The position numbers were made by a program, and so were the translations under genes. Positions 1-52,777 of a DNA stretch of 52,777 bases are shown one piece after another. Location of the stretch: positions 1 through 52,777 of the forward strand of contig CALUWE010000012.1 in the NCBI GenBank assembly GCA_944324425.1, read 5' to 3'. Under the pieces are notes generated by a model, which was not told the DNA's origin, did not search any database, and saw only the letters and a program-made list of their open reading frames with translations. Every line of letters starts with the position of its first letter. Position 1 is the first letter of the stretch. This stretch comes from Candidatus Gastranaerophilales bacterium. GTDB lineage: Bacteria; Cyanobacteriota; Vampirovibrionia; Gastranaerophilales; Gastranaerophilaceae.

Positions 1-14
1 AATTTTTTTTATAG

Positions 15-20
15 TATAAT
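15..20 (+). promoter_or_regulatory. -10 element upstream of the MlaD-like gene
   Basis: A perfect TATAAT lies 27 bases before the ATG at 48. The -35 would fall at or beyond the window edge, so this cannot be judged as a full promoter. A purine-rich stretch just before the ATG could serve as ribosome binding site. Confidence 0.4.
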
Positions 21-47
21 CAACCCGTTAGTATTAGAGAAGAGATT

Positions 48-1415
48 ATGGCTTCAAACAGAAAAGTTTCTTCATCCCTAAAAGTTGGTATATTAACTGT
101 TACCGCACTTATAATTCTTATTTTCACCGTGCTTTGGATTAAAGGCAGAAGCTTATCATCGGGTGAGAGAATTGAAGTTATTTTCCATGATATAAACGGT
201 ATTCGTGCAGGTTCGGGCGTTCAGATGATGGGGCTTAGAATCGGCCAAATTGAAGAAATTATTCCTGTTGTGGCAGGTAAAGACAGCCATGTTAAAGTTA
301 AATTTGTTATAACCGAAAAAGGCGTTAAAATTCCCCATGCTTCAACAATTTCAATTCAGCAATCGGGGCTTATCGGTGAACAATTTTTAGAAGTTATGCC
401 GCCAAAGGTTAATTATATTTATATGGAAACAAACAAAACATCAACAAATATTAAAGAAGGCCAAGATGTTTATATGGTTTTATCCGATAAATTTACAAAA
501 ATAGGCAAAGTGGAAGATGCAAGAGTTATACCTACATCTGCAGCTCCTTTAGAATACAGGTCAAAATTTAAAACAAAAAATACCTTAAAAATCGGCTATA
601 CAATAGATTTACCGGGGCTTATTTTGGATAATTCCAATATTGCCGCATATCTTACGGCTAATAACACCTTAAGGTTAGAACTTAAAAACGGTGCAAAAAT
701 GGAAGCACCTATGACGGATTCCCCTTACACAATAATAGAACCTATGAGAATAAGCGATTTTCTTGAACTTCAATATAAGGCTGCTCATTCTCTTGCAAGT
801 GTTAACGATAGAGTTATGGAAATTTTATCGGATGAATTTGTTACCGATATAAGAGAATCCGTTGTAAACATTAACGATTTAACCAAAAAAGCAACAACCA
901 CAATAGATAAGGCAATGGCATTAATTGATTCAAGCAAGGATGAATTGGATGCTGTTTTAAAACAAACAAATATTTTAACCAAAAAACTTTCCGTACTGTC
1001 TGATAATTTAAATGACATTGTGGGTGATAAACAAACTCAAAAAGATTTGCAAAATGCAATAAAATCTGTCGGCAGATTGTCAGATAACGTTAATACAATG
1101 CTTGAAAACCCCGAAACAAAAGAAATGCTTTCCGACCTAAGTGAAATTTCAAGAAATTTGGCTGATATTTCCTGTTATGTTAATGAATTTGCAGGCGATG
1201 AAAAATTAAGAAAAGATCTTAAAGAATCAGTTTCGGGCATTAATAATGCGGTAAAAGAAGTGAATGAAAACTTAAAAAAAGTAAACGAAGTTTCAGGGGA
1301 AGAACAATTAACAATCAATAATACAATTCAAGATGCCATGATAACAACAAGAAACTTAAGAAAATTCTCTGAAAAATTGAATAAAAGGTTCTTATTGTTC
1401 AGGTTAATGTTTTAA
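48..1415 (+). CDS. MlaD/MCE-domain lipid-transport protein
   Basis: This 455-residue protein has a short cytoplasmic N-terminus, one membrane segment at about residues 12-31, then an MCE domain containing the typical segment GIRAGSGVQMMGLRIGQI (about residues 51-68). A long helical, probably coiled-coil tail with many Asn, Asp and Lys follows from about residue 240 to the end. MlaD-family proteins are anchored in the inner membrane and carry phospholipids or other lipids between inner and outer membrane together with an MlaE permease and MlaF ATPase. Neither partner is visible, so they would be upstream of the window or elsewhere. lpxK follows after 2 bases, which suggests an envelope-lipid operon. 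The family assignment is firm; the lipid carried is unknown. Confidence 0.85.
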   Translation: MASNRKVSSSLKVGILTVTALIILIFTVLWIKGRSLSSGERIEVIFHDINGIRAGSGVQMMGLRIGQIEEIIPVVAGKDSHVKVKFVITEKGVKIPHASTISIQQSGLIGEQFLEVMPPKVNYIYMETNKTSTNIKEGQDVYMVLSDKFTKIGKVEDARVIPTSAAPLEYRSKFKTKNTLKIGYTIDLPGLILDNSNIAAYLTANNTLRLELKNGAKMEAPMTDSPYTIIEPMRISDFLELQYKAAHSLASVNDRVMEILSDEFVTDIRESVVNINDLTKKATTTIDKAMALIDSSKDELDAVLKQTNILTKKLSVLSDNLNDIVGDKQTQKDLQNAIKSVGRLSDNVNTMLENPETKEMLSDLSEISRNLADISCYVNEFAGDEKLRKDLKESVSGINNAVKEVNENLKKVNEVSGEEQLTINNTIQDAMITTRNLRKFSEKLNKRFLLFRLMF

Positions 1416-1417
1416 TT

Positions 1418-2464
1418 ATGACATTTGATATTAAAAAGAAAATAACAGATTTTCACTACGGCAAAAAATCAGTGCTTTTAACCGTTTTATTTATTTTACC
1501 TACCGTTTTTTATTTTCTTTTTATAAATTTAAAAAATTTTTTGTACAAAATAAACTTTTTAAAAGAACAAATTGTTGAACCTTTTATAATTTGTGTCGGC
1601 AACTTAACAACGGGCGGTGTTGGTAAAACCCCTGTTGTAATTGAACTTGCAAACTTTTTGGCAGAAAAAAATTTAAGAGTTGCAATTTTATCAAGAGGTT
1701 ATCAAGGCAAATTAGACAATAAAAAGGTTAACTTAATTAAAAATTTTGATGAAATTTTAATTGATAATCCAATATTATCGGGCGATGAAGTTAGTTTAAT
1801 TTCCAAAAAAACAAAAAATGTTGTTGTCGTAACTTCATCAGATAGGGTAAAAGCCGCAAAATATTTAAAAGAAAATTTTGATATTCAAGTCATTATTATG
1901 GATGACGGGTTTTCAAACAGAAAAATAAAAAAGAATTTATCCCTTCTTTTAATAGATTCAAAAAATGCTTTCGGAAACGGTTTTTGTCTTCCTATGGGGC
2001 CTTTAAGAGAGCCTTTGATTGAAATTAAAAGGGCGGATAAAATTATTGTTGTTCAAAAAGGCGGAAGTGGTGAAATTAACCCCTATATAACAAAAAACAT
2101 TAAAGATTTTGAAATTTGCAAAATGGCAAAAGGGGAAATTTACAATATTAAAACAGGCGAAATTATAGACGAAAAACAGGTTTTGGCTTTTTCAGGAATC
2201 GGTGCACCCGATAAATTCTATTCCATTTTGGATAATTTAGAAATTAAAAAAACAATAAGCTTTGATGACCACTTTGAATATAATCAAAAAACGGTTGATA
2301 TAATAAATGAAGAATTAAAAAGGCTTAATTTAAAAGCGGCAATTACAACGGAAAAAGATATGGTAAAACTTTTAAAATTCCAAAACGTTGATAATTTTTA
2401 TGCCCTCAAATTGAAGCCTTTAATTGATTTTAATAAAATTTTAGATGATATTAAAATTATTTAA
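1418..2464 (+). CDS. lpxK: Tetraacyldisaccharide 4'-kinase
   Basis: LpxK phosphorylates the 4' position of the lipid A disaccharide at the inner membrane. The 348-residue product has an N-terminal membrane helix (about residues 19-39), a P-loop of the LpxK type (GNLTTGGVGKT, residues 61-71), the LSRGYQG segment (91-97) and the DDGF motif (162-165). DDGF is followed by Ser where Gln is usual. It starts 2 bases after the MlaD-like gene, so the two are probably co-transcribed. Its last 8 bases overlap the 3' end of the convergent isochorismatase-like gene. Its presence implies that lipid A is made. Confidence 0.92.
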   Translation: MTFDIKKKITDFHYGKKSVLLTVLFILPTVFYFLFINLKNFLYKINFLKEQIVEPFIICVGNLTTGGVGKTPVVIELANFLAEKNLRVAILSRGYQGKLDNKKVNLIKNFDEILIDNPILSGDEVSLISKKTKNVVVVTSSDRVKAAKYLKENFDIQVIIMDDGFSNRKIKKNLSLLLIDSKNAFGNGFCLPMGPLREPLIEIKRADKIIVVQKGGSGEINPYITKNIKDFEICKMAKGEIYNIKTGEIIDEKQVLAFSGIGAPDKFYSILDNLEIKKTISFDDHFEYNQKTVDIINEELKRLNLKAAITTEKDMVKLLKFQNVDNFYALKLKPLIDFNKILDDIKII

Positions 2465-3005
2465 TTAAGGCTTGAACCTCTTTAAAATTGGGGTTTTTGG
2501 AACCAGCCAGCCACATAAATAAAACCATTTCTAAAGATAAAGTTAAAATTCCAAGCTGAGATAAATTTTTCATTGCAAGAAGTTTTTCTTCATCTTTTCT
2601 TGAATGTGAAATATCATAAACAACAAAAACTTCATATCCCATTTCAGATAATTCAATTGCCGTTTGAAAAACACAGATATGAGCTTCAATTCCGAATAAA
2701 ACAACCTGCTTTTTGCCTGTTTTTTTAATTGCATCAAAAATTTCATTTTCCTTAACGGCGGAGAAATTCGTTTTTTCAAAAGGAAGATATTTTTCCCCTA
2801 AAATTTCTTGAACGTCTTTAATTGTTGCCCCTAAGCCCTTTGGGTATTGTTCCGTTATAATTGTATCAATGTTTAAAATTTTTGCGGCACTAACAATTTT
2901 TTTTGTTTTTTCAACCATGGTTTCTTTTTTGTCATCCGAGAGCATGCCGACAAGTTTGTCTTGAACATCTATCATAATTAAAATTGAATCTTTTGAATTT
3001 AACAT
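2457..3005 (-). CDS. Isochorismatase-like cysteine hydrolase
   Basis: This is a compact hydrolase of the isochorismatase-like (YcaC/nicotinamidase) superfamily, 182 residues from the chosen start. The catalytic triad is visible: Asp13 in IMIDVQDKL, Lys78 in FEKTNFSA and Cys111 in GIEAHICVFQTA. The start at 3005 is preferred over an upstream in-frame ATG at 3041 because a purine-rich AAGGG lies just before it and the homologous domain begins there. The substrate cannot be told from sequence. Nicotinamidase lacks the metal-site pattern seen here, so a YcaC-like hydrolase is the better guess. It is divergent from the secreted protein gene at 3066. Confidence 0.8.
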   Translation of the reverse strand: MLNSKDSILIMIDVQDKLVGMLSDDKKETMVEKTKKIVSAAKILNIDTIITEQYPKGLGATIKDVQEILGEKYLPFEKTNFSAVKENEIFDAIKKTGKKQVVLFGIEAHICVFQTAIELSEMGYEVFVVYDISHSRKDEEKLLAMKNLSQLGILTLSLEMVLFMWLAGSKNPNFKEVQALIK

Positions 3006-3050
3006 TTTATACCCTTTTTTGTTAATAATTTTCCTTATCAAAATTTTGTA

Positions 3051-3059
3051 TGCTAAAAT
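3051..3059 (+). promoter_or_regulatory. Extended -10 promoter of the secreted protein gene
   Basis: TGcTAAAAT forms an extended -10 element whose last base lies 6 bases before the ATG at 3066. Transcription would begin at about the start codon, giving a leaderless mRNA. No good -35 is seen and there is no Shine-Dalgarno sequence. Confidence 0.45.
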
Positions 3060-3065
3060 TATCCT

Positions 3066-3674
3066 ATGAAAAAAATATTTTATACAATTTTATTTTATAT
3101 AGCTATTGCCCCTGCTGTTTTGGCTCAAAATATTTTGGTTCAAAGCATGACGGAATTTGAACAAAATGACAACGAAAAAGTATTCAGTGCAAAAGTTGTT
3201 GAAGAAACAGAGCTTTCAGACGGTAAAATAATAAAGGCAAATTCAATTCTAAACGGCACAATTATAAAAACGGTTGATGCCAAAAGAGGTAAAAGAGATG
3301 CCTACATTGTAATTCAGCCTGAATCATTTGAAATAGACGGAGTTATTCATTTAATCGAAGATGAAAACTTGGAAGCAAAAGTCGTAGGGTATTCCAAAAG
3401 AGATTACAAAAAAACGGCGCTTGATGCGGGGCTTGCTGTCGGCGGATATTTTGTGAAGGGCTTAAGCCAAGTTTTTTATTTTTCAAAAGGCTTAATTATT
3501 CCTGATGATGATAAATCAAGAATAAAAACCGCTTTTCATAATGTTTATGAAAATACCCCGTTTGTCTACATAGAAAGGGGCGATGAAATTGACATTGAAA
3601 AGGGAGATTTGCTTGTATTAAAGGTTTATCATGCAGATGTTCCGAAGTGGAAATTTTTGAAGCGAAATAAGTAA
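3066..3674 (+). CDS. Secreted protein of unknown function
   Basis: I do not recognise this 202-residue protein. It begins with a clear signal peptide (hydrophobic residues 5-18, then AVLAQ), so it should be exported and cut after Ala20. The mature part is mixed beta/alpha and charged, with the segment KANSILNGTIIKTVDAKRGK that recalls organic-solvent-tolerance or conjugal-pilus-like beta domains only loosely. A Gly-rich hydrophobic stretch at about residues 123-140 could be a membrane-active helix. It has its own probable promoter and stands alone between a divergent hydrolase and a GH13 enzyme. No function can be assigned. Confidence 0.75.
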   Translation: MKKIFYTILFYIAIAPAVLAQNILVQSMTEFEQNDNEKVFSAKVVEETELSDGKIIKANSILNGTIIKTVDAKRGKRDAYIVIQPESFEIDGVIHLIEDENLEAKVVGYSKRDYKKTALDAGLAVGGYFVKGLSQVFYFSKGLIIPDDDKSRIKTAFHNVYENTPFVYIERGDEIDIEKGDLLVLKVYHADVPKWKFLKRNK

Positions 3675-3747
3675 TTTTGGGCAAAAATAAATTTGTTTTT
3701 GTTTTTATTAAATTAGGTGTGTTTTATACTAGGAAGAATATATATTT

Positions 3748-6057
3748 ATGAGAATTGAAAAAGTCGGGATGACCCCTCTTTCGTTTGGTAAAAAGCTTGA
3801 AGAGCACAGAAGTTGGGGTGCCAGAGTTGCAACGGATGACAACCAAAAAGAAAGCTCCAGTTTTAAAGTTTATGTGTACCCTGATTCAAAAAGTGTTATT
3901 GCGGGCGTAGTTAAGCCCGACGGCACAAAAAAAGAATATCAGCTTCAAAATAAAGGCAATGGCGTCTTTGAAAGAACGGATATTCAAAAAGGCGAAATTT
4001 CCCCGGGGGACAGATACTATTACACAATTTATAAAGGTTCGGGCGAAGTAGACACGGTTAAAGATCCTTATACGTTTAATCAGGAAGAATTAATCGGAAA
4101 TTCAACCATATATGACCATTCGGCATTCAAATGGCAAAATGATGAAGCTTGGCAAAATAATCCCAATAGAATTTCAAGAACATCAGACGGCAGGGGCAAA
4201 AATTTATCTGTTAAAGATGCAAGAATATATGCCCTTAACCCCGACTCTTTTACCGATAAAAGAAGCTATGAAGGTGTTAAGGACAGATTAAAAGATATAA
4301 AAGCAATGGGCTTTAACACAATTGAAGTTATGCATGTTGAAAATACATACGCTTATAACTGGGGTTATGACGGTGTTGATAAAATGGCGCCTTCAGATTA
4401 TTTGGGCGGCCCCGACCAATTAAAAGAACTTGTTGATGAAGCTCATAAAGAAGGCTTGAATGTTGTATTTGACATTATTCCAAACCATTTGGGCCCTGAC
4501 GGCGCTCAATTGAAAAGAACGGGTCCTTACATAAAAGGCCCCAATGCTTTTGGTGAAGGCTTTAATTTTGAAGGCGAAAATTCGGAATTTGTCAGAGATT
4601 ATATTATAAATTCCGCTATGAATTGGATTGAAAACTATCATGTTGACGGTCTTCGCCTCGATATGACAAAATATATGGAATCCGATGCCACATTAAAACA
4701 GTTGGCGGCCGAAATTAATTATCACTACCCTGACGCTTTCTTAATTGCAGAAGACGGCAGGGGCGGCGTCAGTGTTGACGACAACGGAAATTATTGGGCA
4801 AACAGCGAAGAAGTTCACGATAAAAGAGTTGTTAACCCCTTAAAACCTGAAGAATACGGACAAGGAAAATCTGAAGAAGAGCACACAAAAGCAATTCAAG
4901 ATATTATACAAGGCAAAGGAAACCTTTCAAGATTGGGCATGGATTCAGAATGGGATTTTAATTATTACCATCAATTGGATTCAATTTTATATGCTCCAAA
5001 CACTACAAACCTTCTGAATGCCGCTTTGAATGCTCAACAAGGCGTAAAGTATGTTAAAAGCCATGATGAAATAGGCAACTACGAAGGCACAAGAGCGATT
5101 GCAAAATTAATGGTTCCAAAATTAAGGCTTAACGATTGTATGAATTTAAGCCAGAGAGATATTGAAAGAGCCAAAGACTATGCAAAAGACAAAGGCAAAT
5201 CTTTCGAAGAAGCAATTTATATTGTAACCTGCCAAAAAGCACAATTGGCATCTGAAGACTTAGCAATTAAATATCAAACCGGTGAACTTGATAAATATGA
5301 AGTTACCCCCGATATGTCAAGGGAAGAAGCTCAAAAACAAAGAGACAGGCTTCAAGTAAGAGTTTTAGCGCCTTTGGGAATAAATTCATCTTCAAAAATC
5401 GGCTTCAACAGAATCAGAAAGGCATTTAACGATTCAGTTGCGCAAAATAAAATGGCATTGGCACTTACTTATTCAATTCCGGGGCCAAAAATGACATTCC
5501 AAGGGGATGAAAATGCAGATTTAACACCATTTAGGTTCTTCAGAAAATTTGAATCCGTACCTTATGAAGAGTATTTATATATTGAAAAAGGATACGAACC
5601 GGGCATAAGCGCTTTAGAGGAATCAACCATTGGAAAAATCGAATACTCTGAAGACGGCAAAAAAAGAATGGATCAATTTAAAAATCTTACAAGCGATTTG
5701 AATAAATTGAATGATGAAAACCCTGCAATAAGGCTTGGTAATATTGATGAATCAACGATTGTTGACCATCCGATGTCGCAAGTTGTTGCATTCAGCACAA
5801 AAGACGATGTTTCAAGCAACGAAATGTTTACAATAACAAACGCCGGCGAAACCAATTACAGGGAAGATAAGGATAATGAATATTGGATTAAATTTCCGAA
5901 AGGCCGCTGGGTCGAAGTTTTAAATACCGATGACGAAAGATACGGCGGAACAGCCAAACATTTAAATAAAGATGAAATAATCCATGGCGACGGCAGCACA
6001 AACAGGCCGATTAACTTGGCGGGCTATTCCACAATCTGCTTTAAACGTGTGGGATAA
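3748..6057 (+). CDS. GH13 alpha-glucan enzyme with a large insert
   Basis: This 769-residue protein belongs to the alpha-amylase family GH13, closest in style to branching enzymes and trehalohydrolases. An N-terminal beta domain (about residues 35-115) precedes the TIM barrel. The four family motifs are present: DIIPNH (242-247), GLRLD with nucleophile Asp305, FLIAED with acid/base Glu335, and SHDE with Asp440. Between SHDE and the later GPKMTFQGDE about 140 residues occur, some 100 more than usual, and they look helical. No signal peptide is seen, which suggests intracellular glucan metabolism. The first residues MRIEKVGMTPLSFGKK resemble the N-terminus of the protein at 39610-41250. The exact activity (branching, hydrolysis or transfer) is not determined. 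Confidence 0.85.
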   Translation: MRIEKVGMTPLSFGKKLEEHRSWGARVATDDNQKESSSFKVYVYPDSKSVIAGVVKPDGTKKEYQLQNKGNGVFERTDIQKGEISPGDRYYYTIYKGSGEVDTVKDPYTFNQEELIGNSTIYDHSAFKWQNDEAWQNNPNRISRTSDGRGKNLSVKDARIYALNPDSFTDKRSYEGVKDRLKDIKAMGFNTIEVMHVENTYAYNWGYDGVDKMAPSDYLGGPDQLKELVDEAHKEGLNVVFDIIPNHLGPDGAQLKRTGPYIKGPNAFGEGFNFEGENSEFVRDYIINSAMNWIENYHVDGLRLDMTKYMESDATLKQLAAEINYHYPDAFLIAEDGRGGVSVDDNGNYWANSEEVHDKRVVNPLKPEEYGQGKSEEEHTKAIQDIIQGKGNLSRLGMDSEWDFNYYHQLDSILYAPNTTNLLNAALNAQQGVKYVKSHDEIGNYEGTRAIAKLMVPKLRLNDCMNLSQRDIERAKDYAKDKGKSFEEAIYIVTCQKAQLASEDLAIKYQTGELDKYEVTPDMSREEAQKQRDRLQVRVLAPLGINSSSKIGFNRIRKAFNDSVAQNKMALALTYSIPGPKMTFQGDENADLTPFRFFRKFESVPYEEYLYIEKGYEPGISALEESTIGKIEYSEDGKKRMDQFKNLTSDLNKLNDENPAIRLGNIDESTIVDHPMSQVVAFSTKDDVSSNEMFTITNAGETNYREDKDNEYWIKFPKGRWVEVLNTDDERYGGTAKHLNKDEIIHGDGSTNRPINLAGYSTICFKRVG

Positions 6058-6074
6058 GCAAAAACTATAAATAT

Positions 6075-6103
6075 AAGCGGACTGATATTCAGTCCGCTTT
6101 TTG
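6075..6103 (+). terminator. Intrinsic terminator after the GH13 gene
   Basis: An 11-bp perfect stem (AAGCGGACTGA with its complement) closes a 3-base loop and runs into a T-rich tract. Confidence 0.88.
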
Positions 6104-6128
6104 TTGCTTGATTTTACCCCTTTTTTAA

Positions 6129-6134
6129 TATAAT
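6129..6134 (+). promoter_or_regulatory. -10 element for the aldolase gene
   Basis: A perfect TATAAT lies 45 bases before the ATG at 6180. A TTGATT at 6108-6113 is a possible -35, but the spacing is only 15 bases, so the -35 is uncertain. Confidence 0.45.
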
Positions 6135-6179
6135 ATGAACTTGATTATTGACATTTATGAATAGAAAGTGGAGTTATTT

Positions 6180-7139
6180 ATGTCAGAAAGAAAATTAGTC
6201 GGAACAGGCGAAATGTTCAAAAAAGCGCTTGCAGGCGGTTACGCTATCGGTGCTTACAATGTTAACAACATGGAAATTTTGCAAGGTATTGCAGAAGCTG
6301 CTGAAGAAACAAGATCACCTATTATTCTTCAAGTTTCAGCAGGGGCAAGAAAATATGCCAACCAGACATATTTAATCAAATTGGTTGAAGCAGCATTGGC
6401 TACAACAACTGTACCTATCGCACTTCACTTAGACCACGGCGCAGATTTTGAAATTTGCAAAGCTTGTATTGACGGCGGTTTTTCTTCAGTTATGATTGAC
6501 GGTTCAAGATTCCCGTTTGAAGAAAACGTTGCATTAACTAAAAAAGTTGTAGAATACGCTCATGAAAGAGGCGTTTCGGTTGAAGCAGAACTTGGCAAAT
6601 TAGCTGGCGTTGAAGATGACGTTAATGTTGATGCTAAAGATGCTAAATACACAAACGTTAAAGAAGCTGTTGAATTTGTTAAACAAACAGGCTGCGATTC
6701 ATTAGCTATTGCAATCGGTACATCTCACGGTGCTTACAAATTCAAAGGCGAAGCTAAACTTGATTTTGACAGATTAAAAGAAATCAAAGATGCTCTTAAA
6801 GAAGCAGGTTTTGGCGATTACCCGATTGTTCTTCACGGTTCATCTTCAGTTCCTAAAGAATTTGTTGAAAAATGCAACAAATTTGGCGGCAACTTGCCTG
6901 ATGCACAAGGTGTTCCTGAAGATATGTTAAATTATGCTTCAAAACACGGCGTTGCTAAAATTAACATCGATACAGACTTAAGATTAGCCATGACATCAAC
7001 AATCAGAGAATTCTTTATTGAACATCCTGAAAAATTTGACCCGAGAGAATATATGGGCCCCGGCAGAACAGCCGTTAAAGAAATGGTTAAACATAAAATG
7101 ATTGATGTTTTAGGCACAGCAGGCCATGCTGATGACTAA
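6180..7139 (+). CDS. fba: Class II fructose-bisphosphate aldolase
   Basis: This enzyme interconverts fructose-1,6-bisphosphate with dihydroxyacetone phosphate and glyceraldehyde-3-phosphate in glycolysis and gluconeogenesis. The 319-residue product shows the class II pattern: HLDHG with Asp85 and zinc ligand His86, EAELG with Glu137, GTSHGAYK with His183, LHGSSSVP with His219 and the phosphate-binding INIDTDLR. The ATG at 6180 is chosen over an upstream GTG at 6168 because AGTGGAG, the ribosome binding site, overlaps that GTG with good spacing to the ATG. It stands alone between a terminator and its own terminator. Codon use looks typical of a highly expressed gene. The neighbouring pgi fits glycolysis. 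Confidence 0.96.
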   Translation: MSERKLVGTGEMFKKALAGGYAIGAYNVNNMEILQGIAEAAEETRSPIILQVSAGARKYANQTYLIKLVEAALATTTVPIALHLDHGADFEICKACIDGGFSSVMIDGSRFPFEENVALTKKVVEYAHERGVSVEAELGKLAGVEDDVNVDAKDAKYTNVKEAVEFVKQTGCDSLAIAIGTSHGAYKFKGEAKLDFDRLKEIKDALKEAGFGDYPIVLHGSSSVPKEFVEKCNKFGGNLPDAQGVPEDMLNYASKHGVAKINIDTDLRLAMTSTIREFFIEHPEKFDPREYMGPGRTAVKEMVKHKMIDVLGTAGHADD

Positions 7140-7157
7140 TTAAAGTCAAATAAATTT

Positions 7158-7190
7158 AAAGCCTTTCTTAGAAATAAGAAAGGCTTTTTT
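7158..7190 (+). terminator. Intrinsic terminator after fba
   Basis: A 13-bp perfect stem (AAAGCCTTTCTTA and complement) closes a GAAA loop and ends in six T residues. Confidence 0.92.
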
Positions 7191-7200
7191 AATTAAAATG

Positions 7201-7229
7201 AAAGCCGCCAAATTGAATCGGGCGGCTTT
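7201..7229 (-). terminator. Probable terminator after pgi (minus strand)
   Basis: The 9-bp inverted repeat AAAGCCGCC/GGCGGCTTT lies just past the pgi stop codon. On the minus strand it is followed by a T-rich stretch that is broken by C and A. It could also act as a second stop for fba transcripts. Confidence 0.6.
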
Positions 7230-7236
7230 ATTATTT

Positions 7237-8472
7237 TTACATAAGAGCTTTTTTAACTTCTTTTTTGTAAATTTCAACGTTTGGCTGCAATACTTCAGGC
7301 ATTGCAACATCCATTGAAGTTACATCGTTTTCTTTTCTTCTTAAAATGTTTCCTGTATATAAAGTTTCAAAATGTTTTAGTTCAATTAATTGAGCCAAAG
7401 TTTTTAGGTCAAAACCGTTAATTTCAACAATTGAAACAGGGTGCATATTTGAATAAGCGTTTATAACGCCAACTAAAACTGCATTTGTTGTTTTGTCTTC
7501 CGTTTTTGCATAAACGAACGTAAAGAATGAATCTTTATTGTTTACGTCCAAATCTGCTTCTGCGTTATAGTGAAGATATCCGGGGCCAACGTTTGTATCT
7601 GTCGAAATTCTTGCTTTTAGAGATTCATTTTTAAGTTGTTTTTCCCACAATGTTGTTCCCATAAAAGCATCACCAAAATATTCAACAAAATGTTTAGTAT
7701 TTCCTTTTAATCTTGAATCAACATTAAATGCTGCCATTTGAAGCGCAGGGTTTTTGTTGATGTCTTCATTCAAATAAATTTGTTGTGCGTCTAAAGATGA
7801 ATTTAAAAGGCCAATAACATCTTCTTTTGAATAGTTTGCCCAAAAGAGAGTGAATAATGTTGCATCATCAAAAATTGAAAATCTGCCGCCGACATCATCG
7901 TGAACATAGCCTGAACCCATTAAATCGCCTTTATCAACAAGCCTTCTTAATGCGCTTTTTTCGCTTGAAGCATCCGTCATTGCAACAAATCTGTCTGAAA
8001 CATCTTCTCTATTTAAGTGTTTTTGCATTAGAGCTTTTGCACAATTATATGCCGTTGTTGTTTCAAGTGTTCCGCCTGATTTTGAAACAACCAAGAATAA
8101 TGTTTTATCTAAGTTTAATTTTTTTGAAAATCTTTCAAAACTAACGGGGTCAACCGATGAATAAAAATGAATGTTATCATCAACGCCGAGCATTTTTACC
8201 AAAGATTCCGTTGTGTGTCTTGAACCGCCGATACCTAAAATTGCAAGGTCAGAAAACCCGCCTTTTTTTGCTTTTTCATATAAAGAATATAATGTATCAA
8301 TATTTTTAATTTGGTTTTCCTGCAAAACGCCAATCCAATTTAAAAATTGGCCGCTTTTGCCTTTTCTTTCTTTAATTTCATCAACTGCTTCTTTTCCTAA
8401 AACCTTGTAATCATCAAAATTAACATCGCTATTAAATTTAACGCTAAGGTTCATTTTGGTTAATGTTTCCAT
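7237..8472 (-). CDS. pgi: Glucose-6-phosphate isomerase
   Basis: Phosphoglucose isomerase interconverts glucose-6-phosphate and fructose-6-phosphate. The 411-residue protein has the two SIS-type sugar isomerase segments: ILGIGGSRHTTESLV near residue 90, VVSKSGGTLETTTAYN near residue 135, and GGRFSIFDDATLF near residue 200. The family-like C-terminal QPNVEIYKKEV is also present. It is shorter and more divergent than the E. coli enzyme, in line with archaeal/bacterial short forms. The ATG at 8472 is chosen over one at 8499 because AAAGGGGG lies four bases upstream of it. It is divergent from flhB and would send glucose phosphate from the glucan enzymes into glycolysis. Confidence 0.9.
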   Translation of the reverse strand: METLTKMNLSVKFNSDVNFDDYKVLGKEAVDEIKERKGKSGQFLNWIGVLQENQIKNIDTLYSLYEKAKKGGFSDLAILGIGGSRHTTESLVKMLGVDDNIHFYSSVDPVSFERFSKKLNLDKTLFLVVSKSGGTLETTTAYNCAKALMQKHLNREDVSDRFVAMTDASSEKSALRRLVDKGDLMGSGYVHDDVGGRFSIFDDATLFTLFWANYSKEDVIGLLNSSLDAQQIYLNEDINKNPALQMAAFNVDSRLKGNTKHFVEYFGDAFMGTTLWEKQLKNESLKARISTDTNVGPGYLHYNAEADLDVNNKDSFFTFVYAKTEDKTTNAVLVGVINAYSNMHPVSIVEINGFDLKTLAQLIELKHFETLYTGNILRRKENDVTSMDVAMPEVLQPNVEIYKKEVKKALM

Positions 8473-8539
8473 TTTTCCCCCTTTACTAATTTTTATCAAA
8501 ATTATTTTACCATTAATATAAATTTTTATTAATCAGGTT

Positions 8540-8569
8540 TTGTGAAAAGAAAATTATTCAAGTTATAAT
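8540..8569 (+). promoter_or_regulatory. Promoter of flhB
   Basis: TTGTGA, 18 bases, then a perfect TATAAT. The TATAAT ends 6 bases before the ATG at 8576, so the transcript would start at or next to the start codon. No Shine-Dalgarno sequence is present. Confidence 0.55.
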
Positions 8570-8575
8570 AAACTT

Positions 8576-9739
8576 ATGGGTGATGAAGACAAGCAATTTG
8601 AGGCTTCTCAACAAAAGTTGAGAAAAGCAAGAAAAGAAGGGCAGGTTGTTAAATCAAAAGATTTTTCAACCGCAATTTCATTAATTGTTATGTTTTTGGT
8701 TATTTATTCTTTGGGGCCTTTTATTTGGCAGCAAATTGCAGGGCTTTTTTCAAACCTTTATGAGCAAATTCCAAATGCAAGGTTTGAAGAAATAGGTATA
8801 AAATATTTAATGTTTGTAACTTTAATTCCTACATTGCTTATTATAGTTCCCATTATTTGTCTTTCGGCTTTGGTTTCCATCATAGGCGATTTAATTCAAG
8901 TCGGGCCTTTATTTACAATGACGCCCTTAATGCCAAAACCCGATAAATTGAACCCCACTAAATATTTTAAAAACCTGATGAATCCAAAAACTTTGTTTGA
9001 GCTTGTTAAAAACATTGCAAAAGTTGTTATTTTGGGGCTTATCGGGTGGATGGTTTATATGGAACATTTCCCTGCCATTTTGGGGTTGGCTGTTGTTGAA
9101 AATGAATTTGCAACGCTTGTTGCATTCGGTAAATTAATAACGGATTTTATTCTAAAAGCGGGCATCGCCTTTTTGGTTATCGCTGCAATGGATTACGGCG
9201 TTACCAAGTGGAAATTTATGCAGGATCAAAAAATGTCTTTTAAAGAAGTTAAAGACGAATATAAAAACTCTGAAGGCGATCCTCACGTAAAAGCTGCCCT
9301 AAGGCAAAAAAGGCAGCAATTATTAAGAAAGGCAATGAAAGATTCCGTGCCTGACGCTGATTTTGTTGTTACGAACCCAATCCATGTTGCTTGTGCCATA
9401 AAGTATGACGCCCAAACTATGGAATCACCTACTTTAGTTGCAAAAGGGGCAGAGCTTTTTGCAAAGGAAATTAAAGAAATTGCAATGGCAAATGATGTCC
9501 CTGTTATTGAAAACCCGCCTGTGGCGCGTGCATTGTATCGTTTGGTTGAAGTTAATCACCAAATTCCGCCGGATTTATACAAGGCGGTTGCTGAAATATT
9601 GATTTTTGTTTACAACTCCAAAAAACAAAAACATGAAAAAATGCGCGAGCAAATTGAAGAAATGAAGAAAATTCAAGAAAAAAACGATATGGAATATTAC
9701 AAAAAAGACAATCCAAATGATGAAAATAAGGTAAACTAA
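8576..9739 (+). CDS. flhB: Flagellar export apparatus protein FlhB
   Basis: FlhB is the substrate-specificity switch of the flagellar type III export gate in the inner membrane. The 387-residue protein has the N-terminal FExSxQKLxKARKEGQ-like segment, four membrane helices between about residues 25 and 210, and a C-terminal cytoplasmic domain that self-cleaves in characterised homologues. At the cleavage site the sequence reads N267-P268-I269-H270 instead of NPTH. The following VACAIKYD, TLVAKG and NPPVARALY segments are typical. A charged tail of about 35 residues follows. A FliA-type sigma gene is next, which supports FlhB rather than a virulence-type SctU. Confidence 0.9.
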   Translation: MGDEDKQFEASQQKLRKARKEGQVVKSKDFSTAISLIVMFLVIYSLGPFIWQQIAGLFSNLYEQIPNARFEEIGIKYLMFVTLIPTLLIIVPIICLSALVSIIGDLIQVGPLFTMTPLMPKPDKLNPTKYFKNLMNPKTLFELVKNIAKVVILGLIGWMVYMEHFPAILGLAVVENEFATLVAFGKLITDFILKAGIAFLVIAAMDYGVTKWKFMQDQKMSFKEVKDEYKNSEGDPHVKAALRQKRQQLLRKAMKDSVPDADFVVTNPIHVACAIKYDAQTMESPTLVAKGAELFAKEIKEIAMANDVPVIENPPVARALYRLVEVNHQIPPDLYKAVAEILIFVYNSKKQKHEKMREQIEEMKKIQEKNDMEYYKKDNPNDENKVN

Positions 9740-9778
9740 TTCAAATAATCGGTTCTATTTGCAATTAACTCTAAAAGA

Positions 9779-9808
9779 TTGTAAAATTTACTTAAAATAC
9801 GGTATTTT
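9779..9808 (+). promoter_or_regulatory. Possible promoter of the FliA-like gene
   Basis: TTGTAA and TATTTT are separated by 18 bases in the 82-base gap after flhB, each matching 4 of 6 consensus bases. Read-through from flhB is equally likely. Confidence 0.3.
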
Positions 9809-9821
9809 ATACAAAAAAACT

Positions 9822-10502
9822 ATGACAGTGCAATCAAGATTAAAAGATTATATCGATATAATCCAAAAGGTAGCAAAAGTGGAGTACAGGAGAATTCCTT
9901 CGCATATGGTGGAATGCGAGGAATTGGTTTCCATAGGCATTATTGCTATACAAGCGCTGATTAAAAATAAATCTGATGAACAGCTGGAAAAATATAATTC
10001 CTCATACATTGCAACCGCTGTCAGATGGGCGATTAGAAACGAGCTTAGAAACAGATACAAATGGTACACATTGAAACATAAAAGTGATGATTCCGTTGAA
10101 TATGAAACAACGGGTGAAGATTCCGTTCAACAGGAAGGTGTTTCAAGCTTGGATGTTTCACCCACAAAAGTGAGAGAAGCAATTTATGAAACAATTTTAT
10201 CAATAGATTCAATAGCTTCAGCCTCATCTGATAACGATTCCCCGTTTGATTTTATCAAAGATACCCATGCAACACCTGATGAAAATGCTGAAATTACGGA
10301 ATTAGGAAGAATTATAAGAGAAGCAATCGCAAAATTGCCTCAAAAAGACAGAACCATTGTAGAATACAGGTTTTATAGGAATATGCAGGTAAAACAAATT
10401 GCACAAATGGTTGGCCTGTCAAGTTCCAGAATAACAAGGATTGTGCAGTCTTCTTTAAATACTGTCAGGGAATATCTTGAAAAAAGAGGGCTTTCATACT
10501 GA
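9822..10502 (+). CDS. fliA: FliA/sigma-28-like RNA polymerase sigma factor
   Basis: This alternative sigma factor of about 226 residues contains sigma region 2 (EELVSIGIIAIQALI, then YIATAVRWAIRNELRNRYK) and region 4 with a helix-turn-helix (VKQIAQMVGLSSSRITRIV) near the C-terminus. A low-complexity acidic linker lies between them. Its size and its place directly after flhB point to the FliA/SigD class that transcribes late flagellar genes. The ATG at 9822 is taken because the domain starts soon after it, but no Shine-Dalgarno is visible and a TTG at 9759 is an alternative. Three FliA-type promoter matches occur 12-18 kb downstream in the window. WhiG-type or other group 3 sigma roles cannot be excluded. 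Confidence 0.8.
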   Translation: MTVQSRLKDYIDIIQKVAKVEYRRIPSHMVECEELVSIGIIAIQALIKNKSDEQLEKYNSSYIATAVRWAIRNELRNRYKWYTLKHKSDDSVEYETTGEDSVQQEGVSSLDVSPTKVREAIYETILSIDSIASASSDNDSPFDFIKDTHATPDENAEITELGRIIREAIAKLPQKDRTIVEYRFYRNMQVKQIAQMVGLSSSRITRIVQSSLNTVREYLEKRGLSY

Positions 10503-10535
10503 TTTTATATTATCTATGGGAAGGACAATAAAATA

Positions 10536-12425
10536 ATGCAAGCAACAGAAATTCAAAAAATCAGCAAAGAATACAAACAATTGGTATCCGATGCTCTTAA
10601 AGTTTTGGGTAAAAAACATATGGCACTAATTTGCCACGGGGTTAGTTTCCCATCGCTTGACGGTGAAAATACGGGCTTTGGAACATATAATTCAAACGCC
10701 GCAAAAAAACTTTTTGAATTTGTCGGCGGCATTTTTAATGTTATCCAATTAGGCCCTAACGGTAAAACAAAATCATCGGACCCGTCTCCTTATACGGGAA
10801 CGGTTTTTTCACAAAATCCCCTATTTGTAGATTTAAAAAGCTTAACCGAAAATAAATGGCATAAACTTTTAAGTGTTGAAACATTTAATAAAATTGTTGA
10901 ATCTAACCCTAAAAAGGGTGAAAACAGAGCTGCTTATTCTTATGCAATTGAAGCATACAAAGAAGCTTTTGATGAAATTTATAAAAACTATTTAAAATTA
11001 AATGATAAAAATTTCAAAAAAGAATTTGACAATTTCAAAAAAGAAAATGCATACTGGCTTGATACCGATGCACTTTATGAAGCATTATCAATAGAAAATA
11101 ATTCCGAATATTGGCCAAAATGGAAATGTGAACTTGATAAAAACCTTTTTTATAAGGCAGATAAAAAAGAAGCAGACAAAAGAATTGATGAAATAAATAA
11201 AAAATACAAAGATGTAATTGAAGAATATAAATTAATTCAATTTATTCTGGCAAAACAAGGCCAAGAAACGAAAGAATACACTAAAAAGAATGGTCTTAAA
11301 ATGATAGCAGACAGGCAGGTTGCATTCTCTGACCGTGATTGCTGGGCTTATCAATCTTTATTTTTAGACGGCTGGTCGTTAGGCTGTCCGCCTGATTATT
11401 TCTCAAAAGACGGTCAGGCGTGGGATTTTAACGTTATGGACCCTGAAAAACTCTTTAACCCCGATGGCAGTTTAGGAAAAGGCGGCGAACTTCTTAAAAA
11501 ACTTTATTTAAAAATGTTTAAAGAAAACCCCGGTGGCGTTAGGATTGATCATACGGTAGGTTTAATTGACCCTTGGGTTTATAAAAAAGGGTGCAAACCA
11601 AAAGTGGCTGAAGGTGCAGGAAGATTATATTCTTCACCAAACCACCCTGAATTATCAAAATATTCAATCATATCAAATGAAGATACAGACCCCAACTTTA
11701 AACCCGATGAAGAAAAATGGGTTAGAAATTTATCAGATGAGCAAATTAAGCTTTATGGCAGAATGATTGAAAAAATTGTTATTCAAAGTGCAATTGAAGC
11801 GGGGCTTGATAAATCCGCAATTGTGGCAGAAGATTTAGGCACATTAACAAATCCTGTTGTAAAAGTTATGGAAAAATATGAACTTGCCGGCATGAAATTG
11901 GTTCAATTTGTTATTGCAACGGAACCTGATCACCCATATAGATGTAAAAATATTGTTCCAAACTCTTGGGCAATGACAGGAACCCATGATAACCGTCCTA
12001 TCAGGCTTTGGGCAAAAGATATGATAAATACCGAAGCCGATACACCCCATGTTAATAATTTAATGGCGGACTTGTATTGCGAATTTGACGGGCAGGATAT
12101 GATAAGGCACAAGTTATATACGGATGATAAATTCCTTGCCTTTTCAAAATTGGTTGAAGTTTTTGCATCAAGAGCGGAAAATATTCAAATATTTTTCACG
12201 GATTTCTTCGGTATTCAAGATACGTATAATGTCCCCGGTACTTCAGGAGACAAAAACTGGTCTTTAAGAATTCCTGATAATTTTGAAGAAGTTTATTATA
12301 ATAACCTTCAAAATTTTGAAGCCTTGAATTTGCCTTTAGCTTTAAGTTATGCAATTAAAGCAAGGGGCAGAGAATTTGCAAACCAAAATAGAGAATTATT
12401 GGAAAAATTGGAAAGTTTGGCATAA
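10536..12425 (+). CDS. malQ: 4-alpha-glucanotransferase (GH77)
   Basis: MalQ moves alpha-1,4-glucan segments between maltodextrins. The 629-residue protein has GH77 motifs: QLGPNGKTKSSDPSPY near residue 71, the nucleophile Asp338 in VRIDH, the acid/base Glu432 in VAEDLG and Asp485 in GTHDN. It is longer than the common form of about 500 residues, with a Lys-rich helical insert at roughly residues 115-250. No signal peptide is present, so it acts in the cytoplasm. A GGAAGGA ribosome binding site precedes the ATG. The phosphoesterase gene begins 3 bases downstream. With the GH13 and GH57 enzymes in this window it outlines an alpha-glucan utilisation or storage pathway. Confidence 0.93.
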   Translation: MQATEIQKISKEYKQLVSDALKVLGKKHMALICHGVSFPSLDGENTGFGTYNSNAAKKLFEFVGGIFNVIQLGPNGKTKSSDPSPYTGTVFSQNPLFVDLKSLTENKWHKLLSVETFNKIVESNPKKGENRAAYSYAIEAYKEAFDEIYKNYLKLNDKNFKKEFDNFKKENAYWLDTDALYEALSIENNSEYWPKWKCELDKNLFYKADKKEADKRIDEINKKYKDVIEEYKLIQFILAKQGQETKEYTKKNGLKMIADRQVAFSDRDCWAYQSLFLDGWSLGCPPDYFSKDGQAWDFNVMDPEKLFNPDGSLGKGGELLKKLYLKMFKENPGGVRIDHTVGLIDPWVYKKGCKPKVAEGAGRLYSSPNHPELSKYSIISNEDTDPNFKPDEEKWVRNLSDEQIKLYGRMIEKIVIQSAIEAGLDKSAIVAEDLGTLTNPVVKVMEKYELAGMKLVQFVIATEPDHPYRCKNIVPNSWAMTGTHDNRPIRLWAKDMINTEADTPHVNNLMADLYCEFDGQDMIRHKLYTDDKFLAFSKLVEVFASRAENIQIFFTDFFGIQDTYNVPGTSGDKNWSLRIPDNFEEVYYNNLQNFEALNLPLALSYAIKARGREFANQNRELLEKLESLA

Positions 12426-12428
12426 AAA

Positions 12429-13580
12429 ATGAAGAAATTTTTTAAACCTTTAGTTTTATTAGCTGCGTTTATTTTTTCAATAAATGCTTCATTTGCCGAT
12501 TTTTCTTTTAATGATATGGAATTGAAGTTTGCACAAGTGTCTGACGTGCATACTTCAAATTCCCCTGATACCACGTATAAAGTTTTGTCTCATTCAAAAG
12601 AGCTTTTGAAATCGGCAATAGAAGATATAAATAAAATTAAAGGGCTTGATTTTGTTATCTTCACGGGAGATATGACAAATGAACCCACAAAAGAATTATA
12701 CAAAGATTTCTTTACGATATTGCAAAACTTGAATTATCCTTCAATTTTGGTTTTAGGAAACCACGACAGTTCAATGTCAGGCGAAAATCCAAACTATATG
12801 AATAAAGAAGTGGTTCACCAGATTTTAAGAATGGCAAACCCATACCAAAATTACGAAAGAACATATTTTGCATATTCTCCGGCTAAAGATTTCAGAGTGA
12901 TTGTTTTAGATACTACAATAGGCATTGAAAATTCAAACGGAATGCTGCCTGAAGAACAGCTTAATTTTTTGGATAATGAAATAAACGAAAACCAAGATAA
13001 AGTGATTTTGATTTTCCAACATCACCCTGTTATTGAACCCTTTAAATCGGAAGACCACAAACTTGTTAATGCGGAAAGCTATTTGGCTGTATTAAAAAAA
13101 TACGAAAAAGTTCCGATTGCCGTTTTTGCAGGGCATTACCACGCTGCAAGAATTGAAAGAAAAGGAAATACAATTTTTGTTGCAACCCCTTCTTTGGTTA
13201 CTTATCCCAACGCATTCAGGGTTGTCAGTGTAACAAATTACAAAGACAGAGTGATATTTAACTTTAATTTTTGGGAAACACGATTAAAAGATATACAAGA
13301 GCTGAGCAAATCAGGCCTTATAGCTTCTGCCGTATTTGGCGGAAAACCTTCCGATAAAAACGGGGAAGTTATGATAAGAAAAGGCTATGTGCCAAAACCA
13401 AAATTAACAAAAGAAGAAAAAGCTGAGCAAAAGGCTTTAATGAAAGCTAAAAAGGAAGAATTAAAAGCTCAAAAAGAAGCCGAAAAACAAGCTGACAGAG
13501 AATATAAAAAAGCAATAAAAGAGGCAAAAAAAGCCGAAAAAGAAAAAATGAAAAAGATGAAAGAAGAAGGGAACGATTAA
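12429..13580 (+). CDS. Exported calcineurin-like phosphoesterase with Lys/Glu-rich tail
   Basis: The 383-residue product starts with a signal peptide (cut probably after FADF at about residue 23) and has a complete metallophosphoesterase site: Asp39 and His41 in SDVH, Asp81 in GDM, Asn111-His112-Asp113 in GNHD, FQHHP, and GHYH. From about residue 320 the protein is a Lys/Glu/Ala-rich, probably helical tail ending in KMKKMKEEGND. The substrate is unknown. It follows malQ by 3 bases, and the next gene starts immediately after its stop codon, so it sits inside a tight operon. It is a clear paralogue of the protein at 22491-23303, sharing the FQH-P-EP and GHYH surroundings. Confidence 0.85.
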   Translation: MKKFFKPLVLLAAFIFSINASFADFSFNDMELKFAQVSDVHTSNSPDTTYKVLSHSKELLKSAIEDINKIKGLDFVIFTGDMTNEPTKELYKDFFTILQNLNYPSILVLGNHDSSMSGENPNYMNKEVVHQILRMANPYQNYERTYFAYSPAKDFRVIVLDTTIGIENSNGMLPEEQLNFLDNEINENQDKVILIFQHHPVIEPFKSEDHKLVNAESYLAVLKKYEKVPIAVFAGHYHAARIERKGNTIFVATPSLVTYPNAFRVVSVTNYKDRVIFNFNFWETRLKDIQELSKSGLIASAVFGGKPSDKNGEVMIRKGYVPKPKLTKEEKAEQKALMKAKKEELKAQKEAEKQADREYKKAIKEAKKAEKEKMKKMKEEGND

Positions 13581-14507
13581 TTGAGCTTTAAGGTTAAATT
13601 CAGAGGCGTCAGAGGTTCATATCCGACCGCAAAATTAAGCCACTTAAAATATGGCGGAAATACGGCCTGCGTTGAAGTTAACGTTAGAGACAGGCTTATT
13701 ATTTTGGATGCCGGTACAGGGATTATTGAACTTGGTGAAAATTTAACAAGAGACCATATTTTATCGGGTAATTCAACAGAAGAAAGAACCCCCATAAAGG
13801 CAACCGTTTTGATAAGCCATATTCACCAAGACCACATTCAAGGCCTTCCTTTCTTTTCACCGATTTTTATTAGAACAACGGAATTAGAAGTTTTTGGCCC
13901 TGATACGGGTAAAGAAAAATTAAAAGACACCCTGTCAACTTTGCTTTTTGATAAGGGTTTTCCAGTTTCACTTGAAGAAATTCAAGGGACGATAAATATA
14001 ACATCGTACGGCCAAAGGCAGATTCTTGTTATTAAAGAAAATAATGAACATGTTTTAATGAGCTCTGCCGATATGAAAAATTATGAAAAAAATGAAAATG
14101 ATATTGTAATTACATCCTACAAAACAACGGCACACCCCAAAAACGGTTCATTATGCATCAAAATTCAATACGGCGGAAAAACCCTTGTTTATGCGACAGA
14201 TAAAGAATGTTACGTTGGGTCTGATAAAAAGTTCATTGAATTTGCATACGGGTGCGACCTTTTAATTCACGATGCACAATATACTCATCAGGATTACATT
14301 TCACCGATTATGCCAAAACAAGGTTACGGGCATTCCACCTTTAATATGGCAATAGAAACAGCAAAGCTTGCAAAAGCCAAAAAATTATATTTCTTCCATT
14401 ATGACCCAAATTATGATGATAATATATTAGATATGCTGGATAAAGATTTTCAGAATATGACGGTCGACTTTAATTTCTCGAAGGAAAACCTTGAAATTGC
14501 GCTCTAA
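13581..14507 (+). CDS. MBL-fold metallo-hydrolase
   Basis: This 308-residue protein is a metallo-beta-lactamase-fold hydrolase. It begins with FRGVRGSYP and GGNTACVEV, seen in the phosphonate/cyclic-nucleotide phosphodiesterase-like subgroup. The zinc site is SHIHQDH at about residues 74-80; later metal-ligand candidates are in HDAQYTHQD and FFHYDPNYDD. The start is a TTG that follows the preceding stop codon without a gap, with AAGGG upstream. It is cytoplasmic. Members of this subgroup have been linked to two-component or cyclic-nucleotide systems, but the substrate here is unknown. The next gene overlaps its end by 17 bases, so translation is probably coupled. Confidence 0.82.
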   Translation: MSFKVKFRGVRGSYPTAKLSHLKYGGNTACVEVNVRDRLIILDAGTGIIELGENLTRDHILSGNSTEERTPIKATVLISHIHQDHIQGLPFFSPIFIRTTELEVFGPDTGKEKLKDTLSTLLFDKGFPVSLEEIQGTINITSYGQRQILVIKENNEHVLMSSADMKNYEKNENDIVITSYKTTAHPKNGSLCIKIQYGGKTLVYATDKECYVGSDKKFIEFAYGCDLLIHDAQYTHQDYISPIMPKQGYGHSTFNMAIETAKLAKAKKLYFFHYDPNYDDNILDMLDKDFQNMTVDFNFSKENLEIAL

Positions 14508-15123
14508 ATTTATTCTCTTAGTTTTATTTTGCCTAATCTCTTTGCCTTCTTTTGCAGATTTGCACAAAGCATCAATTGTTGAAACCATTGATGCACAAAA
14601 GGCAGCACAATTTCATAACAATATGGGCACATTTTATTACAATGATAAAGACTATTTTGCCGCCATTAAAGAATACAGAATTGCAATCGGAATAAACCCT
14701 GATAGTCAAACAACAGCCACTTATTTTAATAATTTGGGAAAAGTTTATCTTTTATTGGGCGAAATTCAGGTGAAAAACGGGCTTCCTTTGCAAGGGTGGG
14801 ATGATTTTTCCAAAATGGCGCAAATTTCTTTTGAAGAAGCCATTTTAAAAGATTGCATGAAGCTTGAATATTACCAAAATTTAATTAAGGCTTATAAATT
14901 AACCGGTGTTATGAACCAAAAGAAGGAATATTTTTTATCTAACAGAGAGAAAAATATTTTTAATGTAATTCCTGCAGCATTAATTTTATCCGAACAAGGA
15001 AATATTCAATATGCAAATATGCTTTTGGATGATTTTGTTGTTCAAAACCCTGATATTATAATATCAAATGACTTAAAAAAAGTGATTAAACAAAATTTGG
15101 AAAAAGTAAAAGAAAGTTTATAA
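14491..15123 (+). CDS. Exported TPR-repeat protein
   Basis: This 210-residue protein has a signal peptide (residues 1-22, ending SFAD) and at least one tetratricopeptide repeat: AAQFHNNMGTFYYNDKDYFA followed by a helix with AIKEYRIAIGINPD. A second TPR-like pair begins at TATYFNNLGKVYLLLGE. TPR proteins act as scaffolds, here in the periplasm or at the envelope. The TTG start at 14491 has AAGGA five bases upstream and overlaps the MBL-fold gene. It ends a probable operon malQ - phosphoesterase - MBL hydrolase - TPR. No specific function is known. Confidence 0.8.
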   Translation: MKLRSKFILLVLFCLISLPSFADLHKASIVETIDAQKAAQFHNNMGTFYYNDKDYFAAIKEYRIAIGINPDSQTTATYFNNLGKVYLLLGEIQVKNGLPLQGWDDFSKMAQISFEEAILKDCMKLEYYQNLIKAYKLTGVMNQKKEYFLSNREKNIFNVIPAALILSEQGNIQYANMLLDDFVVQNPDIIISNDLKKVIKQNLEKVKESL

Positions 15124-15138
15124 TTTTTTTGTTTTTCT

Positions 15139-15166
15139 TTGCTTGAGCCTTTTTTTATTGTATAAT
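15139..15166 (+). promoter_or_regulatory. Promoter of tRNA-Lys
   Basis: TTGCTT, 16 bases, then a perfect TATAAT; the -10 ends 30 bases before the mature tRNA 5' end. Confidence 0.5.
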
Positions 15167-15196
15167 CTGATTACAAACAAAAGCACTTTGAAATTT

Positions 15197-15269
15197 GGGC
15201 TTGTGGCGCAGTTGGTAGCGCAGGAGACTCTTAATCTTTTGGTCGTGGGTTCGAGTCCCACCAGGCCCA
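15197..15269 (+). tRNA. tRNA-Lys (anticodon CTT)
   Basis: The sequence folds into a full cloverleaf: a 7-bp acceptor (GGGCTTG with CAGGCCC), D-stem GCGC/GCGC, anticodon stem GGAGA/TCTTT with loop CTCTTAA (anticodon CTT, reading AAG), T-arm GTGGG-TTCGAGT-CCCAC and discriminator A. CCA is not encoded. The anticodon stem has two G-U pairs at its base. Confidence 0.95.
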
Positions 15270-15303
15270 AACTTTTGATTCTGATTATTTTGGGAGGATG
15301 TGT

Positions 15304-15873
15304 ATGAAAAGAACTTTATTATTGGCTTCGCTTTTGGTATTTGCTTCACCTGTTTTGGCGGAAGAAACGACAATTGTTCCGGATAATGCCGCAACACCTG
15401 TTCAAATGGCGCCGATACAAGGAGGCGAAACAATTCAGACAAAACAATTTGTTCCTATAACAGAAGCTATTGATAAGGCAAAAATTAAAGAAGAAGCAAG
15501 AAAAAACGCAATACAAAAACAAAAAGCGACAAACAAAAAAGCAGTTGAAACAAAAAGAGCTGAAATTAAAGAAAAAATTGATGCAACAAAGGAACAATTT
15601 GAAAAAGAACAAGAGTTGAATGCTGTTAAAAGAGAAGAAATTCAACAGCAAAACGAAGTTAAAAAACAAGAATTAAAAAATACAATTGATGCGCAAAGAA
15701 AAAGCGTTCAGCAACAAAATGAAGCTGCTAAAAAGGAAATAAAAAATACGATTCAAGCGCAAAAAGAAGGTGTTCAAAACATTTTGAGACAAAAAGAAGA
15801 AGACATTGAAACAATTAAAAAGAACACGGCTGAAGATTTCACTAATTTGAAAAATTCAACAAATGCAGAATAA
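15304..15873 (+). CDS. Exported coiled-coil protein with internal repeats
   Basis: I do not recognise this family. The 189-residue product has a signal peptide (ending PVLAEE, residues 14-19) and then, from about residue 55, is almost entirely Lys/Glu/Gln-rich helix. Two related units are visible: KKQELKNTIDAQRKSVQQQN and KKEIKNTIQAQKEGVQN. A long periplasmic coiled coil is the likely structure. The ATG at 15304 is chosen over one at 15298 because GGGAGG lies 7 bases upstream of it and only 1 base from the other. A strong terminator follows. It may share the tRNA-Lys transcript. Apparent ORFs on the other strand here are shadows of this repetitive coding. Confidence 0.75.
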   Translation: MKRTLLLASLLVFASPVLAEETTIVPDNAATPVQMAPIQGGETIQTKQFVPITEAIDKAKIKEEARKNAIQKQKATNKKAVETKRAEIKEKIDATKEQFEKEQELNAVKREEIQQQNEVKKQELKNTIDAQRKSVQQQNEAAKKEIKNTIQAQKEGVQNILRQKEEDIETIKKNTAEDFTNLKNSTNAE

Positions 15874-15879
15874 AATTTG

Positions 15880-15910
15880 AAAGCGCCCTTTAAAATTAAG
15901 GGCGCTTTTT
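15880..15910 (+). terminator. Intrinsic terminator after the coiled-coil protein
   Basis: An 11-bp perfect stem (AAAGCGCCCTT and complement) closes a 7-base loop and is followed by T residues. Confidence 0.9.
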
Positions 15911-15948
15911 AAATAATTTGTAATAATAGCTTAATTATTTGTTATTTA

Positions 15949-15957
15949 TGTTAAAAT
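15949..15957 (+). promoter_or_regulatory. Extended -10 promoter of the GT2/mur cluster
   Basis: TGtTAAAAT is an extended -10 element 33 bases before the ATG at 15991, directly after the preceding terminator. It probably drives the glycosyltransferase gene and may drive murC-murB-ddl-ftsQ. Confidence 0.45.
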
Positions 15958-15990
15958 CATTGTTATTAAAACTTTTATGTTGGGGAGTAC

Positions 15991-17301
15991 ATGAAAGACA
16001 GAGTAACATTATTATTTATTTTGTGTTTTCTTTTAGCATTTTTGGTAATATTTCAAAATTACTTTAATACAACTTGGGCTATAATTTTTCTTGTAATGTT
16101 TATGGCTCTTTATATGGTTTATATGTATATTGCAGTCAAACACCAGAGAAGAAAATTAAGAAAAAACCCTATTGTTTATGATGAAAGGGTTACACCTTTT
16201 ATCAGCATTTTAATTCCTTGTCATAATGAAGCGGTCGTTATTAAAGAAACCGTTGAAAATATTTTAAATGTTGATTATGAAAATTATGAAATAATTGTTA
16301 TTGATGACCGCTCAACAGATAATACAAAAGATGCCGTTTTGGAATTAGAAAAGAAATATGATAAAGTAAAGGCGCTCATAAGAGATGAAGATGCATACCC
16401 CGGAAAATCCGCAGTTTTAAACGACGCTGTTAAAATTGCAAAAGGCGAAGCTTATTTAGTTTTTGACGCCGATGCCAGAATTAAACCGGATTTTATTAAG
16501 CTTCTTTTAACAAAATACGAAGGAGACGATGTCGGTGCAATTCAGGCAAGAAAAGTTATTATAAATGCCAATCAAAACTTTTTAACTGCTTGCCAATATA
16601 ATGAATATGTTATGGATACACATCTTCAAATAGGAAGAGACGCGGTTAAAGGGGCGGTTGAATTAAGAGGAAACGGCGAATTAATCAAAAAAAATGCACT
16701 TCTTGATATAGGCGGATGGAATAATGAAACAATAACAGATGACCTTGATATGTCAACAAGGCTTCATATAAAAGGCTGGGACATAAGGTTTGTTCAAGAT
16801 GCAATTGTTTATGAAGAAGGCGTTGTTACATTTTCCGCTTTAGTCAGACAAAGAAGACGCTGGGTTGAAGGGTCTATCAGGCGTTATCTTGAATATATTT
16901 GGGATGTTTTGTTTACAAAAGATATGTCATTAAGAGTCGGCTTTGATTTAATCGCATATATAAGCGAATTTTTGCTTCCCGCTTGGCTTATCATAGAAAT
17001 TATTGTTCAGGCCTTCCATTTTGTTAAGGGGCAGCAAAATTATATTTTATCAAGTGCGATTTTAATTGTTGTTGTAGGCTTGTTTTTTGCTTCCGGCCTT
17101 GTTTACAGCTTTAGAAAATACAGCCACTATACAACATTTAAAGCTATCATTCAGGCAATAATTACATCAGGGTATTTTATTACAATTTGGTTCCCTATTG
17201 TTATGTTTATTGTATTTAAAATTATTTTCACAAAAAGAACCATGGACTGGGGCAAAACTCAGCATGGTGTTGTTGCACAAGGGTGCGGGGAAATGATATA
17301 A
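15991..17301 (+). CDS. Membrane glycosyltransferase, family 2 (processive type)
   Basis: The 436-residue protein has two N-terminal membrane helices (about residues 5-50), a GT-A domain and three or more C-terminal helices, as in cellulose-synthase-like and PgaC/hyaluronan-type enzymes. The motifs are present: ILIPCHNEA and IIVIDDRSTDN (nucleotide-sugar binding), DADARI (DxD-type metal site), TDDLDMSTRL (catalytic-base region) and RQRRRWVEG (the QxxRW motif of processive enzymes). It should make or extend a polysaccharide at the inner membrane. Poly-N-acetylglucosamine is one possibility, not shown. A GGGGAG ribosome binding site precedes the ATG. murC begins 3 bases after its stop, so it may be co-transcribed with wall genes. 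Confidence 0.88.
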   Translation: MKDRVTLLFILCFLLAFLVIFQNYFNTTWAIIFLVMFMALYMVYMYIAVKHQRRKLRKNPIVYDERVTPFISILIPCHNEAVVIKETVENILNVDYENYEIIVIDDRSTDNTKDAVLELEKKYDKVKALIRDEDAYPGKSAVLNDAVKIAKGEAYLVFDADARIKPDFIKLLLTKYEGDDVGAIQARKVIINANQNFLTACQYNEYVMDTHLQIGRDAVKGAVELRGNGELIKKNALLDIGGWNNETITDDLDMSTRLHIKGWDIRFVQDAIVYEEGVVTFSALVRQRRRWVEGSIRRYLEYIWDVLFTKDMSLRVGFDLIAYISEFLLPAWLIIEIIVQAFHFVKGQQNYILSSAILIVVVGLFFASGLVYSFRKYSHYTTFKAIIQAIITSGYFITIWFPIVMFIVFKIIFTKRTMDWGKTQHGVVAQGCGEMI

Positions 17302-17304
17302 AAA

Positions 17305-18702
17305 ATGGACGTCAATAAAAATAAAAGTTACCATTTTATCGCAATAGGCGGGGCAGGCCAAAGTGCTTTGGCTAAAATTCTTGCAATTAAAGGGTTTAAC
17401 GTTTCAGGGTCTGATATGGTTGAATCAAAATACACAAAAGCCCTTGAAAAATTAGGCGTCAAGGTTTCAATAGGCCAGAAAAAAGAAAATATAAAAGAAG
17501 ACCAAATAATAGTTTTATCAAGCGCAATTAAGGAAGACAACCCTGAACTAATTGAAGCAAAAAGGCTTAATCTTCCTTTATTCCATAGGTCTGACATTTT
17601 AAAATTAATATCCGAGCAATATGAAATATTTATCGGTTTTTCAGGCACCCACGGCAAAACAACAACAACAAGTCTTTGCTCTTATATTTTGGAAAAAATA
17701 AACGCTCACCCTGCTTATGCATCAGGTGGAATCATCTCAGGCTTAGATACAAACGCAAACGCATATCCTGACAGCAAAATGTTTATAGCGGAATTGGATG
17801 AATCAGACGGTACAATTATAAAATATAAACCTGATTACATTGTAATCAACAATTTAGAACCCGATCATTTTGATTTTTATAAAAACGGTGAAAAAGATTT
17901 ATTAAACCAATTTTATAAATTTTTTGAAAACCTAAAACCGACATCTGAAATTTTTATCAATTTAGATGATGAAGGCAACAGAAGTTTTTTGAATTCAATT
18001 AAAACAAAAAATGTCGTAACTTATTCAACAAAGGATAAAACCGCCGATTATTTTGCGTCTGATATTGAATTAAACCCAATGTATAATTCTTTTAAACTTT
18101 ATTATAAAGGAGAGCTGAAAGGTGAAATTAAAACGGGTTTAATCGGAATTCACAATATTTCAAATGCACTTGCGGTTGTTTCGGTTTTAATTGAAAACGG
18201 CTTTAAATTGGATGAAATCAAGCAGCCCTTGCTTGAATTTCAGGGCGCAAAAAGGCGCTTTGAGACCGTTTTTAATAATGACGGCATAAAAATTATTGAT
18301 GATTATGCACATCACCCGACTGAAATAAGAGCCACTTTGTCTGCCGCAAAAAAACAGGCAGAAAACAAAAGGGTTGTCGCAATTTTTCAACCGCACAGAT
18401 ACACAAGATTAAAAGCATTATGGAATGATTTTTTAACTTCATTTGATTTGGCGGATGATTTATTTGTTGTTGATACATTTTCTGCCGGTGATAAATTTGA
18501 TATTGAATTTAACAGTGAAAACTTTGCAAAAACCATTAACCATAAAAACGTTAAATATGTAAAAGGTGATATGGAGCAAGATGCCAAAGAAATTTCAAAA
18601 TATATTAAAAAGGGTGATTTTATTTTAACAATAGGCGCCGGTGATGTTACAAAAATAGGACATTTATTGGGGGATATTTATGAAGCAAACCACAGAAATT
18701 GA
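17305..18702 (+). CDS. murC: UDP-N-acetylmuramate--L-alanine ligase
   Basis: MurC adds the first amino acid of the peptidoglycan stem peptide in the cytoplasm. The 465-residue protein has the N-terminal Rossmann motif IGGAGQSALA (about residues 14-23), the ATP loop SGTHGKTTTT (113-122), the central ligase segment ELDESDGTI and the C-terminal DDYAHHPTEIRAT. The usual Met in the first motif is Gln (GAGQS). Its end overlaps murB by 23 bases. The gene order murC-murB-ddl-ftsQ is a compact form of the division and cell wall cluster. Confidence 0.96.
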   Translation: MDVNKNKSYHFIAIGGAGQSALAKILAIKGFNVSGSDMVESKYTKALEKLGVKVSIGQKKENIKEDQIIVLSSAIKEDNPELIEAKRLNLPLFHRSDILKLISEQYEIFIGFSGTHGKTTTTSLCSYILEKINAHPAYASGGIISGLDTNANAYPDSKMFIAELDESDGTIIKYKPDYIVINNLEPDHFDFYKNGEKDLLNQFYKFFENLKPTSEIFINLDDEGNRSFLNSIKTKNVVTYSTKDKTADYFASDIELNPMYNSFKLYYKGELKGEIKTGLIGIHNISNALAVVSVLIENGFKLDEIKQPLLEFQGAKRRFETVFNNDGIKIIDDYAHHPTEIRATLSAAKKQAENKRVVAIFQPHRYTRLKALWNDFLTSFDLADDLFVVDTFSAGDKFDIEFNSENFAKTINHKNVKYVKGDMEQDAKEISKYIKKGDFILTIGAGDVTKIGHLLGDIYEANHRN

Positions 18703-19609
18703 ACATAAAACAAGTTTGGATTTATTACCGTATAACACCTTAAGAATTTCATCAGTTGCGGATGATGTTTATTTTCCGTCTACCAAGGAAGAATTTGTTT
18801 TATTGCTTTCAAATTTAGATAACCCCCTTATTATAGGAAAAGGTTCTAATCTTTTGTTATCATCATTCGGAATTAAACGTCCCGTTATAATTACAAAACA
18901 TTTGAATAAAGTTGATATTGAGCCGCCCGTTATTGAAGCGGAAGCAGGAGTGCCCGTAAGCAAATTGGCTGAAATGGCACTGGAATTAAAACTCCACGGG
19001 TTTGAATTTTTCTCGGCTCTCCCTGCATCATTGGGGGGTGCAGTTTGTATGAATGCAGGCGCTAATACTCAAGCAGTTTCAGATTATTTCATCTCTGCTG
19101 AAGTGTATGATTCAATTGAAGATAAGGTAAAAACTTTTTCAAAAGAAGATATGAATTTTACATACAGAAATTCAGCCCTGAAAAACCAAGACAGATACAT
19201 TTTGCTGTCTGCCAAATTTGAACTTTTATATGGGGATGATTACACCTCTATTGAAACTTTAATGAGAGATAACGTTGAAAAAAGAAAAGAATTCCAACCA
19301 AGCTTAAAAGACCCAAATATTGGCTGTGTTTTTAAAAACCCCGTTAATGAAAACAATTATTCGGCAGGCCAGTTATTGGATATGTGCAATTTAAAAAGCT
19401 GTCCTGTGGGGGGTGCAATGGTTTATTTCAGGCATGCGAACTTTATTATTAATTTTAACAACGCAACAAGCTTGGATTATCTTAAATTAATGAAAGAAAT
19501 GCAGAATAGAGTTTTAGAAAAATTTCAAATAAAACTCCAGCCTGAAGTTGTTTATATCGGAGATAACGAAAACGAGGCACAGATATGGAAATCATTAACA
19601 ACAAAATAG
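18680..19609 (+). CDS. murB: UDP-N-acetylenolpyruvoylglucosamine reductase
   Basis: MurB reduces UDP-GlcNAc-enolpyruvate to UDP-MurNAc with FAD and NADPH. The 309-residue protein shows the FAD-binding GKGSNLLLS, ALPASLGGAVCMNAGA, FTYRNSAL and the C-terminal LQPEVVYIG. The catalytic segment reads IGCVFKNP with Cys216 where E. coli-type enzymes have Ser. Cys at this place occurs in other MurB branches as far as I recall, so activity is expected. It overlaps murC by 23 bases and ddl by 25 bases, which suggests translational coupling through the cluster. Confidence 0.94.
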   Translation: MKQTTEIEHKTSLDLLPYNTLRISSVADDVYFPSTKEEFVLLLSNLDNPLIIGKGSNLLLSSFGIKRPVIITKHLNKVDIEPPVIEAEAGVPVSKLAEMALELKLHGFEFFSALPASLGGAVCMNAGANTQAVSDYFISAEVYDSIEDKVKTFSKEDMNFTYRNSALKNQDRYILLSAKFELLYGDDYTSIETLMRDNVEKRKEFQPSLKDPNIGCVFKNPVNENNYSAGQLLDMCNLKSCPVGGAMVYFRHANFIINFNNATSLDYLKLMKEMQNRVLEKFQIKLQPEVVYIGDNENEAQIWKSLTTK

Positions 19610-20538
19610 ATAAAAATGCAAAAATAGCAGTTTTGTGCGGCGGAATGTCGGCTGAAAGGGATGTTTCACTTAGAAGCGGCAAAAACGTGTTGAATGCACT
19701 TTTAAATTTGGGATATAAAAATTCAATTATAATTGATGTTGATAAAAACGTTGCCCAAAAACTAAAAGAAGAAAATGTTGAAATTTGTTATAATACTCTC
19801 CATGGCAGATACGGTGAAGATGGCTGCATTCAAGGGCTTTTAGAAATTATGGGGATAAAATATACGGGCTGTAACGTTAAATCAAGCGCCAACTGCATGG
19901 ATAAAGAAACGACGATAAACATTTTAAGAGCAAACGGCCTGAATGTTATAAAGTCGGTTTCAATTATAAAAGGCGAAGATTTCATCAAAAAAACAAAAGA
20001 GCTGAAATTCCCCTTAATGGTAAAACCGGCTAAAGAAGGCTCAAGTATTGGCATGAATAAAGCAAACAATACGGAAGAATTAATTGATGCCATGCAAGTT
20101 GCCTATAAATCAGACAAAAAAGTTTTAATCGAAGAATTTATAAAAGGATATAGCGCAACGGTCGGTGTTTTAGAGGATATTGAATCTAAAAAAACTTTTG
20201 CAACACCGATTTTAGGGTTTGAAACCAAAACCGAATGGTATGATTACGAAGCAAAATATACGGAAGGCATGACAAAATTTGTTTTGCCTGCACCTTTCAA
20301 TAAAGAATTAACCGAAAAAATTCAGAATATGGCAATAAAAGCCCACAAGGCGCTTGAGTGCAGCGGGGTTTCAAGAGTAGATTTTCTTATTGAAAATGAA
20401 ACACCCTATATCTTGGAAATTAACACCAACCCCGGCATGACGGATTTATCGGACCTTCCGGCGCAGGCAAGTCATATGGGAATAAACTATGATATGCTTG
20501 TTGAAATTGTTTTAAAAACAGCATTGATTGAAAAATAA
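19585..20538 (+). CDS. ddl: D-alanine--D-alanine ligase
   Basis: Ddl joins two D-alanines with ATP for the peptidoglycan stem peptide. The 317-residue ATP-grasp protein has LCGGMSAERDVSLRSG near the N-terminus, NTLHGRYGEDGCIQGLLE, the ATP-binding KPAKEGSSIGM, and the metal/catalytic end LEINTNPGMTDLSDLP. The ATG at 19585 lies inside murB and its stop shares one base with the ftsQ start (TAATG). The residues before the D-Ala site do not show the change expected of a D-lactate ligase, though this was not modelled. Confidence 0.95.
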   Translation: MEIINNKIDKNAKIAVLCGGMSAERDVSLRSGKNVLNALLNLGYKNSIIIDVDKNVAQKLKEENVEICYNTLHGRYGEDGCIQGLLEIMGIKYTGCNVKSSANCMDKETTINILRANGLNVIKSVSIIKGEDFIKKTKELKFPLMVKPAKEGSSIGMNKANNTEELIDAMQVAYKSDKKVLIEEFIKGYSATVGVLEDIESKKTFATPILGFETKTEWYDYEAKYTEGMTKFVLPAPFNKELTEKIQNMAIKAHKALECSGVSRVDFLIENETPYILEINTNPGMTDLSDLPAQASHMGINYDMLVEIVLKTALIEK

Positions 20539-21419
20539 TGGCCGAATTCAACAGAAGACAATATTACAGAAGAAAATCAAGGATAATGAAGCTTAAGCGC
20601 AAAGTGGCACTGGCCCAAAAGCGCATAAGAAGGTTCAGAATGCTTTTAAGAGTATTCTTTATTTTCGGAATGCTTTATTTGTCATATTACCTTTTGGGTT
20701 TAAGCGGCTGGTATTTGAACCCTGATGACATTATGAATCTGAATCCAGATGTTGTTAAAATAGAAGGAAATTTAATTACTCCCACATATAAAATTTCAGA
20801 TATTATAAGAACATCCGAAATTCCAAACGAGCAAATTTTTAAACTTTCAACAAGAGAATTGGAAAATAATCTTTCAGAGTTGCAATCCGTTAAAAAAGCT
20901 TATGTAAGAAGGTTTTTCTTTCCTGCAAGGATAATTGTTATTATTGAAGAAAGAGTTCCTGTTTTTTTAATTACTCCAAATATCGAATCTCAGCCGATTT
21001 CTGCCGTTACAATTGACGGGCATTTTATAGACAGAGAATATATGCCGATTCCATCCAAATTTAAAACAACAAAAATTTTAAGCTACGGTACGGATGATAA
21101 TTATGAAAATTGGGACAAAAAGAAGGTGGATGAACTTTTAAGGTTCATAAAAACAATTGAAACTTATTCGAAACAAAGTGTTCAATATCTTGATTTGAGA
21201 AACAAAAACGATATTTACGTTAAGCTGGATGATGTTTTATTAAGAATAGGCGCATTGGACGACACGACAAACGACAGAATTAAAACAATACCGACAATTT
21301 TACCCGAGGCGCTTTCGTTAAAACAAAAGGTAAAATACATTGATTTAAGGTGGAGAGAGTCAAGCTATATAAAATTGGATACAACTCCGGAAAAAGTTTT
21401 TGAAGAGGTTGAAGAATAA
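20538..21419 (+). CDS. ftsQ: Cell division protein FtsQ/DivIB
   Basis: FtsQ links early and late divisome proteins at the septum. The 293-residue protein has a very basic N-terminus with many Arg/Lys (residues 5-38), one membrane helix (about 38-58), a POTRA domain starting at VVKIEGNLITPTYKISDII and the FtsQ segment VKKAYVRRFFFPARIIVIIEERVP split over residues 118-141. Its start overlaps the ddl stop by one base. ftsA and ftsZ do not follow; the next gene is an unrelated helical-repeat protein behind a 117-base gap, so the cluster ends here. Confidence 0.9.
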   Translation: MAEFNRRQYYRRKSRIMKLKRKVALAQKRIRRFRMLLRVFFIFGMLYLSYYLLGLSGWYLNPDDIMNLNPDVVKIEGNLITPTYKISDIIRTSEIPNEQIFKLSTRELENNLSELQSVKKAYVRRFFFPARIIVIIEERVPVFLITPNIESQPISAVTIDGHFIDREYMPIPSKFKTTKILSYGTDDNYENWDKKKVDELLRFIKTIETYSKQSVQYLDLRNKNDIYVKLDDVLLRIGALDDTTNDRIKTIPTILPEALSLKQKVKYIDLRWRESSYIKLDTTPEKVFEEVEE

Positions 21420-21423
21420 TTTT

Positions 21424-21444
21424 TTTGTAAACAATTGTTACAAA
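21424..21444. promoter_or_regulatory. Imperfect palindrome after ftsQ, possible operator
   Basis: The core ACAATTGT (21431-21438) is flanked by TTTGTAA and TACAAA, which match as an inverted repeat with a one-base offset. It lies 4 bases upstream of the proposed sigma-28 -35 region of the next gene, a suitable place for a regulator. Confidence 0.3.
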
Positions 21445-21447
21445 TAT

Positions 21448-21474
21448 TCAATTTTTTAGAATAGTTGCCGATAT
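21448..21474 (+). promoter_or_regulatory. Putative sigma-28 (FliA-type) promoter
   Basis: TCAATTTT, 11 bases, then GCCGATAT. Against the enterobacterial FliA consensus TAAAGTTT-N11-GCCGATAA this matches 6 of 8 and 7 of 8; the -10 equals the B. subtilis SigD form exactly. A housekeeping alternative (TTGCCG-N15-TAAGAT) in the same stretch is weaker. Confidence 0.55.
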
Positions 21475-21536
21475 ATTTTGTTAGATAAGATAAGGAGATT
21501 ATTGCCCTAAAAGAGCAATAAAGTGTCACACAGTTT

Positions 21537-22469
21537 ATGATAGATTTATCGATTGATATTTCCTATTTAGCGAGATATTACGGCATTTCAACCGCAAGAA
21601 GCTTTGCTGCTCAAACAGGGCAACTTGCAAATGTAAATGGCGGAATCGAAGACGGCATGCTGACTATCGTAACAGAAGACGGCATGATAACCGTTGATGC
21701 GGCACTTTTACAAAAACTTTTACAAGAACCTGAGAAACTGGCAAAAATCTTAAAACTTCAAGACCCTGAAAACAGATATTTAATTATTCAACAATTCAAT
21801 GAAGAAGATTTGGTTAAACTTCTTCCGTTTTTAACAAGCGAACAATTGGCATTCGGGCTTCAATATTTTACGGTTGCAGGGTTAAATGAACTTTTGATTA
21901 ATCTTCCTCAGGAACAAATGGTAAATCTTTTGTTGCTGCATTTTACAATGGAAGATGTTGTGCCTTTTATGCAGCAAAATGAAATGGATGATTTCTTCCA
22001 AAGTACAGACCTTGATAAAAAAGATGTAATGGAATATTTTGAAGGCTTGGAATATGAAAAATTCCAATCTTTAATGGTGAACCAATTCGGCTATGAATAT
22101 CAAAACAAGTCTGCCAAAGAATATCTTGATAAAATTGAAAATATGGAAGACAAAGAATATAAAAGGTTCTTACTTGGCATGCAGCTTGAAGAAAAGGGCG
22201 AGATGATTGCGGGTTTATGCGAAATTAACCCTGATTATTATATGCTCTTTGATAATTCAATTTTAGCCCGCCCGATGATAAACAACCTTGAAAAAGAAGA
22301 TTTAATTAAAACAATGACAACTCTTGACCCTGAATTTTTAGTTCCGATGATTGAAGAACTTCCGAAAGATTTAATTCAAGTTGTTGCAGTTCAAATTGAC
22401 CCTAACGATTTTGCGGATATGCTCTCAAGCGAATTTCCCGATTTAATTATGGAAATGCTTGCAGGTTAA
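21537..22469 (+). CDS. Helical-repeat protein of unknown function
   Basis: The 310-residue protein has no signal peptide or membrane helix. It consists of short leucine-rich acidic helices in repeat-like units, for example EEDLVKLLPFLTSEQLAFGL, NELLINLPQEQMVNLLLLHF and a later DLIQVVAVQIDPNDFADML. This arrangement resembles the superhelical N-terminal domain of MgtE and the middle domains of FliG, but no motif proves either. The only in-frame start before an upstream stop is the ATG at 21537. AGGAG stands 40 bases upstream, and a small hairpin (ATTGC/GCAAT) lies between them. A FliA-type promoter match upstream suggests a flagellar or chemotaxis-linked role (inference). Confidence 0.7.
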   Translation: MIDLSIDISYLARYYGISTARSFAAQTGQLANVNGGIEDGMLTIVTEDGMITVDAALLQKLLQEPEKLAKILKLQDPENRYLIIQQFNEEDLVKLLPFLTSEQLAFGLQYFTVAGLNELLINLPQEQMVNLLLLHFTMEDVVPFMQQNEMDDFFQSTDLDKKDVMEYFEGLEYEKFQSLMVNQFGYEYQNKSAKEYLDKIENMEDKEYKRFLLGMQLEEKGEMIAGLCEINPDYYMLFDNSILARPMINNLEKEDLIKTMTTLDPEFLVPMIEELPKDLIQVVAVQIDPNDFADMLSSEFPDLIMEMLAG

Positions 22470-22477
22470 TTTTATTG

Positions 22478-22483
22478 TATAAT
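22478..22483 (+). promoter_or_regulatory. -10 element of the second exported phosphoesterase
   Basis: A perfect TATAAT ends 7 bases before the ATG at 22491, so the transcript would begin at about the start codon. No clear -35 is seen. The AAAGG between them is only 1 base from the ATG, too close to act as a normal ribosome binding site. Confidence 0.4.
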
Positions 22484-22490
22484 TAAAGGC

Positions 22491-23303
22491 ATGAAAAATT
22501 TATTTAAAGTTTTATGCCTTTTGTTGTTTTTGGCCTTTAATCAGGCGGTTTTTGCCGAAGATAAAACAATTGCCGTCATATCTGACGTTCATCTTTCATC
22601 TGATAAAAGCGGCGAAAATAAAATGACGCCTTCAATAAACAGTCTTTTAAAGGCTGTTGATATTGTAAATCAAGGCAATTTTGAAAAAGTTTTTTTTGTT
22701 GGAGATAATTTAAGCTCTGCAAACAGATTAGACCTTGCAATGTTTGCAAAAGTCATAAAAAAAATTGAAAAACCAACCTATGTTACTGTCGGAAACAGAG
22801 ATTTAAGCAAAACAAAAGGTTTATTAAAAAAAGAATATTACAGAATTTTAAATAAATTTTCGGATAATAAGCTGAAAACCGTTCCGAGTTATAAAAAAGA
22901 CGGCGATTTTGTTTATATCTTTTTATCGGGCGTAAATGAAAATATTCCATCATACAGAGGCTATTATAAATTGGCGGAGCTTGATTTTTTGGATGAAACT
23001 TTAACAAAGTTCAAAGATAAAAAAGCGATTATATTCCAGCATTTTCCGATAGTTGAACCTAAAGAAGATGAGGTTAGAAAAATATACAGGCCTGAAAACT
23101 ACTTAAATGTCATAAAAAAACATAATAATGTTATAGCAATAATTTCAGGACATTATCATATGGAAAATGTTGTTGAAGTTGACGGCATTAAGCATATAAG
23201 CGTGGGTTCTTTAAATTCCACAGGCGAATTTGAACAAATTAAATTTTTAGAAAATAAAGACGGAACATATACAATTACAACAAAAATTTTAAATGTTGAA
23301 TAA
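22491..23303 (+). CDS. Exported calcineurin-like phosphoesterase, altered active site
   Basis: The 270-residue product has a signal peptide (residues 1-22, VFAED) and a metallophosphoesterase fold: Asp32 and His34 in SDVHLS, Asp72 in GDN, His184 in FQHFP, and His221/His223 in GHYH. The GNHD motif reads G101-N102-R103-D104, so the metal-binding Asn is kept but the catalytic His is Arg. It is a paralogue of the protein at 12429-13580, which has a normal GNHD and an additional C-terminal tail. Activity may be reduced or changed. A GT39-type gene follows after 9 bases and is probably co-transcribed. Confidence 0.8.
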   Translation: MKNLFKVLCLLLFLAFNQAVFAEDKTIAVISDVHLSSDKSGENKMTPSINSLLKAVDIVNQGNFEKVFFVGDNLSSANRLDLAMFAKVIKKIEKPTYVTVGNRDLSKTKGLLKKEYYRILNKFSDNKLKTVPSYKKDGDFVYIFLSGVNENIPSYRGYYKLAELDFLDETLTKFKDKKAIIFQHFPIVEPKEDEVRKIYRPENYLNVIKKHNNVIAIISGHYHMENVVEVDGIKHISVGSLNSTGEFEQIKFLENKDGTYTITTKILNVE

Positions 23304-23312
23304 GAGGTATTA

Positions 23313-25019
23313 ATGGGGAATTTTGTTTCTTTTGTAAGGGAAAAAATTGGCACAAAAAGCAATTTTTTCTTTATATTTGGATTAGCTTTATTGTGTTGGT
23401 TTTTCTATTTTAACGGGCTTGGTGATTACAGGCTTATTGATATAGACGAAACAAGATATATAAACATTGCCCAAAATATGTTTTATTCAAAAGACTATAT
23501 AACCCCTTATCTTAATTTTGAACCTTTTTTGGAAAAACCGCCTTTATTTTATTGGCTTGTTGTATTGTCTTATAAAATTTTTGGGGTTGTTGATAATTTT
23601 ACATCCCGTTTGCCTTTGGCAATATCAGCAACATTTGGCGTTTTTACGATTTACTTTTTTGTCTTAAACATTGTTAAATCAAGGGTTTGCGCATTTTTGG
23701 CGGCTCTCATTTTAATGTCTTCCTTTTGGTATGCTTTATTTGCCCATATCGGAATAATGGATTTAGGCTTTAGCGTTTTAACCATGGCTGCATTTTGCTT
23801 TGGAACCTTAACTTTATTTGTTGATAATGTTTGGAAAAAAAGAATTCTATGGTATTTGGGGTATTTTTTCCTCGCCTTATCCGTTCTTCAAAAAGGCTTA
23901 ATTGGAATTATTGTCCCCGGGGGAAGTTTGCTTATAACCTTTTTAATTTTAAAAAAAGCAAAAGAAATTATAAAACCAAGCCATATAATCCCGGGGGTTT
24001 TAATATTTTTAATGATTGCAGCCCCATGGCATTATCTTGTATATAAGGCAAATGGCGAAATTTGGTTTAGAGAATACATTTTAAAGCACCATTTTGCAAG
24101 GTTTGTTGATTCATCAATGGGTTTAAACAGAAAAAGGCCCTTGTTGTTTTATATTCCCGTTATTTTGGGCGGCATTATGCCGTATACCTTTGTTTTAGTT
24201 GCGGCAATCATCAAATGGGCAAAATATGCCATAAAAACTGTGAGAAATGCAAAAACCGTAAAACCTTTATTTTCAGCTGATACCGATGACAGAAAACTTG
24301 TTTTAATTTCTGCCGTTTGGTTTTTTGTTATCTTTTTGTTCTTTTCGGTTTCATCCACAAAGCTTCCCACATATATTTTGACGGCGTTCCCTCCGCTTTC
24401 AATTTTAATCGGTTATTTTATGTGGGGTTACATTAAAGAAGAAAAAAATAAAAAATATGTTGAAATCTCTGCAATAATTACATTTTTGATTTTTATGATT
24501 TCCGGAATTTTCGGAGCTTGGTTCTATTTGTCGGGAAATATAAATGTCGGCTTGCCCTTAGCGGTTTTATTTGCGGTATTTCCTGTTTTTGGCTTCATAT
24601 TTTTGAAGTTTAAACAAAGAATATGGTTGTTCGGCGTTTTTATAGCGCTTTCTTTTTCATTGTGTGCGGTGAATTCTTCTGCACTTTTTAATTTTGTAAC
24701 TTCATTCGGGCAAAATGAAATTGAAGAATATGCTCAATTTGTAAACGGCAAAAAAGAAGATACAAAACTTGTTACCTTTGATTTTTCGAAAAAATACAGT
24801 ATTTTAAATTACTACAAGAAAAACAAAGTTATTTATCTTTTGGGAAGTAAAGATGTTTTATACAGTGAATTCAACCGTGTTTTAAAAGAAGCAAAATTAA
24901 ATAAAGAAACGGTTTATATAATTTTAAGAAACAAGAAAATCAGCGGTTACAGCCCTGAATTTCTCAAAATGTTAAAGCAGGTTAAAAAAGACAAAAAATA
25001 TTCTCTGTACAGAATATAA
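23313..25019 (+). CDS. GT39/ArnT-like membrane glycosyltransferase
   Basis: The 568-residue protein is a polytopic membrane protein with about ten or more hydrophobic segments and a small soluble C-terminal domain. Near the N-terminus it has DIDETRY (acidic Asp45/Glu46) and FLEKPPLFYWL (residues 72-82), which match the ArnT/protein-mannosyltransferase (GT39) catalytic loop pattern. Such enzymes use polyprenyl-phosphate sugars on the outer face of the inner membrane, for example to modify lipid A or proteins. The sugar and acceptor are unknown. It follows the altered phosphoesterase gene by 9 bases; a link with lpxK-dependent lipid A is possible but inferred. Confidence 0.85.
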   Translation: MGNFVSFVREKIGTKSNFFFIFGLALLCWFFYFNGLGDYRLIDIDETRYINIAQNMFYSKDYITPYLNFEPFLEKPPLFYWLVVLSYKIFGVVDNFTSRLPLAISATFGVFTIYFFVLNIVKSRVCAFLAALILMSSFWYALFAHIGIMDLGFSVLTMAAFCFGTLTLFVDNVWKKRILWYLGYFFLALSVLQKGLIGIIVPGGSLLITFLILKKAKEIIKPSHIIPGVLIFLMIAAPWHYLVYKANGEIWFREYILKHHFARFVDSSMGLNRKRPLLFYIPVILGGIMPYTFVLVAAIIKWAKYAIKTVRNAKTVKPLFSADTDDRKLVLISAVWFFVIFLFFSVSSTKLPTYILTAFPPLSILIGYFMWGYIKEEKNKKYVEISAIITFLIFMISGIFGAWFYLSGNINVGLPLAVLFAVFPVFGFIFLKFKQRIWLFGVFIALSFSLCAVNSSALFNFVTSFGQNEIEEYAQFVNGKKEDTKLVTFDFSKKYSILNYYKKNKVIYLLGSKDVLYSEFNRVLKEAKLNKETVYIILRNKKISGYSPEFLKMLKQVKKDKKYSLYRI

Positions 25020-25046
25020 AAAAATCCTCTTTTAAAAAAAGAGGAT
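25017..25046 (-). terminator. Terminator of the HExxH gene (minus strand)
   Basis: A 10-bp perfect stem (ATCCTCTTTT and complement, 25024-25046) with a 3-base loop is followed on the minus strand by a run of T. On the plus strand no T-run follows, so it mainly serves the minus-strand gene, although the stem lies right after the plus-strand GT39 stop. Confidence 0.75.
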
Positions 25047-25102
25047 AAGATGTTTAGTGAAAATTTAATTTAGAATATGTGAGAATAAGTGAGTAGTGAG
25101 TT

Positions 25103-25678
25103 CTAGTTTTTAAGGCCTGCATAAACGGGATTTGAAGCTATTATCTTTCTTATTTCATTGCCTTGACCGTTATCTCTTGCATTTAATTTGGCAATGTAGT
25201 TTTCCCGTTTCACAAGAGGATGTTTCAGCATGACTATGGTTCTGTCTCGTCTTACAAATGCGTTCCAAGTGGAAACTTCTTTAAACCAAGCCCTTGTTTC
25301 TTCAGCTCTTGTGTTTGTCATTGTGTGGTGCTGTGATTCGTGAGCAATTAAACATGCAATTGCTTCGGACGGGGCACCTTTGTGTTCAGCGTTTATATAA
25401 ATAACAACTTTTCCTGATTGGGTTTTTGTGGTCAATGCTTCGCAATCCGAAGCGCCATAAATTGATAAATCTCTAAACATCACTCTAATGGGTTGTCCTG
25501 TTGCGTTTCTGCCTTGCAAAATTGAGATAACATCGGATTTACCTACTTGTTGAAGAGCGTTCAATGCTGCCGCAATTTCAGTATTTTTTGTAATAGCGGC
25601 AAAATCGTTAGTATGGCCAATATTGCCCGTACAGAAGATTACCGCAAATATAACAGCTATTAAAAATAATTTTCTCAT
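25103..25678 (-). CDS. Secreted zincin-like protein (HExxH motif)
   Basis: I do not recognise the family, but the 191-residue product has a signal peptide (hydrophobic residues 4-16, Cys16 within it) and an HExxH motif: H113-E114-S115-Q116-H117. Glu126 and Glu127 follow in TRAEETRAW and could provide the third zinc ligand of a gluzincin. A small secreted or envelope metallopeptidase is the best guess. No Shine-Dalgarno sequence is clear. A FliA-type promoter match lies 33-60 bases upstream of the ATG on the minus strand. It is transcribed alone, with a terminator after it. Confidence 0.7.
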   Translation of the reverse strand: MRKLFLIAVIFAVIFCTGNIGHTNDFAAITKNTEIAAALNALQQVGKSDVISILQGRNATGQPIRVMFRDLSIYGASDCEALTTKTQSGKVVIYINAEHKGAPSEAIACLIAHESQHHTMTNTRAEETRAWFKEVSTWNAFVRRDRTIVMLKHPLVKRENYIAKLNARDNGQGNEIRKIIASNPVYAGLKN

Positions 25679-25710
25679 ACTACTTAATACTCACTAAACT
25701 CTTACCCAAG

Positions 25711-25738
25711 AATTCGGCAGAAATTATCCAAAACTTTA
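25711..25738 (-). promoter_or_regulatory. Putative sigma-28 (FliA-type) promoter for the HExxH gene
   Basis: On the minus strand TAAAGTTT (8 of 8), 12 bases, then GCCGAATT (5 of 8, including the GCCGA core). Spacing is one base longer than the enterobacterial N11 but equals TAAA-N16 of the SigD rule. The -10 starts 33 bases upstream of the ATG at 25678. Confidence 0.5.
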
Positions 25739-25840
25739 CGATTTTAATTTTTATTGTTACATAAATTAACATAGCCTGTTAAACAGCTTCTGTAAGAGAT
25801 TATTAACCGTTTGAAAAAAAGTTAAATTAAATTTATACGA

Positions 25841-26407
25841 GTGAATTTTAGGAAAGAACGGTTAGTTTTGTATAAAGGCTTTAAGGTTTTTATATATCTG
25901 ATATTTTTGTGTCAAATTCCCATTCAAATAAGTGTTTTTGCACAAGTTCCTGATGTTCAGCCCGAATTCATTATAACGAAAGAAGATATAAAAAATGCCG
26001 TTCCGACAGAAGCCGAGGTTAAATTAACAAAAAAAACCGAGCATGAAATTGAAGTGATGGAAAAAAGGCATTTTGAAAAAATTAACGATTACGATTCCCC
26101 AAGGTATAGGGTTGCCAAACTTGAAAACTATCTTTTGGGAAGAACTTGGGAATTTTCTCCTATCGGCGACAGAATAGGAAGGCTAAAATTGGCAAGCCAA
26201 AGAAAAATGTTGTCGGGAACCAGCTTACCTGTCGGCATAAGAAGGTATGTTTCACCTCAAAGAATTGCGAACGATTCGACCCCGATTTATGAAAATGAAG
26301 ATAATGTCGGTATAATTGACGGATTGTTAAAACTTTACATGCCCGATGTTTATTACGGCTGGTCAAGCAGGAAAAAAAGAATTAATGAAAGATACAATGA
26401 CGGGTAA
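25841..26407 (+). CDS. Exported protein with LE-repeat-like segments
   Basis: The product (188 residues from the GTG at 25841) has an N-terminal hydrophobic signal or anchor ending ISVFAQ (about residue 35). The middle has SPRYRVAKLENYLLGRTW followed by SPIGDRIGRLKLASQRKM. This resembles a repeat of the form RLxxLExxxFGxTY...RLxRLE that I associate with exported proteins of cyanobacteria and their relatives. Function is unknown. A TTG at 25868 is an alternative start, and neither start has a well-placed ribosome binding site. It is convergent with the ASQARF gene and shares a terminator with it. Confidence 0.65.
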   Translation: MNFRKERLVLYKGFKVFIYLIFLCQIPIQISVFAQVPDVQPEFIITKEDIKNAVPTEAEVKLTKKTEHEIEVMEKRHFEKINDYDSPRYRVAKLENYLLGRTWEFSPIGDRIGRLKLASQRKMLSGTSLPVGIRRYVSPQRIANDSTPIYENEDNVGIIDGLLKLYMPDVYYGWSSRKKRINERYNDG

Positions 26408-26426
26408 TTTTCCCTATAAAACCCGA

Positions 26427-26459
26427 ATTGCCCTGATTGGAGAAGACAATCAGGGCAAT
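26427..26459. terminator. Bidirectional terminator between convergent genes
   Basis: A 13-bp perfect stem (ATTGCCCTGATTG and complement) closes a 7-base loop. T-rich sequence follows on both strands, and genes converge on it from both sides. Confidence 0.8.
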
Positions 26460-26485
26460 ATATTTTATAAAATAATTCGTTCTTT

Positions 26486-27184
26486 CTAACCGAACGTCTT
26501 AAAGCTGCCTTCAACGTTATCATCAACAACTTTTTGAACTGAATCCATTTCGGTTGATATAGCGTTGTGTTCAGTGTCGAGTTGGTCAAGCCTCATTTCA
26601 AGCATAGCATCTCTTGATTCTGCAACGCGCATTTGTTTGTCATATTTTGCTTTTGCCGCATCGTCATCGGATTTGTCGTAAGCATGGGTTACATTGTTCA
26701 GAGCTTCAATGCTCTTTGTGTTCCATTCGCCTGTCAGTTCGTCTTTTCCTGTTGCAAAATAGAAGTTGCCTTCTTCAAGATTTCTTTGCAAAATGCTTGT
26801 GTCGTTTACATCTTCGTAGATGTAGAAGTCAGAGAGGGTTAATTTGCCGTGAGAAGCTTCAATTTGGGCGTTTCTTTCTTCCTCGGACGGTACCACAATA
26901 AGCCCGCTTGATGTTACAAGGTTCATCCCAAGGCCGCCATCCAATGTTCCTTTGGTGATTACATCATAAGAAAGGGCAACGGTTATGTTCTGGTTCGCTG
27001 TCATATCAAACACATTTGCCGTCAAGTATTGATTGCTGGTAGCTTCTTCATAAGCATCAGCAAACAATGCCATTTGATTGGTCAGCGAAACTCTTTCTTG
27101 TGAAATTTGCTGAGCTTCATATTCATTATCGGACAGTCTTGCCGTTAATGATAAAAATCTCGCTTGGCTTGCTGCAAATCCCAT
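26486..27184 (-). CDS. ASQARF-type protein, possibly flagellum-associated
   Basis: The 232-residue protein begins MGFAASQARFLSLTARLSD, then continues with a Gln/Glu-rich helix (NEYEAQQISQERVSLTNQM). The middle is an Asp/Asn-rich, less ordered part and the C-terminus a second long helix (about residues 180-222). Helices at both termini around a variable core are the layout of flagellar axial proteins, but there is no proven flagellin or hook motif, and no signal peptide. I recall this N-terminus as a recurrent family in gut Melainabacteria (memory, not searched). GGGGG lies upstream of the ATG, and a FliA-type promoter match lies 41-67 bases upstream. Confidence 0.7.
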   Translation of the reverse strand: MGFAASQARFLSLTARLSDNEYEAQQISQERVSLTNQMALFADAYEEATSNQYLTANVFDMTANQNITVALSYDVITKGTLDGGLGMNLVTSSGLIVVPSEEERNAQIEASHGKLTLSDFYIYEDVNDTSILQRNLEEGNFYFATGKDELTGEWNTKSIEALNNVTHAYDKSDDDAAKAKYDKQMRVAESRDAMLEMRLDQLDTEHNAISTEMDSVQKVVDDNVEGSFKTFG

Positions 27185-27224
27185 TGGATTTTACCCCCTT
27201 TGTTTCAAGTTCTTTATATTATTC

Positions 27225-27251
27225 ATGTCGTCAAGATTTTGAAAAACTTTA
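27225..27251 (-). promoter_or_regulatory. Putative sigma-28 (FliA-type) promoter for the ASQARF gene
   Basis: On the minus strand TAAAGTTT (8 of 8 to the FliA -35), exactly 11 bases, then GACGACAT (5 of 8 to GCCGATAA, with the central CGA kept). Transcription would start about 30 bases before the ATG at 27184 and include its GGGGG ribosome binding site. A TTGACG in the same stretch has no -10 at normal spacing. Confidence 0.55.
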
Positions 27252-27349
27252 TAAAAAACGCTCTCTTTTTGTAACAAAACTTTACAAATAAACGGAGTTA
27301 AAACCCGTTATTTTTAGAAGAAATTCTTTTTTTATGTTATTTTTTTCTT

Positions 27350-27976
27350 ATGTTCACAGGTTTAATTGAAGATTTGGGAAAGGTTAAAGAGATTGTTAAT
27401 CAAAATGGCGGAAAGCTTTTTGCCATTGAATTTAACATTGATTGCAATGATATTAAAATCGGCGATTCAATTTCAATAAATGGCGCCTGTCAAACGGTTA
27501 TTAAAAAAGACGGCAAAATTTTAACTTTTGAAGCAATGGAAGAAACCTTAAATCGAACCAATTTTAATTATTTAAAAAAAGGTGATATTGTAAATTTGGA
27601 ACGCGCCATGGGAATTAATTCAAGGTTGGACGGGCACTTGGTTTCAGGGCATATAGACTGCACTTCAAAATTAAATTCTGTTAAAAATGAAGGAGTTGCA
27701 AAAATTTTTAATTTTGAGGCGGATACAAGTCTTATTGTTGAAAAAGGTTCAATTTCAATAAACGGAATAAGCCTTACTGTTTCAAAGGTTTTTCTCCAAA
27801 ATTTTGAAGTTTCAATTTTGCCTTATACATTTGAAAACACAAATCTTAAATATTTAAAACAAAATGATGTTGTTAATATAGAATATGATATGGTTGCAAA
27901 ATATATAAAAAAATTCACGGAAAATAAAAGTGAATCCAAAATAACAAGAGAATTTCTGCTTGAAAACGGATTTTAA
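27350..27976 (+). CDS. ribE: Riboflavin synthase, alpha chain
   Basis: The enzyme converts two 6,7-dimethyl-8-ribityllumazine molecules to riboflavin. The 208-residue protein has the typical N-terminus MFTGLIEDLGKV and two lumazine-binding repeats, the second beginning near residue 98 at LVSGHIDCT; GDSISINGACQTV and KGSISINGISLTV are the paired loops. There is no Shine-Dalgarno; the upstream stretch is T-rich (a run ending TTTTTTTCTT). No FMN riboswitch could be recognised in the 165-base upstream gap. It is followed by ribBA after 12 bases. Confidence 0.93.
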   Translation: MFTGLIEDLGKVKEIVNQNGGKLFAIEFNIDCNDIKIGDSISINGACQTVIKKDGKILTFEAMEETLNRTNFNYLKKGDIVNLERAMGINSRLDGHLVSGHIDCTSKLNSVKNEGVAKIFNFEADTSLIVEKGSISINGISLTVSKVFLQNFEVSILPYTFENTNLKYLKQNDVVNIEYDMVAKYIKKFTENKSESKITREFLLENGF

Positions 27977-27988
27977 GAAAGGACAATT

Positions 27989-29254
27989 ATGTTCAACACA
28001 ATAAAAGATGCCATCGAAGATTTTAAAAAAGGTTTGCCTGTTATAGTTGCAGACGATGAAGACAGGGAAAATGAAGGCGATTTAATTCTCCCTGCGCAAT
28101 TTATAACTCCAAATTGGATAAATTTTATGATAACAAATTGCAGGGGGCTTGTGTGTCATGCCATTACAAAAGAAATTGCAGACAGGCTTAATATTTCCCC
28201 TATGGTCGAACACAACACAGACATTAAAGGCACAAATTTTACTCAAAGTGTGGATGCTGACCCAAAATTTGGAACTACAACGGGAATTTCGGCATTTGAC
28301 AGAGCAAAAACAATTCAAGTTATAATAGATGAAAAATCAACCCCAAATGATTTAAGGCGCCCAGGGCATATTTTCCCCTTAATTGCAAAAGAAGGCGGAG
28401 TTTTAAAAAGAGCAGGGCACACGGAAACTGCGGTTGATTTGGCAAGGCTTGCAGGGCTTATTCCATCGGGTGTTATTTGTGAAATTACAAATGAAGACGG
28501 CACTATGGCAAGAAGAGATGATCTTGTTAAATTCAAAGAAAAACACAATATAAAATTAATTACGGTTGCAGATTTAATTGAATATCGTTTAGGGTTTGAA
28601 CGCCACGTTAAAAGAATGGTTGAAACCCCTTTGCCAACAGAATTCGGCAATTTTACGATTTATGGCTATCTTGATGAATTAACAAATGTTGAACATGTGG
28701 CGCTTGTTGCAGATGATAAATCGGACAAAACGCCGTTAATCAGAATGCATTCAGAATGCTTAACAGGGGATATTTTCCACAGCTTAAAATGCGATTGCAA
28801 CCAGCAATTAACGGATTCTCTTAAAATGATTTCAAACTACGGTAAGGGTGCTTTGGTTTATATCAGAGACCATGAAGGAAGAGGAATAGGCCTTATAAAT
28901 AAATTAAAAGCTTATAAATTGCAGGATATTGGCCAAGATACAGTAGATGCCAATATATCTTTAGGTTTTAAATCGGATTTAAGAAACTACGGCACAGGTG
29001 CACAAATTCTTGTTGATTTAGGATACAAGGAATTTAATTTAATTACAAATAACCCCAAAAAAATTGTGGCACTAACGGGGTATGGCTTAAAAATTAAAGA
29101 AAGAGTTGCAATTGAACCTAAAATAACCGAATTTAACAAAAGATACATAGAAACCAAAATTAAAAGAATGGAGCATATGTATAAAGATGTTAACAAAGAT
29201 GAGCCTATAAATAACGAAACAAGAAAACTTTGTGATATAATGAGCCTAAAATAA
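27989..29254 (+). CDS. ribBA: Bifunctional DHBP synthase / GTP cyclohydrolase II
   Basis: RibBA supplies both riboflavin precursors: 3,4-dihydroxy-2-butanone 4-phosphate from ribulose-5-phosphate and the pyrimidine from GTP. The 421-residue protein has the N-terminal RibB domain (DDEDRENEGDLI and HTETAVDLARLAG) and a C-terminal RibA domain with zinc ligands Cys257, Cys268 and Cys270 in SECLTGDIFHSLKCDC, and RDHEGRGIGL. Both halves look complete. GAAAGGA precedes the ATG. The ribD and ribH genes needed to complete the pathway are not in the window. Confidence 0.96.
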   Translation: MFNTIKDAIEDFKKGLPVIVADDEDRENEGDLILPAQFITPNWINFMITNCRGLVCHAITKEIADRLNISPMVEHNTDIKGTNFTQSVDADPKFGTTTGISAFDRAKTIQVIIDEKSTPNDLRRPGHIFPLIAKEGGVLKRAGHTETAVDLARLAGLIPSGVICEITNEDGTMARRDDLVKFKEKHNIKLITVADLIEYRLGFERHVKRMVETPLPTEFGNFTIYGYLDELTNVEHVALVADDKSDKTPLIRMHSECLTGDIFHSLKCDCNQQLTDSLKMISNYGKGALVYIRDHEGRGIGLINKLKAYKLQDIGQDTVDANISLGFKSDLRNYGTGAQILVDLGYKEFNLITNNPKKIVALTGYGLKIKERVAIEPKITEFNKRYIETKIKRMEHMYKDVNKDEPINNETRKLCDIMSLK

Positions 29255-29270
29255 GGAAGTTGAAGATTTA

Positions 29271-30278
29271 ATGTATATAACAGAACCGTTATCTGAAAAA
29301 TATTTTAAAATTTTTATGGGTGCATACAACGATTTTCGTTCTAATTGCAAGAAGGATTATCGTTTTGAGCTTGAACCTTTGGTTTATGATGATTTCATCG
29401 AATATTTTAAGAAGGGCATTATTAAATGCATTATTCTTCTCGAAGATTCAATTCCGACAGGCTTTTTGGCATATTCTGAGGCTCAGGAAGATGCAATTGA
29501 GCTATATGTAATTCATTGTTTGGGTTTGGAAAACAATACCGAAAAAAGAAGACTTCTTGTTGAAGCATTTTTAAGAGAAACTGCCGATAAAAGAAAAACT
29601 TCCTTGGTAAGCTACCCTATGCTTGGCATTCAGGAAGGCTTTAAAGATGTTATCAGAAACTTTGGTTTTAAATTTGTTAATTTGGCGGTTTTAAATTTCC
29701 CGATAACAGACAAAAAAGAAACAAGAGCCTTGGAAAAAATCAGGTTTACAGATCTTCCCATCGGCTATAAAATTGTCCAATACAGAGATTTATACAAAGA
29801 AGAATTAAGAGATTGCATTTATAAATCTTTCTCAAATACAACGGATATTAACTTTGACCCCCGTTTTAAAACACTAAAAGGGGTGGATGATATCACAAAT
29901 AAGCTTGTTGATGAAATTTACGGAAAATTTTTGAATTCTGCTTCAAGAGTTTTATTATATGAAAACGATGTTGTAGGGTTTTCATTGGCAAATATAACAG
30001 GAGACCACATCGCAAACATTCCTTTAGTAGGAATTATTCCTGAACACAGGGGCTTAGGGCTTTCTGAAGTTATGCTTAAAATGACTGTTGAAGAAATTAT
30101 TAAATTAAATAAACAAGGTGTTATAAATGTTGATGAACTTAACGTAAGCACGGATTACGACAATACCCCTGCGGTTAAAATGTATGAACAATTAGGCTTT
30201 AAGGTTACATACACATACCCGCAAGCTTATCTGCCCAATTCCTCTTCGTTTTCTTCATTTTCATCATCATCACTTTAA
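29271..30278 (+). CDS. GNAT-family acetyltransferase
   Basis: The 335-residue protein appears to have two GNAT-like halves. The C-terminal half has the acetyl-CoA binding pattern IIPEHRGLGLSEVMLKM (about residues 248-264) and the typical end VSTDYDNTPAVKMYEQLGFK (about 292-311). The N-terminal half (about residues 1-150) is more degenerate. The tail is nearly all Ser and Phe (SSSFSSFSSSSL). The substrate is unknown. An AAGGAAG ribosome binding site lies upstream and the gene follows ribBA by 16 bases, so it is likely in the same transcript, although no link to riboflavin is evident. Confidence 0.82.
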   Translation: MYITEPLSEKYFKIFMGAYNDFRSNCKKDYRFELEPLVYDDFIEYFKKGIIKCIILLEDSIPTGFLAYSEAQEDAIELYVIHCLGLENNTEKRRLLVEAFLRETADKRKTSLVSYPMLGIQEGFKDVIRNFGFKFVNLAVLNFPITDKKETRALEKIRFTDLPIGYKIVQYRDLYKEELRDCIYKSFSNTTDINFDPRFKTLKGVDDITNKLVDEIYGKFLNSASRVLLYENDVVGFSLANITGDHIANIPLVGIIPEHRGLGLSEVMLKMTVEEIIKLNKQGVINVDELNVSTDYDNTPAVKMYEQLGFKVTYTYPQAYLPNSSSFSSFSSSSL

Positions 30279-30329
30279 TTTTTAAAGTGTAATAAGTTTG
30301 AATATTATATAGTAGGGGGAAATTTTTAT

Positions 30330-31430
30330 ATGAAAGACAAGGAATTTTTAATGATACCGGGACCGACACCTGTTCCTGAAAGCGTGCTTTTAGCAATGGC
30401 AAAACACCCGATAGGCCACAGAAGCAAAGAATTTTCAGCTATTTTAAGAAGAGTTGAAGAAGGCTTAAAATGGGTTTTTCAAACAAAAAATGATGTTCAT
30501 ATTTATACATCATCAGGCACCGGTGCAATGTGCTCTGCATTAGGAAACCTTGTAAATAAAGGCGATAAAGTTTTATGCCTTATAATCGGCAACTTTGGCA
30601 AACGCTGGGCAAAAATTGCAAAATCAAGAGGGGCGGAAGTAATTGAGCTTGAAGTTCCGTACGGCAAGGCAATTAACCCAAATGATCTAAAAGAAATTTT
30701 AGATAAAGATGTAAATAAAGAAATTAAAATTGTAACTATGACCCACAATGAAACATCAACAGGCGTTACAAACCCTGTTAAGGATTTAGTTGCGCTTGTT
30801 AAAGCTCATGGTGCATTAAGCGTTGTAGACGGTATAACATCACTTGGTGCAATTAACTGTCCGATGGATGAATGGGGCATTGATGTTTTGGTTTCAGGCT
30901 CTCAAAAAGGGTTCATGATTCCCCCCGGGCTTGCATTTTTGGCTGCAAATGAAAGAGCTTTTGAAGTTCATAAAAAATGTGAATACCCTGATTTTTACTT
31001 CAATTGGACAGATTATAAGAAAAATCTTGAAAAAGACACAACCCCATGGACTCCTGCGGTTAATTTGGTTGTTGCCTTAGATGCCGCATTAGCTATGATG
31101 AAAGACCATGGTCTAAATGAAATTTTTGAACTTCACAAACAAAACGCAAAACTTTTAAGAGAAGGAATTAAAAACCTCGGTCTTAAACTTTTTGTTGAAG
31201 ATGAATCTATTGCAAGCTATGCAATAACATCTGTTTTACCTCCGGATGGAATCAGTGTTCCCGATATCAGAAAAACAATGAAAGAAAATTATGATATTAC
31301 TGTTGCAAACGGTCAAAACGACCTTAAAGACAAAATTTTCAGAATGGGAACATTAGGGTTTGTTTCAAGAAGAGATGTTCTAACGGCTTTGGCTGCTCTA
31401 AAAGAAACAATTGAAATACTTAAAAAATAA
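30330..31430 (+). CDS. Class V aminotransferase (AGAT/SerC-like role)
   Basis: This PLP enzyme of 366 residues belongs to the alanine-glyoxylate/serine-pyruvate class V group: MIPGPTPVPESV at the start, HRSKEFSAIL, SSGTGAMCSAL, VVDGITSLGA with the PLP-pyridine Asp, and the Schiff-base Lys193 in SGSQKGF. Directly after it comes serA with a 12-base gap. In other bacteria such as Thermotoga this pair stands together and the aminotransferase is thought to act on 3-phosphohydroxypyruvate in place of SerC. That role is therefore inferred from context; alanine-glyoxylate transamination is the alternative. A GGGGGAAA ribosome binding site is present. Confidence 0.88.
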   Translation: MKDKEFLMIPGPTPVPESVLLAMAKHPIGHRSKEFSAILRRVEEGLKWVFQTKNDVHIYTSSGTGAMCSALGNLVNKGDKVLCLIIGNFGKRWAKIAKSRGAEVIELEVPYGKAINPNDLKEILDKDVNKEIKIVTMTHNETSTGVTNPVKDLVALVKAHGALSVVDGITSLGAINCPMDEWGIDVLVSGSQKGFMIPPGLAFLAANERAFEVHKKCEYPDFYFNWTDYKKNLEKDTTPWTPAVNLVVALDAALAMMKDHGLNEIFELHKQNAKLLREGIKNLGLKLFVEDESIASYAITSVLPPDGISVPDIRKTMKENYDITVANGQNDLKDKIFRMGTLGFVSRRDVLTALAALKETIEILKK

Positions 31431-31442
31431 GGAAATTAAAAA

Positions 31443-33026
31443 ATGAAAGTTTTAATAACGGATAAAATAAACGAAGCGGCAGTAAAAATAGTTTCAGCCG
31501 TTGCCGAAGTTGATAATCTTCCTACAATGGATGAAGATGAACTTTGTAAAATTATAGGCAACTATGATGCTCTTCTTGTAAGGTCGCAAACAAAAGTAAC
31601 CGCAAAAATAATAGAAGCTGCAAATAATATGAAAATCATAGGCAGAGCAGGCGTTGGTGTTGATAACATTGACCTTGATGCTGCAACAAAAAAAGGCATT
31701 ATTGTTGTAAATTCACCTGACGGTAATACAAACGCAGCAGCTGAACACACGGTTGCCATGATGATGGCAATGAGCAGAAATATTCCCGTTGCGGATAATT
31801 CAGTTAAACAAGGTTTATGGGAAAGGTCAAAATTTACAGGGGTTGAACTTTTCGGTAAAACTCTCGGTGTTATAGGCTTTGGTAAAATTGGCCAGCATGT
31901 TGCACAAGTGGCGCTTTCATTAGGAATGAAGCTTGTTGTAAATGACCCATATACAACAAAAGAATATGTTGAAAAATTTGGCGGAAAATATATTGAACAT
32001 TTGGATGATTTTTGGGGAGTTCCCGATTTCATTACAATCCACACGCCAAAAACCAAAGAAACAACTTCTTTAATTAATACAAACACAATAAACAGAATGA
32101 AAAAAGGCGTTAGAATCATAAACTGTGCAAGAGGCGGCATCATTGATGAAAAAGCCCTTTCTGATGCTATTGAACAAGGACAGGTTGCAGGGGCTGCAAT
32201 AGATGTTTATGAAGATGAAAAAAATGTTCAAAATTCGCCCCTTTTAAAATTGGGAAATAAAATTGTTTTAACTCCGCACTTGGGTGCAAGCACAAGTGAA
32301 GCTCAAATTAACGTTGCGCTTGATGTAGCTGAACAAGTTAAAGAAGTTTTATCAGGCGGAGATGCCACAAGTGCTGTTAACATTCCTGCGCTTAAACCTC
32401 AAAAATTGGAACCTGTTAAAGAATATATGCCGATTGCAGAATCTATTGCAAAAATAGCTTCTGAAATTTTAGATTCCAATTTAAGGGGAATTAAAATTGA
32501 AGTTAAAGGAACGTTAGCAAACCTTGATGTTTCGCCTTTGGAAGTTGCAGTTTTAAAGGGTGTTTTATCTGCTAATTTGGTTGGTGTTAACTATGTTAAT
32601 GCTCCTTTAATTGCAAAACAAAGGGGAATTGATGTAACCGTTCAAAAATCACAACAATCAACAGATTATATAGGTTCAATTTCGGTTAAATTATTAACCG
32701 ATAAAGAAGACATTGAAGTTTCAGGCGCCTTAATTGCTGCAGGAGTTGAAAGAATTGTTAAATTAAATGATTATATAACATCAATTGAACCTGATAAATA
32801 TATGCTTCTTGTGCCTCACAAAAATAAACCCAATATGATAGGCCAAGTAGCTTCGGTTTTAGGGTGCGACAACGTAAATATTTCAAAAATGCAGGTTGCA
32901 CAAAAAAATAATTCAGATGATATAAGTTTGATGATTATAAACACAGATGATGTTGTTGAGGCTTCTACAATAGATAAAATAAATAAAATAGACGGCGTCA
33001 TTCAAGCCAAATTCATTAAATTGTAA
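31443..33026 (+). CDS. serA: D-3-phosphoglycerate dehydrogenase
   Basis: SerA oxidises 3-phosphoglycerate in the first step of serine synthesis. The 527-residue protein is the long form: a catalytic/NAD-binding part (IGRAGVGVDNIDLDAAT, GVIGFGKIGQHVAQ, INCARGGIIDEKAL, LTPHLGASTSEAQ with the catalytic His), an intervening domain at about residues 320-450, and a C-terminal ACT domain beginning near LLVPHKNKPNMIGQVASVLG. The ACT domain suggests feedback by serine. It pairs with the aminotransferase upstream. Confidence 0.96.
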   Translation: MKVLITDKINEAAVKIVSAVAEVDNLPTMDEDELCKIIGNYDALLVRSQTKVTAKIIEAANNMKIIGRAGVGVDNIDLDAATKKGIIVVNSPDGNTNAAAEHTVAMMMAMSRNIPVADNSVKQGLWERSKFTGVELFGKTLGVIGFGKIGQHVAQVALSLGMKLVVNDPYTTKEYVEKFGGKYIEHLDDFWGVPDFITIHTPKTKETTSLINTNTINRMKKGVRIINCARGGIIDEKALSDAIEQGQVAGAAIDVYEDEKNVQNSPLLKLGNKIVLTPHLGASTSEAQINVALDVAEQVKEVLSGGDATSAVNIPALKPQKLEPVKEYMPIAESIAKIASEILDSNLRGIKIEVKGTLANLDVSPLEVAVLKGVLSANLVGVNYVNAPLIAKQRGIDVTVQKSQQSTDYIGSISVKLLTDKEDIEVSGALIAAGVERIVKLNDYITSIEPDKYMLLVPHKNKPNMIGQVASVLGCDNVNISKMQVAQKNNSDDISLMIINTDDVVEASTIDKINKIDGVIQAKFIKL

Positions 33027-33031
33027 AACTA

Positions 33032-33056
33032 AAAGCCCCTTAATTAAAGGGGCTTT
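33032..33056. terminator. Bidirectional terminator between serA and rpoD
   Basis: A 10-bp stem AAAGCCCCTT with its complement closes a 5-base loop in the 39-base gap between convergent genes; T-rich sequence follows in both directions. Confidence 0.82.
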
Positions 33057-33065
33057 AATTTTGAA

Positions 33066-34070
33066 TTATATTCCCAAATAGTTTCTTAAATTTGAATTTA
33101 GGTTTTGGTTTCTGCAGAGTTTTTTTAATTTTGAAATTGCTCTTGTTTCGATTTGGCGGATTCTTTCTCTTGAAACGCCGTATCTGTTGCCGATTTCATC
33201 CAAAGTTTTCTTTTGGCCGTTGTCATCCAAACCGTATCTTAAAATTAAAACATCTTTTTCTTTTTGGTTTAACTGGTCTAAAATTTTTCTGACATCGTCC
33301 AATAAATTGTCATGGGTAACTTTGGTGTCAGGGGTTGAGTCTGTTTCATCCACAATATAATCCGCAATTTTTGATGAATCGTCTTTTTGATTAGCCGGTG
33401 TTTCAATAGAAATTGTCCCTTGAGCACTTTTTAAGAGCTGCCCCAATTTTGAGGTTGTAATGCCTACTCTTTCTGCAATTTCTTCTTTATTCGGCATTCT
33501 GCCAAGTTCAATTGAAAGATCAAAAGTTGCTTTTTTGATTTTACCCAATGTTTCAATCATATGAACAGGCAGTCTTATTATTCTTGATTTGTCTGCAATG
33601 CCCCTTGTTATTGATTGTTGTATCCACCAAGTTGCATAGGTTGAAAATTTATATCCTTTTGTATAATCAAATTTTTCTGCAGCTTTAATTAACCCCAAAT
33701 TGCCTTCTTGAATTAAATCCAAGAAAGATAGGCCTCTTCCTATATATTTTTTTGCAATTGAAACAACAAGCCTTAAGTTTGCGTTAACAAGTTTTTCTTT
33801 AGCTGCATTGGAATCATTTTCTTTGATTTCTTTTGCAATTTTCATTTCATCATCAAAGCTTAATAAGGGAATTTTTCCTATTTGTTGAAGATAAGCTTTA
33901 ACCGAATCATCGGTTGCATAATTTTTATAGTCTTCTTTTAAATCCTTATTTTCTTCGTCCTCATCTTCTTCTTGGTTTTCTTCTTCCATTAAAGAAATTT
34001 GGCTTTCATCAAAGTCATCAAAATCAAAAATATCATCGTTATTATTTTTTTTCGGGGTTTTTGTTTTCAT
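33066..34070 (-). CDS. rpoD: Primary sigma factor RpoD/SigA
   Basis: The 334-residue protein has sigma-70 regions 1.2 to 4.2: [17 protein letters not shown] (1.2), [17 protein letters not shown] and [22 protein letters not shown] (2.1-2.3), [20 protein letters not shown] (2.3-2.4), region 3 with [10 protein letters not shown], and region 4 with [18 protein letters not shown]. Region 1.1 is replaced by a short acidic N-terminus of about 45 residues rich in Asp and Glu. The region 2.4 and 4.2 residues that read TATAAT and TTGACA are conserved, in line with promoters seen in this window. AGGAGA stands 11 bases before the ATG. It follows rlmB on the same strand. Confidence 0.94.
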
Positions 34071-34137
34071 AAAATAACTTTTCTCCTGATTTTATTGTTA
34101 GTTAATATAATAATACACGGGTTTTAAATTAAAAATA

Positions 34138-34881
34138 CTATGTATAATTTATTTGCCTCAATGTTTCATATACTATAACGGCACAACAGCAAGAAACATT
34201 TAGGGATTCAAAGTTTGTGGGCAGCTTAACTTTATAATCTGCCATATTTAAAATTGTTTTTGTTATGCCTTCACCTTCTGCTCCCAATATAAGCGCAAAA
34301 TTCATATCTTTGTAATTAACATCAAGATAATTATTATCGGTATGAACATCTAATGCAATTGTCCACCAGTCGTTTTCTTTTAATTTTTTAATTGCAACAG
34401 AAAGGCTATTTACTTTTATTATATCCACCTTATTAACGGCTCCCGATGATATTTTTTCAACGGTTGAATTAACGGGGCATGCCCTGTGGTTTTGAATTAA
34501 AACGGCATCATATCCGCCTGCTGCCGCTGTTCTTATAATGGCGCCAAAATTGTGAGGGTCTGAAACAGAATCCAAAATAATAATTTTACCATAGCCTTCT
34601 TTTTCTTTTCTTTCTTTTAAGAAGTCATCAAAATCTTTATACGCAACGGGAGAAACGCCTGCAACAACGCCTTGAAGATTAACATCTTCTTCAAAAAAAC
34701 TTTTGAATTTATTAAAATCAACATAATTTACAATAATTGAGTTATTAAATGCAAGCTCTTTTATTTTTTTAAGACGGTTATCAAGCCCTATTCCCTTTTG
34801 GATAAATATTTTATTAATTCTTTTCGGATTATTTAAAAGAGCTTCCGTTACGGAATTTTTTCCATAAATGTAATTTTCCAT
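34138..34881 (-). CDS. rlmB: TrmH/SpoU-family 23S rRNA methyltransferase (RlmB-like)
   Basis: RlmB methylates a ribose 2'-hydroxyl in 23S rRNA with S-adenosylmethionine. The 247-residue protein has the short N-terminal substrate domain (YIYGKNSVTEALLN) and a SPOUT domain with its three motifs: LDSVSDPHNFGAIIRTA, ALILGAEGEGI and the knot-closing LNVSCCCAVIVYE. The three successive Cys replace the usual small residues (for example VAAGI). tRNA 2'-O-methylation is possible in this family, so the exact target is inferred. It is upstream of rpoD on the minus strand and divergent from the pilus genes. Confidence 0.88.
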   Translation of the reverse strand: MENYIYGKNSVTEALLNNPKRINKIFIQKGIGLDNRLKKIKELAFNNSIIVNYVDFNKFKSFFEEDVNLQGVVAGVSPVAYKDFDDFLKERKEKEGYGKIIILDSVSDPHNFGAIIRTAAAGGYDAVLIQNHRACPVNSTVEKISSGAVNKVDIIKVNSLSVAIKKLKENDWWTIALDVHTDNNYLDVNYKDMNFALILGAEGEGITKTILNMADYKVKLPTNFESLNVSCCCAVIVYETLRQINYT

Positions 34882-35003
34882 TTTTAATTACTCCAAATAT
34901 TGTATATTTTCTTTAAGATTCTTTTATATAGACACTTATTATTGTATTATAAATATTGGATAAACAGACAAATTCGGATTTTTGTAAACTTTAAGAGTGA
35001 GAT

Positions 35004-36752
35004 ATGTTTAATATACCCGGCGTAGATAAAAAACAAATAGTAGGGCTTGCGGTAACTCCCAATTTGGGTTTAGAGGCCTTGGTTTTTGATAAGAATGATA
35101 ATACCGTTGTTAAATACGGTCAGAAATTTCTTGAGTACAATATCGCATCTCGTGAAATTCAAGATTACAACACTTTAAGAAGCGCAATCGGCGACCTTTT
35201 TAACGAGCTGCAAATTCAAAAAGAAAAAGTGAATGTTTATCTTACTTTGCCGAATGTTCACTTTGGTTTCAGAAGCATTGAAGACCCTTCCATTGATTCC
35301 GACGCAATCGAGAGTATGATTTTGTCCGATGCAAGTGAATCTTATTTGTTTAAACAATCCGAACCTCAATCTGCTTGGGCTGATTTAAATGCCAGAACCG
35401 GTGCAACTTCAAAATATATTGCTCACTCATCCATACAAAGAAAGGTTGTTGAAGAAATTCAAGATGCCTGCATGGATATAGGCGTTGATATTGTAGGTAT
35501 TGAAGGCTCTACAACCGCAATCCCGAGAGGTGTTTATTTGACCGGTCTTGTGGATGATGTTGTTAAAGATAATAAAAATTGGGATATATTATTAATTAAC
35601 CCCAACAATTATGCAATTTTTCAAATGTCAGGCGCAAGGATACTTGATTATATTGAAGTGCCTTTTGCGATTATGTCATTTGAAGGCGAAGAAGTTTATA
35701 CTGCGTTGTCTGCTGCAATCCAGCAATATTTGCCGAATTATCCGGCTAAAAAGCTTGTAATTGTTTCTCAAACAGACAATGTTTCCGCACAGCTGTTAAA
35801 AACAGCGGTGATTTTTGATGAAGAAATGGTTTCCATTGATGCAAACAAATATGGCGAAAGGCCTTGTGCTAAAACCGCACCGAATGTTATAGAACAAACG
35901 GCGCTTTCAATGTCGCCTTCGGCTTTGGGTGCATCTTGCCCGAAGGTCGGCGGTTTTGCAATATTAAATGTTATGGGCGATATGAGCTATGACGGCATTG
36001 TAACCTATGGCACGCTTGAGATGGGCGATAAGGTTATTGAGGTTAACTCTGAAACCGTAATGAAATTTTCAATTTTTGCATCAGGAATTCTTTTGGCGCT
36101 GACGCTTATTGTGTGCGGAATATTTTTTGGTATTGCAGGTGTATTCGGCGGTAAGGCAAATGCAATGCAAACAAGAATTGATTCTTTAAATACGGAAATT
36201 ACTCAATTGGAAGCAAAGGTTGCAGCAGGAGTTGTAACTTTAATCAAGCAGATAAGCGAAAGCAATAAAACGGCAATTAACTATTATGATTCGCTTTCTA
36301 CCGATATTCCGCCGCATGTTTGGTTAACTTATTATATAAACAAAGACGGTAAAGAAGTCGGTATTGAAGGTTTTTCACTTGAGATTAACGATATTTACGA
36401 ATACTTTAAAAGCTTAAAAATGCTTGTTCCCAATTCCAATATCAAGCTTAATAAATTGGAAGTATTCCAAGATGAAGTTCAAAATACATCAACAGGCGAT
36501 GCCGATGATGTTGTGCTGAGCAACGATAACAATTCTTCTCAACCTTTTGCATTTGAAATTTCAAATACAACATACCAAAAGGGCTTTGACGAAAGAGGAA
36601 ATAAGATAGTCGGGGACGGTTCAAATTCCAACGGAGGCAACACACAGGCAAAGGCGGCTAAAATAAAAGCTTTTGCGGCAAGGGTTCAACCTCAGGATAA
36701 CAACATTCCGAAAGTTCCCGATGTTGAAATTAACCTAAAGGAAATTAAGTAA
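35004..36752 (+). CDS. PilM-PilN fusion, type IV pilus assembly
   Basis: The 582-residue protein joins two parts that are normally separate. Residues 1 to about 345 resemble PilM, the cytoplasmic actin-like protein of type IV pilus and type II secretion systems, although the first nucleotide-binding loop (normally DIGSSSVK) reads GLAVTPNLGLEAL. A membrane helix at about 354-378 follows, then a coiled coil (about 383-410) and a periplasmic ferredoxin-like part with TYYINKDGKEVGIEGFSLE, as in PilN. A Ser/Asn-rich stretch and a short extension end it. The next gene is PilO-like. In known systems the PilN N-terminus binds PilM, which makes the fusion plausible. GAGTGAG precedes the ATG. Confidence 0.75.
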   Translation: MFNIPGVDKKQIVGLAVTPNLGLEALVFDKNDNTVVKYGQKFLEYNIASREIQDYNTLRSAIGDLFNELQIQKEKVNVYLTLPNVHFGFRSIEDPSIDSDAIESMILSDASESYLFKQSEPQSAWADLNARTGATSKYIAHSSIQRKVVEEIQDACMDIGVDIVGIEGSTTAIPRGVYLTGLVDDVVKDNKNWDILLINPNNYAIFQMSGARILDYIEVPFAIMSFEGEEVYTALSAAIQQYLPNYPAKKLVIVSQTDNVSAQLLKTAVIFDEEMVSIDANKYGERPCAKTAPNVIEQTALSMSPSALGASCPKVGGFAILNVMGDMSYDGIVTYGTLEMGDKVIEVNSETVMKFSIFASGILLALTLIVCGIFFGIAGVFGGKANAMQTRIDSLNTEITQLEAKVAAGVVTLIKQISESNKTAINYYDSLSTDIPPHVWLTYYINKDGKEVGIEGFSLEINDIYEYFKSLKMLVPNSNIKLNKLEVFQDEVQNTSTGDADDVVLSNDNNSSQPFAFEISNTTYQKGFDERGNKIVGDGSNSNGGNTQAKAAKIKAFAARVQPQDNNIPKVPDVEINLKEIK

Positions 36753-36754
36753 AA

Positions 36755-37339
36755 ATGCAAATAAATTATCAGGATTTATTAAAAGAACAAATAGTTTTTC
36801 TGCTCATACCGCTTGTTTTGCTGCTGGTTTTGATTGGCGGCGGCGGATACGGTGTATTTCAGGCTTTTTCAAATATCGGTAAGTTCAGCAACAATTCAAA
36901 ACAGGTTCAGGAATTGACCGATAAGAAAATTGCTCTTGAGGCAAAATTGGCTCAGCAAAAAGACGAAGAAATGAACCCCAATGTTAAAAAGATATTTGAA
37001 CTTGAAGGCATGAAATTCGGGACGGATGCTTCCTTTGCTCCGTTGTTTGATAATGTTATTACAATTGCAAAAGAATCAGGTATCAGAATTCGCTCTGTTG
37101 ATTATAATTATGCTCCTGAAAAAGACCCTATTTTTGCAGCAAAATTGCCAGGGTATAATGTTTGCGAATTGGATACAACAGTTGTCGGAAAATATTCGGA
37201 AATTCAAACATTTTTAAAAACTTTATTAAGTGAAACGTATCTTGTAAACTTTGCACAAATTGAAATTGTTTCTTGGCAGAGAGATAAAAGTGTTTTGATT
37301 GCCAATTTAAAATTAAGATTTTATACAAGAACAAAATAA
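36755..37339 (+). CDS. PilO-like pilus assembly protein
   Basis: The 194-residue protein has a short cytoplasmic start, one membrane helix (about residues 13-35), a coiled coil (about 50-68, KQVQELTDKKIALEAKLAQQ) and a periplasmic ferredoxin-like domain, the same layout as PilO. Similarity is structural rather than by any fixed motif. It begins 2 bases after the PilM-PilN fusion gene with AAGGAAA as ribosome binding site, so the two are translated together. PilP and PilQ do not follow; the next gene is a convergent phosphoesterase. Confidence 0.7.
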   Translation: MQINYQDLLKEQIVFLLIPLVLLLVLIGGGGYGVFQAFSNIGKFSNNSKQVQELTDKKIALEAKLAQQKDEEMNPNVKKIFELEGMKFGTDASFAPLFDNVITIAKESGIRIRSVDYNYAPEKDPIFAAKLPGYNVCELDTTVVGKYSEIQTFLKTLLSETYLVNFAQIEIVSWQRDKSVLIANLKLRFYTRTK

Positions 37340-37347
37340 CGGCAACT

Positions 37348-38130
37348 TTAAATATAATCTATAACTAAAATTTCAGGCGGGCAGTTAAATCTTAAATGTA
37401 AAATGCTTGTGCCAAGCCCTTTGGTTGTGTATGTGAAGTTGTCAACAAAGCCTGATGCATATTTGCTGCCGTATTTTGACGGCACTATAACAGGGCCTAT
37501 AAACGGAATTCTAACCTGCCCCCCGTGGGTGTGGCCCGATAAAACAAGGTTTACCCTGTTTTTTGCTTTCGGTGTAATATCAGGCGAATGCGAAACTAAA
37601 ATGATGGGCGGTTTTGTTCCTTTTAGGGCTTTATCAAGGTCATAAAAGCTTGTTTGCATATCGGAAATTCCCGCAATGTAAATAGGGTTTCCATTGTGCA
37701 TAATTTTTTCATTTTCATTCTCTAAAACTTTTATGCCGTTTTTTACAAGGGCTTGTTTTATATATTTATTATCCTTGTGGTAGTCATGGTTTCCCATAAC
37801 GGAATAAATTCCGTATTTAGATTTCATTTCGGAAATTTTTTTTGCCGCATAATCCATATCCATTGAAAATTTGGCATTGTGCATAATAACATAGTCGCCG
37901 CCTGAAATAATAACATCGGGGCTTTGTTCGTTTACTTTTTTGATAATTCTATCAAGCCTTGATTTTGCCTGTTTTGAAAGGTGAAAATCCGAAACGAAGA
38001 CAATCCTCAAATCTTTAATTTCATCTGATTTTAGGGTTAATTTTTTAACCGTAATTAAATTAGGTTCAATTAAAAATCCGTAAACTGCGAGTAATAAAAT
38101 TATAGAAATTATAATTTGTTTTATTGTCAT
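37348..38130 (-). CDS. Membrane-anchored calcineurin-like phosphoesterase (YkuE/LpxG-like)
   Basis: The 260-residue protein has an N-terminal membrane helix (about residues 4-22) and a complete phosphoesterase site: Asp48 and His50 in SDFHLS, Asp79 in GGDY, Asn114-His115-Asp116 in MGNHD, VSHSPD and the SGHTHGGQVRIP segment. Proteins of this type include YkuE/YaeI and the chlamydial UDP-diacylglucosamine hydrolase LpxG. As lpxK is in this window and lpxH/lpxI are not seen here, an LpxG-like role in lipid A synthesis is possible but unproven. It is convergent with the PilO-like gene, with an 8-base gap. Confidence 0.82.
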   Translation of the reverse strand: MTIKQIIISIILLLAVYGFLIEPNLITVKKLTLKSDEIKDLRIVFVSDFHLSKQAKSRLDRIIKKVNEQSPDVIISGGDYVIMHNAKFSMDMDYAAKKISEMKSKYGIYSVMGNHDYHKDNKYIKQALVKNGIKVLENENEKIMHNGNPIYIAGISDMQTSFYDLDKALKGTKPPIILVSHSPDITPKAKNRVNLVLSGHTHGGQVRIPFIGPVIVPSKYGSKYASGFVDNFTYTTKGLGTSILHLRFNCPPEILVIDYI

Positions 38131-38208
38131 AAGTTAAGTTTACAATAAAATTTTGAAAATATCTTATTTTGAGGGTATACTTTTTATAAATATTTTTTGG
38201 AGTTTAAA

Positions 38209-38766
38209 ATGCCTTTTGAATTTGAAAAAACGGAATTAGACGGTGTTATTTTAGTAAAACCCAAAGTTTTTGGCGATAACAGGGGGTTTTTTCTTGAAAC
38301 GTATAAAAAGAAAGATTTTATTTTAGCGGGAATAAATGAAGATTTTATTCAGGATAACCATTCAAAATCAAGTTTTGGTGTTTTAAGGGGCCTTCATTTT
38401 CAAAAAAACCCGAATGCTCAAGCCAAACTTGTTCGCTGCACAAAAGGTGAAATATTGGATGTTGCCGTTGATATAAGGGCGGGTTCTCCTACATTTTTAA
38501 AATGGACAAAAAGAAAACTGACGGAAGAAAACAAATATCAATTGTTTATTCCAAAAGGCTTTGCCCATGGGTTTGTCGCTTTATCTGATGTGGTTGAAGT
38601 TATGTATAAAGTTTCCGGTGATTACAGCCCAAAAGATGAAATGGGCATTTTGTGGTGTGATAAAGACATAAACATTGATTGGGGCATAGATTTTGAACCC
38701 AACTTATCCGAAAAAGATAAAAATGCAAAAACTATAAAAGAAATAAATAAAGAGGATTTATTATGA
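38209..38766 (+). CDS. rfbC: dTDP-4-dehydrorhamnose 3,5-epimerase
   Basis: RfbC (RmlC) epimerises dTDP-4-keto-6-deoxyglucose on the way to dTDP-L-rhamnose. The 185-residue protein shows the family motifs NRGFFLETY, QDNHSKSSFGVLRGLHFQ with catalytic His63, and GFAHGFVALSD. Its size is normal. The ATG at 38209 is chosen over a TTG at 38197 because TGGAG lies 6 bases before it and the TTG is too close to the site. rfbD overlaps its end by 4 bases. The synthase genes rfbA and rfbB are not in the window. Confidence 0.95.
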   Translation: MPFEFEKTELDGVILVKPKVFGDNRGFFLETYKKKDFILAGINEDFIQDNHSKSSFGVLRGLHFQKNPNAQAKLVRCTKGEILDVAVDIRAGSPTFLKWTKRKLTEENKYQLFIPKGFAHGFVALSDVVEVMYKVSGDYSPKDEMGILWCDKDINIDWGIDFEPNLSEKDKNAKTIKEINKEDLL

Positions 38767-39587
38767 AAGTTTTAATAACAGGCGCAAAAGGAATGCTCGG
38801 GCAAGATTTGTGCCCGACATTAGAAGATTTAGGGTGTTTTTTAATTGAAACGGATATTGATAACTTAGATATTACAAAAAAAGAAGATGTTGAAGAATTT
38901 GTTTCAAAAGCTCATCCCGATTTAATTATTCACCTTGCAGCTTATACAAATGTTGATAAAGCGGAAGAGGAAGAAGAAAAAGCGGAATTAATTAATGCGG
39001 TCGGAACCGAAAATATTGCACTTGCTGCAAGTAAAATTGATGTTCCTCTTATCTATATTTCAACGGATTATGTTTTTGACGGAAGTAAAAATTCACCCTA
39101 TTTGCCGACAGATAAGGTAAACCCCATAAATGCTTACGGCAGAACAAAATTAAAAGGGGAAGAACTTGTTCAAAAACATTGCAAAAAATATTACATTGCA
39201 AGAACAAGCTGGCTTTATGGCATGTATGGCAAAAATTTTGTTGATACAATGCTTAGTTTAAAAGATAAAGATGAATTAAAAGTTGTTGATGATCAGTGGG
39301 GAACACCAACTTGGACAATGGATTTAGCAGGCGCCATTATGACATTGTTAAATAAGCCATACGGAATTTATCATCTATCAGGCGGCGGTAAACCAACCAC
39401 TTGGTATAATTTTGCAAAAACAATTTTTGAATTAAGCAATTTGGAAGTTAACCTTAAACCTTGCACAACGGAAGAATTTAAAAGGCCTGCAAACCGCCCG
39501 AAATATTCCGTTATGGATAACGGAAAAATGTTAAGGGATTGGAAGCTTGCCTTAAAAGATTATTTGAATTTAAAATTTGAAGATTAA
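38763..39587 (+). CDS. rfbD: dTDP-4-dehydrorhamnose reductase
   Basis: RfbD (RmlD) makes dTDP-L-rhamnose with NAD(P)H. The 274-residue short-chain dehydrogenase has the N-terminal nucleotide loop ITGAKGMLGQDL, LAAYTNVDKAE, STDYVFDG and the catalytic YGRTKLKGE (Tyr and Lys). It overlaps rfbC by ATGA, giving coupled translation. Rhamnose would go to surface polysaccharide, possibly the LPS made with lpxK. A strong terminator follows. Confidence 0.95.
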   Translation: MKVLITGAKGMLGQDLCPTLEDLGCFLIETDIDNLDITKKEDVEEFVSKAHPDLIIHLAAYTNVDKAEEEEEKAELINAVGTENIALAASKIDVPLIYISTDYVFDGSKNSPYLPTDKVNPINAYGRTKLKGEELVQKHCKKYYIARTSWLYGMYGKNFVDTMLSLKDKDELKVVDDQWGTPTWTMDLAGAIMTLLNKPYGIYHLSGGGKPTTWYNFAKTIFELSNLEVNLKPCTTEEFKRPANRPKYSVMDNGKMLRDWKLALKDYLNLKFED

Positions 39588-39611
39588 AAAAAGGGCTTAT
39601 GCCCTTTTTTT
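39586..39611. terminator. Bidirectional terminator after rfbD
   Basis: A run of A, then GGGC-TTAT-GCCC, then a run of T forms a stem of 11 bp. It overlaps the last base of the rfbD stop and two bases of the stop codon of the convergent gene, so one hairpin serves both. Confidence 0.88.
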
Positions 39612-41250
39612 AATAAAGCCTTGTATCAGGTGTATAGTGAACATTCGGGTGCTTTTTAAAATGGCTTTTAAATAAGTCATGGATATTTATGCCTAAATGT
39701 TCGGATGATTCATACATTTTTTTAATTTTGTCATCTGCAGCTTTATTAAAATATTTTTCAACATTTGCAATTCTGTATTTTTTATTTGGGTCAATTGTTT
39801 CATCGGTATCGGTTAATGTTATATATCGGCATAATTCATCGCCTATAATTCCTCTGTCATATGCCGCCATAAAGCCTGTTTTATCTATTTTTAAGCCTGA
39901 ATAATGGACAAGAGGATTTTTTTCGGTGTCAACCCTGTTAAACAGGAAATTATCCAAAACCATATAGGCAAGCTCTCTGCCTGAAACATCATTCACCACA
40001 ACATTTGCAACTTTGTGGTTAATACCTGTCATACAGTTTGCAATTTCTATGGGAGAAGTTTTTGGCGAATCTTTTGAAATTTTGAAGCCCGATCTTATTG
40101 CGCTTGCATTTAAGGCAAAAATTTGAACGGTCGGGTCGTATTCTCTAATTTCTTCCCTTATTGAATCCAAAACAAAATTTGCAAGATGGTTATTTTTGTT
40201 TCTTATGTTGTCTGTTGAAAGGGCGGCTATACCGTCTGATGTAATCGAATAAACCGGCACCACGTCTTTTTCAAAAAGGGTTTTATAAAATCTGCCCAAT
40301 TCTCCTTGTTGTATCGAGCCTTCATATGGCCTTAATTCTTTTATTTGAATTTCTTTTTTGCCGTTATCATCAATTATTATTTTTGCGTTTGCAATCTTTT
40401 GAAAGTTCTGTGAAAGCGCAATAATAGGCGTTCCGTTTACATATCTTGTTTCGTCTTTGTGTTCATGTGCGTCAAATGCAAGGTTAATATCCGATTCTTT
40501 TGCAAGTTCATCAGCCAAATTAACACCGGTGTGGCATGTTAAAACAACAATGCCGCTTGGGTTTTCATCCCTAAACTGTTCAATTCTTTGTTTGATAAGC
40601 GCCCTTGTTTTTTGTGTTTGGTTGGGGCTTACAAATTTTTGGGGTATTCTGTAATTTTCAATTAATTCTAAACCCTTATGGTCATTTAAATAATATTCCA
40701 AATTAACCGGCATTATACCCAAATTTAAAACCGGATATTCTTTTTCGGGGTCTTTATCATCGGGAACGGTTGTTATTTTTTCCCTTACAATTTTGCCTTC
40801 ACGAATTGCTTCATATAAGCCTGTGGAATTTTCAAAATCAAGGTTTGTTGCAATTACATCGGCATCAATATTTCTCATTGCCTGATGAAAAAGTTCAACA
40901 CCACCGTCTGTTTCGTGGTTTCCGGGGACAAAAATGCTTTTTGTCCTTGGATATTTTTCCTTAATTTTTCCTATAAACCTGTTCAGCATTTCTGTTTGGA
41001 ATTTTATCAAGGGTTTAGTTGGGTCTGTCAAATAGCCTGTTTTGCCGCCTGAAATAAACCAATCGCCGCCTATAACCAAAAAATTCTTTTTACCCTTTTC
41101 CTCTTTTTCAAAAACGTCTTTTTCATTTTTCATTAAAGTTTGATAGCCTCTGTCTGCAAGTTCCAAATTGCCGTGAACATCTGACATGGCATTATAATTT
41201 ATTGTTGCGCCTTTGAAATTTATGTTGCTTGAGAAACTGTTAATTTGCAT
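39610..41250 (-). CDS. UshA-like metallophosphoesterase/5'-nucleotidase
   Basis: The 546-residue protein has the two-domain layout of UshA/CpdB nucleotidases: an N-terminal metallophosphoesterase domain with SDVHGN (Asp24, His26), IGGDW, PGNHE, LTCHTGVN and DAHEHKDE, then a C-terminal domain beginning about residue 340 that includes NASAIRSGFKIS and a region like VVVNDVSGRELAYMVLD. GHxH of the usual motif reads AHEH. No signal peptide is seen; instead it begins MQINSFSSNINFKGATINYN, an N-terminus similar in style to the GH13 protein at 3748. Nucleotide or other phosphoester hydrolysis is expected; substrate unknown. It is monocistronic. Confidence 0.83.
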   Translation of the reverse strand: MQINSFSSNINFKGATINYNAMSDVHGNLELADRGYQTLMKNEKDVFEKEEKGKKNFLVIGGDWFISGGKTGYLTDPTKPLIKFQTEMLNRFIGKIKEKYPRTKSIFVPGNHETDGGVELFHQAMRNIDADVIATNLDFENSTGLYEAIREGKIVREKITTVPDDKDPEKEYPVLNLGIMPVNLEYYLNDHKGLELIENYRIPQKFVSPNQTQKTRALIKQRIEQFRDENPSGIVVLTCHTGVNLADELAKESDINLAFDAHEHKDETRYVNGTPIIALSQNFQKIANAKIIIDDNGKKEIQIKELRPYEGSIQQGELGRFYKTLFEKDVVPVYSITSDGIAALSTDNIRNKNNHLANFVLDSIREEIREYDPTVQIFALNASAIRSGFKISKDSPKTSPIEIANCMTGINHKVANVVVNDVSGRELAYMVLDNFLFNRVDTEKNPLVHYSGLKIDKTGFMAAYDRGIIGDELCRYITLTDTDETIDPNKKYRIANVEKYFNKAADDKIKKMYESSEHLGINIHDLFKSHFKKHPNVHYTPDTRLY

Positions 41251-41406
41251 ATCTTTTTAAATCTGAAACATATAAAAAATTGCTAAATAAAAACTTTTTA
41301 GACTAAAAAATTTACCTTTTTTATAAAACAAAAGGTTAAATTTATAAAATTTATATTTAATTTTAATTTTTGTAACAAAATTTGCTATTTAATTAAAAAA
41401 TAACTG

Positions 41407-41435
41407 TTGACTGTATATTTTGTTTATATTAAATT
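41407..41435 (+). promoter_or_regulatory. Promoter of the S10 ribosomal protein operon
   Basis: TTGACT (5 of 6) is followed at 16-17 bases by TTAAAT/TAAATT (4 of 6). A very A/T-rich stretch of about 100 bases upstream could be an UP element. Confidence 0.5.
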
Positions 41436-41439
41436 TGAT

Positions 41440-41463
41440 TTTGCGCATTTATAGGTGCGCAAA
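41440..41463 (+). promoter_or_regulatory. Leader hairpin of the S10 operon
   Basis: An 8-bp perfect stem TTTGCGCA/TGCGCAAA with an 8-base loop lies near the probable transcript 5' end, 34 bases before rpsJ. It could be a regulatory leader structure or a transcript-protecting hairpin; no T-run makes a plain terminator unlikely. Confidence 0.5.
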
Positions 41464-41496
41464 TTTACTAGTGACAAAAAAATTGGAAATTGAAAA

Positions 41497-41817
41497 ATGG
41501 AAAATACAGCAAAAAGATCAAGAATTAGAGTATGCCTTAAGGCATATGACCACAAATTGATTGATTCTTCAGCTTTAAAAATCGTAGAAACTGCGAAAAG
41601 AACAGATGCAACAGTATCAGGTCCTATTCCTCTTCCTACAAAAAGAAGAATCTATTGCGTTTTGAGATCGCCTCACGTAGATAAAAAATCTCGTGAACAT
41701 TTCGAAATGAGAACCCACAAAAGAATCATAGACATTTATGATCCGACACAGCAAACAACAGAAGAACTTTCAAGAATGGATTTGCCCGCAGGCGTAGATA
41801 TTGAAGTTAAACTGTAA
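41497..41817 (+). CDS. rpsJ: Ribosomal protein S10 (uS10)
   Basis: The 106-residue protein of the 30S head has the family segments [45 protein letters not shown] (read across residues 40-69) and [12 protein letters not shown]. Length is normal. It opens the S10 cluster; the str-operon genes (rpsL, rpsG, fusA, tuf) do not precede it. A 173-base structured gap separates it from rplC, unlike the tight spacing after that. Confidence 0.97.
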
Positions 41818-41879
41818 AGTTTGAAAAGCACATCTTGAAGCAACATTGAAAATTGAATAAAAGAATGTGAACTGTAAAT

Positions 41880-41917
41880 AGGGTAGAGTTTAAAAGCTTC
41901 AGTTTAAACAAAGCCCT
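41880..41917 (+). promoter_or_regulatory. Structured spacer between rpsJ and rplC
   Basis: GTTTAAA (41888-41894) pairs perfectly with TTTAAAC (41903-41909) over an 8-base loop, and an outer AGGG (41880-41883) can pair with CCCT (41914-41917). The whole 173-base gap carries no gene I can support; it is a candidate site for autoregulation or RNA processing. Confidence 0.45.
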
Positions 41918-41990
41918 CAAAACAAAAAGTAATTACAACCAGAGAAAAACCACTAAAATGGCAGCTCTCACAAAAGAAAGGTAAAATCGA

Positions 41991-42626
41991 ATGACATTAG
42001 GTGTTATTGGAGAAAAACTCGGAATGACACAAGTGTATGACGAAAACGGCTTGTGTATTCCCGTTACTGTAATTAAAGTTGAACCCGCTACGGTTTGTCA
42101 GGTAAAGACAATTGAAACCGACGGGTACAACGCAATACAAGTTGGTGTGGTAAGCGCTAAAGAAAAACATTTAACAAAAGCGCAATTAGGCCATTTCAAG
42201 AAAAATAATCTTGAAAACTTCCGCCATCTTCAAGAATTCAGAGTAGACAACCCTGCTGATTATACCGTTGGTCAAAAAATTGATTTATCAGTTTTATCGG
42301 AAACAGCAAAAGTTGATGTAACAGGTAAATCAATCGGTAAAGGTTTCCAAGGTACCGTTAAACGCCACAACTTCTCAAGAGGTCCAATGGCTCACGGTTC
42401 AAAAAACCATAGAGAACCAGGTTCAATCGGCGCAGGTACAACCCCGGGCCGTATTTACAAAGGCAAAAGAATGGCCGGTAATATGGGCAACGAAAGAGTT
42501 ACAACTTCAAAATTAACAGTTGTAAGAGTAGATGCAGACAAAAATTTATTATTAGTTAAGGGCTCAGTTCCGGGTCCTGAAGGCAAATTGGTTACAATTA
42601 AACCTTCAAGAACAAAATGGAATTAG
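41991..42626 (+). CDS. rplC: Ribosomal protein L3 (uL3)
   Basis: L3 binds near the peptidyl-transferase centre and starts 50S assembly. The 211-residue protein begins MTLGVIGEKLGMTQVYDENG and has the conserved loop HGSKNHREPGSIGAGTTPGR and GKRMAGNMG. AAAGG lies 9 bases before the ATG. rplD follows after 12 bases. Confidence 0.97.
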   Translation: MTLGVIGEKLGMTQVYDENGLCIPVTVIKVEPATVCQVKTIETDGYNAIQVGVVSAKEKHLTKAQLGHFKKNNLENFRHLQEFRVDNPADYTVGQKIDLSVLSETAKVDVTGKSIGKGFQGTVKRHNFSRGPMAHGSKNHREPGSIGAGTTPGRIYKGKRMAGNMGNERVTTSKLTVVRVDADKNLLLVKGSVPGPEGKLVTIKPSRTKWN

Positions 42627-42638
42627 AGGTAATTAAAA

Positions 42639-43271
42639 ATGACACAGAAAACATTATTAAATATTCAAGGCAGCCAAATTGGCGATGTGAACCTCGATGA
42701 CGCTGTATTTGCAGTTGAACCGAATGTTCATGTTATGCACTTGGCTCTTAAAAGACAATTAAACAATGCAAGACAAGGTTCTGCTAATTCTAAAACAAGA
42801 TCAGAAGTTTCAGGCGGCGGCAGAAAACCTTGGAAACAAAAAGGTACAGGCCGTGCTCGTGCAGGTTCAATCAGAAGCCCCTTATTTGCAGGCGGCGGTG
42901 TTTCATTTGGCCCTAAACCAAGAAGCTATGAAACAAACCTTCCTCAAAAAGCAAGAAAACTTGCATTGAAATCAGCTCTTTCAGCTAAAGTTGAAGTTGT
43001 TACCGTTGTTAAAGATTTTGCAGAATTAACGGAACCAAAAACAAAAGCTATGGCTAAAATTTTATCAGACATTAAAGCAACAGGTAAAATCTTAGTTATT
43101 GCAGACCTTAAAGCTGAAGAAAACAAAAATCTTGAACTCGCTGCAAGAAACATTGCATCAGTCAAGCTTTTATACCCATCAAATTTAAACGTTAAAGACT
43201 TAATTGAAGCAGATTCAATCGTGATGACAGAAAATGCTATCAATGAAATTACCGAAAGGTTGGCAAAATAA
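42639..43271 (+). CDS. rplD: Ribosomal protein L4 (uL4)
   Basis: The 210-residue protein has the exit-tunnel loop KTRSEVSGGGRKPWKQKGTG and RARAGSIRSPLFAGGGVSFG, typical of L4. In E. coli L4 represses its own operon through the leader RNA; whether this happens here is unknown, but the leader and the rpsJ-rplC spacer are both structured. It overlaps rplW by one base (TAATG). Confidence 0.97.
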   Translation: MTQKTLLNIQGSQIGDVNLDDAVFAVEPNVHVMHLALKRQLNNARQGSANSKTRSEVSGGGRKPWKQKGTGRARAGSIRSPLFAGGGVSFGPKPRSYETNLPQKARKLALKSALSAKVEVVTVVKDFAELTEPKTKAMAKILSDIKATGKILVIADLKAEENKNLELAARNIASVKLLYPSNLNVKDLIEADSIVMTENAINEITERLAK

Positions 43272-43579
43272 TGGCAAAGACAAGAACCAACAAAGAAAAA
43301 TTATATGATGTAATTAAAAAGCCTTTAATAACTGAAAAATCTATGATGGCAGTTCAAAACGGCCAATATACATTTGAAGTTACAAGCGATGCAACAAAAG
43401 TTGAAATCGCACAGGCTATTGAACTTGCTTATCCTGACAGAAAAGTTAAGAAAGTAAGAACAGTATATATGCCATCTCACACAAAAAGAATCGGCATGAA
43501 ATTTGGTAGAACTCAAAGTGGTAAGAAAGCTATCGTTACAATCGAAGGCGAACCTATCCAAGAATTAACAGGAGTATAG
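43271..43579 (+). CDS. rplW: Ribosomal protein L23 (uL23)
   Basis: The 102-residue protein at the tunnel exit has IKKPLITEKSMMAVQNGQY near residue 15 and a C-terminal VTIEGEPIQEL. Length is normal for the bacterial form. Its start shares a base with the rplD stop codon; rplB follows after 3 bases. Confidence 0.96.
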   Translation: MAKTRTNKEKLYDVIKKPLITEKSMMAVQNGQYTFEVTSDATKVEIAQAIELAYPDRKVKKVRTVYMPSHTKRIGMKFGRTQSGKKAIVTIEGEPIQELTGV

Positions 43580-43582
43580 AAA

Positions 43583-44410
43583 ATGGCTATTCGTAAAATT
43601 AATCCGACATCTCCCGGTCAAAGAGGTATGACAAAAACGGATTTTGCTGAAATTACAACGCAGACTCCTGAAAAATCACTTCTTTGCCCTAAGAAAAAAA
43701 CAGGCGGAAGAAATAATACAGGCAGAATTACAACAAGACATATAGGTGGCGGCCACAAACGCAAATACCGTATGATTGACTACAAACGTGAAAAATTCGG
43801 TATCATCGGTTTCATTAAAACAATCGAATACGATCCGAACAGAAACGTTAGAATTTCTCTTGTTGTATACGCAGACGGTGAAAAAAGATACATTTTAACA
43901 CCGGAAGGCTTAAATGTTGGCGACACAATCGTATCAGGTCATGATGCAGACGTTAAAACAGGCAACGCATTACCCTTAGATATGATTCCATTAGGTACAA
44001 TGATTCATAACATTGAATTAATCCCCGGCCGTGGCGCTAAATTGGTTAGAGCAGCTGGCGATGCAGCCCAATTAATGGCTAAAGAAGGCGATTACGTTAC
44101 AATTAAATTGCCTTCAACAGAAATGAGAATGGTTAGAAAAGAATGCTTAGCTACAATCGGCGTTCTCGGCAACCAAGAATTCAAAAACCTTTCTTTGGGT
44201 AAAGCTGGCAGAAAAAGATATCTTGGCGTTAAACCTACCGTAAGAGGTGTAACAATGAACCCTGTTGATCACCCTCACGGCGGCGGCGAAGGCAAGACAG
44301 GCCCCGGCGGCAATCCTAAGACTCCTTGGGGTAAACCTGCTCTTGGTCAAAAGACAAGAAACGCTAAGAAAGCAAGCTCAAAACTCATAGTTAGAAGAAG
44401 AAAAAAATAG
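43583..44410 (+). CDS. rplB: Ribosomal protein L2 (uL2)
   Basis: L2 is required for subunit joining and peptidyl transfer. The 275-residue protein has [41 protein letters not shown] split across residues 149-170, and the highly conserved [15 protein letters not shown] with its catalytic-region His. It ends [11 protein letters not shown]. Length is normal. Confidence 0.97.
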
Positions 44411-44423
44411 GAGAACATAGTTA

Positions 44424-44705
44424 ATGCCTCGTTCATTAAAAAAGGGTCCTTTCGTTCATGACTCTTTAATAAAAAAGATAAATAAATTAAATGAAAAGCA
44501 AGAAAAACATGTTATTAAAACATGGTCCAGAGCATCAATGATTATTCCTGATATGCTCGGTCATACAATTGCTGTTCATAACGGCAAATCTCATGTTCCT
44601 GTTTATGTAACAGAACAAATGGTTGGCCATAAATTAGGTGAATTTGCGGTTACAAGAACATTCAAAGGCCACGCCGGTCAAGATAAAACCGCAAAGAAAA
44701 AATAA
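44424..44705 (+). CDS. rpsS: Ribosomal protein S19 (uS19)
   Basis: The 93-residue protein of the 30S head begins [19 protein letters not shown] and has [20 protein letters not shown] and [17 protein letters not shown], all diagnostic. TAGGAGAA is the ribosome binding site. Confidence 0.97.
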
Positions 44706-44731
44706 GCTTATAAGTTAAAGGAATAAGGAAA

Positions 44732-45067
44732 ATGCAACAAGCAACAGCTAAACAAACAAATATCAAAATGCCGGCAAGAAAACTTCGCCGTGTCATTAAT
44801 GAGATAAGAGGCAAAGTGGCTTCTGAAGCATTAAAAATGCTTAAATATATGCCATACTTTGCTGCAAGAATTGTTGAAAAAAACCTGACTGCTGCTGTGG
44901 CTAATGCTCAGGAAAAATTTGACGGCAGAGCAGACAACTTAAAAGTTTCTGAAATCTACGCAGATGAATCCGTTACATATAAAAGAGCCCGCCCCAGAGC
45001 ACAAGGCAGAATGTATAAAAGGTTCAAAAGAACATCACACATTACAGTTAAATTAACAAGTAACTAA
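44732..45067 (+). CDS. rplV: Ribosomal protein L22 (uL22)
   Basis: The 111-residue protein that lines the exit tunnel has MPARKLRRVINEIRGKVASE near the start and the beta-hairpin tip sequence YKRARPRAQGRMYKRFKRTS near the end. Length is normal. rpsC follows after 14 bases. Confidence 0.96.
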   Translation: MQQATAKQTNIKMPARKLRRVINEIRGKVASEALKMLKYMPYFAARIVEKNLTAAVANAQEKFDGRADNLKVSEIYADESVTYKRARPRAQGRMYKRFKRTSHITVKLTSN

Positions 45068-45081
45068 TCAGGAGTAGAACA

Positions 45082-45831
45082 TTGGGACAAAAGACACATC
45101 CAACCGGATTTAGAATAGGAATAATCGAACCATGGGTATCCACCTGGTTTGCTAAAAGAAAACAATATCCTGCAAACATCGCTGAAGATGCTAAAATCAG
45201 ACGCTTTGTTAAGAAAAAACTATATACTGCAGGTGTTTCAAGAATCAATATCCAAAGAAAAGGCGAAGCTGTAAACATCACCGTTGTTACTGCAAAACCC
45301 GGTATCGTTGTTGGCAGAGGCGGCCAAGGTATTGATGAATTGAGAGCTGCTGTTCAAAAGCTTTTAAATAACGTTAACGTTTCAATTGACGTTGTTGAAG
45401 TTGCAAGAATAGATGCTGACGCTCAATTGGTTGCTGAAAACATCGCACTTCAATTGGAAAAACGTATCGCTTTCCGTCGTGCAATGAAACAAGCAATGCA
45501 AAGAACAATGAGATCAGGCGTTCAAGGTATTAAAGTTATGGTATCAGGACGCTTGGGCGGCGCTGAAATTGCAAGATCTGAATGGGCTAAAGAAGGAAGA
45601 ATTCCTCTTCAAACCTTAAGAGCAGACGTTCAATACGGTTTCGCTGAAGCCGATACCGTTATGGGTAAAATCGGCGTTAAAGTTTGGGTATTCAAATCAG
45701 ACTTAATGCCCGGTGAAAAAGCCGATCAAAACATCAAAACAAAAAAAGTTACAAATGAAAACAACAAACAAGGTCGTTTTCAATCAAAAAGAAAACGCAC
45801 CGAAGCTGCAGCTGAAGCTGAAGCCCAATAA
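45082..45831 (+). CDS. rpsC: Ribosomal protein S3 (uS3)
   Basis: The 249-residue protein at the mRNA entry site begins GQKTHPTGFRIGIIEPW, has the KH-domain loop VVGRGGQGIDEL and the C-terminal domain VMVSGRLGGAEIARSEWAKE. It starts with TTG, with AGGAG 7 bases upstream; there is no in-frame ATG nearby. A Lys/Glu/Ala-rich tail of about 30 residues ends it. Confidence 0.96.
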   Translation: MGQKTHPTGFRIGIIEPWVSTWFAKRKQYPANIAEDAKIRRFVKKKLYTAGVSRINIQRKGEAVNITVVTAKPGIVVGRGGQGIDELRAAVQKLLNNVNVSIDVVEVARIDADAQLVAENIALQLEKRIAFRRAMKQAMQRTMRSGVQGIKVMVSGRLGGAEIARSEWAKEGRIPLQTLRADVQYGFAEADTVMGKIGVKVWVFKSDLMPGEKADQNIKTKKVTNENNKQGRFQSKRKRTEAAAEAEAQ

Positions 45832-45860
45832 AACTTAATTGAATTAAGGAGCAAATAAAA

Positions 45861-46265
45861 ATGTTAATGCCTAAAAAGACAAAATTCAGAAAAAAACAAA
45901 AAGGCAATATGAGAGGGTCAGAAACAAGAGGTACCACTCTTGAATTTGGTTCATACGGTTTAGCAACAACAGAACCTGCTTGGATTACATCACGTCAGAT
46001 AGAAGCTGCACGTCGTTGCATGACAAGACAGATTAAACGTGGCGGTAATGTTTGGATTAAAATATTCCCCGACAAACCCATCACTAAAAAACCTGCTGAA
46101 ACTCGTATGGGTAAAGGCAAAGGCAACCCTGAATACTGGGTAGCCGTTGTAAAACCCGGCAGAATGCTTTTTGAACTTGAATACACAGTTCGTGAAGAAG
46201 CAATCAAAGCCCTTGAATTAGCTGCCCAAAAATTACCGATTAAAACAAGAATCATAGAAAAATAG
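45861..46265 (+). CDS. rplP: Ribosomal protein L16 (uL16)
   Basis: The 134-residue protein begins [19 protein letters not shown] and has [20 protein letters not shown] and [18 protein letters not shown], all diagnostic of L16 near the A site. AAGGAG stands 8 bases before the ATG at 45861; a second ATG two codons on is less likely, as L16 normally starts MLMP. Confidence 0.97.
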
Positions 46266-46272
46266 GTGAATT

Positions 46273-46470
46273 ATGAAACTTCAAGAAATTAAAGATAAAA
46301 CTATTGAAGAATTAAAAGATGCGATTTTGAGCGCTAAACAAGAGTTATTCGGTTTAAGAATTAAACATAACAAAATGACTCCTCTTGAAAATCCTGCTCA
46401 AATCAAAACATTGAAAAAACAAGTAGCACAAATGAAAACCGTTTTAAGAGAAAAAGAACTTAAAGCTTAG
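46273..46470 (+). CDS. rpmC: Ribosomal protein L29 (uL29)
   Basis: The 65-residue two-helix protein begins MKLQEIKDKTIEELKDAI and has LFGLRIKHNKMTPLENPAQI, typical of L29. It follows rplP after 7 bases. Confidence 0.95.
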   Translation: MKLQEIKDKTIEELKDAILSAKQELFGLRIKHNKMTPLENPAQIKTLKKQVAQMKTVLREKELKA

Positions 46471-46505
46471 TTTTCATATTGAATAAAGAAAAAGGAACAG
46501 ATAAG

Positions 46506-46751
46506 ATGCCCAAAAAAGTAAAACAAGGTGTGGTCGTATCAAACAAAATGGATAAAACCATTGTTGTTGAAGTTATGGAACACAAAATGCACGATAAATA
46601 CAAAAAAAGAATGATTTCAACAAAAAATTACAAAGCTCGTGATTTTGAAAACGTTGCTCAAGAAGGCGATGTTGTTTCAATTATTGAAAACAGACCCTTA
46701 TCAGGTCAAATCAGATGGGTTTTGGACAAAGTTGTTGAAGCTAAAAAATAA
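46506..46751 (+). CDS. rpsQ: Ribosomal protein S17 (uS17)
   Basis: The 81-residue protein has KQGVVVSNKMDKTIVVEV and the end DVVSIIENRPLSGQIRWVLD, typical of S17. The ATG at 46506 is chosen; a TTG at 46479 would add nine residues but AAAGGA lies between the two, 9 bases before the ATG. Confidence 0.95.
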   Translation: MPKKVKQGVVVSNKMDKTIVVEVMEHKMHDKYKKRMISTKNYKARDFENVAQEGDVVSIIENRPLSGQIRWVLDKVVEAKK

Positions 46752-46807
46752 AATTCATTTTTTGTATTTTGGGTTAATTTAATATAAGTAAATAAAGGTA
46801 AAAGACA

Positions 46808-47182
46808 ATGATACAACAAGAAACAAGACTGCAAGTGGCAGATAATACGGGCGCAAAAGAACTTTTGTGCATTCGTGTTATGGGGTCTTCATGCAAAAAA
46901 TATGCAGGCGTTGGCGATGTAATTATCGCTGCCGTTAAACAGGCTCAGCCCGGAAACCAAACAGCCGTTAAAAAATCTGAAGTTGTAACAGCAGTTGTTG
47001 TTAGAACTAAAGCTGACATCAAAAGAAACGACGGTTCAGTTATCAGATTTGACGATAACGCAGCAGTTATCATCAACAAAGACGGTAACCCAAGAGGAAC
47101 TCGTGTTTTCGGACCTGTTGCCAGAGAATTAAGAGACAAAAACTACATGAAAATAGTTTCTTTGGCTCCTGAAGTTATTTAA
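46808..47182 (+). CDS. rplN: Ribosomal protein L14 (uL14)
   Basis: The 124-residue protein begins [20 protein letters not shown] and has [20 protein letters not shown] and [20 protein letters not shown], diagnostic of L14. A 56-base gap precedes it. This is the usual junction between S10 and spc operons. Confidence 0.97.
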
Positions 47183-47207
47183 TTTTTTAGATATAGGAAT
47201 GCATAAA

Positions 47208-47543
47208 ATGTCAAACGAAAAAAAATCAATACATACAAAAACGGGCGACCGTGTTGTTGTTTTAACCGGTAAAGACAAGGGCAAAATCGGCAACGTCAAA
47301 AAAGTTGATTTAGCTAAAGGCAAAGTTCTTGTTGAAGGCGTTAATATGGCAACCAAAGCTCAAAAAGCAAACCCCATGGCAGGTATTGAAGGTGGTTTAA
47401 ATAAAATTGAAAAACCTGTTGATTCATCAAATGTTATGGTTGTTTGCCCCGCTTGCGAAAAAGCAACAAGAATTAAATTTGAAGTTAAAAATGACAAAAA
47501 AGTCCGTGTTTGCAAAAAATGCGGTGAATCATTAGACGTATAA
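47208..47543 (+). CDS. rplX: Ribosomal protein L24 (uL24), zinc-ribbon form
   Basis: The 111-residue protein has the KOW motif VVVLTGKDKGKIGNVKKVD and VEGVNMATKAQKANPMAG. It ends with a Cys4 zinc ribbon, CPAC...CKKC, a known variant among bacterial L24 proteins. The ATG at 47208 is preferred over one at 47199 because AGGA lies 9 bases before it and only one base from the earlier ATG. Confidence 0.95.
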   Translation: MSNEKKSIHTKTGDRVVVLTGKDKGKIGNVKKVDLAKGKVLVEGVNMATKAQKANPMAGIEGGLNKIEKPVDSSNVMVVCPACEKATRIKFEVKNDKKVRVCKKCGESLDV

Positions 47544-47575
47544 TACTAACGAGCTAAAAACTCGGGCATTGAGGT

Positions 47576-47604
47576 TTGACAGGCCCATATGTTCTTTATA
47601 TGAT
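47576..47604 (+). promoter_or_regulatory. Internal promoter before rplE
   Basis: A perfect TTGACA (47576-47581), exactly 17 bases, then TATGAT (47599-47604, 5 of 6). This is the best housekeeping promoter match I found in the window. Transcription would begin about 35 bases before the rplE ATG. Confidence 0.65.
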
Positions 47605-47614
47605 ATATTGGCAA

Positions 47615-47627
47615 AGCCTCAAAGGCT
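47615..47627 (+). other. Small hairpin in the rplE leader
   Basis: AGCCT-CAA-AGGCT would be the first structure of a transcript from the promoter at 47576 and ends 4 bases before the AAAGGA ribosome binding site of rplE. An alternative fold pairs GAGG (47571-47574) with CCTC (47617-47620). Confidence 0.35.
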
Positions 47628-47645
47628 AACAAAAGGAATATAAAA

Positions 47646-48203
47646 ATGGCACAAAAGAAAACAACAAGCTTAAAAGAACGTTATTATAACGAAGTCAGAG
47701 CTGAATTAAAAAAGGAATTTAACTTATCAAACGATATGCAAATTCCAAGATTACATAAAATTGTTCTTAACATGGGTGTTGGTGAAGCAAGCCACAACTC
47801 AAAACTTGCCGAATCAATTGTTAACCAGTTAACAAAAATTGCAGGTCAAAAGGCTCTTGCAACAAAAGCTAAAAAATCAATCGCATCATATAAGTTAAGA
47901 GAAGGTATGCCGGTTGGTGCTATGGTTACATTAAGAGGTGAACGTATGTATGACTTCCTTCAAAAGTTAAACTGCGTTGTATTACCAAGAATTCGTGACT
48001 TTAGAGGTATTTCACCAAAAAGCTTTGATGGCAGAGGCAATTATACATTCGGTTTAAAAGAACAATCACTCTTCCCTGAAATTCACTATGAAGAAGTTGA
48101 CATTGTTAAAGGGATGAACGTTTCAATTATTACAACAGCTCCAAACGATGAACAAGCAAGAGCTTTATTGAAACACTTGGGTATGCCCTTTAAAAAACAT
48201 TAA
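47646..48203 (+). CDS. rplE: Ribosomal protein L5 (uL5)
   Basis: The 185-residue central-protuberance protein binds 5S rRNA. It has [57 protein letters not shown] and the C-terminal [19 protein letters not shown]. It follows a 102-base gap with a strong internal promoter. Confidence 0.97.
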
Positions 48204-48224
48204 TTCTAAGGAGAATAACTAACA

Positions 48225-48431
48225 ATGGCTAAAAAATCTATGATAGATAAAGAACAAAAAAGAGAAGCACTTGCTGCGGTCGGTAAATACCCCAAAGTAA
48301 GACTTCACAATCGTTGTTCTATTTGCGGCAGACCTCACGGCTACCACAGAGATTTCGGTCTTTGCAGAATCCACTTGAGAGAATTTGCCCACAGAGGTTT
48401 ATTACCGGGCGTTACAAAAGCTTCTTGGTAA
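48225..48431 (+). CDS. rpsN: Ribosomal protein S14 (uS14), zinc-type with CCCH site
   Basis: The short 68-residue S14 carries [20 protein letters not shown] then [23 protein letters not shown] (split at residue 45). Zinc-type S14 proteins have CxxC and CxxC; here the ligands are Cys31, Cys34, Cys47 and His50, so the last Cys is His. His is still a zinc ligand, so the site may be kept. The N-terminus is about seven residues longer than in the usual 61-residue form. AAGGAG is the ribosome binding site. Confidence 0.94.
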
Positions 48432-48444
48432 CAAACATTTAAAA

Positions 48445-48465
48445 GAAGGGGGAATTTCCCCCTTC
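48445..48465 (+). other. GC-rich hairpin between rpsN and rpsH
   Basis: A 9-bp stem GAAGGGGGA with its complement closes a 3-base loop and lies 13 bases past the rpsN stop. It lacks a T-run on the plus strand, so it may be an RNA-processing or stabilising structure rather than a terminator. A perfect TATAAT (48501-48506) without clear -35 lies between it and rpsH. Confidence 0.5.
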
Positions 48466-48565
48466 GAAAAGTACAATTAAATAGTCTTTCTAAGTTTTTA
48501 TATAATGCAATTTGCATTTGAATACTAAACTGTAAGATGAACTTATAAGTAGTAAGGAGAGAAAA

Positions 48566-48961
48566 ATGACAATTACAGATCCTATCGCTGATTTATTAAC
48601 AAGAATCAGAAACGCTAATATGGTTAACCACGCAAGCGTTGAAATTCCTGCTTCAAAATTAAAAGTTGAACTTGTTAAACTTTTAAAAGAAGAAGGCTAT
48701 ATCGCTGATTACAAACTTGTTAATAAAGATGCATTCAAAGTTATCAATGTAGAATTAAAATACATTGGAAACAAACCTGTTATCAGAGGTTTGCAAAGAG
48801 TTTCAACCCCGGGCTTAAGAGCTTATTCAAAAGCTAAAAACCTTCCGAGAGTTTTTGGCGGTTTGGGTGTTGCAATTGTTTCAACAAGCAAAGGTCTTAT
48901 GACAGATAAAGCTGCCAGAAAAGACAACATCGGCGGCGAAATCCTCTGCTACGTTTGGTAG
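48566..48961 (+). CDS. rpsH: Ribosomal protein S8 (uS8)
   Basis: The 131-residue protein has TDPIADLLTRIRNANMVNH at the start, VSTPGLRAYSKAKNLPRVFG and the end GLMTDKAARKDNIGGEILCYVW, all diagnostic. A 134-base gap with a hairpin and TATAAT precedes it. In E. coli S8 represses the spc operon through a site at the L5 message; no such site was recognised. Confidence 0.97.
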   Translation: MTITDPIADLLTRIRNANMVNHASVEIPASKLKVELVKLLKEEGYIADYKLVNKDAFKVINVELKYIGNKPVIRGLQRVSTPGLRAYSKAKNLPRVFGGLGVAIVSTSKGLMTDKAARKDNIGGEILCYVW

Positions 48962-48997
48962 CGGATTTTGTGGAGTGCGAAGCGAAGCGAAACCCGC
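48961..48997 (+). repeat. GC-rich spacer with three GCGAA repeats
   Basis: Three exact tandem GCGAA units (48977-48991) lie inside a long imperfect stem, GCGGATTTTG (48961-48970) with CGAAACCCGC (48988-48997; one mismatch, one G-T). It starts at the last base of the rpsH stop codon. Base composition differs from the A/T-rich surroundings. It may be a copy of a dispersed repeat. Confidence 0.5.
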
Positions 48998-49101
48998 CAA
49001 GGCAACAAAAATATTAAAAACAAAAAGGGTTAATTTGGGAATTAAATTCCTGAAGCGTTCCCGCTTAAATTACAAATTAAAAGCAAAAGGAGAAATTAAA
49101 A

Positions 49102-49641
49102 ATGTCCAGAATCGGTAAACTTCCGATAGAAATACCTCAAGGCGTTGAAGTAAAAGTAGAAAACAATACAGTTACCGCAAAAGGCCCTAAAGGTGAAGAA
49201 TCGGTTACAGTAAGAGAAGAAATTAAAGTTGAAATTGTTGACAACCACGTTGTCTTAACAAGAGTCAACGATGACAGAAAATCCCGTTCATTGCACGGAT
49301 TATCAAGAACTTTAGTTGCAAACGTAATTAAAGGTGTTAAAGACGGTTTTGAAAAGAAACTTGAAATCCAAGGTGTCGGTTACAGAGCAAATATGCAAGG
49401 CACAGCAATTAACCTTCAATTAGGTTATTCTCACCCGATTTTAATTGAACCTCCAAAAGGAATTAAAATCGAAGTTGAAGCAAACACCAAAATTACGGTT
49501 TCAGGTTCAAACAAACAAGCCGTAGGCGACATTGCAGCCTTAATCAGATCTAAACGTGGTCCTGAAGTATACAAAGGAAAAGGTATCAGATATGAAGGCG
49601 AATATGTAAGAAGAAAAGCCGGTAAAACAGGTAAAAAATAA
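49102..49641 (+). CDS. rplF: Ribosomal protein L6 (uL6)
   Basis: The 179-residue protein begins MSRIGKLPIEIPQGVEVKVE, has KKLEIQGVGYRANMQGT and ends with KGKGIRYEGEYVRRKAGKTGKK (residues 158-179), diagnostic of L6. AAAAGGAG is the ribosome binding site. A 140-base gap precedes it. Confidence 0.97.
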   Translation: MSRIGKLPIEIPQGVEVKVENNTVTAKGPKGEESVTVREEIKVEIVDNHVVLTRVNDDRKSRSLHGLSRTLVANVIKGVKDGFEKKLEIQGVGYRANMQGTAINLQLGYSHPILIEPPKGIKIEVEANTKITVSGSNKQAVGDIAALIRSKRGPEVYKGKGIRYEGEYVRRKAGKTGKK

Positions 49642-49706
49642 AAATTAAAGCCTATATGAACCCTTGCAAATAAGGCAAGTTAGGTTAAGGTGAAAGGAAA
49701 AAGAAA

Positions 49707-50075
49707 ATGATTAAAACAATTAACAAAAAAGAACAAACACAAAAAAGACACAGAAGAGTAAGAGTTAAAATTCAAGGAACGGCTGATTGCCCAAGATTAG
49801 CAGTATATAGAAGCTTAAAACATATCTATGCTCAAATTATTGATGATACAAAAGGTGTTACTTTGGCTGCATCATCAACAAAAGCAAAAGATTTGGCTGA
49901 AAAATTAGCCCATGGCGGAAATATTGACGCTGCTAAAATTGTCGGCGAAGACCTTGCCAAAAAAGCTCTTGCTAAAGGAATAAAAGATGTTATTTTTGAC
50001 AGAGGCGGTTTCCTCTTCCATGGTCGTGTTCAAGCATTGGCTGATGCTGCAAGAGAAGCAGGCTTAAATTTCTAA
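49707..50075 (+). CDS. rplR: Ribosomal protein L18 (uL18)
   Basis: The 122-residue 5S rRNA-binding protein has [34 protein letters not shown] and the end [20 protein letters not shown], diagnostic of L18. It is the last gene of the cluster here; a strong terminator follows, and rpsE, rpmD, rplO and secY, which usually continue the operon, are absent. Confidence 0.97.
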
Positions 50076-50095
50076 TTTTATTTCTTATATAATTA

Positions 50096-50125
50096 AAACC
50101 CGTCTTATTGAAAGGCGGGTTTTTT
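50096..50125 (+). terminator. Intrinsic terminator ending the ribosomal cluster
   Basis: An 11-bp stem AAACCCGTCTT with its complement (one G-T pair) closes a 5-base loop and is followed by six T residues. Confidence 0.9.
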
Positions 50126-50183
50126 AATTTTGCCCCGTTTTATACTGCAAAAAATCTACTCGGGTATGAAAAACCAAAAAATA

Positions 50184-50192
50184 TGATATAAT
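50184..50192 (+). promoter_or_regulatory. Extended -10 promoter of the GH57 gene
   Basis: TGaTATAAT is a full extended -10, 21 bases before the GTG start at 50214. No clear -35 is seen. Confidence 0.55.
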
Positions 50193-50213
50193 CTTCTTGA
50201 AGGAAGAATAACT

Positions 50214-52469
50214 GTGGTTAAAAAATTAAACATAGCCTTTATTTGGCATTTTCATCAACCCGTTTATCAGGAAAGTTTTGAAAATGATTTTGTTATGCCT
50301 TGGGTAAGGCTTCATGCAAGTAAAGACTATTTGGATATGCTTTTAAGGTGCGACGACCACAAAAAAATTAAGCTTAATTTCAACATATCGGCCACCCTTT
50401 TAAATTCAATTCAAAGGTATAATTCAGGAATAAACGACCTTCATTCGAAACTTTTAACAACAAAAAACAACAAATTGAGCGAAATGGATAAAAACTTCAT
50501 TTTGCAATATTTCTTTGATGTTAACTATTCCACAATGATTTTAAAACGTGAATATTACGCTGAGCTTTATAATAAAAGATATTCAAAAGAAGATATTTCC
50601 ATTAACGATTTTACGGAGCAGGAATATTTTGATATCATTGCAAATTATACCTTATGCTGGATAGATACAAAATTTTATTCAATGTATCCCGATTTAAAAG
50701 ATTTATCTGAAAAACAAAGAAACTATACCTATGAAGATCGGGTTAGAATTTATGAAATTCAATTCGATATAATGAAAAAAATTATTCCCTATTATAAAAA
50801 ATTCCAAGATGAAGGAAGGATTGAAATTTCAACAAGCCCTTATTATCATCCTATTATTCCATTATTGTTGGATATAAATGAATCAAAATGTGTTTATAAT
50901 GAAAATTTGCCCGATAAATCGCAGCTTTTGGCGGAAGATGCAAAAGAACAAACCAAGCGTGCTCTTGATTATTTTGAAGAAGTTTTTGGGCGCCGCCCGA
51001 AAGGAATTTGGCTGCCCGAGCATTGCATAAGCATGGCAAGCGTTGATATGCTGAATGACCTTGACGTTCAATGGACGGTAACAGATGAGGGCATTTTGGC
51101 AAACACTTTAGGCAGGGAATTTGCAAGAGATTTTGAAGGCAACTTAGAAGCACCCTTTGACCTTTGTGTTCATTACGGCTTTAATTCAAGAAACAATAAA
51201 TTAAATGTTGTTTTTGCAGATTCCTTCTTTGCGAACCTTGTCGGTTTTGGTTACGGAAACTATGATGGCAAAGTTGCTGCCAATGATTTTTATGAAAAAA
51301 TTAAAACCGTTCAAAGCAAACTTCAATTTTCACCAAAGCAAGATCACCTTTTAACAATTGCAATGGACGGTGAAAACTGTTGGGAAAGTTATCAAAATGA
51401 CGGCAACGAATTTTTGGATACTTTGTATGGTTTAATTGAAAATGACGAGACATTGGAAACGGTTTTATTGAGTGATTTTATTAAAATCGCACACCCTGAA
51501 AAACTTGATTCCATTGCATCGGGCAGTTGGATAAACAGAAATTTCGACCTTTGGATAGGCGAACCTACAAAGAACTTGGCTTGGATATACCTTGATAAAA
51601 CAAGGAATGACCTTTTTAAATATTCAAAAGAATTAATGGAAGAAGCCAAAACAGATTCTCAGAAAATGGAAGCCCAAAGAAGAATTGAAAGAGCAAAAGA
51701 AGAAATTTTTGTGGCGGAAGGGTCTGATTGGTTCTGGTGGTATGGCGAGCCTAACGAATCATCCAATGACCATATTTTTGACTTTTTATTCAGGGCGCAT
51801 CTTAAAAATGTTTATCAGGCATTAAATCGCCCCTCACCAAAGCATTTGGATGTTCCTCTGGCAAGCATTATAGGAAAACCCATAAGACAGCCAAGGCGCC
51901 ATATAACACCAATTATAGACGGTGTTTTTGACCCGAATGTTAATTCATGGGTTGATGCAGGGTATATTTTCCTGCCGGATTCTCCCACATTTTCTGCCAA
52001 AAAAACAATAAAAGGTATTTATTACGGCAATGATGATGATAACATATACCTTAAATTTGAATTGAACAAAAACAATTTGGCAAATTCCATTTATTTTGTG
52101 AAAAACCAAGTGTTTATTTATTTCAAAAAAGAAACCGAAAATTTGATGTCGCCCGTCAGAATTGCATCAAGAACGGAAAATCTGTATCCCGTTTTAGAAA
52201 ATCAATTCAATTACGAATTAAAATTTTCATTTAATGAACATGAAATAATTCCGCCTCAGCTTTTAAAATCTTGCTATGGCGGTATGTGGCAGGTTCAATT
52301 GATAAGAAAGGTAAGCTATGCTTATAAAGATACAATTGAAATTGCACTTTCATTTGATGACCTTAATGTTCAAGCCGGAGAAAGAGTTGAATTTTGCATA
52401 ATAACAGGTGCAAACGGCAATATAAATGAAGTTTACCCGCAAGATGTATTGTTGAATTTGGTTAGATAA
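50214..52469 (+). CDS. GH57 glycoside hydrolase / glucanotransferase
   Basis: The 751-residue protein begins IAFIWHFHQPVYQES, the GH57 signature near the first barrel strand. The nucleophile region is GIWLPEHCIS with Glu269, and the later AMDGENCWESY carries candidate acid Asp385. After the catalytic part (to about residue 450) come a helical domain with SDWFWWYGEPNES and a C-terminal beta-sandwich from about residue 570 (PIIDGVFDPNVNSWVDAG), as in GH57 amylases with a glucan-binding end. No signal peptide is present. GTG start with GGAAG upstream. Amylase, branching or 4-alpha-glucanotransferase activity is possible. It is convergent with the cupin gene, with stops 2 bases apart. Confidence 0.9.
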   Translation: MVKKLNIAFIWHFHQPVYQESFENDFVMPWVRLHASKDYLDMLLRCDDHKKIKLNFNISATLLNSIQRYNSGINDLHSKLLTTKNNKLSEMDKNFILQYFFDVNYSTMILKREYYAELYNKRYSKEDISINDFTEQEYFDIIANYTLCWIDTKFYSMYPDLKDLSEKQRNYTYEDRVRIYEIQFDIMKKIIPYYKKFQDEGRIEISTSPYYHPIIPLLLDINESKCVYNENLPDKSQLLAEDAKEQTKRALDYFEEVFGRRPKGIWLPEHCISMASVDMLNDLDVQWTVTDEGILANTLGREFARDFEGNLEAPFDLCVHYGFNSRNNKLNVVFADSFFANLVGFGYGNYDGKVAANDFYEKIKTVQSKLQFSPKQDHLLTIAMDGENCWESYQNDGNEFLDTLYGLIENDETLETVLLSDFIKIAHPEKLDSIASGSWINRNFDLWIGEPTKNLAWIYLDKTRNDLFKYSKELMEEAKTDSQKMEAQRRIERAKEEIFVAEGSDWFWWYGEPNESSNDHIFDFLFRAHLKNVYQALNRPSPKHLDVPLASIIGKPIRQPRRHITPIIDGVFDPNVNSWVDAGYIFLPDSPTFSAKKTIKGIYYGNDDDNIYLKFELNKNNLANSIYFVKNQVFIYFKKETENLMSPVRIASRTENLYPVLENQFNYELKFSFNEHEIIPPQLLKSCYGGMWQVQLIRKVSYAYKDTIEIALSFDDLNVQAGERVEFCIITGANGNINEVYPQDVLLNLVR

Positions 52470-52471
52470 AT

Positions 52472-52777
52472 TTATTTATGTTCATGTTTTGGGCGAAGAA
52501 GAAGCATTTTTGTGTCTTGAACAGCCAAAAGCCCGTGGGGCATTTTTGCAGGCATAACAATCATTTCCCCTTCTTTTAACCTGTAGGTTTCTTTTCCTAT
52601 TGTAATATCTGCCACACCTTCAATAATTTGTGCTACTTCATCTTTTTCATCAACATGAAGCTCTCTTTTGGTGCCCTTTTTAAATGAGAGCAAAGTTAGA
52701 GAACTTTGCTCATTATCAAAAACAGGTTTTTTATTTATAGTATCAAGATATTCAATTTCTTTTAAATTAATTATTTT
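52472..52777 (-). CDS. Small cupin protein, 5' end cut by the window
   Basis: The reading frame stays open to the window edge, so 101 residues are seen and the true start is beyond it; the internal TTG at 52693 is not a start. It has the cupin core KRELHVDEKDEVAQIIEGVA, DITIGKETYRLKEGEMIVMP and AKMPHGLLAVQDTKMLLL, with His and Glu in the first motif and His in the second as metal ligands. Small one-domain cupins of this kind bind a metal and have varied roles. It ends 2 bases from the GH57 stop and no terminator separates them. Function unknown. Confidence 0.8.
   Translation of the reverse strand, partial: KIINLKEIEYLDTINKKPVFDNEQSSLTLLSFKKGTKRELHVDEKDEVAQIIEGVADITIGKETYRLKEGEMIVMPAKMPHGLLAVQDTKMLLLRPKHEHK
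52688..52711. repeat. Perfect inverted repeat inside the cupin gene
   Basis: A 10-bp perfect inverted repeat, GAGCAAAGTT with its complement around AGAG, lies in the coding part of the cupin gene between its N-terminal strand and the first cupin motif. On the minus strand it can form a stable mRNA hairpin. Confidence 0.45.

What the first reader, a model, noticed from the sequence alone, without database searches (positions are those of the whole stretch)
26486..27251. ASQARF-type protein under a FliA-type promoter: possible unknown flagellar component
The sequence shows TAAAGTTT, exactly 11 bases, GACGACAT, 41 bases before the ATG of a protein with helices at both ends and a variable core. 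FliA promoters in enterobacteria follow TAAAGTTT-N11-GCCGATAA, and the window encodes a FliA-like factor. Helical ends around a variable core is the layout of flagellar rod, hook and filament proteins. That this is a flagellar axial or export substrate is inference.
Basis: partly seen in the sequence, partly recalled or inferred. Interest (0 to 1): 0.75.

Follow-up and report, generated by a model that had tools for sequence, protein, structure and literature searches.

The report
Sigma-28-driven cargo of motorless flagellar machine
The gene belongs to a large, previously unnamed protein family found in every gut Gastranaerophilales genome sampled, is switched on by a flagellum-type promoter, and is most likely exported by a flagellum-like secretion machine that these mostly non-swimming bacteria all keep, which would explain why they retain 'incomplete flagella'.

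Summary
The motif is real: TAAAGTTT-N11-GACGACAT lies 40 bp before a 232-aa ORF. The same sigma-28-type promoter precedes most of 51 family members from related genomes (28/51 score at least 13/16, against 0.4% of shuffles). A matrix trained on other genomes finds the site in this genome, and half of its best hits fall in promoter windows. The protein is not part of a motility flagellum. The 'ASQARF' family occurs in 146/146 genomes of the order Gastranaerophilales, usually multicopy, while flagellin is in 54 and MotB in 52; this genome has neither. All 146 carry FlhA homologues. A second FlhA clade, distinct from the motility-flagellum FlhA, is seen in nearly all, also beside a complete flagellar cluster; it travels with its own FliE/F/H, FliI and rod proteins. 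An ASQARF-containing cassette lies within 20 kb of it in 20/20 genomes where both map to one contig. AlphaFold gives a long N-helix/C-helix hairpin around a beta core. Nothing in Pfam, NCBIfam, PHROGs or PDB matches. Best reading: late, sigma-28-class substrate of a filament-less, stator-less flagellar-type T3SS. Export itself is inferred.

The parts
26486..27184 (-). ASQARF-family protein, 232 aa: N-helix (residues 2-49), beta-rich core, C-helix (174-231)
   Evidence: paralogues at C5:54080, C5:108331, C5:109861
27225..27251 (-). sigma-28 (FliA)-type promoter TAAAGTTT-N11-GACGACAT, 40 bp from the ATG
   Evidence: PWM 20.7 bits with a matrix trained on other genomes
27194..27201 (-). ribosome-binding site (AAAGGGGG)
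   Evidence: sequence
27268..27288 (.). inverted-repeat element TTTGTAAAGTTTTGTTACAAAA (TTGTWACAA core) upstream of the -35, conserved in close orthologues; possible regulator site
8576..9739 (+). FlhB, export-gate protein of the flagellar-type secretion system (only copy found in this genome)
9759..10502 (+). divergent FliA/WhiG-type sigma factor directly after flhB (below the curated cut-off)
21537..22469 (+). MgtE_N-domain protein; a homologue lies about 3 kb from type-2 fliF in G133; weak sigma-28-like site upstream (21448-21474). Membership in the system is inferred
25103..25678 (-). protein with an N-terminal hydrophobic segment and a HESQH motif; similar by eye to C2:93867, which neighbours the hook/rod-like, FliK-like and FliJ-like genes of the type-2 system. 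Membership is inferred
25711..25738 (-). sigma-28-type promoter of the 25103-25678 gene (PWM 19.6 bits, 32 bp from its start)

Best explanation
The protein is one member of a large paralogous family that is exported by a second, non-motile, flagellum-derived type III secretion system (FlhA-type2, FlhB, FliPQR, FliI/H/J, FliF, FliE, rod-type FlgB/C/F/G, FliK-like, FliN-like) present in nearly all Gastranaerophilales sampled. Sigma-28 (FliA) transcribes it as a late substrate, the slot that flagellin holds in a motile flagellum. Shown: sigma-28-type promoters upstream of most family members; co-occurrence; physical linkage of a family cassette to the export genes; the conserved terminal hairpin and variable core (predicted). 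Inferred: that the N-terminal helix is the export signal; that the hairpin then docks or polymerises at the rod tip as a short shaft or tip; that the variable core is displayed to the gut environment, host or neighbouring cells.
For: 146/146 genomes carry the family and FlhA homologues, 54/146 flagellin, 52/146 MotB. Outside the order 0/136 phylum genomes carry the family. FlhA tree: type-2 and flagellar FlhA of the same genomes form separate clades, 100/100. G012 has both clusters side by side, the type-2 one with its own rod genes. The cassette ASQARF-111035-112029-112302 lies 5-6 kb from fliE-F-x-H-flhA in G001, G018, G034 and G037; its 111035 gene, single-copy in most genomes, is within 20 kb of type-2 flhA in 20/20 same-contig cases and is found in 53/60 genomes. 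Promoter: 28/51 members score at least 13/16 against 0.4% of shuffles, at 28-44 bp from the ATG; in the own genome 13 of 26 PWM hits at 17 bits or more lie in promoter windows that cover 1.3% of positions. A FliA that passes the cut-off is in 56/60 genomes. The N-terminus has no hydrophobic signal peptide (sequence). Hairpin model pLDDT 88.9.
Against: No secretion data. No sequence or structural relationship to any axial protein, needle or translocator was found. Antiparallel helix hairpins are common and do not prove an export or assembly role. Most paralogues, this one included, are not next to the export genes; in this genome the type-2 genes are spread over several contigs. Some members (tandem second copies, the C5:54080 clade) lack the promoter. 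FlgM was not found by the Pfam model in 60 genomes, so the usual sigma-28 checkpoint is not demonstrated.
Confidence: 0.62

Rival explanations
1. ASQARF proteins are soluble effectors or adhesins, released or delivered into host or neighbouring cells by the same type-2 secretion system, and build no structure; the hairpin is an export/chaperone-binding module and the core carries the activity.
For: Many paralogues with cores from about 120 to over 600 aa; other sigma-28-site genes in the genome are orphan proteins of unrelated sequence, e.g. an EF-hand-like pair C5:100891 and C5:127050; the cassette contains an unusual conserved 270-aa protein.
Against: No enzymatic or adhesive Pfam domain above threshold in the cores of 30 members; both termini are conserved including the extreme C-terminus (FKTF), which suggests an assembly or docking role beyond an N-terminal export signal.
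Confidence: 0.25
2. It is a hook, rod or filament part of an ordinary motility flagellum.
For: Sigma-28-type promoter; helix-core-helix layout.
Against: This genome and about two thirds of the order lack flagellin and MotB yet keep the family; profile comparison with flagellin gives probability 0.1%; nine flagellin genes of flagellated relatives lack this promoter.
Confidence: 0.04
3. A cytoplasmic coiled-coil protein (chaperone or regulator) of the type-2 system or of another sigma-28-controlled process, not exported.
For: Coiled-coil termini resemble prefoldin/SMC-type hairpins in fold comparison, a generic match.
Against: Up to about 15 paralogues per genome with hypervariable cores are unlike housekeeping chaperones; late (sigma-28) control is typical of exported flagellar proteins (established knowledge).
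Confidence: 0.09
4. Remnants of a decaying flagellum, as the literature on incomplete flagella in this order implies (PMC4040986).
For: Missing filament, hook-associated and stator genes in the own genome.
Against: The type-2 export set is near-universal, intact, forms its own FlhA clade and coexists with complete flagella in the same genomes; family copy number is often high in FliC-negative genomes.
Confidence: 0.03

Closest known systems
Sigma-28 class III flagellar substrates (FliC and co-expressed secreted proteins; Campylobacter sigma-28-dependent non-flagellar secreted proteins, from general knowledge)
   Same: Late sigma-28-type promoter at close distance; presumed export through a flagellar-type gate; terminal helices with variable middle
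   Different: No sequence or profile similarity to flagellin; present in genomes without filament or motor; restricted to one order in the sample
Buchnera filament-less flagellar basal bodies (PMC8109811)
   Same: Export gate, MS-ring and rod genes kept without filament; function unknown
   Different: Here sigma-28 is kept, candidate substrates are numerous and the system is a separate FlhA clade that coexists with true flagella; Buchnera has no recognised secreted substrates (PMC8109811)
Non-flagellar T3SS / injectisome (PMC3459982)
   Same: Flagellum-derived export machine without motility; candidate variable substrates
   Different: Export-gate proteins score better with flagellar than injectisome models (FlhA 686 vs 586 bits, FliP 230 vs 199); flagellar rod proteins FlgB/C/F/G present; secretin, needle and tip proteins not identified
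'Partial flagella' of Gastranaerophilales (PMC4040986, PMC5877343)
   Same: Same genes were counted before as an incomplete flagellar set
   Different: Here they resolve into a second system with its own candidate cargo, found also next to complete flagella

Membership tests
Sigma-28 (FliA) promoter | TAAA(GTTT)-type -35, about 11-12 bp spacer to an 8-mer, GCCGATAA-like -10 | tested here: met
Sigma-28 (FliA) promoter | Conserved upstream of homologues at constant distance | tested here: met
   28/51 members at 13/16 or better, 28-44 bp from the ATG; shuffles 0.4%
Sigma-28 (FliA) promoter | Mapped transcript start / FliA dependence | not testable with these tools
   no transcript data
Flagellin / flagellar axial proteins | Flagellin_N or Flg_bb_rod-type sequence signature | tested here: not met
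   30 members against Pfam, no such hit; profile-profile with flagellins prob 0.1%
Flagellin / flagellar axial proteins | Helical N- and C-termini packing around a variable core | tested here: met
   AlphaFold model, alignments
Flagellin / flagellar axial proteins | Fold match to solved axial proteins | tested here: inconclusive
   only generic helical hairpins matched
Flagellin / flagellar axial proteins | Restricted to genomes with a motility flagellum (flagellin, stator) | tested here: not met
   92/146 genomes lack flagellin and 94/146 lack MotB, all have the family
Flagellar-type T3SS (the export system of this genome) | FlhA, FlhB, FliP, FliQ, FliR, FliI present | tested here: met
Flagellar-type T3SS (the export system of this genome) | Rod-type proteins FlgB, FlgC, FlgF/G, FliE | tested here: met
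   (FliE over its cut-off; FlgB and FlgC slightly under theirs)
Flagellar-type T3SS (the export system of this genome) | Filament and stator, as in a motility flagellum | tested here: not met
   no PF00669 or PF13677 match in G000
T3SS export substrate | Export depends on FlhA/FlhB; uncleaved N-terminal signal | not testable with these tools
   only indirect: no hydrophobic signal peptide, linkage and promoter

The most novel reading that the evidence does not exclude
All gut Gastranaerophilales carry a previously unrecognised, non-motile flagellum-derived surface machine whose shaft or tip is built from ASQARF proteins with diversifying cores: a third use of the flagellar export apparatus beside swimming flagella and injectisomes, with sigma-28 rededicated to its cargo.
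Probability: 0.33. Interest if true: 0.9.

Novelty: new variant of a known kind. Interest (0 to 1): 0.72.

Why it matters
It turns a puzzle in the literature, why non-motile gut relatives of cyanobacteria keep 'incomplete flagella', into a testable claim: they keep a separate secretion machine and its cargo. Gastranaerophilales are common in animal and human guts, so a near-universal secretion system with a large, variable family of candidate surface or secreted proteins would bear on how they interact with hosts and neighbours. It would also add a natural case to the debate on how flagella and injectisomes are related.

Tried and rejected
Pfam, NCBIfam and PHROGs scans of the protein and of family members: no family above threshold, only weak coiled-coil hits. 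PDB sequence profile: nothing significant. Foldseek/VIA on the full model: only generic helical hairpins (SMC, prefoldin, p85 iSH2, colicin Ia); no axial, needle or translocator protein stood out. AlphaFold of the core alone failed (pLDDT 38.8), so it was not searched. FlgM Pfam model: 0 of 60 genomes. Flagellin promoters of relatives: neither the sigma-28 matrix nor a sigma-54 consensus gave a convincing site in nine genes. Idea that cassette protein 111035 is a membrane translocator: hydropathy maximum 1.35, not a clear transmembrane segment. Viewing the set as a decayed flagellum was rejected on the FlhA tree and the coexisting clusters.

Full report
OBSERVATION. The window is contig C12 of a 1.84-Mb genome. 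Its closest named relatives are Gastranaerophilales MAGs: a 96%-identical orthologue lies in CALUYZ010000002. On the minus strand TAAAGTTT-N11-GACGACAT (27251-27225) stands 40 bp before the ATG of a 232-aa ORF. The exact pattern TAAAGTTT-N11-GNCGA occurs five times in 1.82 Mb.

PROMOTER. Of 51 family members (redundant: some are close orthologues or the same own-genome genes), 28 have a 13/16 or better match to TAAAGTTT-N11/12-GCCGATAT within 150 bp, against 0.4% of dinucleotide shuffles, and the matched sites sit 28-44 bp from the ATG. A weight matrix trained only on other genomes and scanned over the own genome gives 26 hits at 17 bits or more; 13 lie 15-65 bp before a gene in intergenic DNA, windows that cover 1.3% of positions (binomial about 3e-18). 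The genes so marked are this protein, its paralogue C5:109861, the neighbouring window gene 25103-25678, an EF-hand-like pair (C5:100891, C5:127050) and several orphan proteins. A FliA that passes the curated cut-off is encoded at C8:11139; the window's own sigma (9759-10502) is a divergent relative below the cut-off. Which of the two reads the site is not known. Nine flagellin genes from flagellated relatives lack the site, which suggests, on a small sample, that sigma-28 serves this family rather than flagellin here.

FAMILY. The own genome has four members: C12:26486, C5:54080, C5:108331, C5:109861. A profile of eight members finds the family in 146/146 sampled genomes of the order and in 0/136 sampled phylum genomes outside it. 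Matches run from 3 to about 15 per genome; the number of candidates scored per genome was capped, and split hits inflate the count for long members (19 hits, about 8 genes in G018). N-terminus (MG.AASQAR...LTAR) and C-terminus (...E..AI.TE.DSV.KVI..NVE.SFKTF) are conserved, the core is not. AlphaFold (7 sequences) gives helices 2-49 and 174-231 at either end of a beta-rich core, mean pLDDT 88.9, pTM 0.57. No library names the family.

NOT A MOTILITY FLAGELLUM. Flagellin (PF00669) is in 54/146 genomes and MotB (PF13677) in 52/146, all of the latter flagellin-positive. The host genome has neither.

A SECOND FLAGELLAR-TYPE EXPORT SYSTEM. FlhA (PF00771) matches in 146/146 genomes; G045 and G122 show only the short FlhA C-domain homologue that most genomes also carry, so a full-length copy is unproven in those two. 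Full-length FlhA falls into two classes: about 860-890 bits, found in flagellin-positive genomes, and about 715-736 bits, found in nearly all. They form separate clades with 100/100 support, and both occur in the same genomes, e.g. G012, G098, G133, G088. In G012 contig 11 the canonical fliP-Q-R-flhB-flhA cluster and a second cluster (flhA, fliH, FliG-position gene, fliF, fliE, transglycosylase, flgC, flgB, flgG, flgF) lie tail to tail. The flagellin-negative genomes examined keep only the second. In the own genome it comprises FlhA, FliH, FliF, FliE and a lytic transglycosylase (C17), FliN-like, FliO-position, FliP/Q/R and hook/rod-like, FliK-like, FliJ-like proteins (C2), FlgB/C/F/G (C6), FliI (C11) and FlhB (window 8576-9739). 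Export-gate proteins score better with flagellar than with injectisome models. Four genomes of another order of the class carry a single FlhA that is sister to the second type, and the profile finds no ASQARF gene in them, so this FlhA lineage is older than the family.

LINKAGE. In G001, G018, G034 and G037 a cassette ASQARF-111035-112029-112302 lies 5-6 kb from fliE-F-x-H-flhA of the second system. The 111035 gene is found in 53/60 genomes, mostly as one copy, and is within 20 kb of type-2 flhA in 20 of 20 genomes where both are on one listed contig; in 13 others they are on different contigs. These genomes are related, so the linkage is partly shared ancestry. The 112302 protein resembles the ASQARF C-terminal helix without a core.

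MECHANISM. Shown: sigma-28-type promoter, family distribution, linkage, predicted hairpin. Inferred: the export gate recognises the N-terminal helix, the protein leaves through the rod, and the hairpin docks or polymerises at the rod tip while the variable core faces outward. Effector release through the same machine is the main rival; current data do not separate the two.

LITERATURE. Soo et al. [quoted passage not shown] the termite-gut study of 2018 (PMC5877343) repeats this. Held-library searches for Gastranaerophilales/Melainabacteria/Vampirovibrionia with flagella, type III secretion or secretion systems returned no paper whose title or abstract start describes a separate system; subscription journals and preprints are not held, so priority cannot be claimed.

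LIMITS. Homology-based annotation of short, divergent parts (FliG, FliK, FlgD, FlgM) is uncertain. The genome sample is MAG-heavy. Absence of a fold match is no evidence of a new fold.

Noticed in passing
window 25103-25738 (-): A second sigma-28-type promoter (TAAAGTTTTGGATAATTTCTGCCGAATT) precedes a neighbouring gene with a hydrophobic N-terminus and a HESQH motif; a similar protein (C2:93867) lies next to hook/rod-like and FliK-like genes.
   Followed up: partly
window 21435-22469 (+): MgtE_N-domain protein with a weak sigma-28-like site and a TTGTTACAA element upstream; its homologue in G133 lies near type-2 fliF. MgtE_N resembles FliG domains (general knowledge), so it may be a C-ring part.
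   Followed up: partly
window 27268-27288: Inverted repeat TTTGTAAA...TTGTTACAA upstream of the -35; TTGTWACAA occurs 97 times in the genome against about 44 expected, and several intergenic copies precede sigma-28-site genes.
   Followed up: partly
window 8576-10502: flhB is followed directly by a divergent FliA/WhiG-type sigma factor that may be specific to the second system.
   Followed up: no
L024:16173-17621 (-): A 482-aa protein carrying only the FlhA C-terminal half; similar short FlhA homologues appear in most genomes of the order.
   Followed up: no
L023:10239-11069 (-): An ORF with a calpain-like QGNAGDCWLISGILSL motif lies directly downstream of fliA; possible secreted protease (by eye, not tested).
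   Followed up: no
L194 and L195 (G018): Sixteen-residue ASQARF N-termini match as isolated pieces, one of them at the first bases of a contig, suggesting assembly breaks at repeated family termini or recombination between paralogues.
   Followed up: no
L148-L153: Flagellin genes of flagellated relatives show neither the sigma-28 nor a clear sigma-54 site in nine upstream regions.
   Followed up: partly
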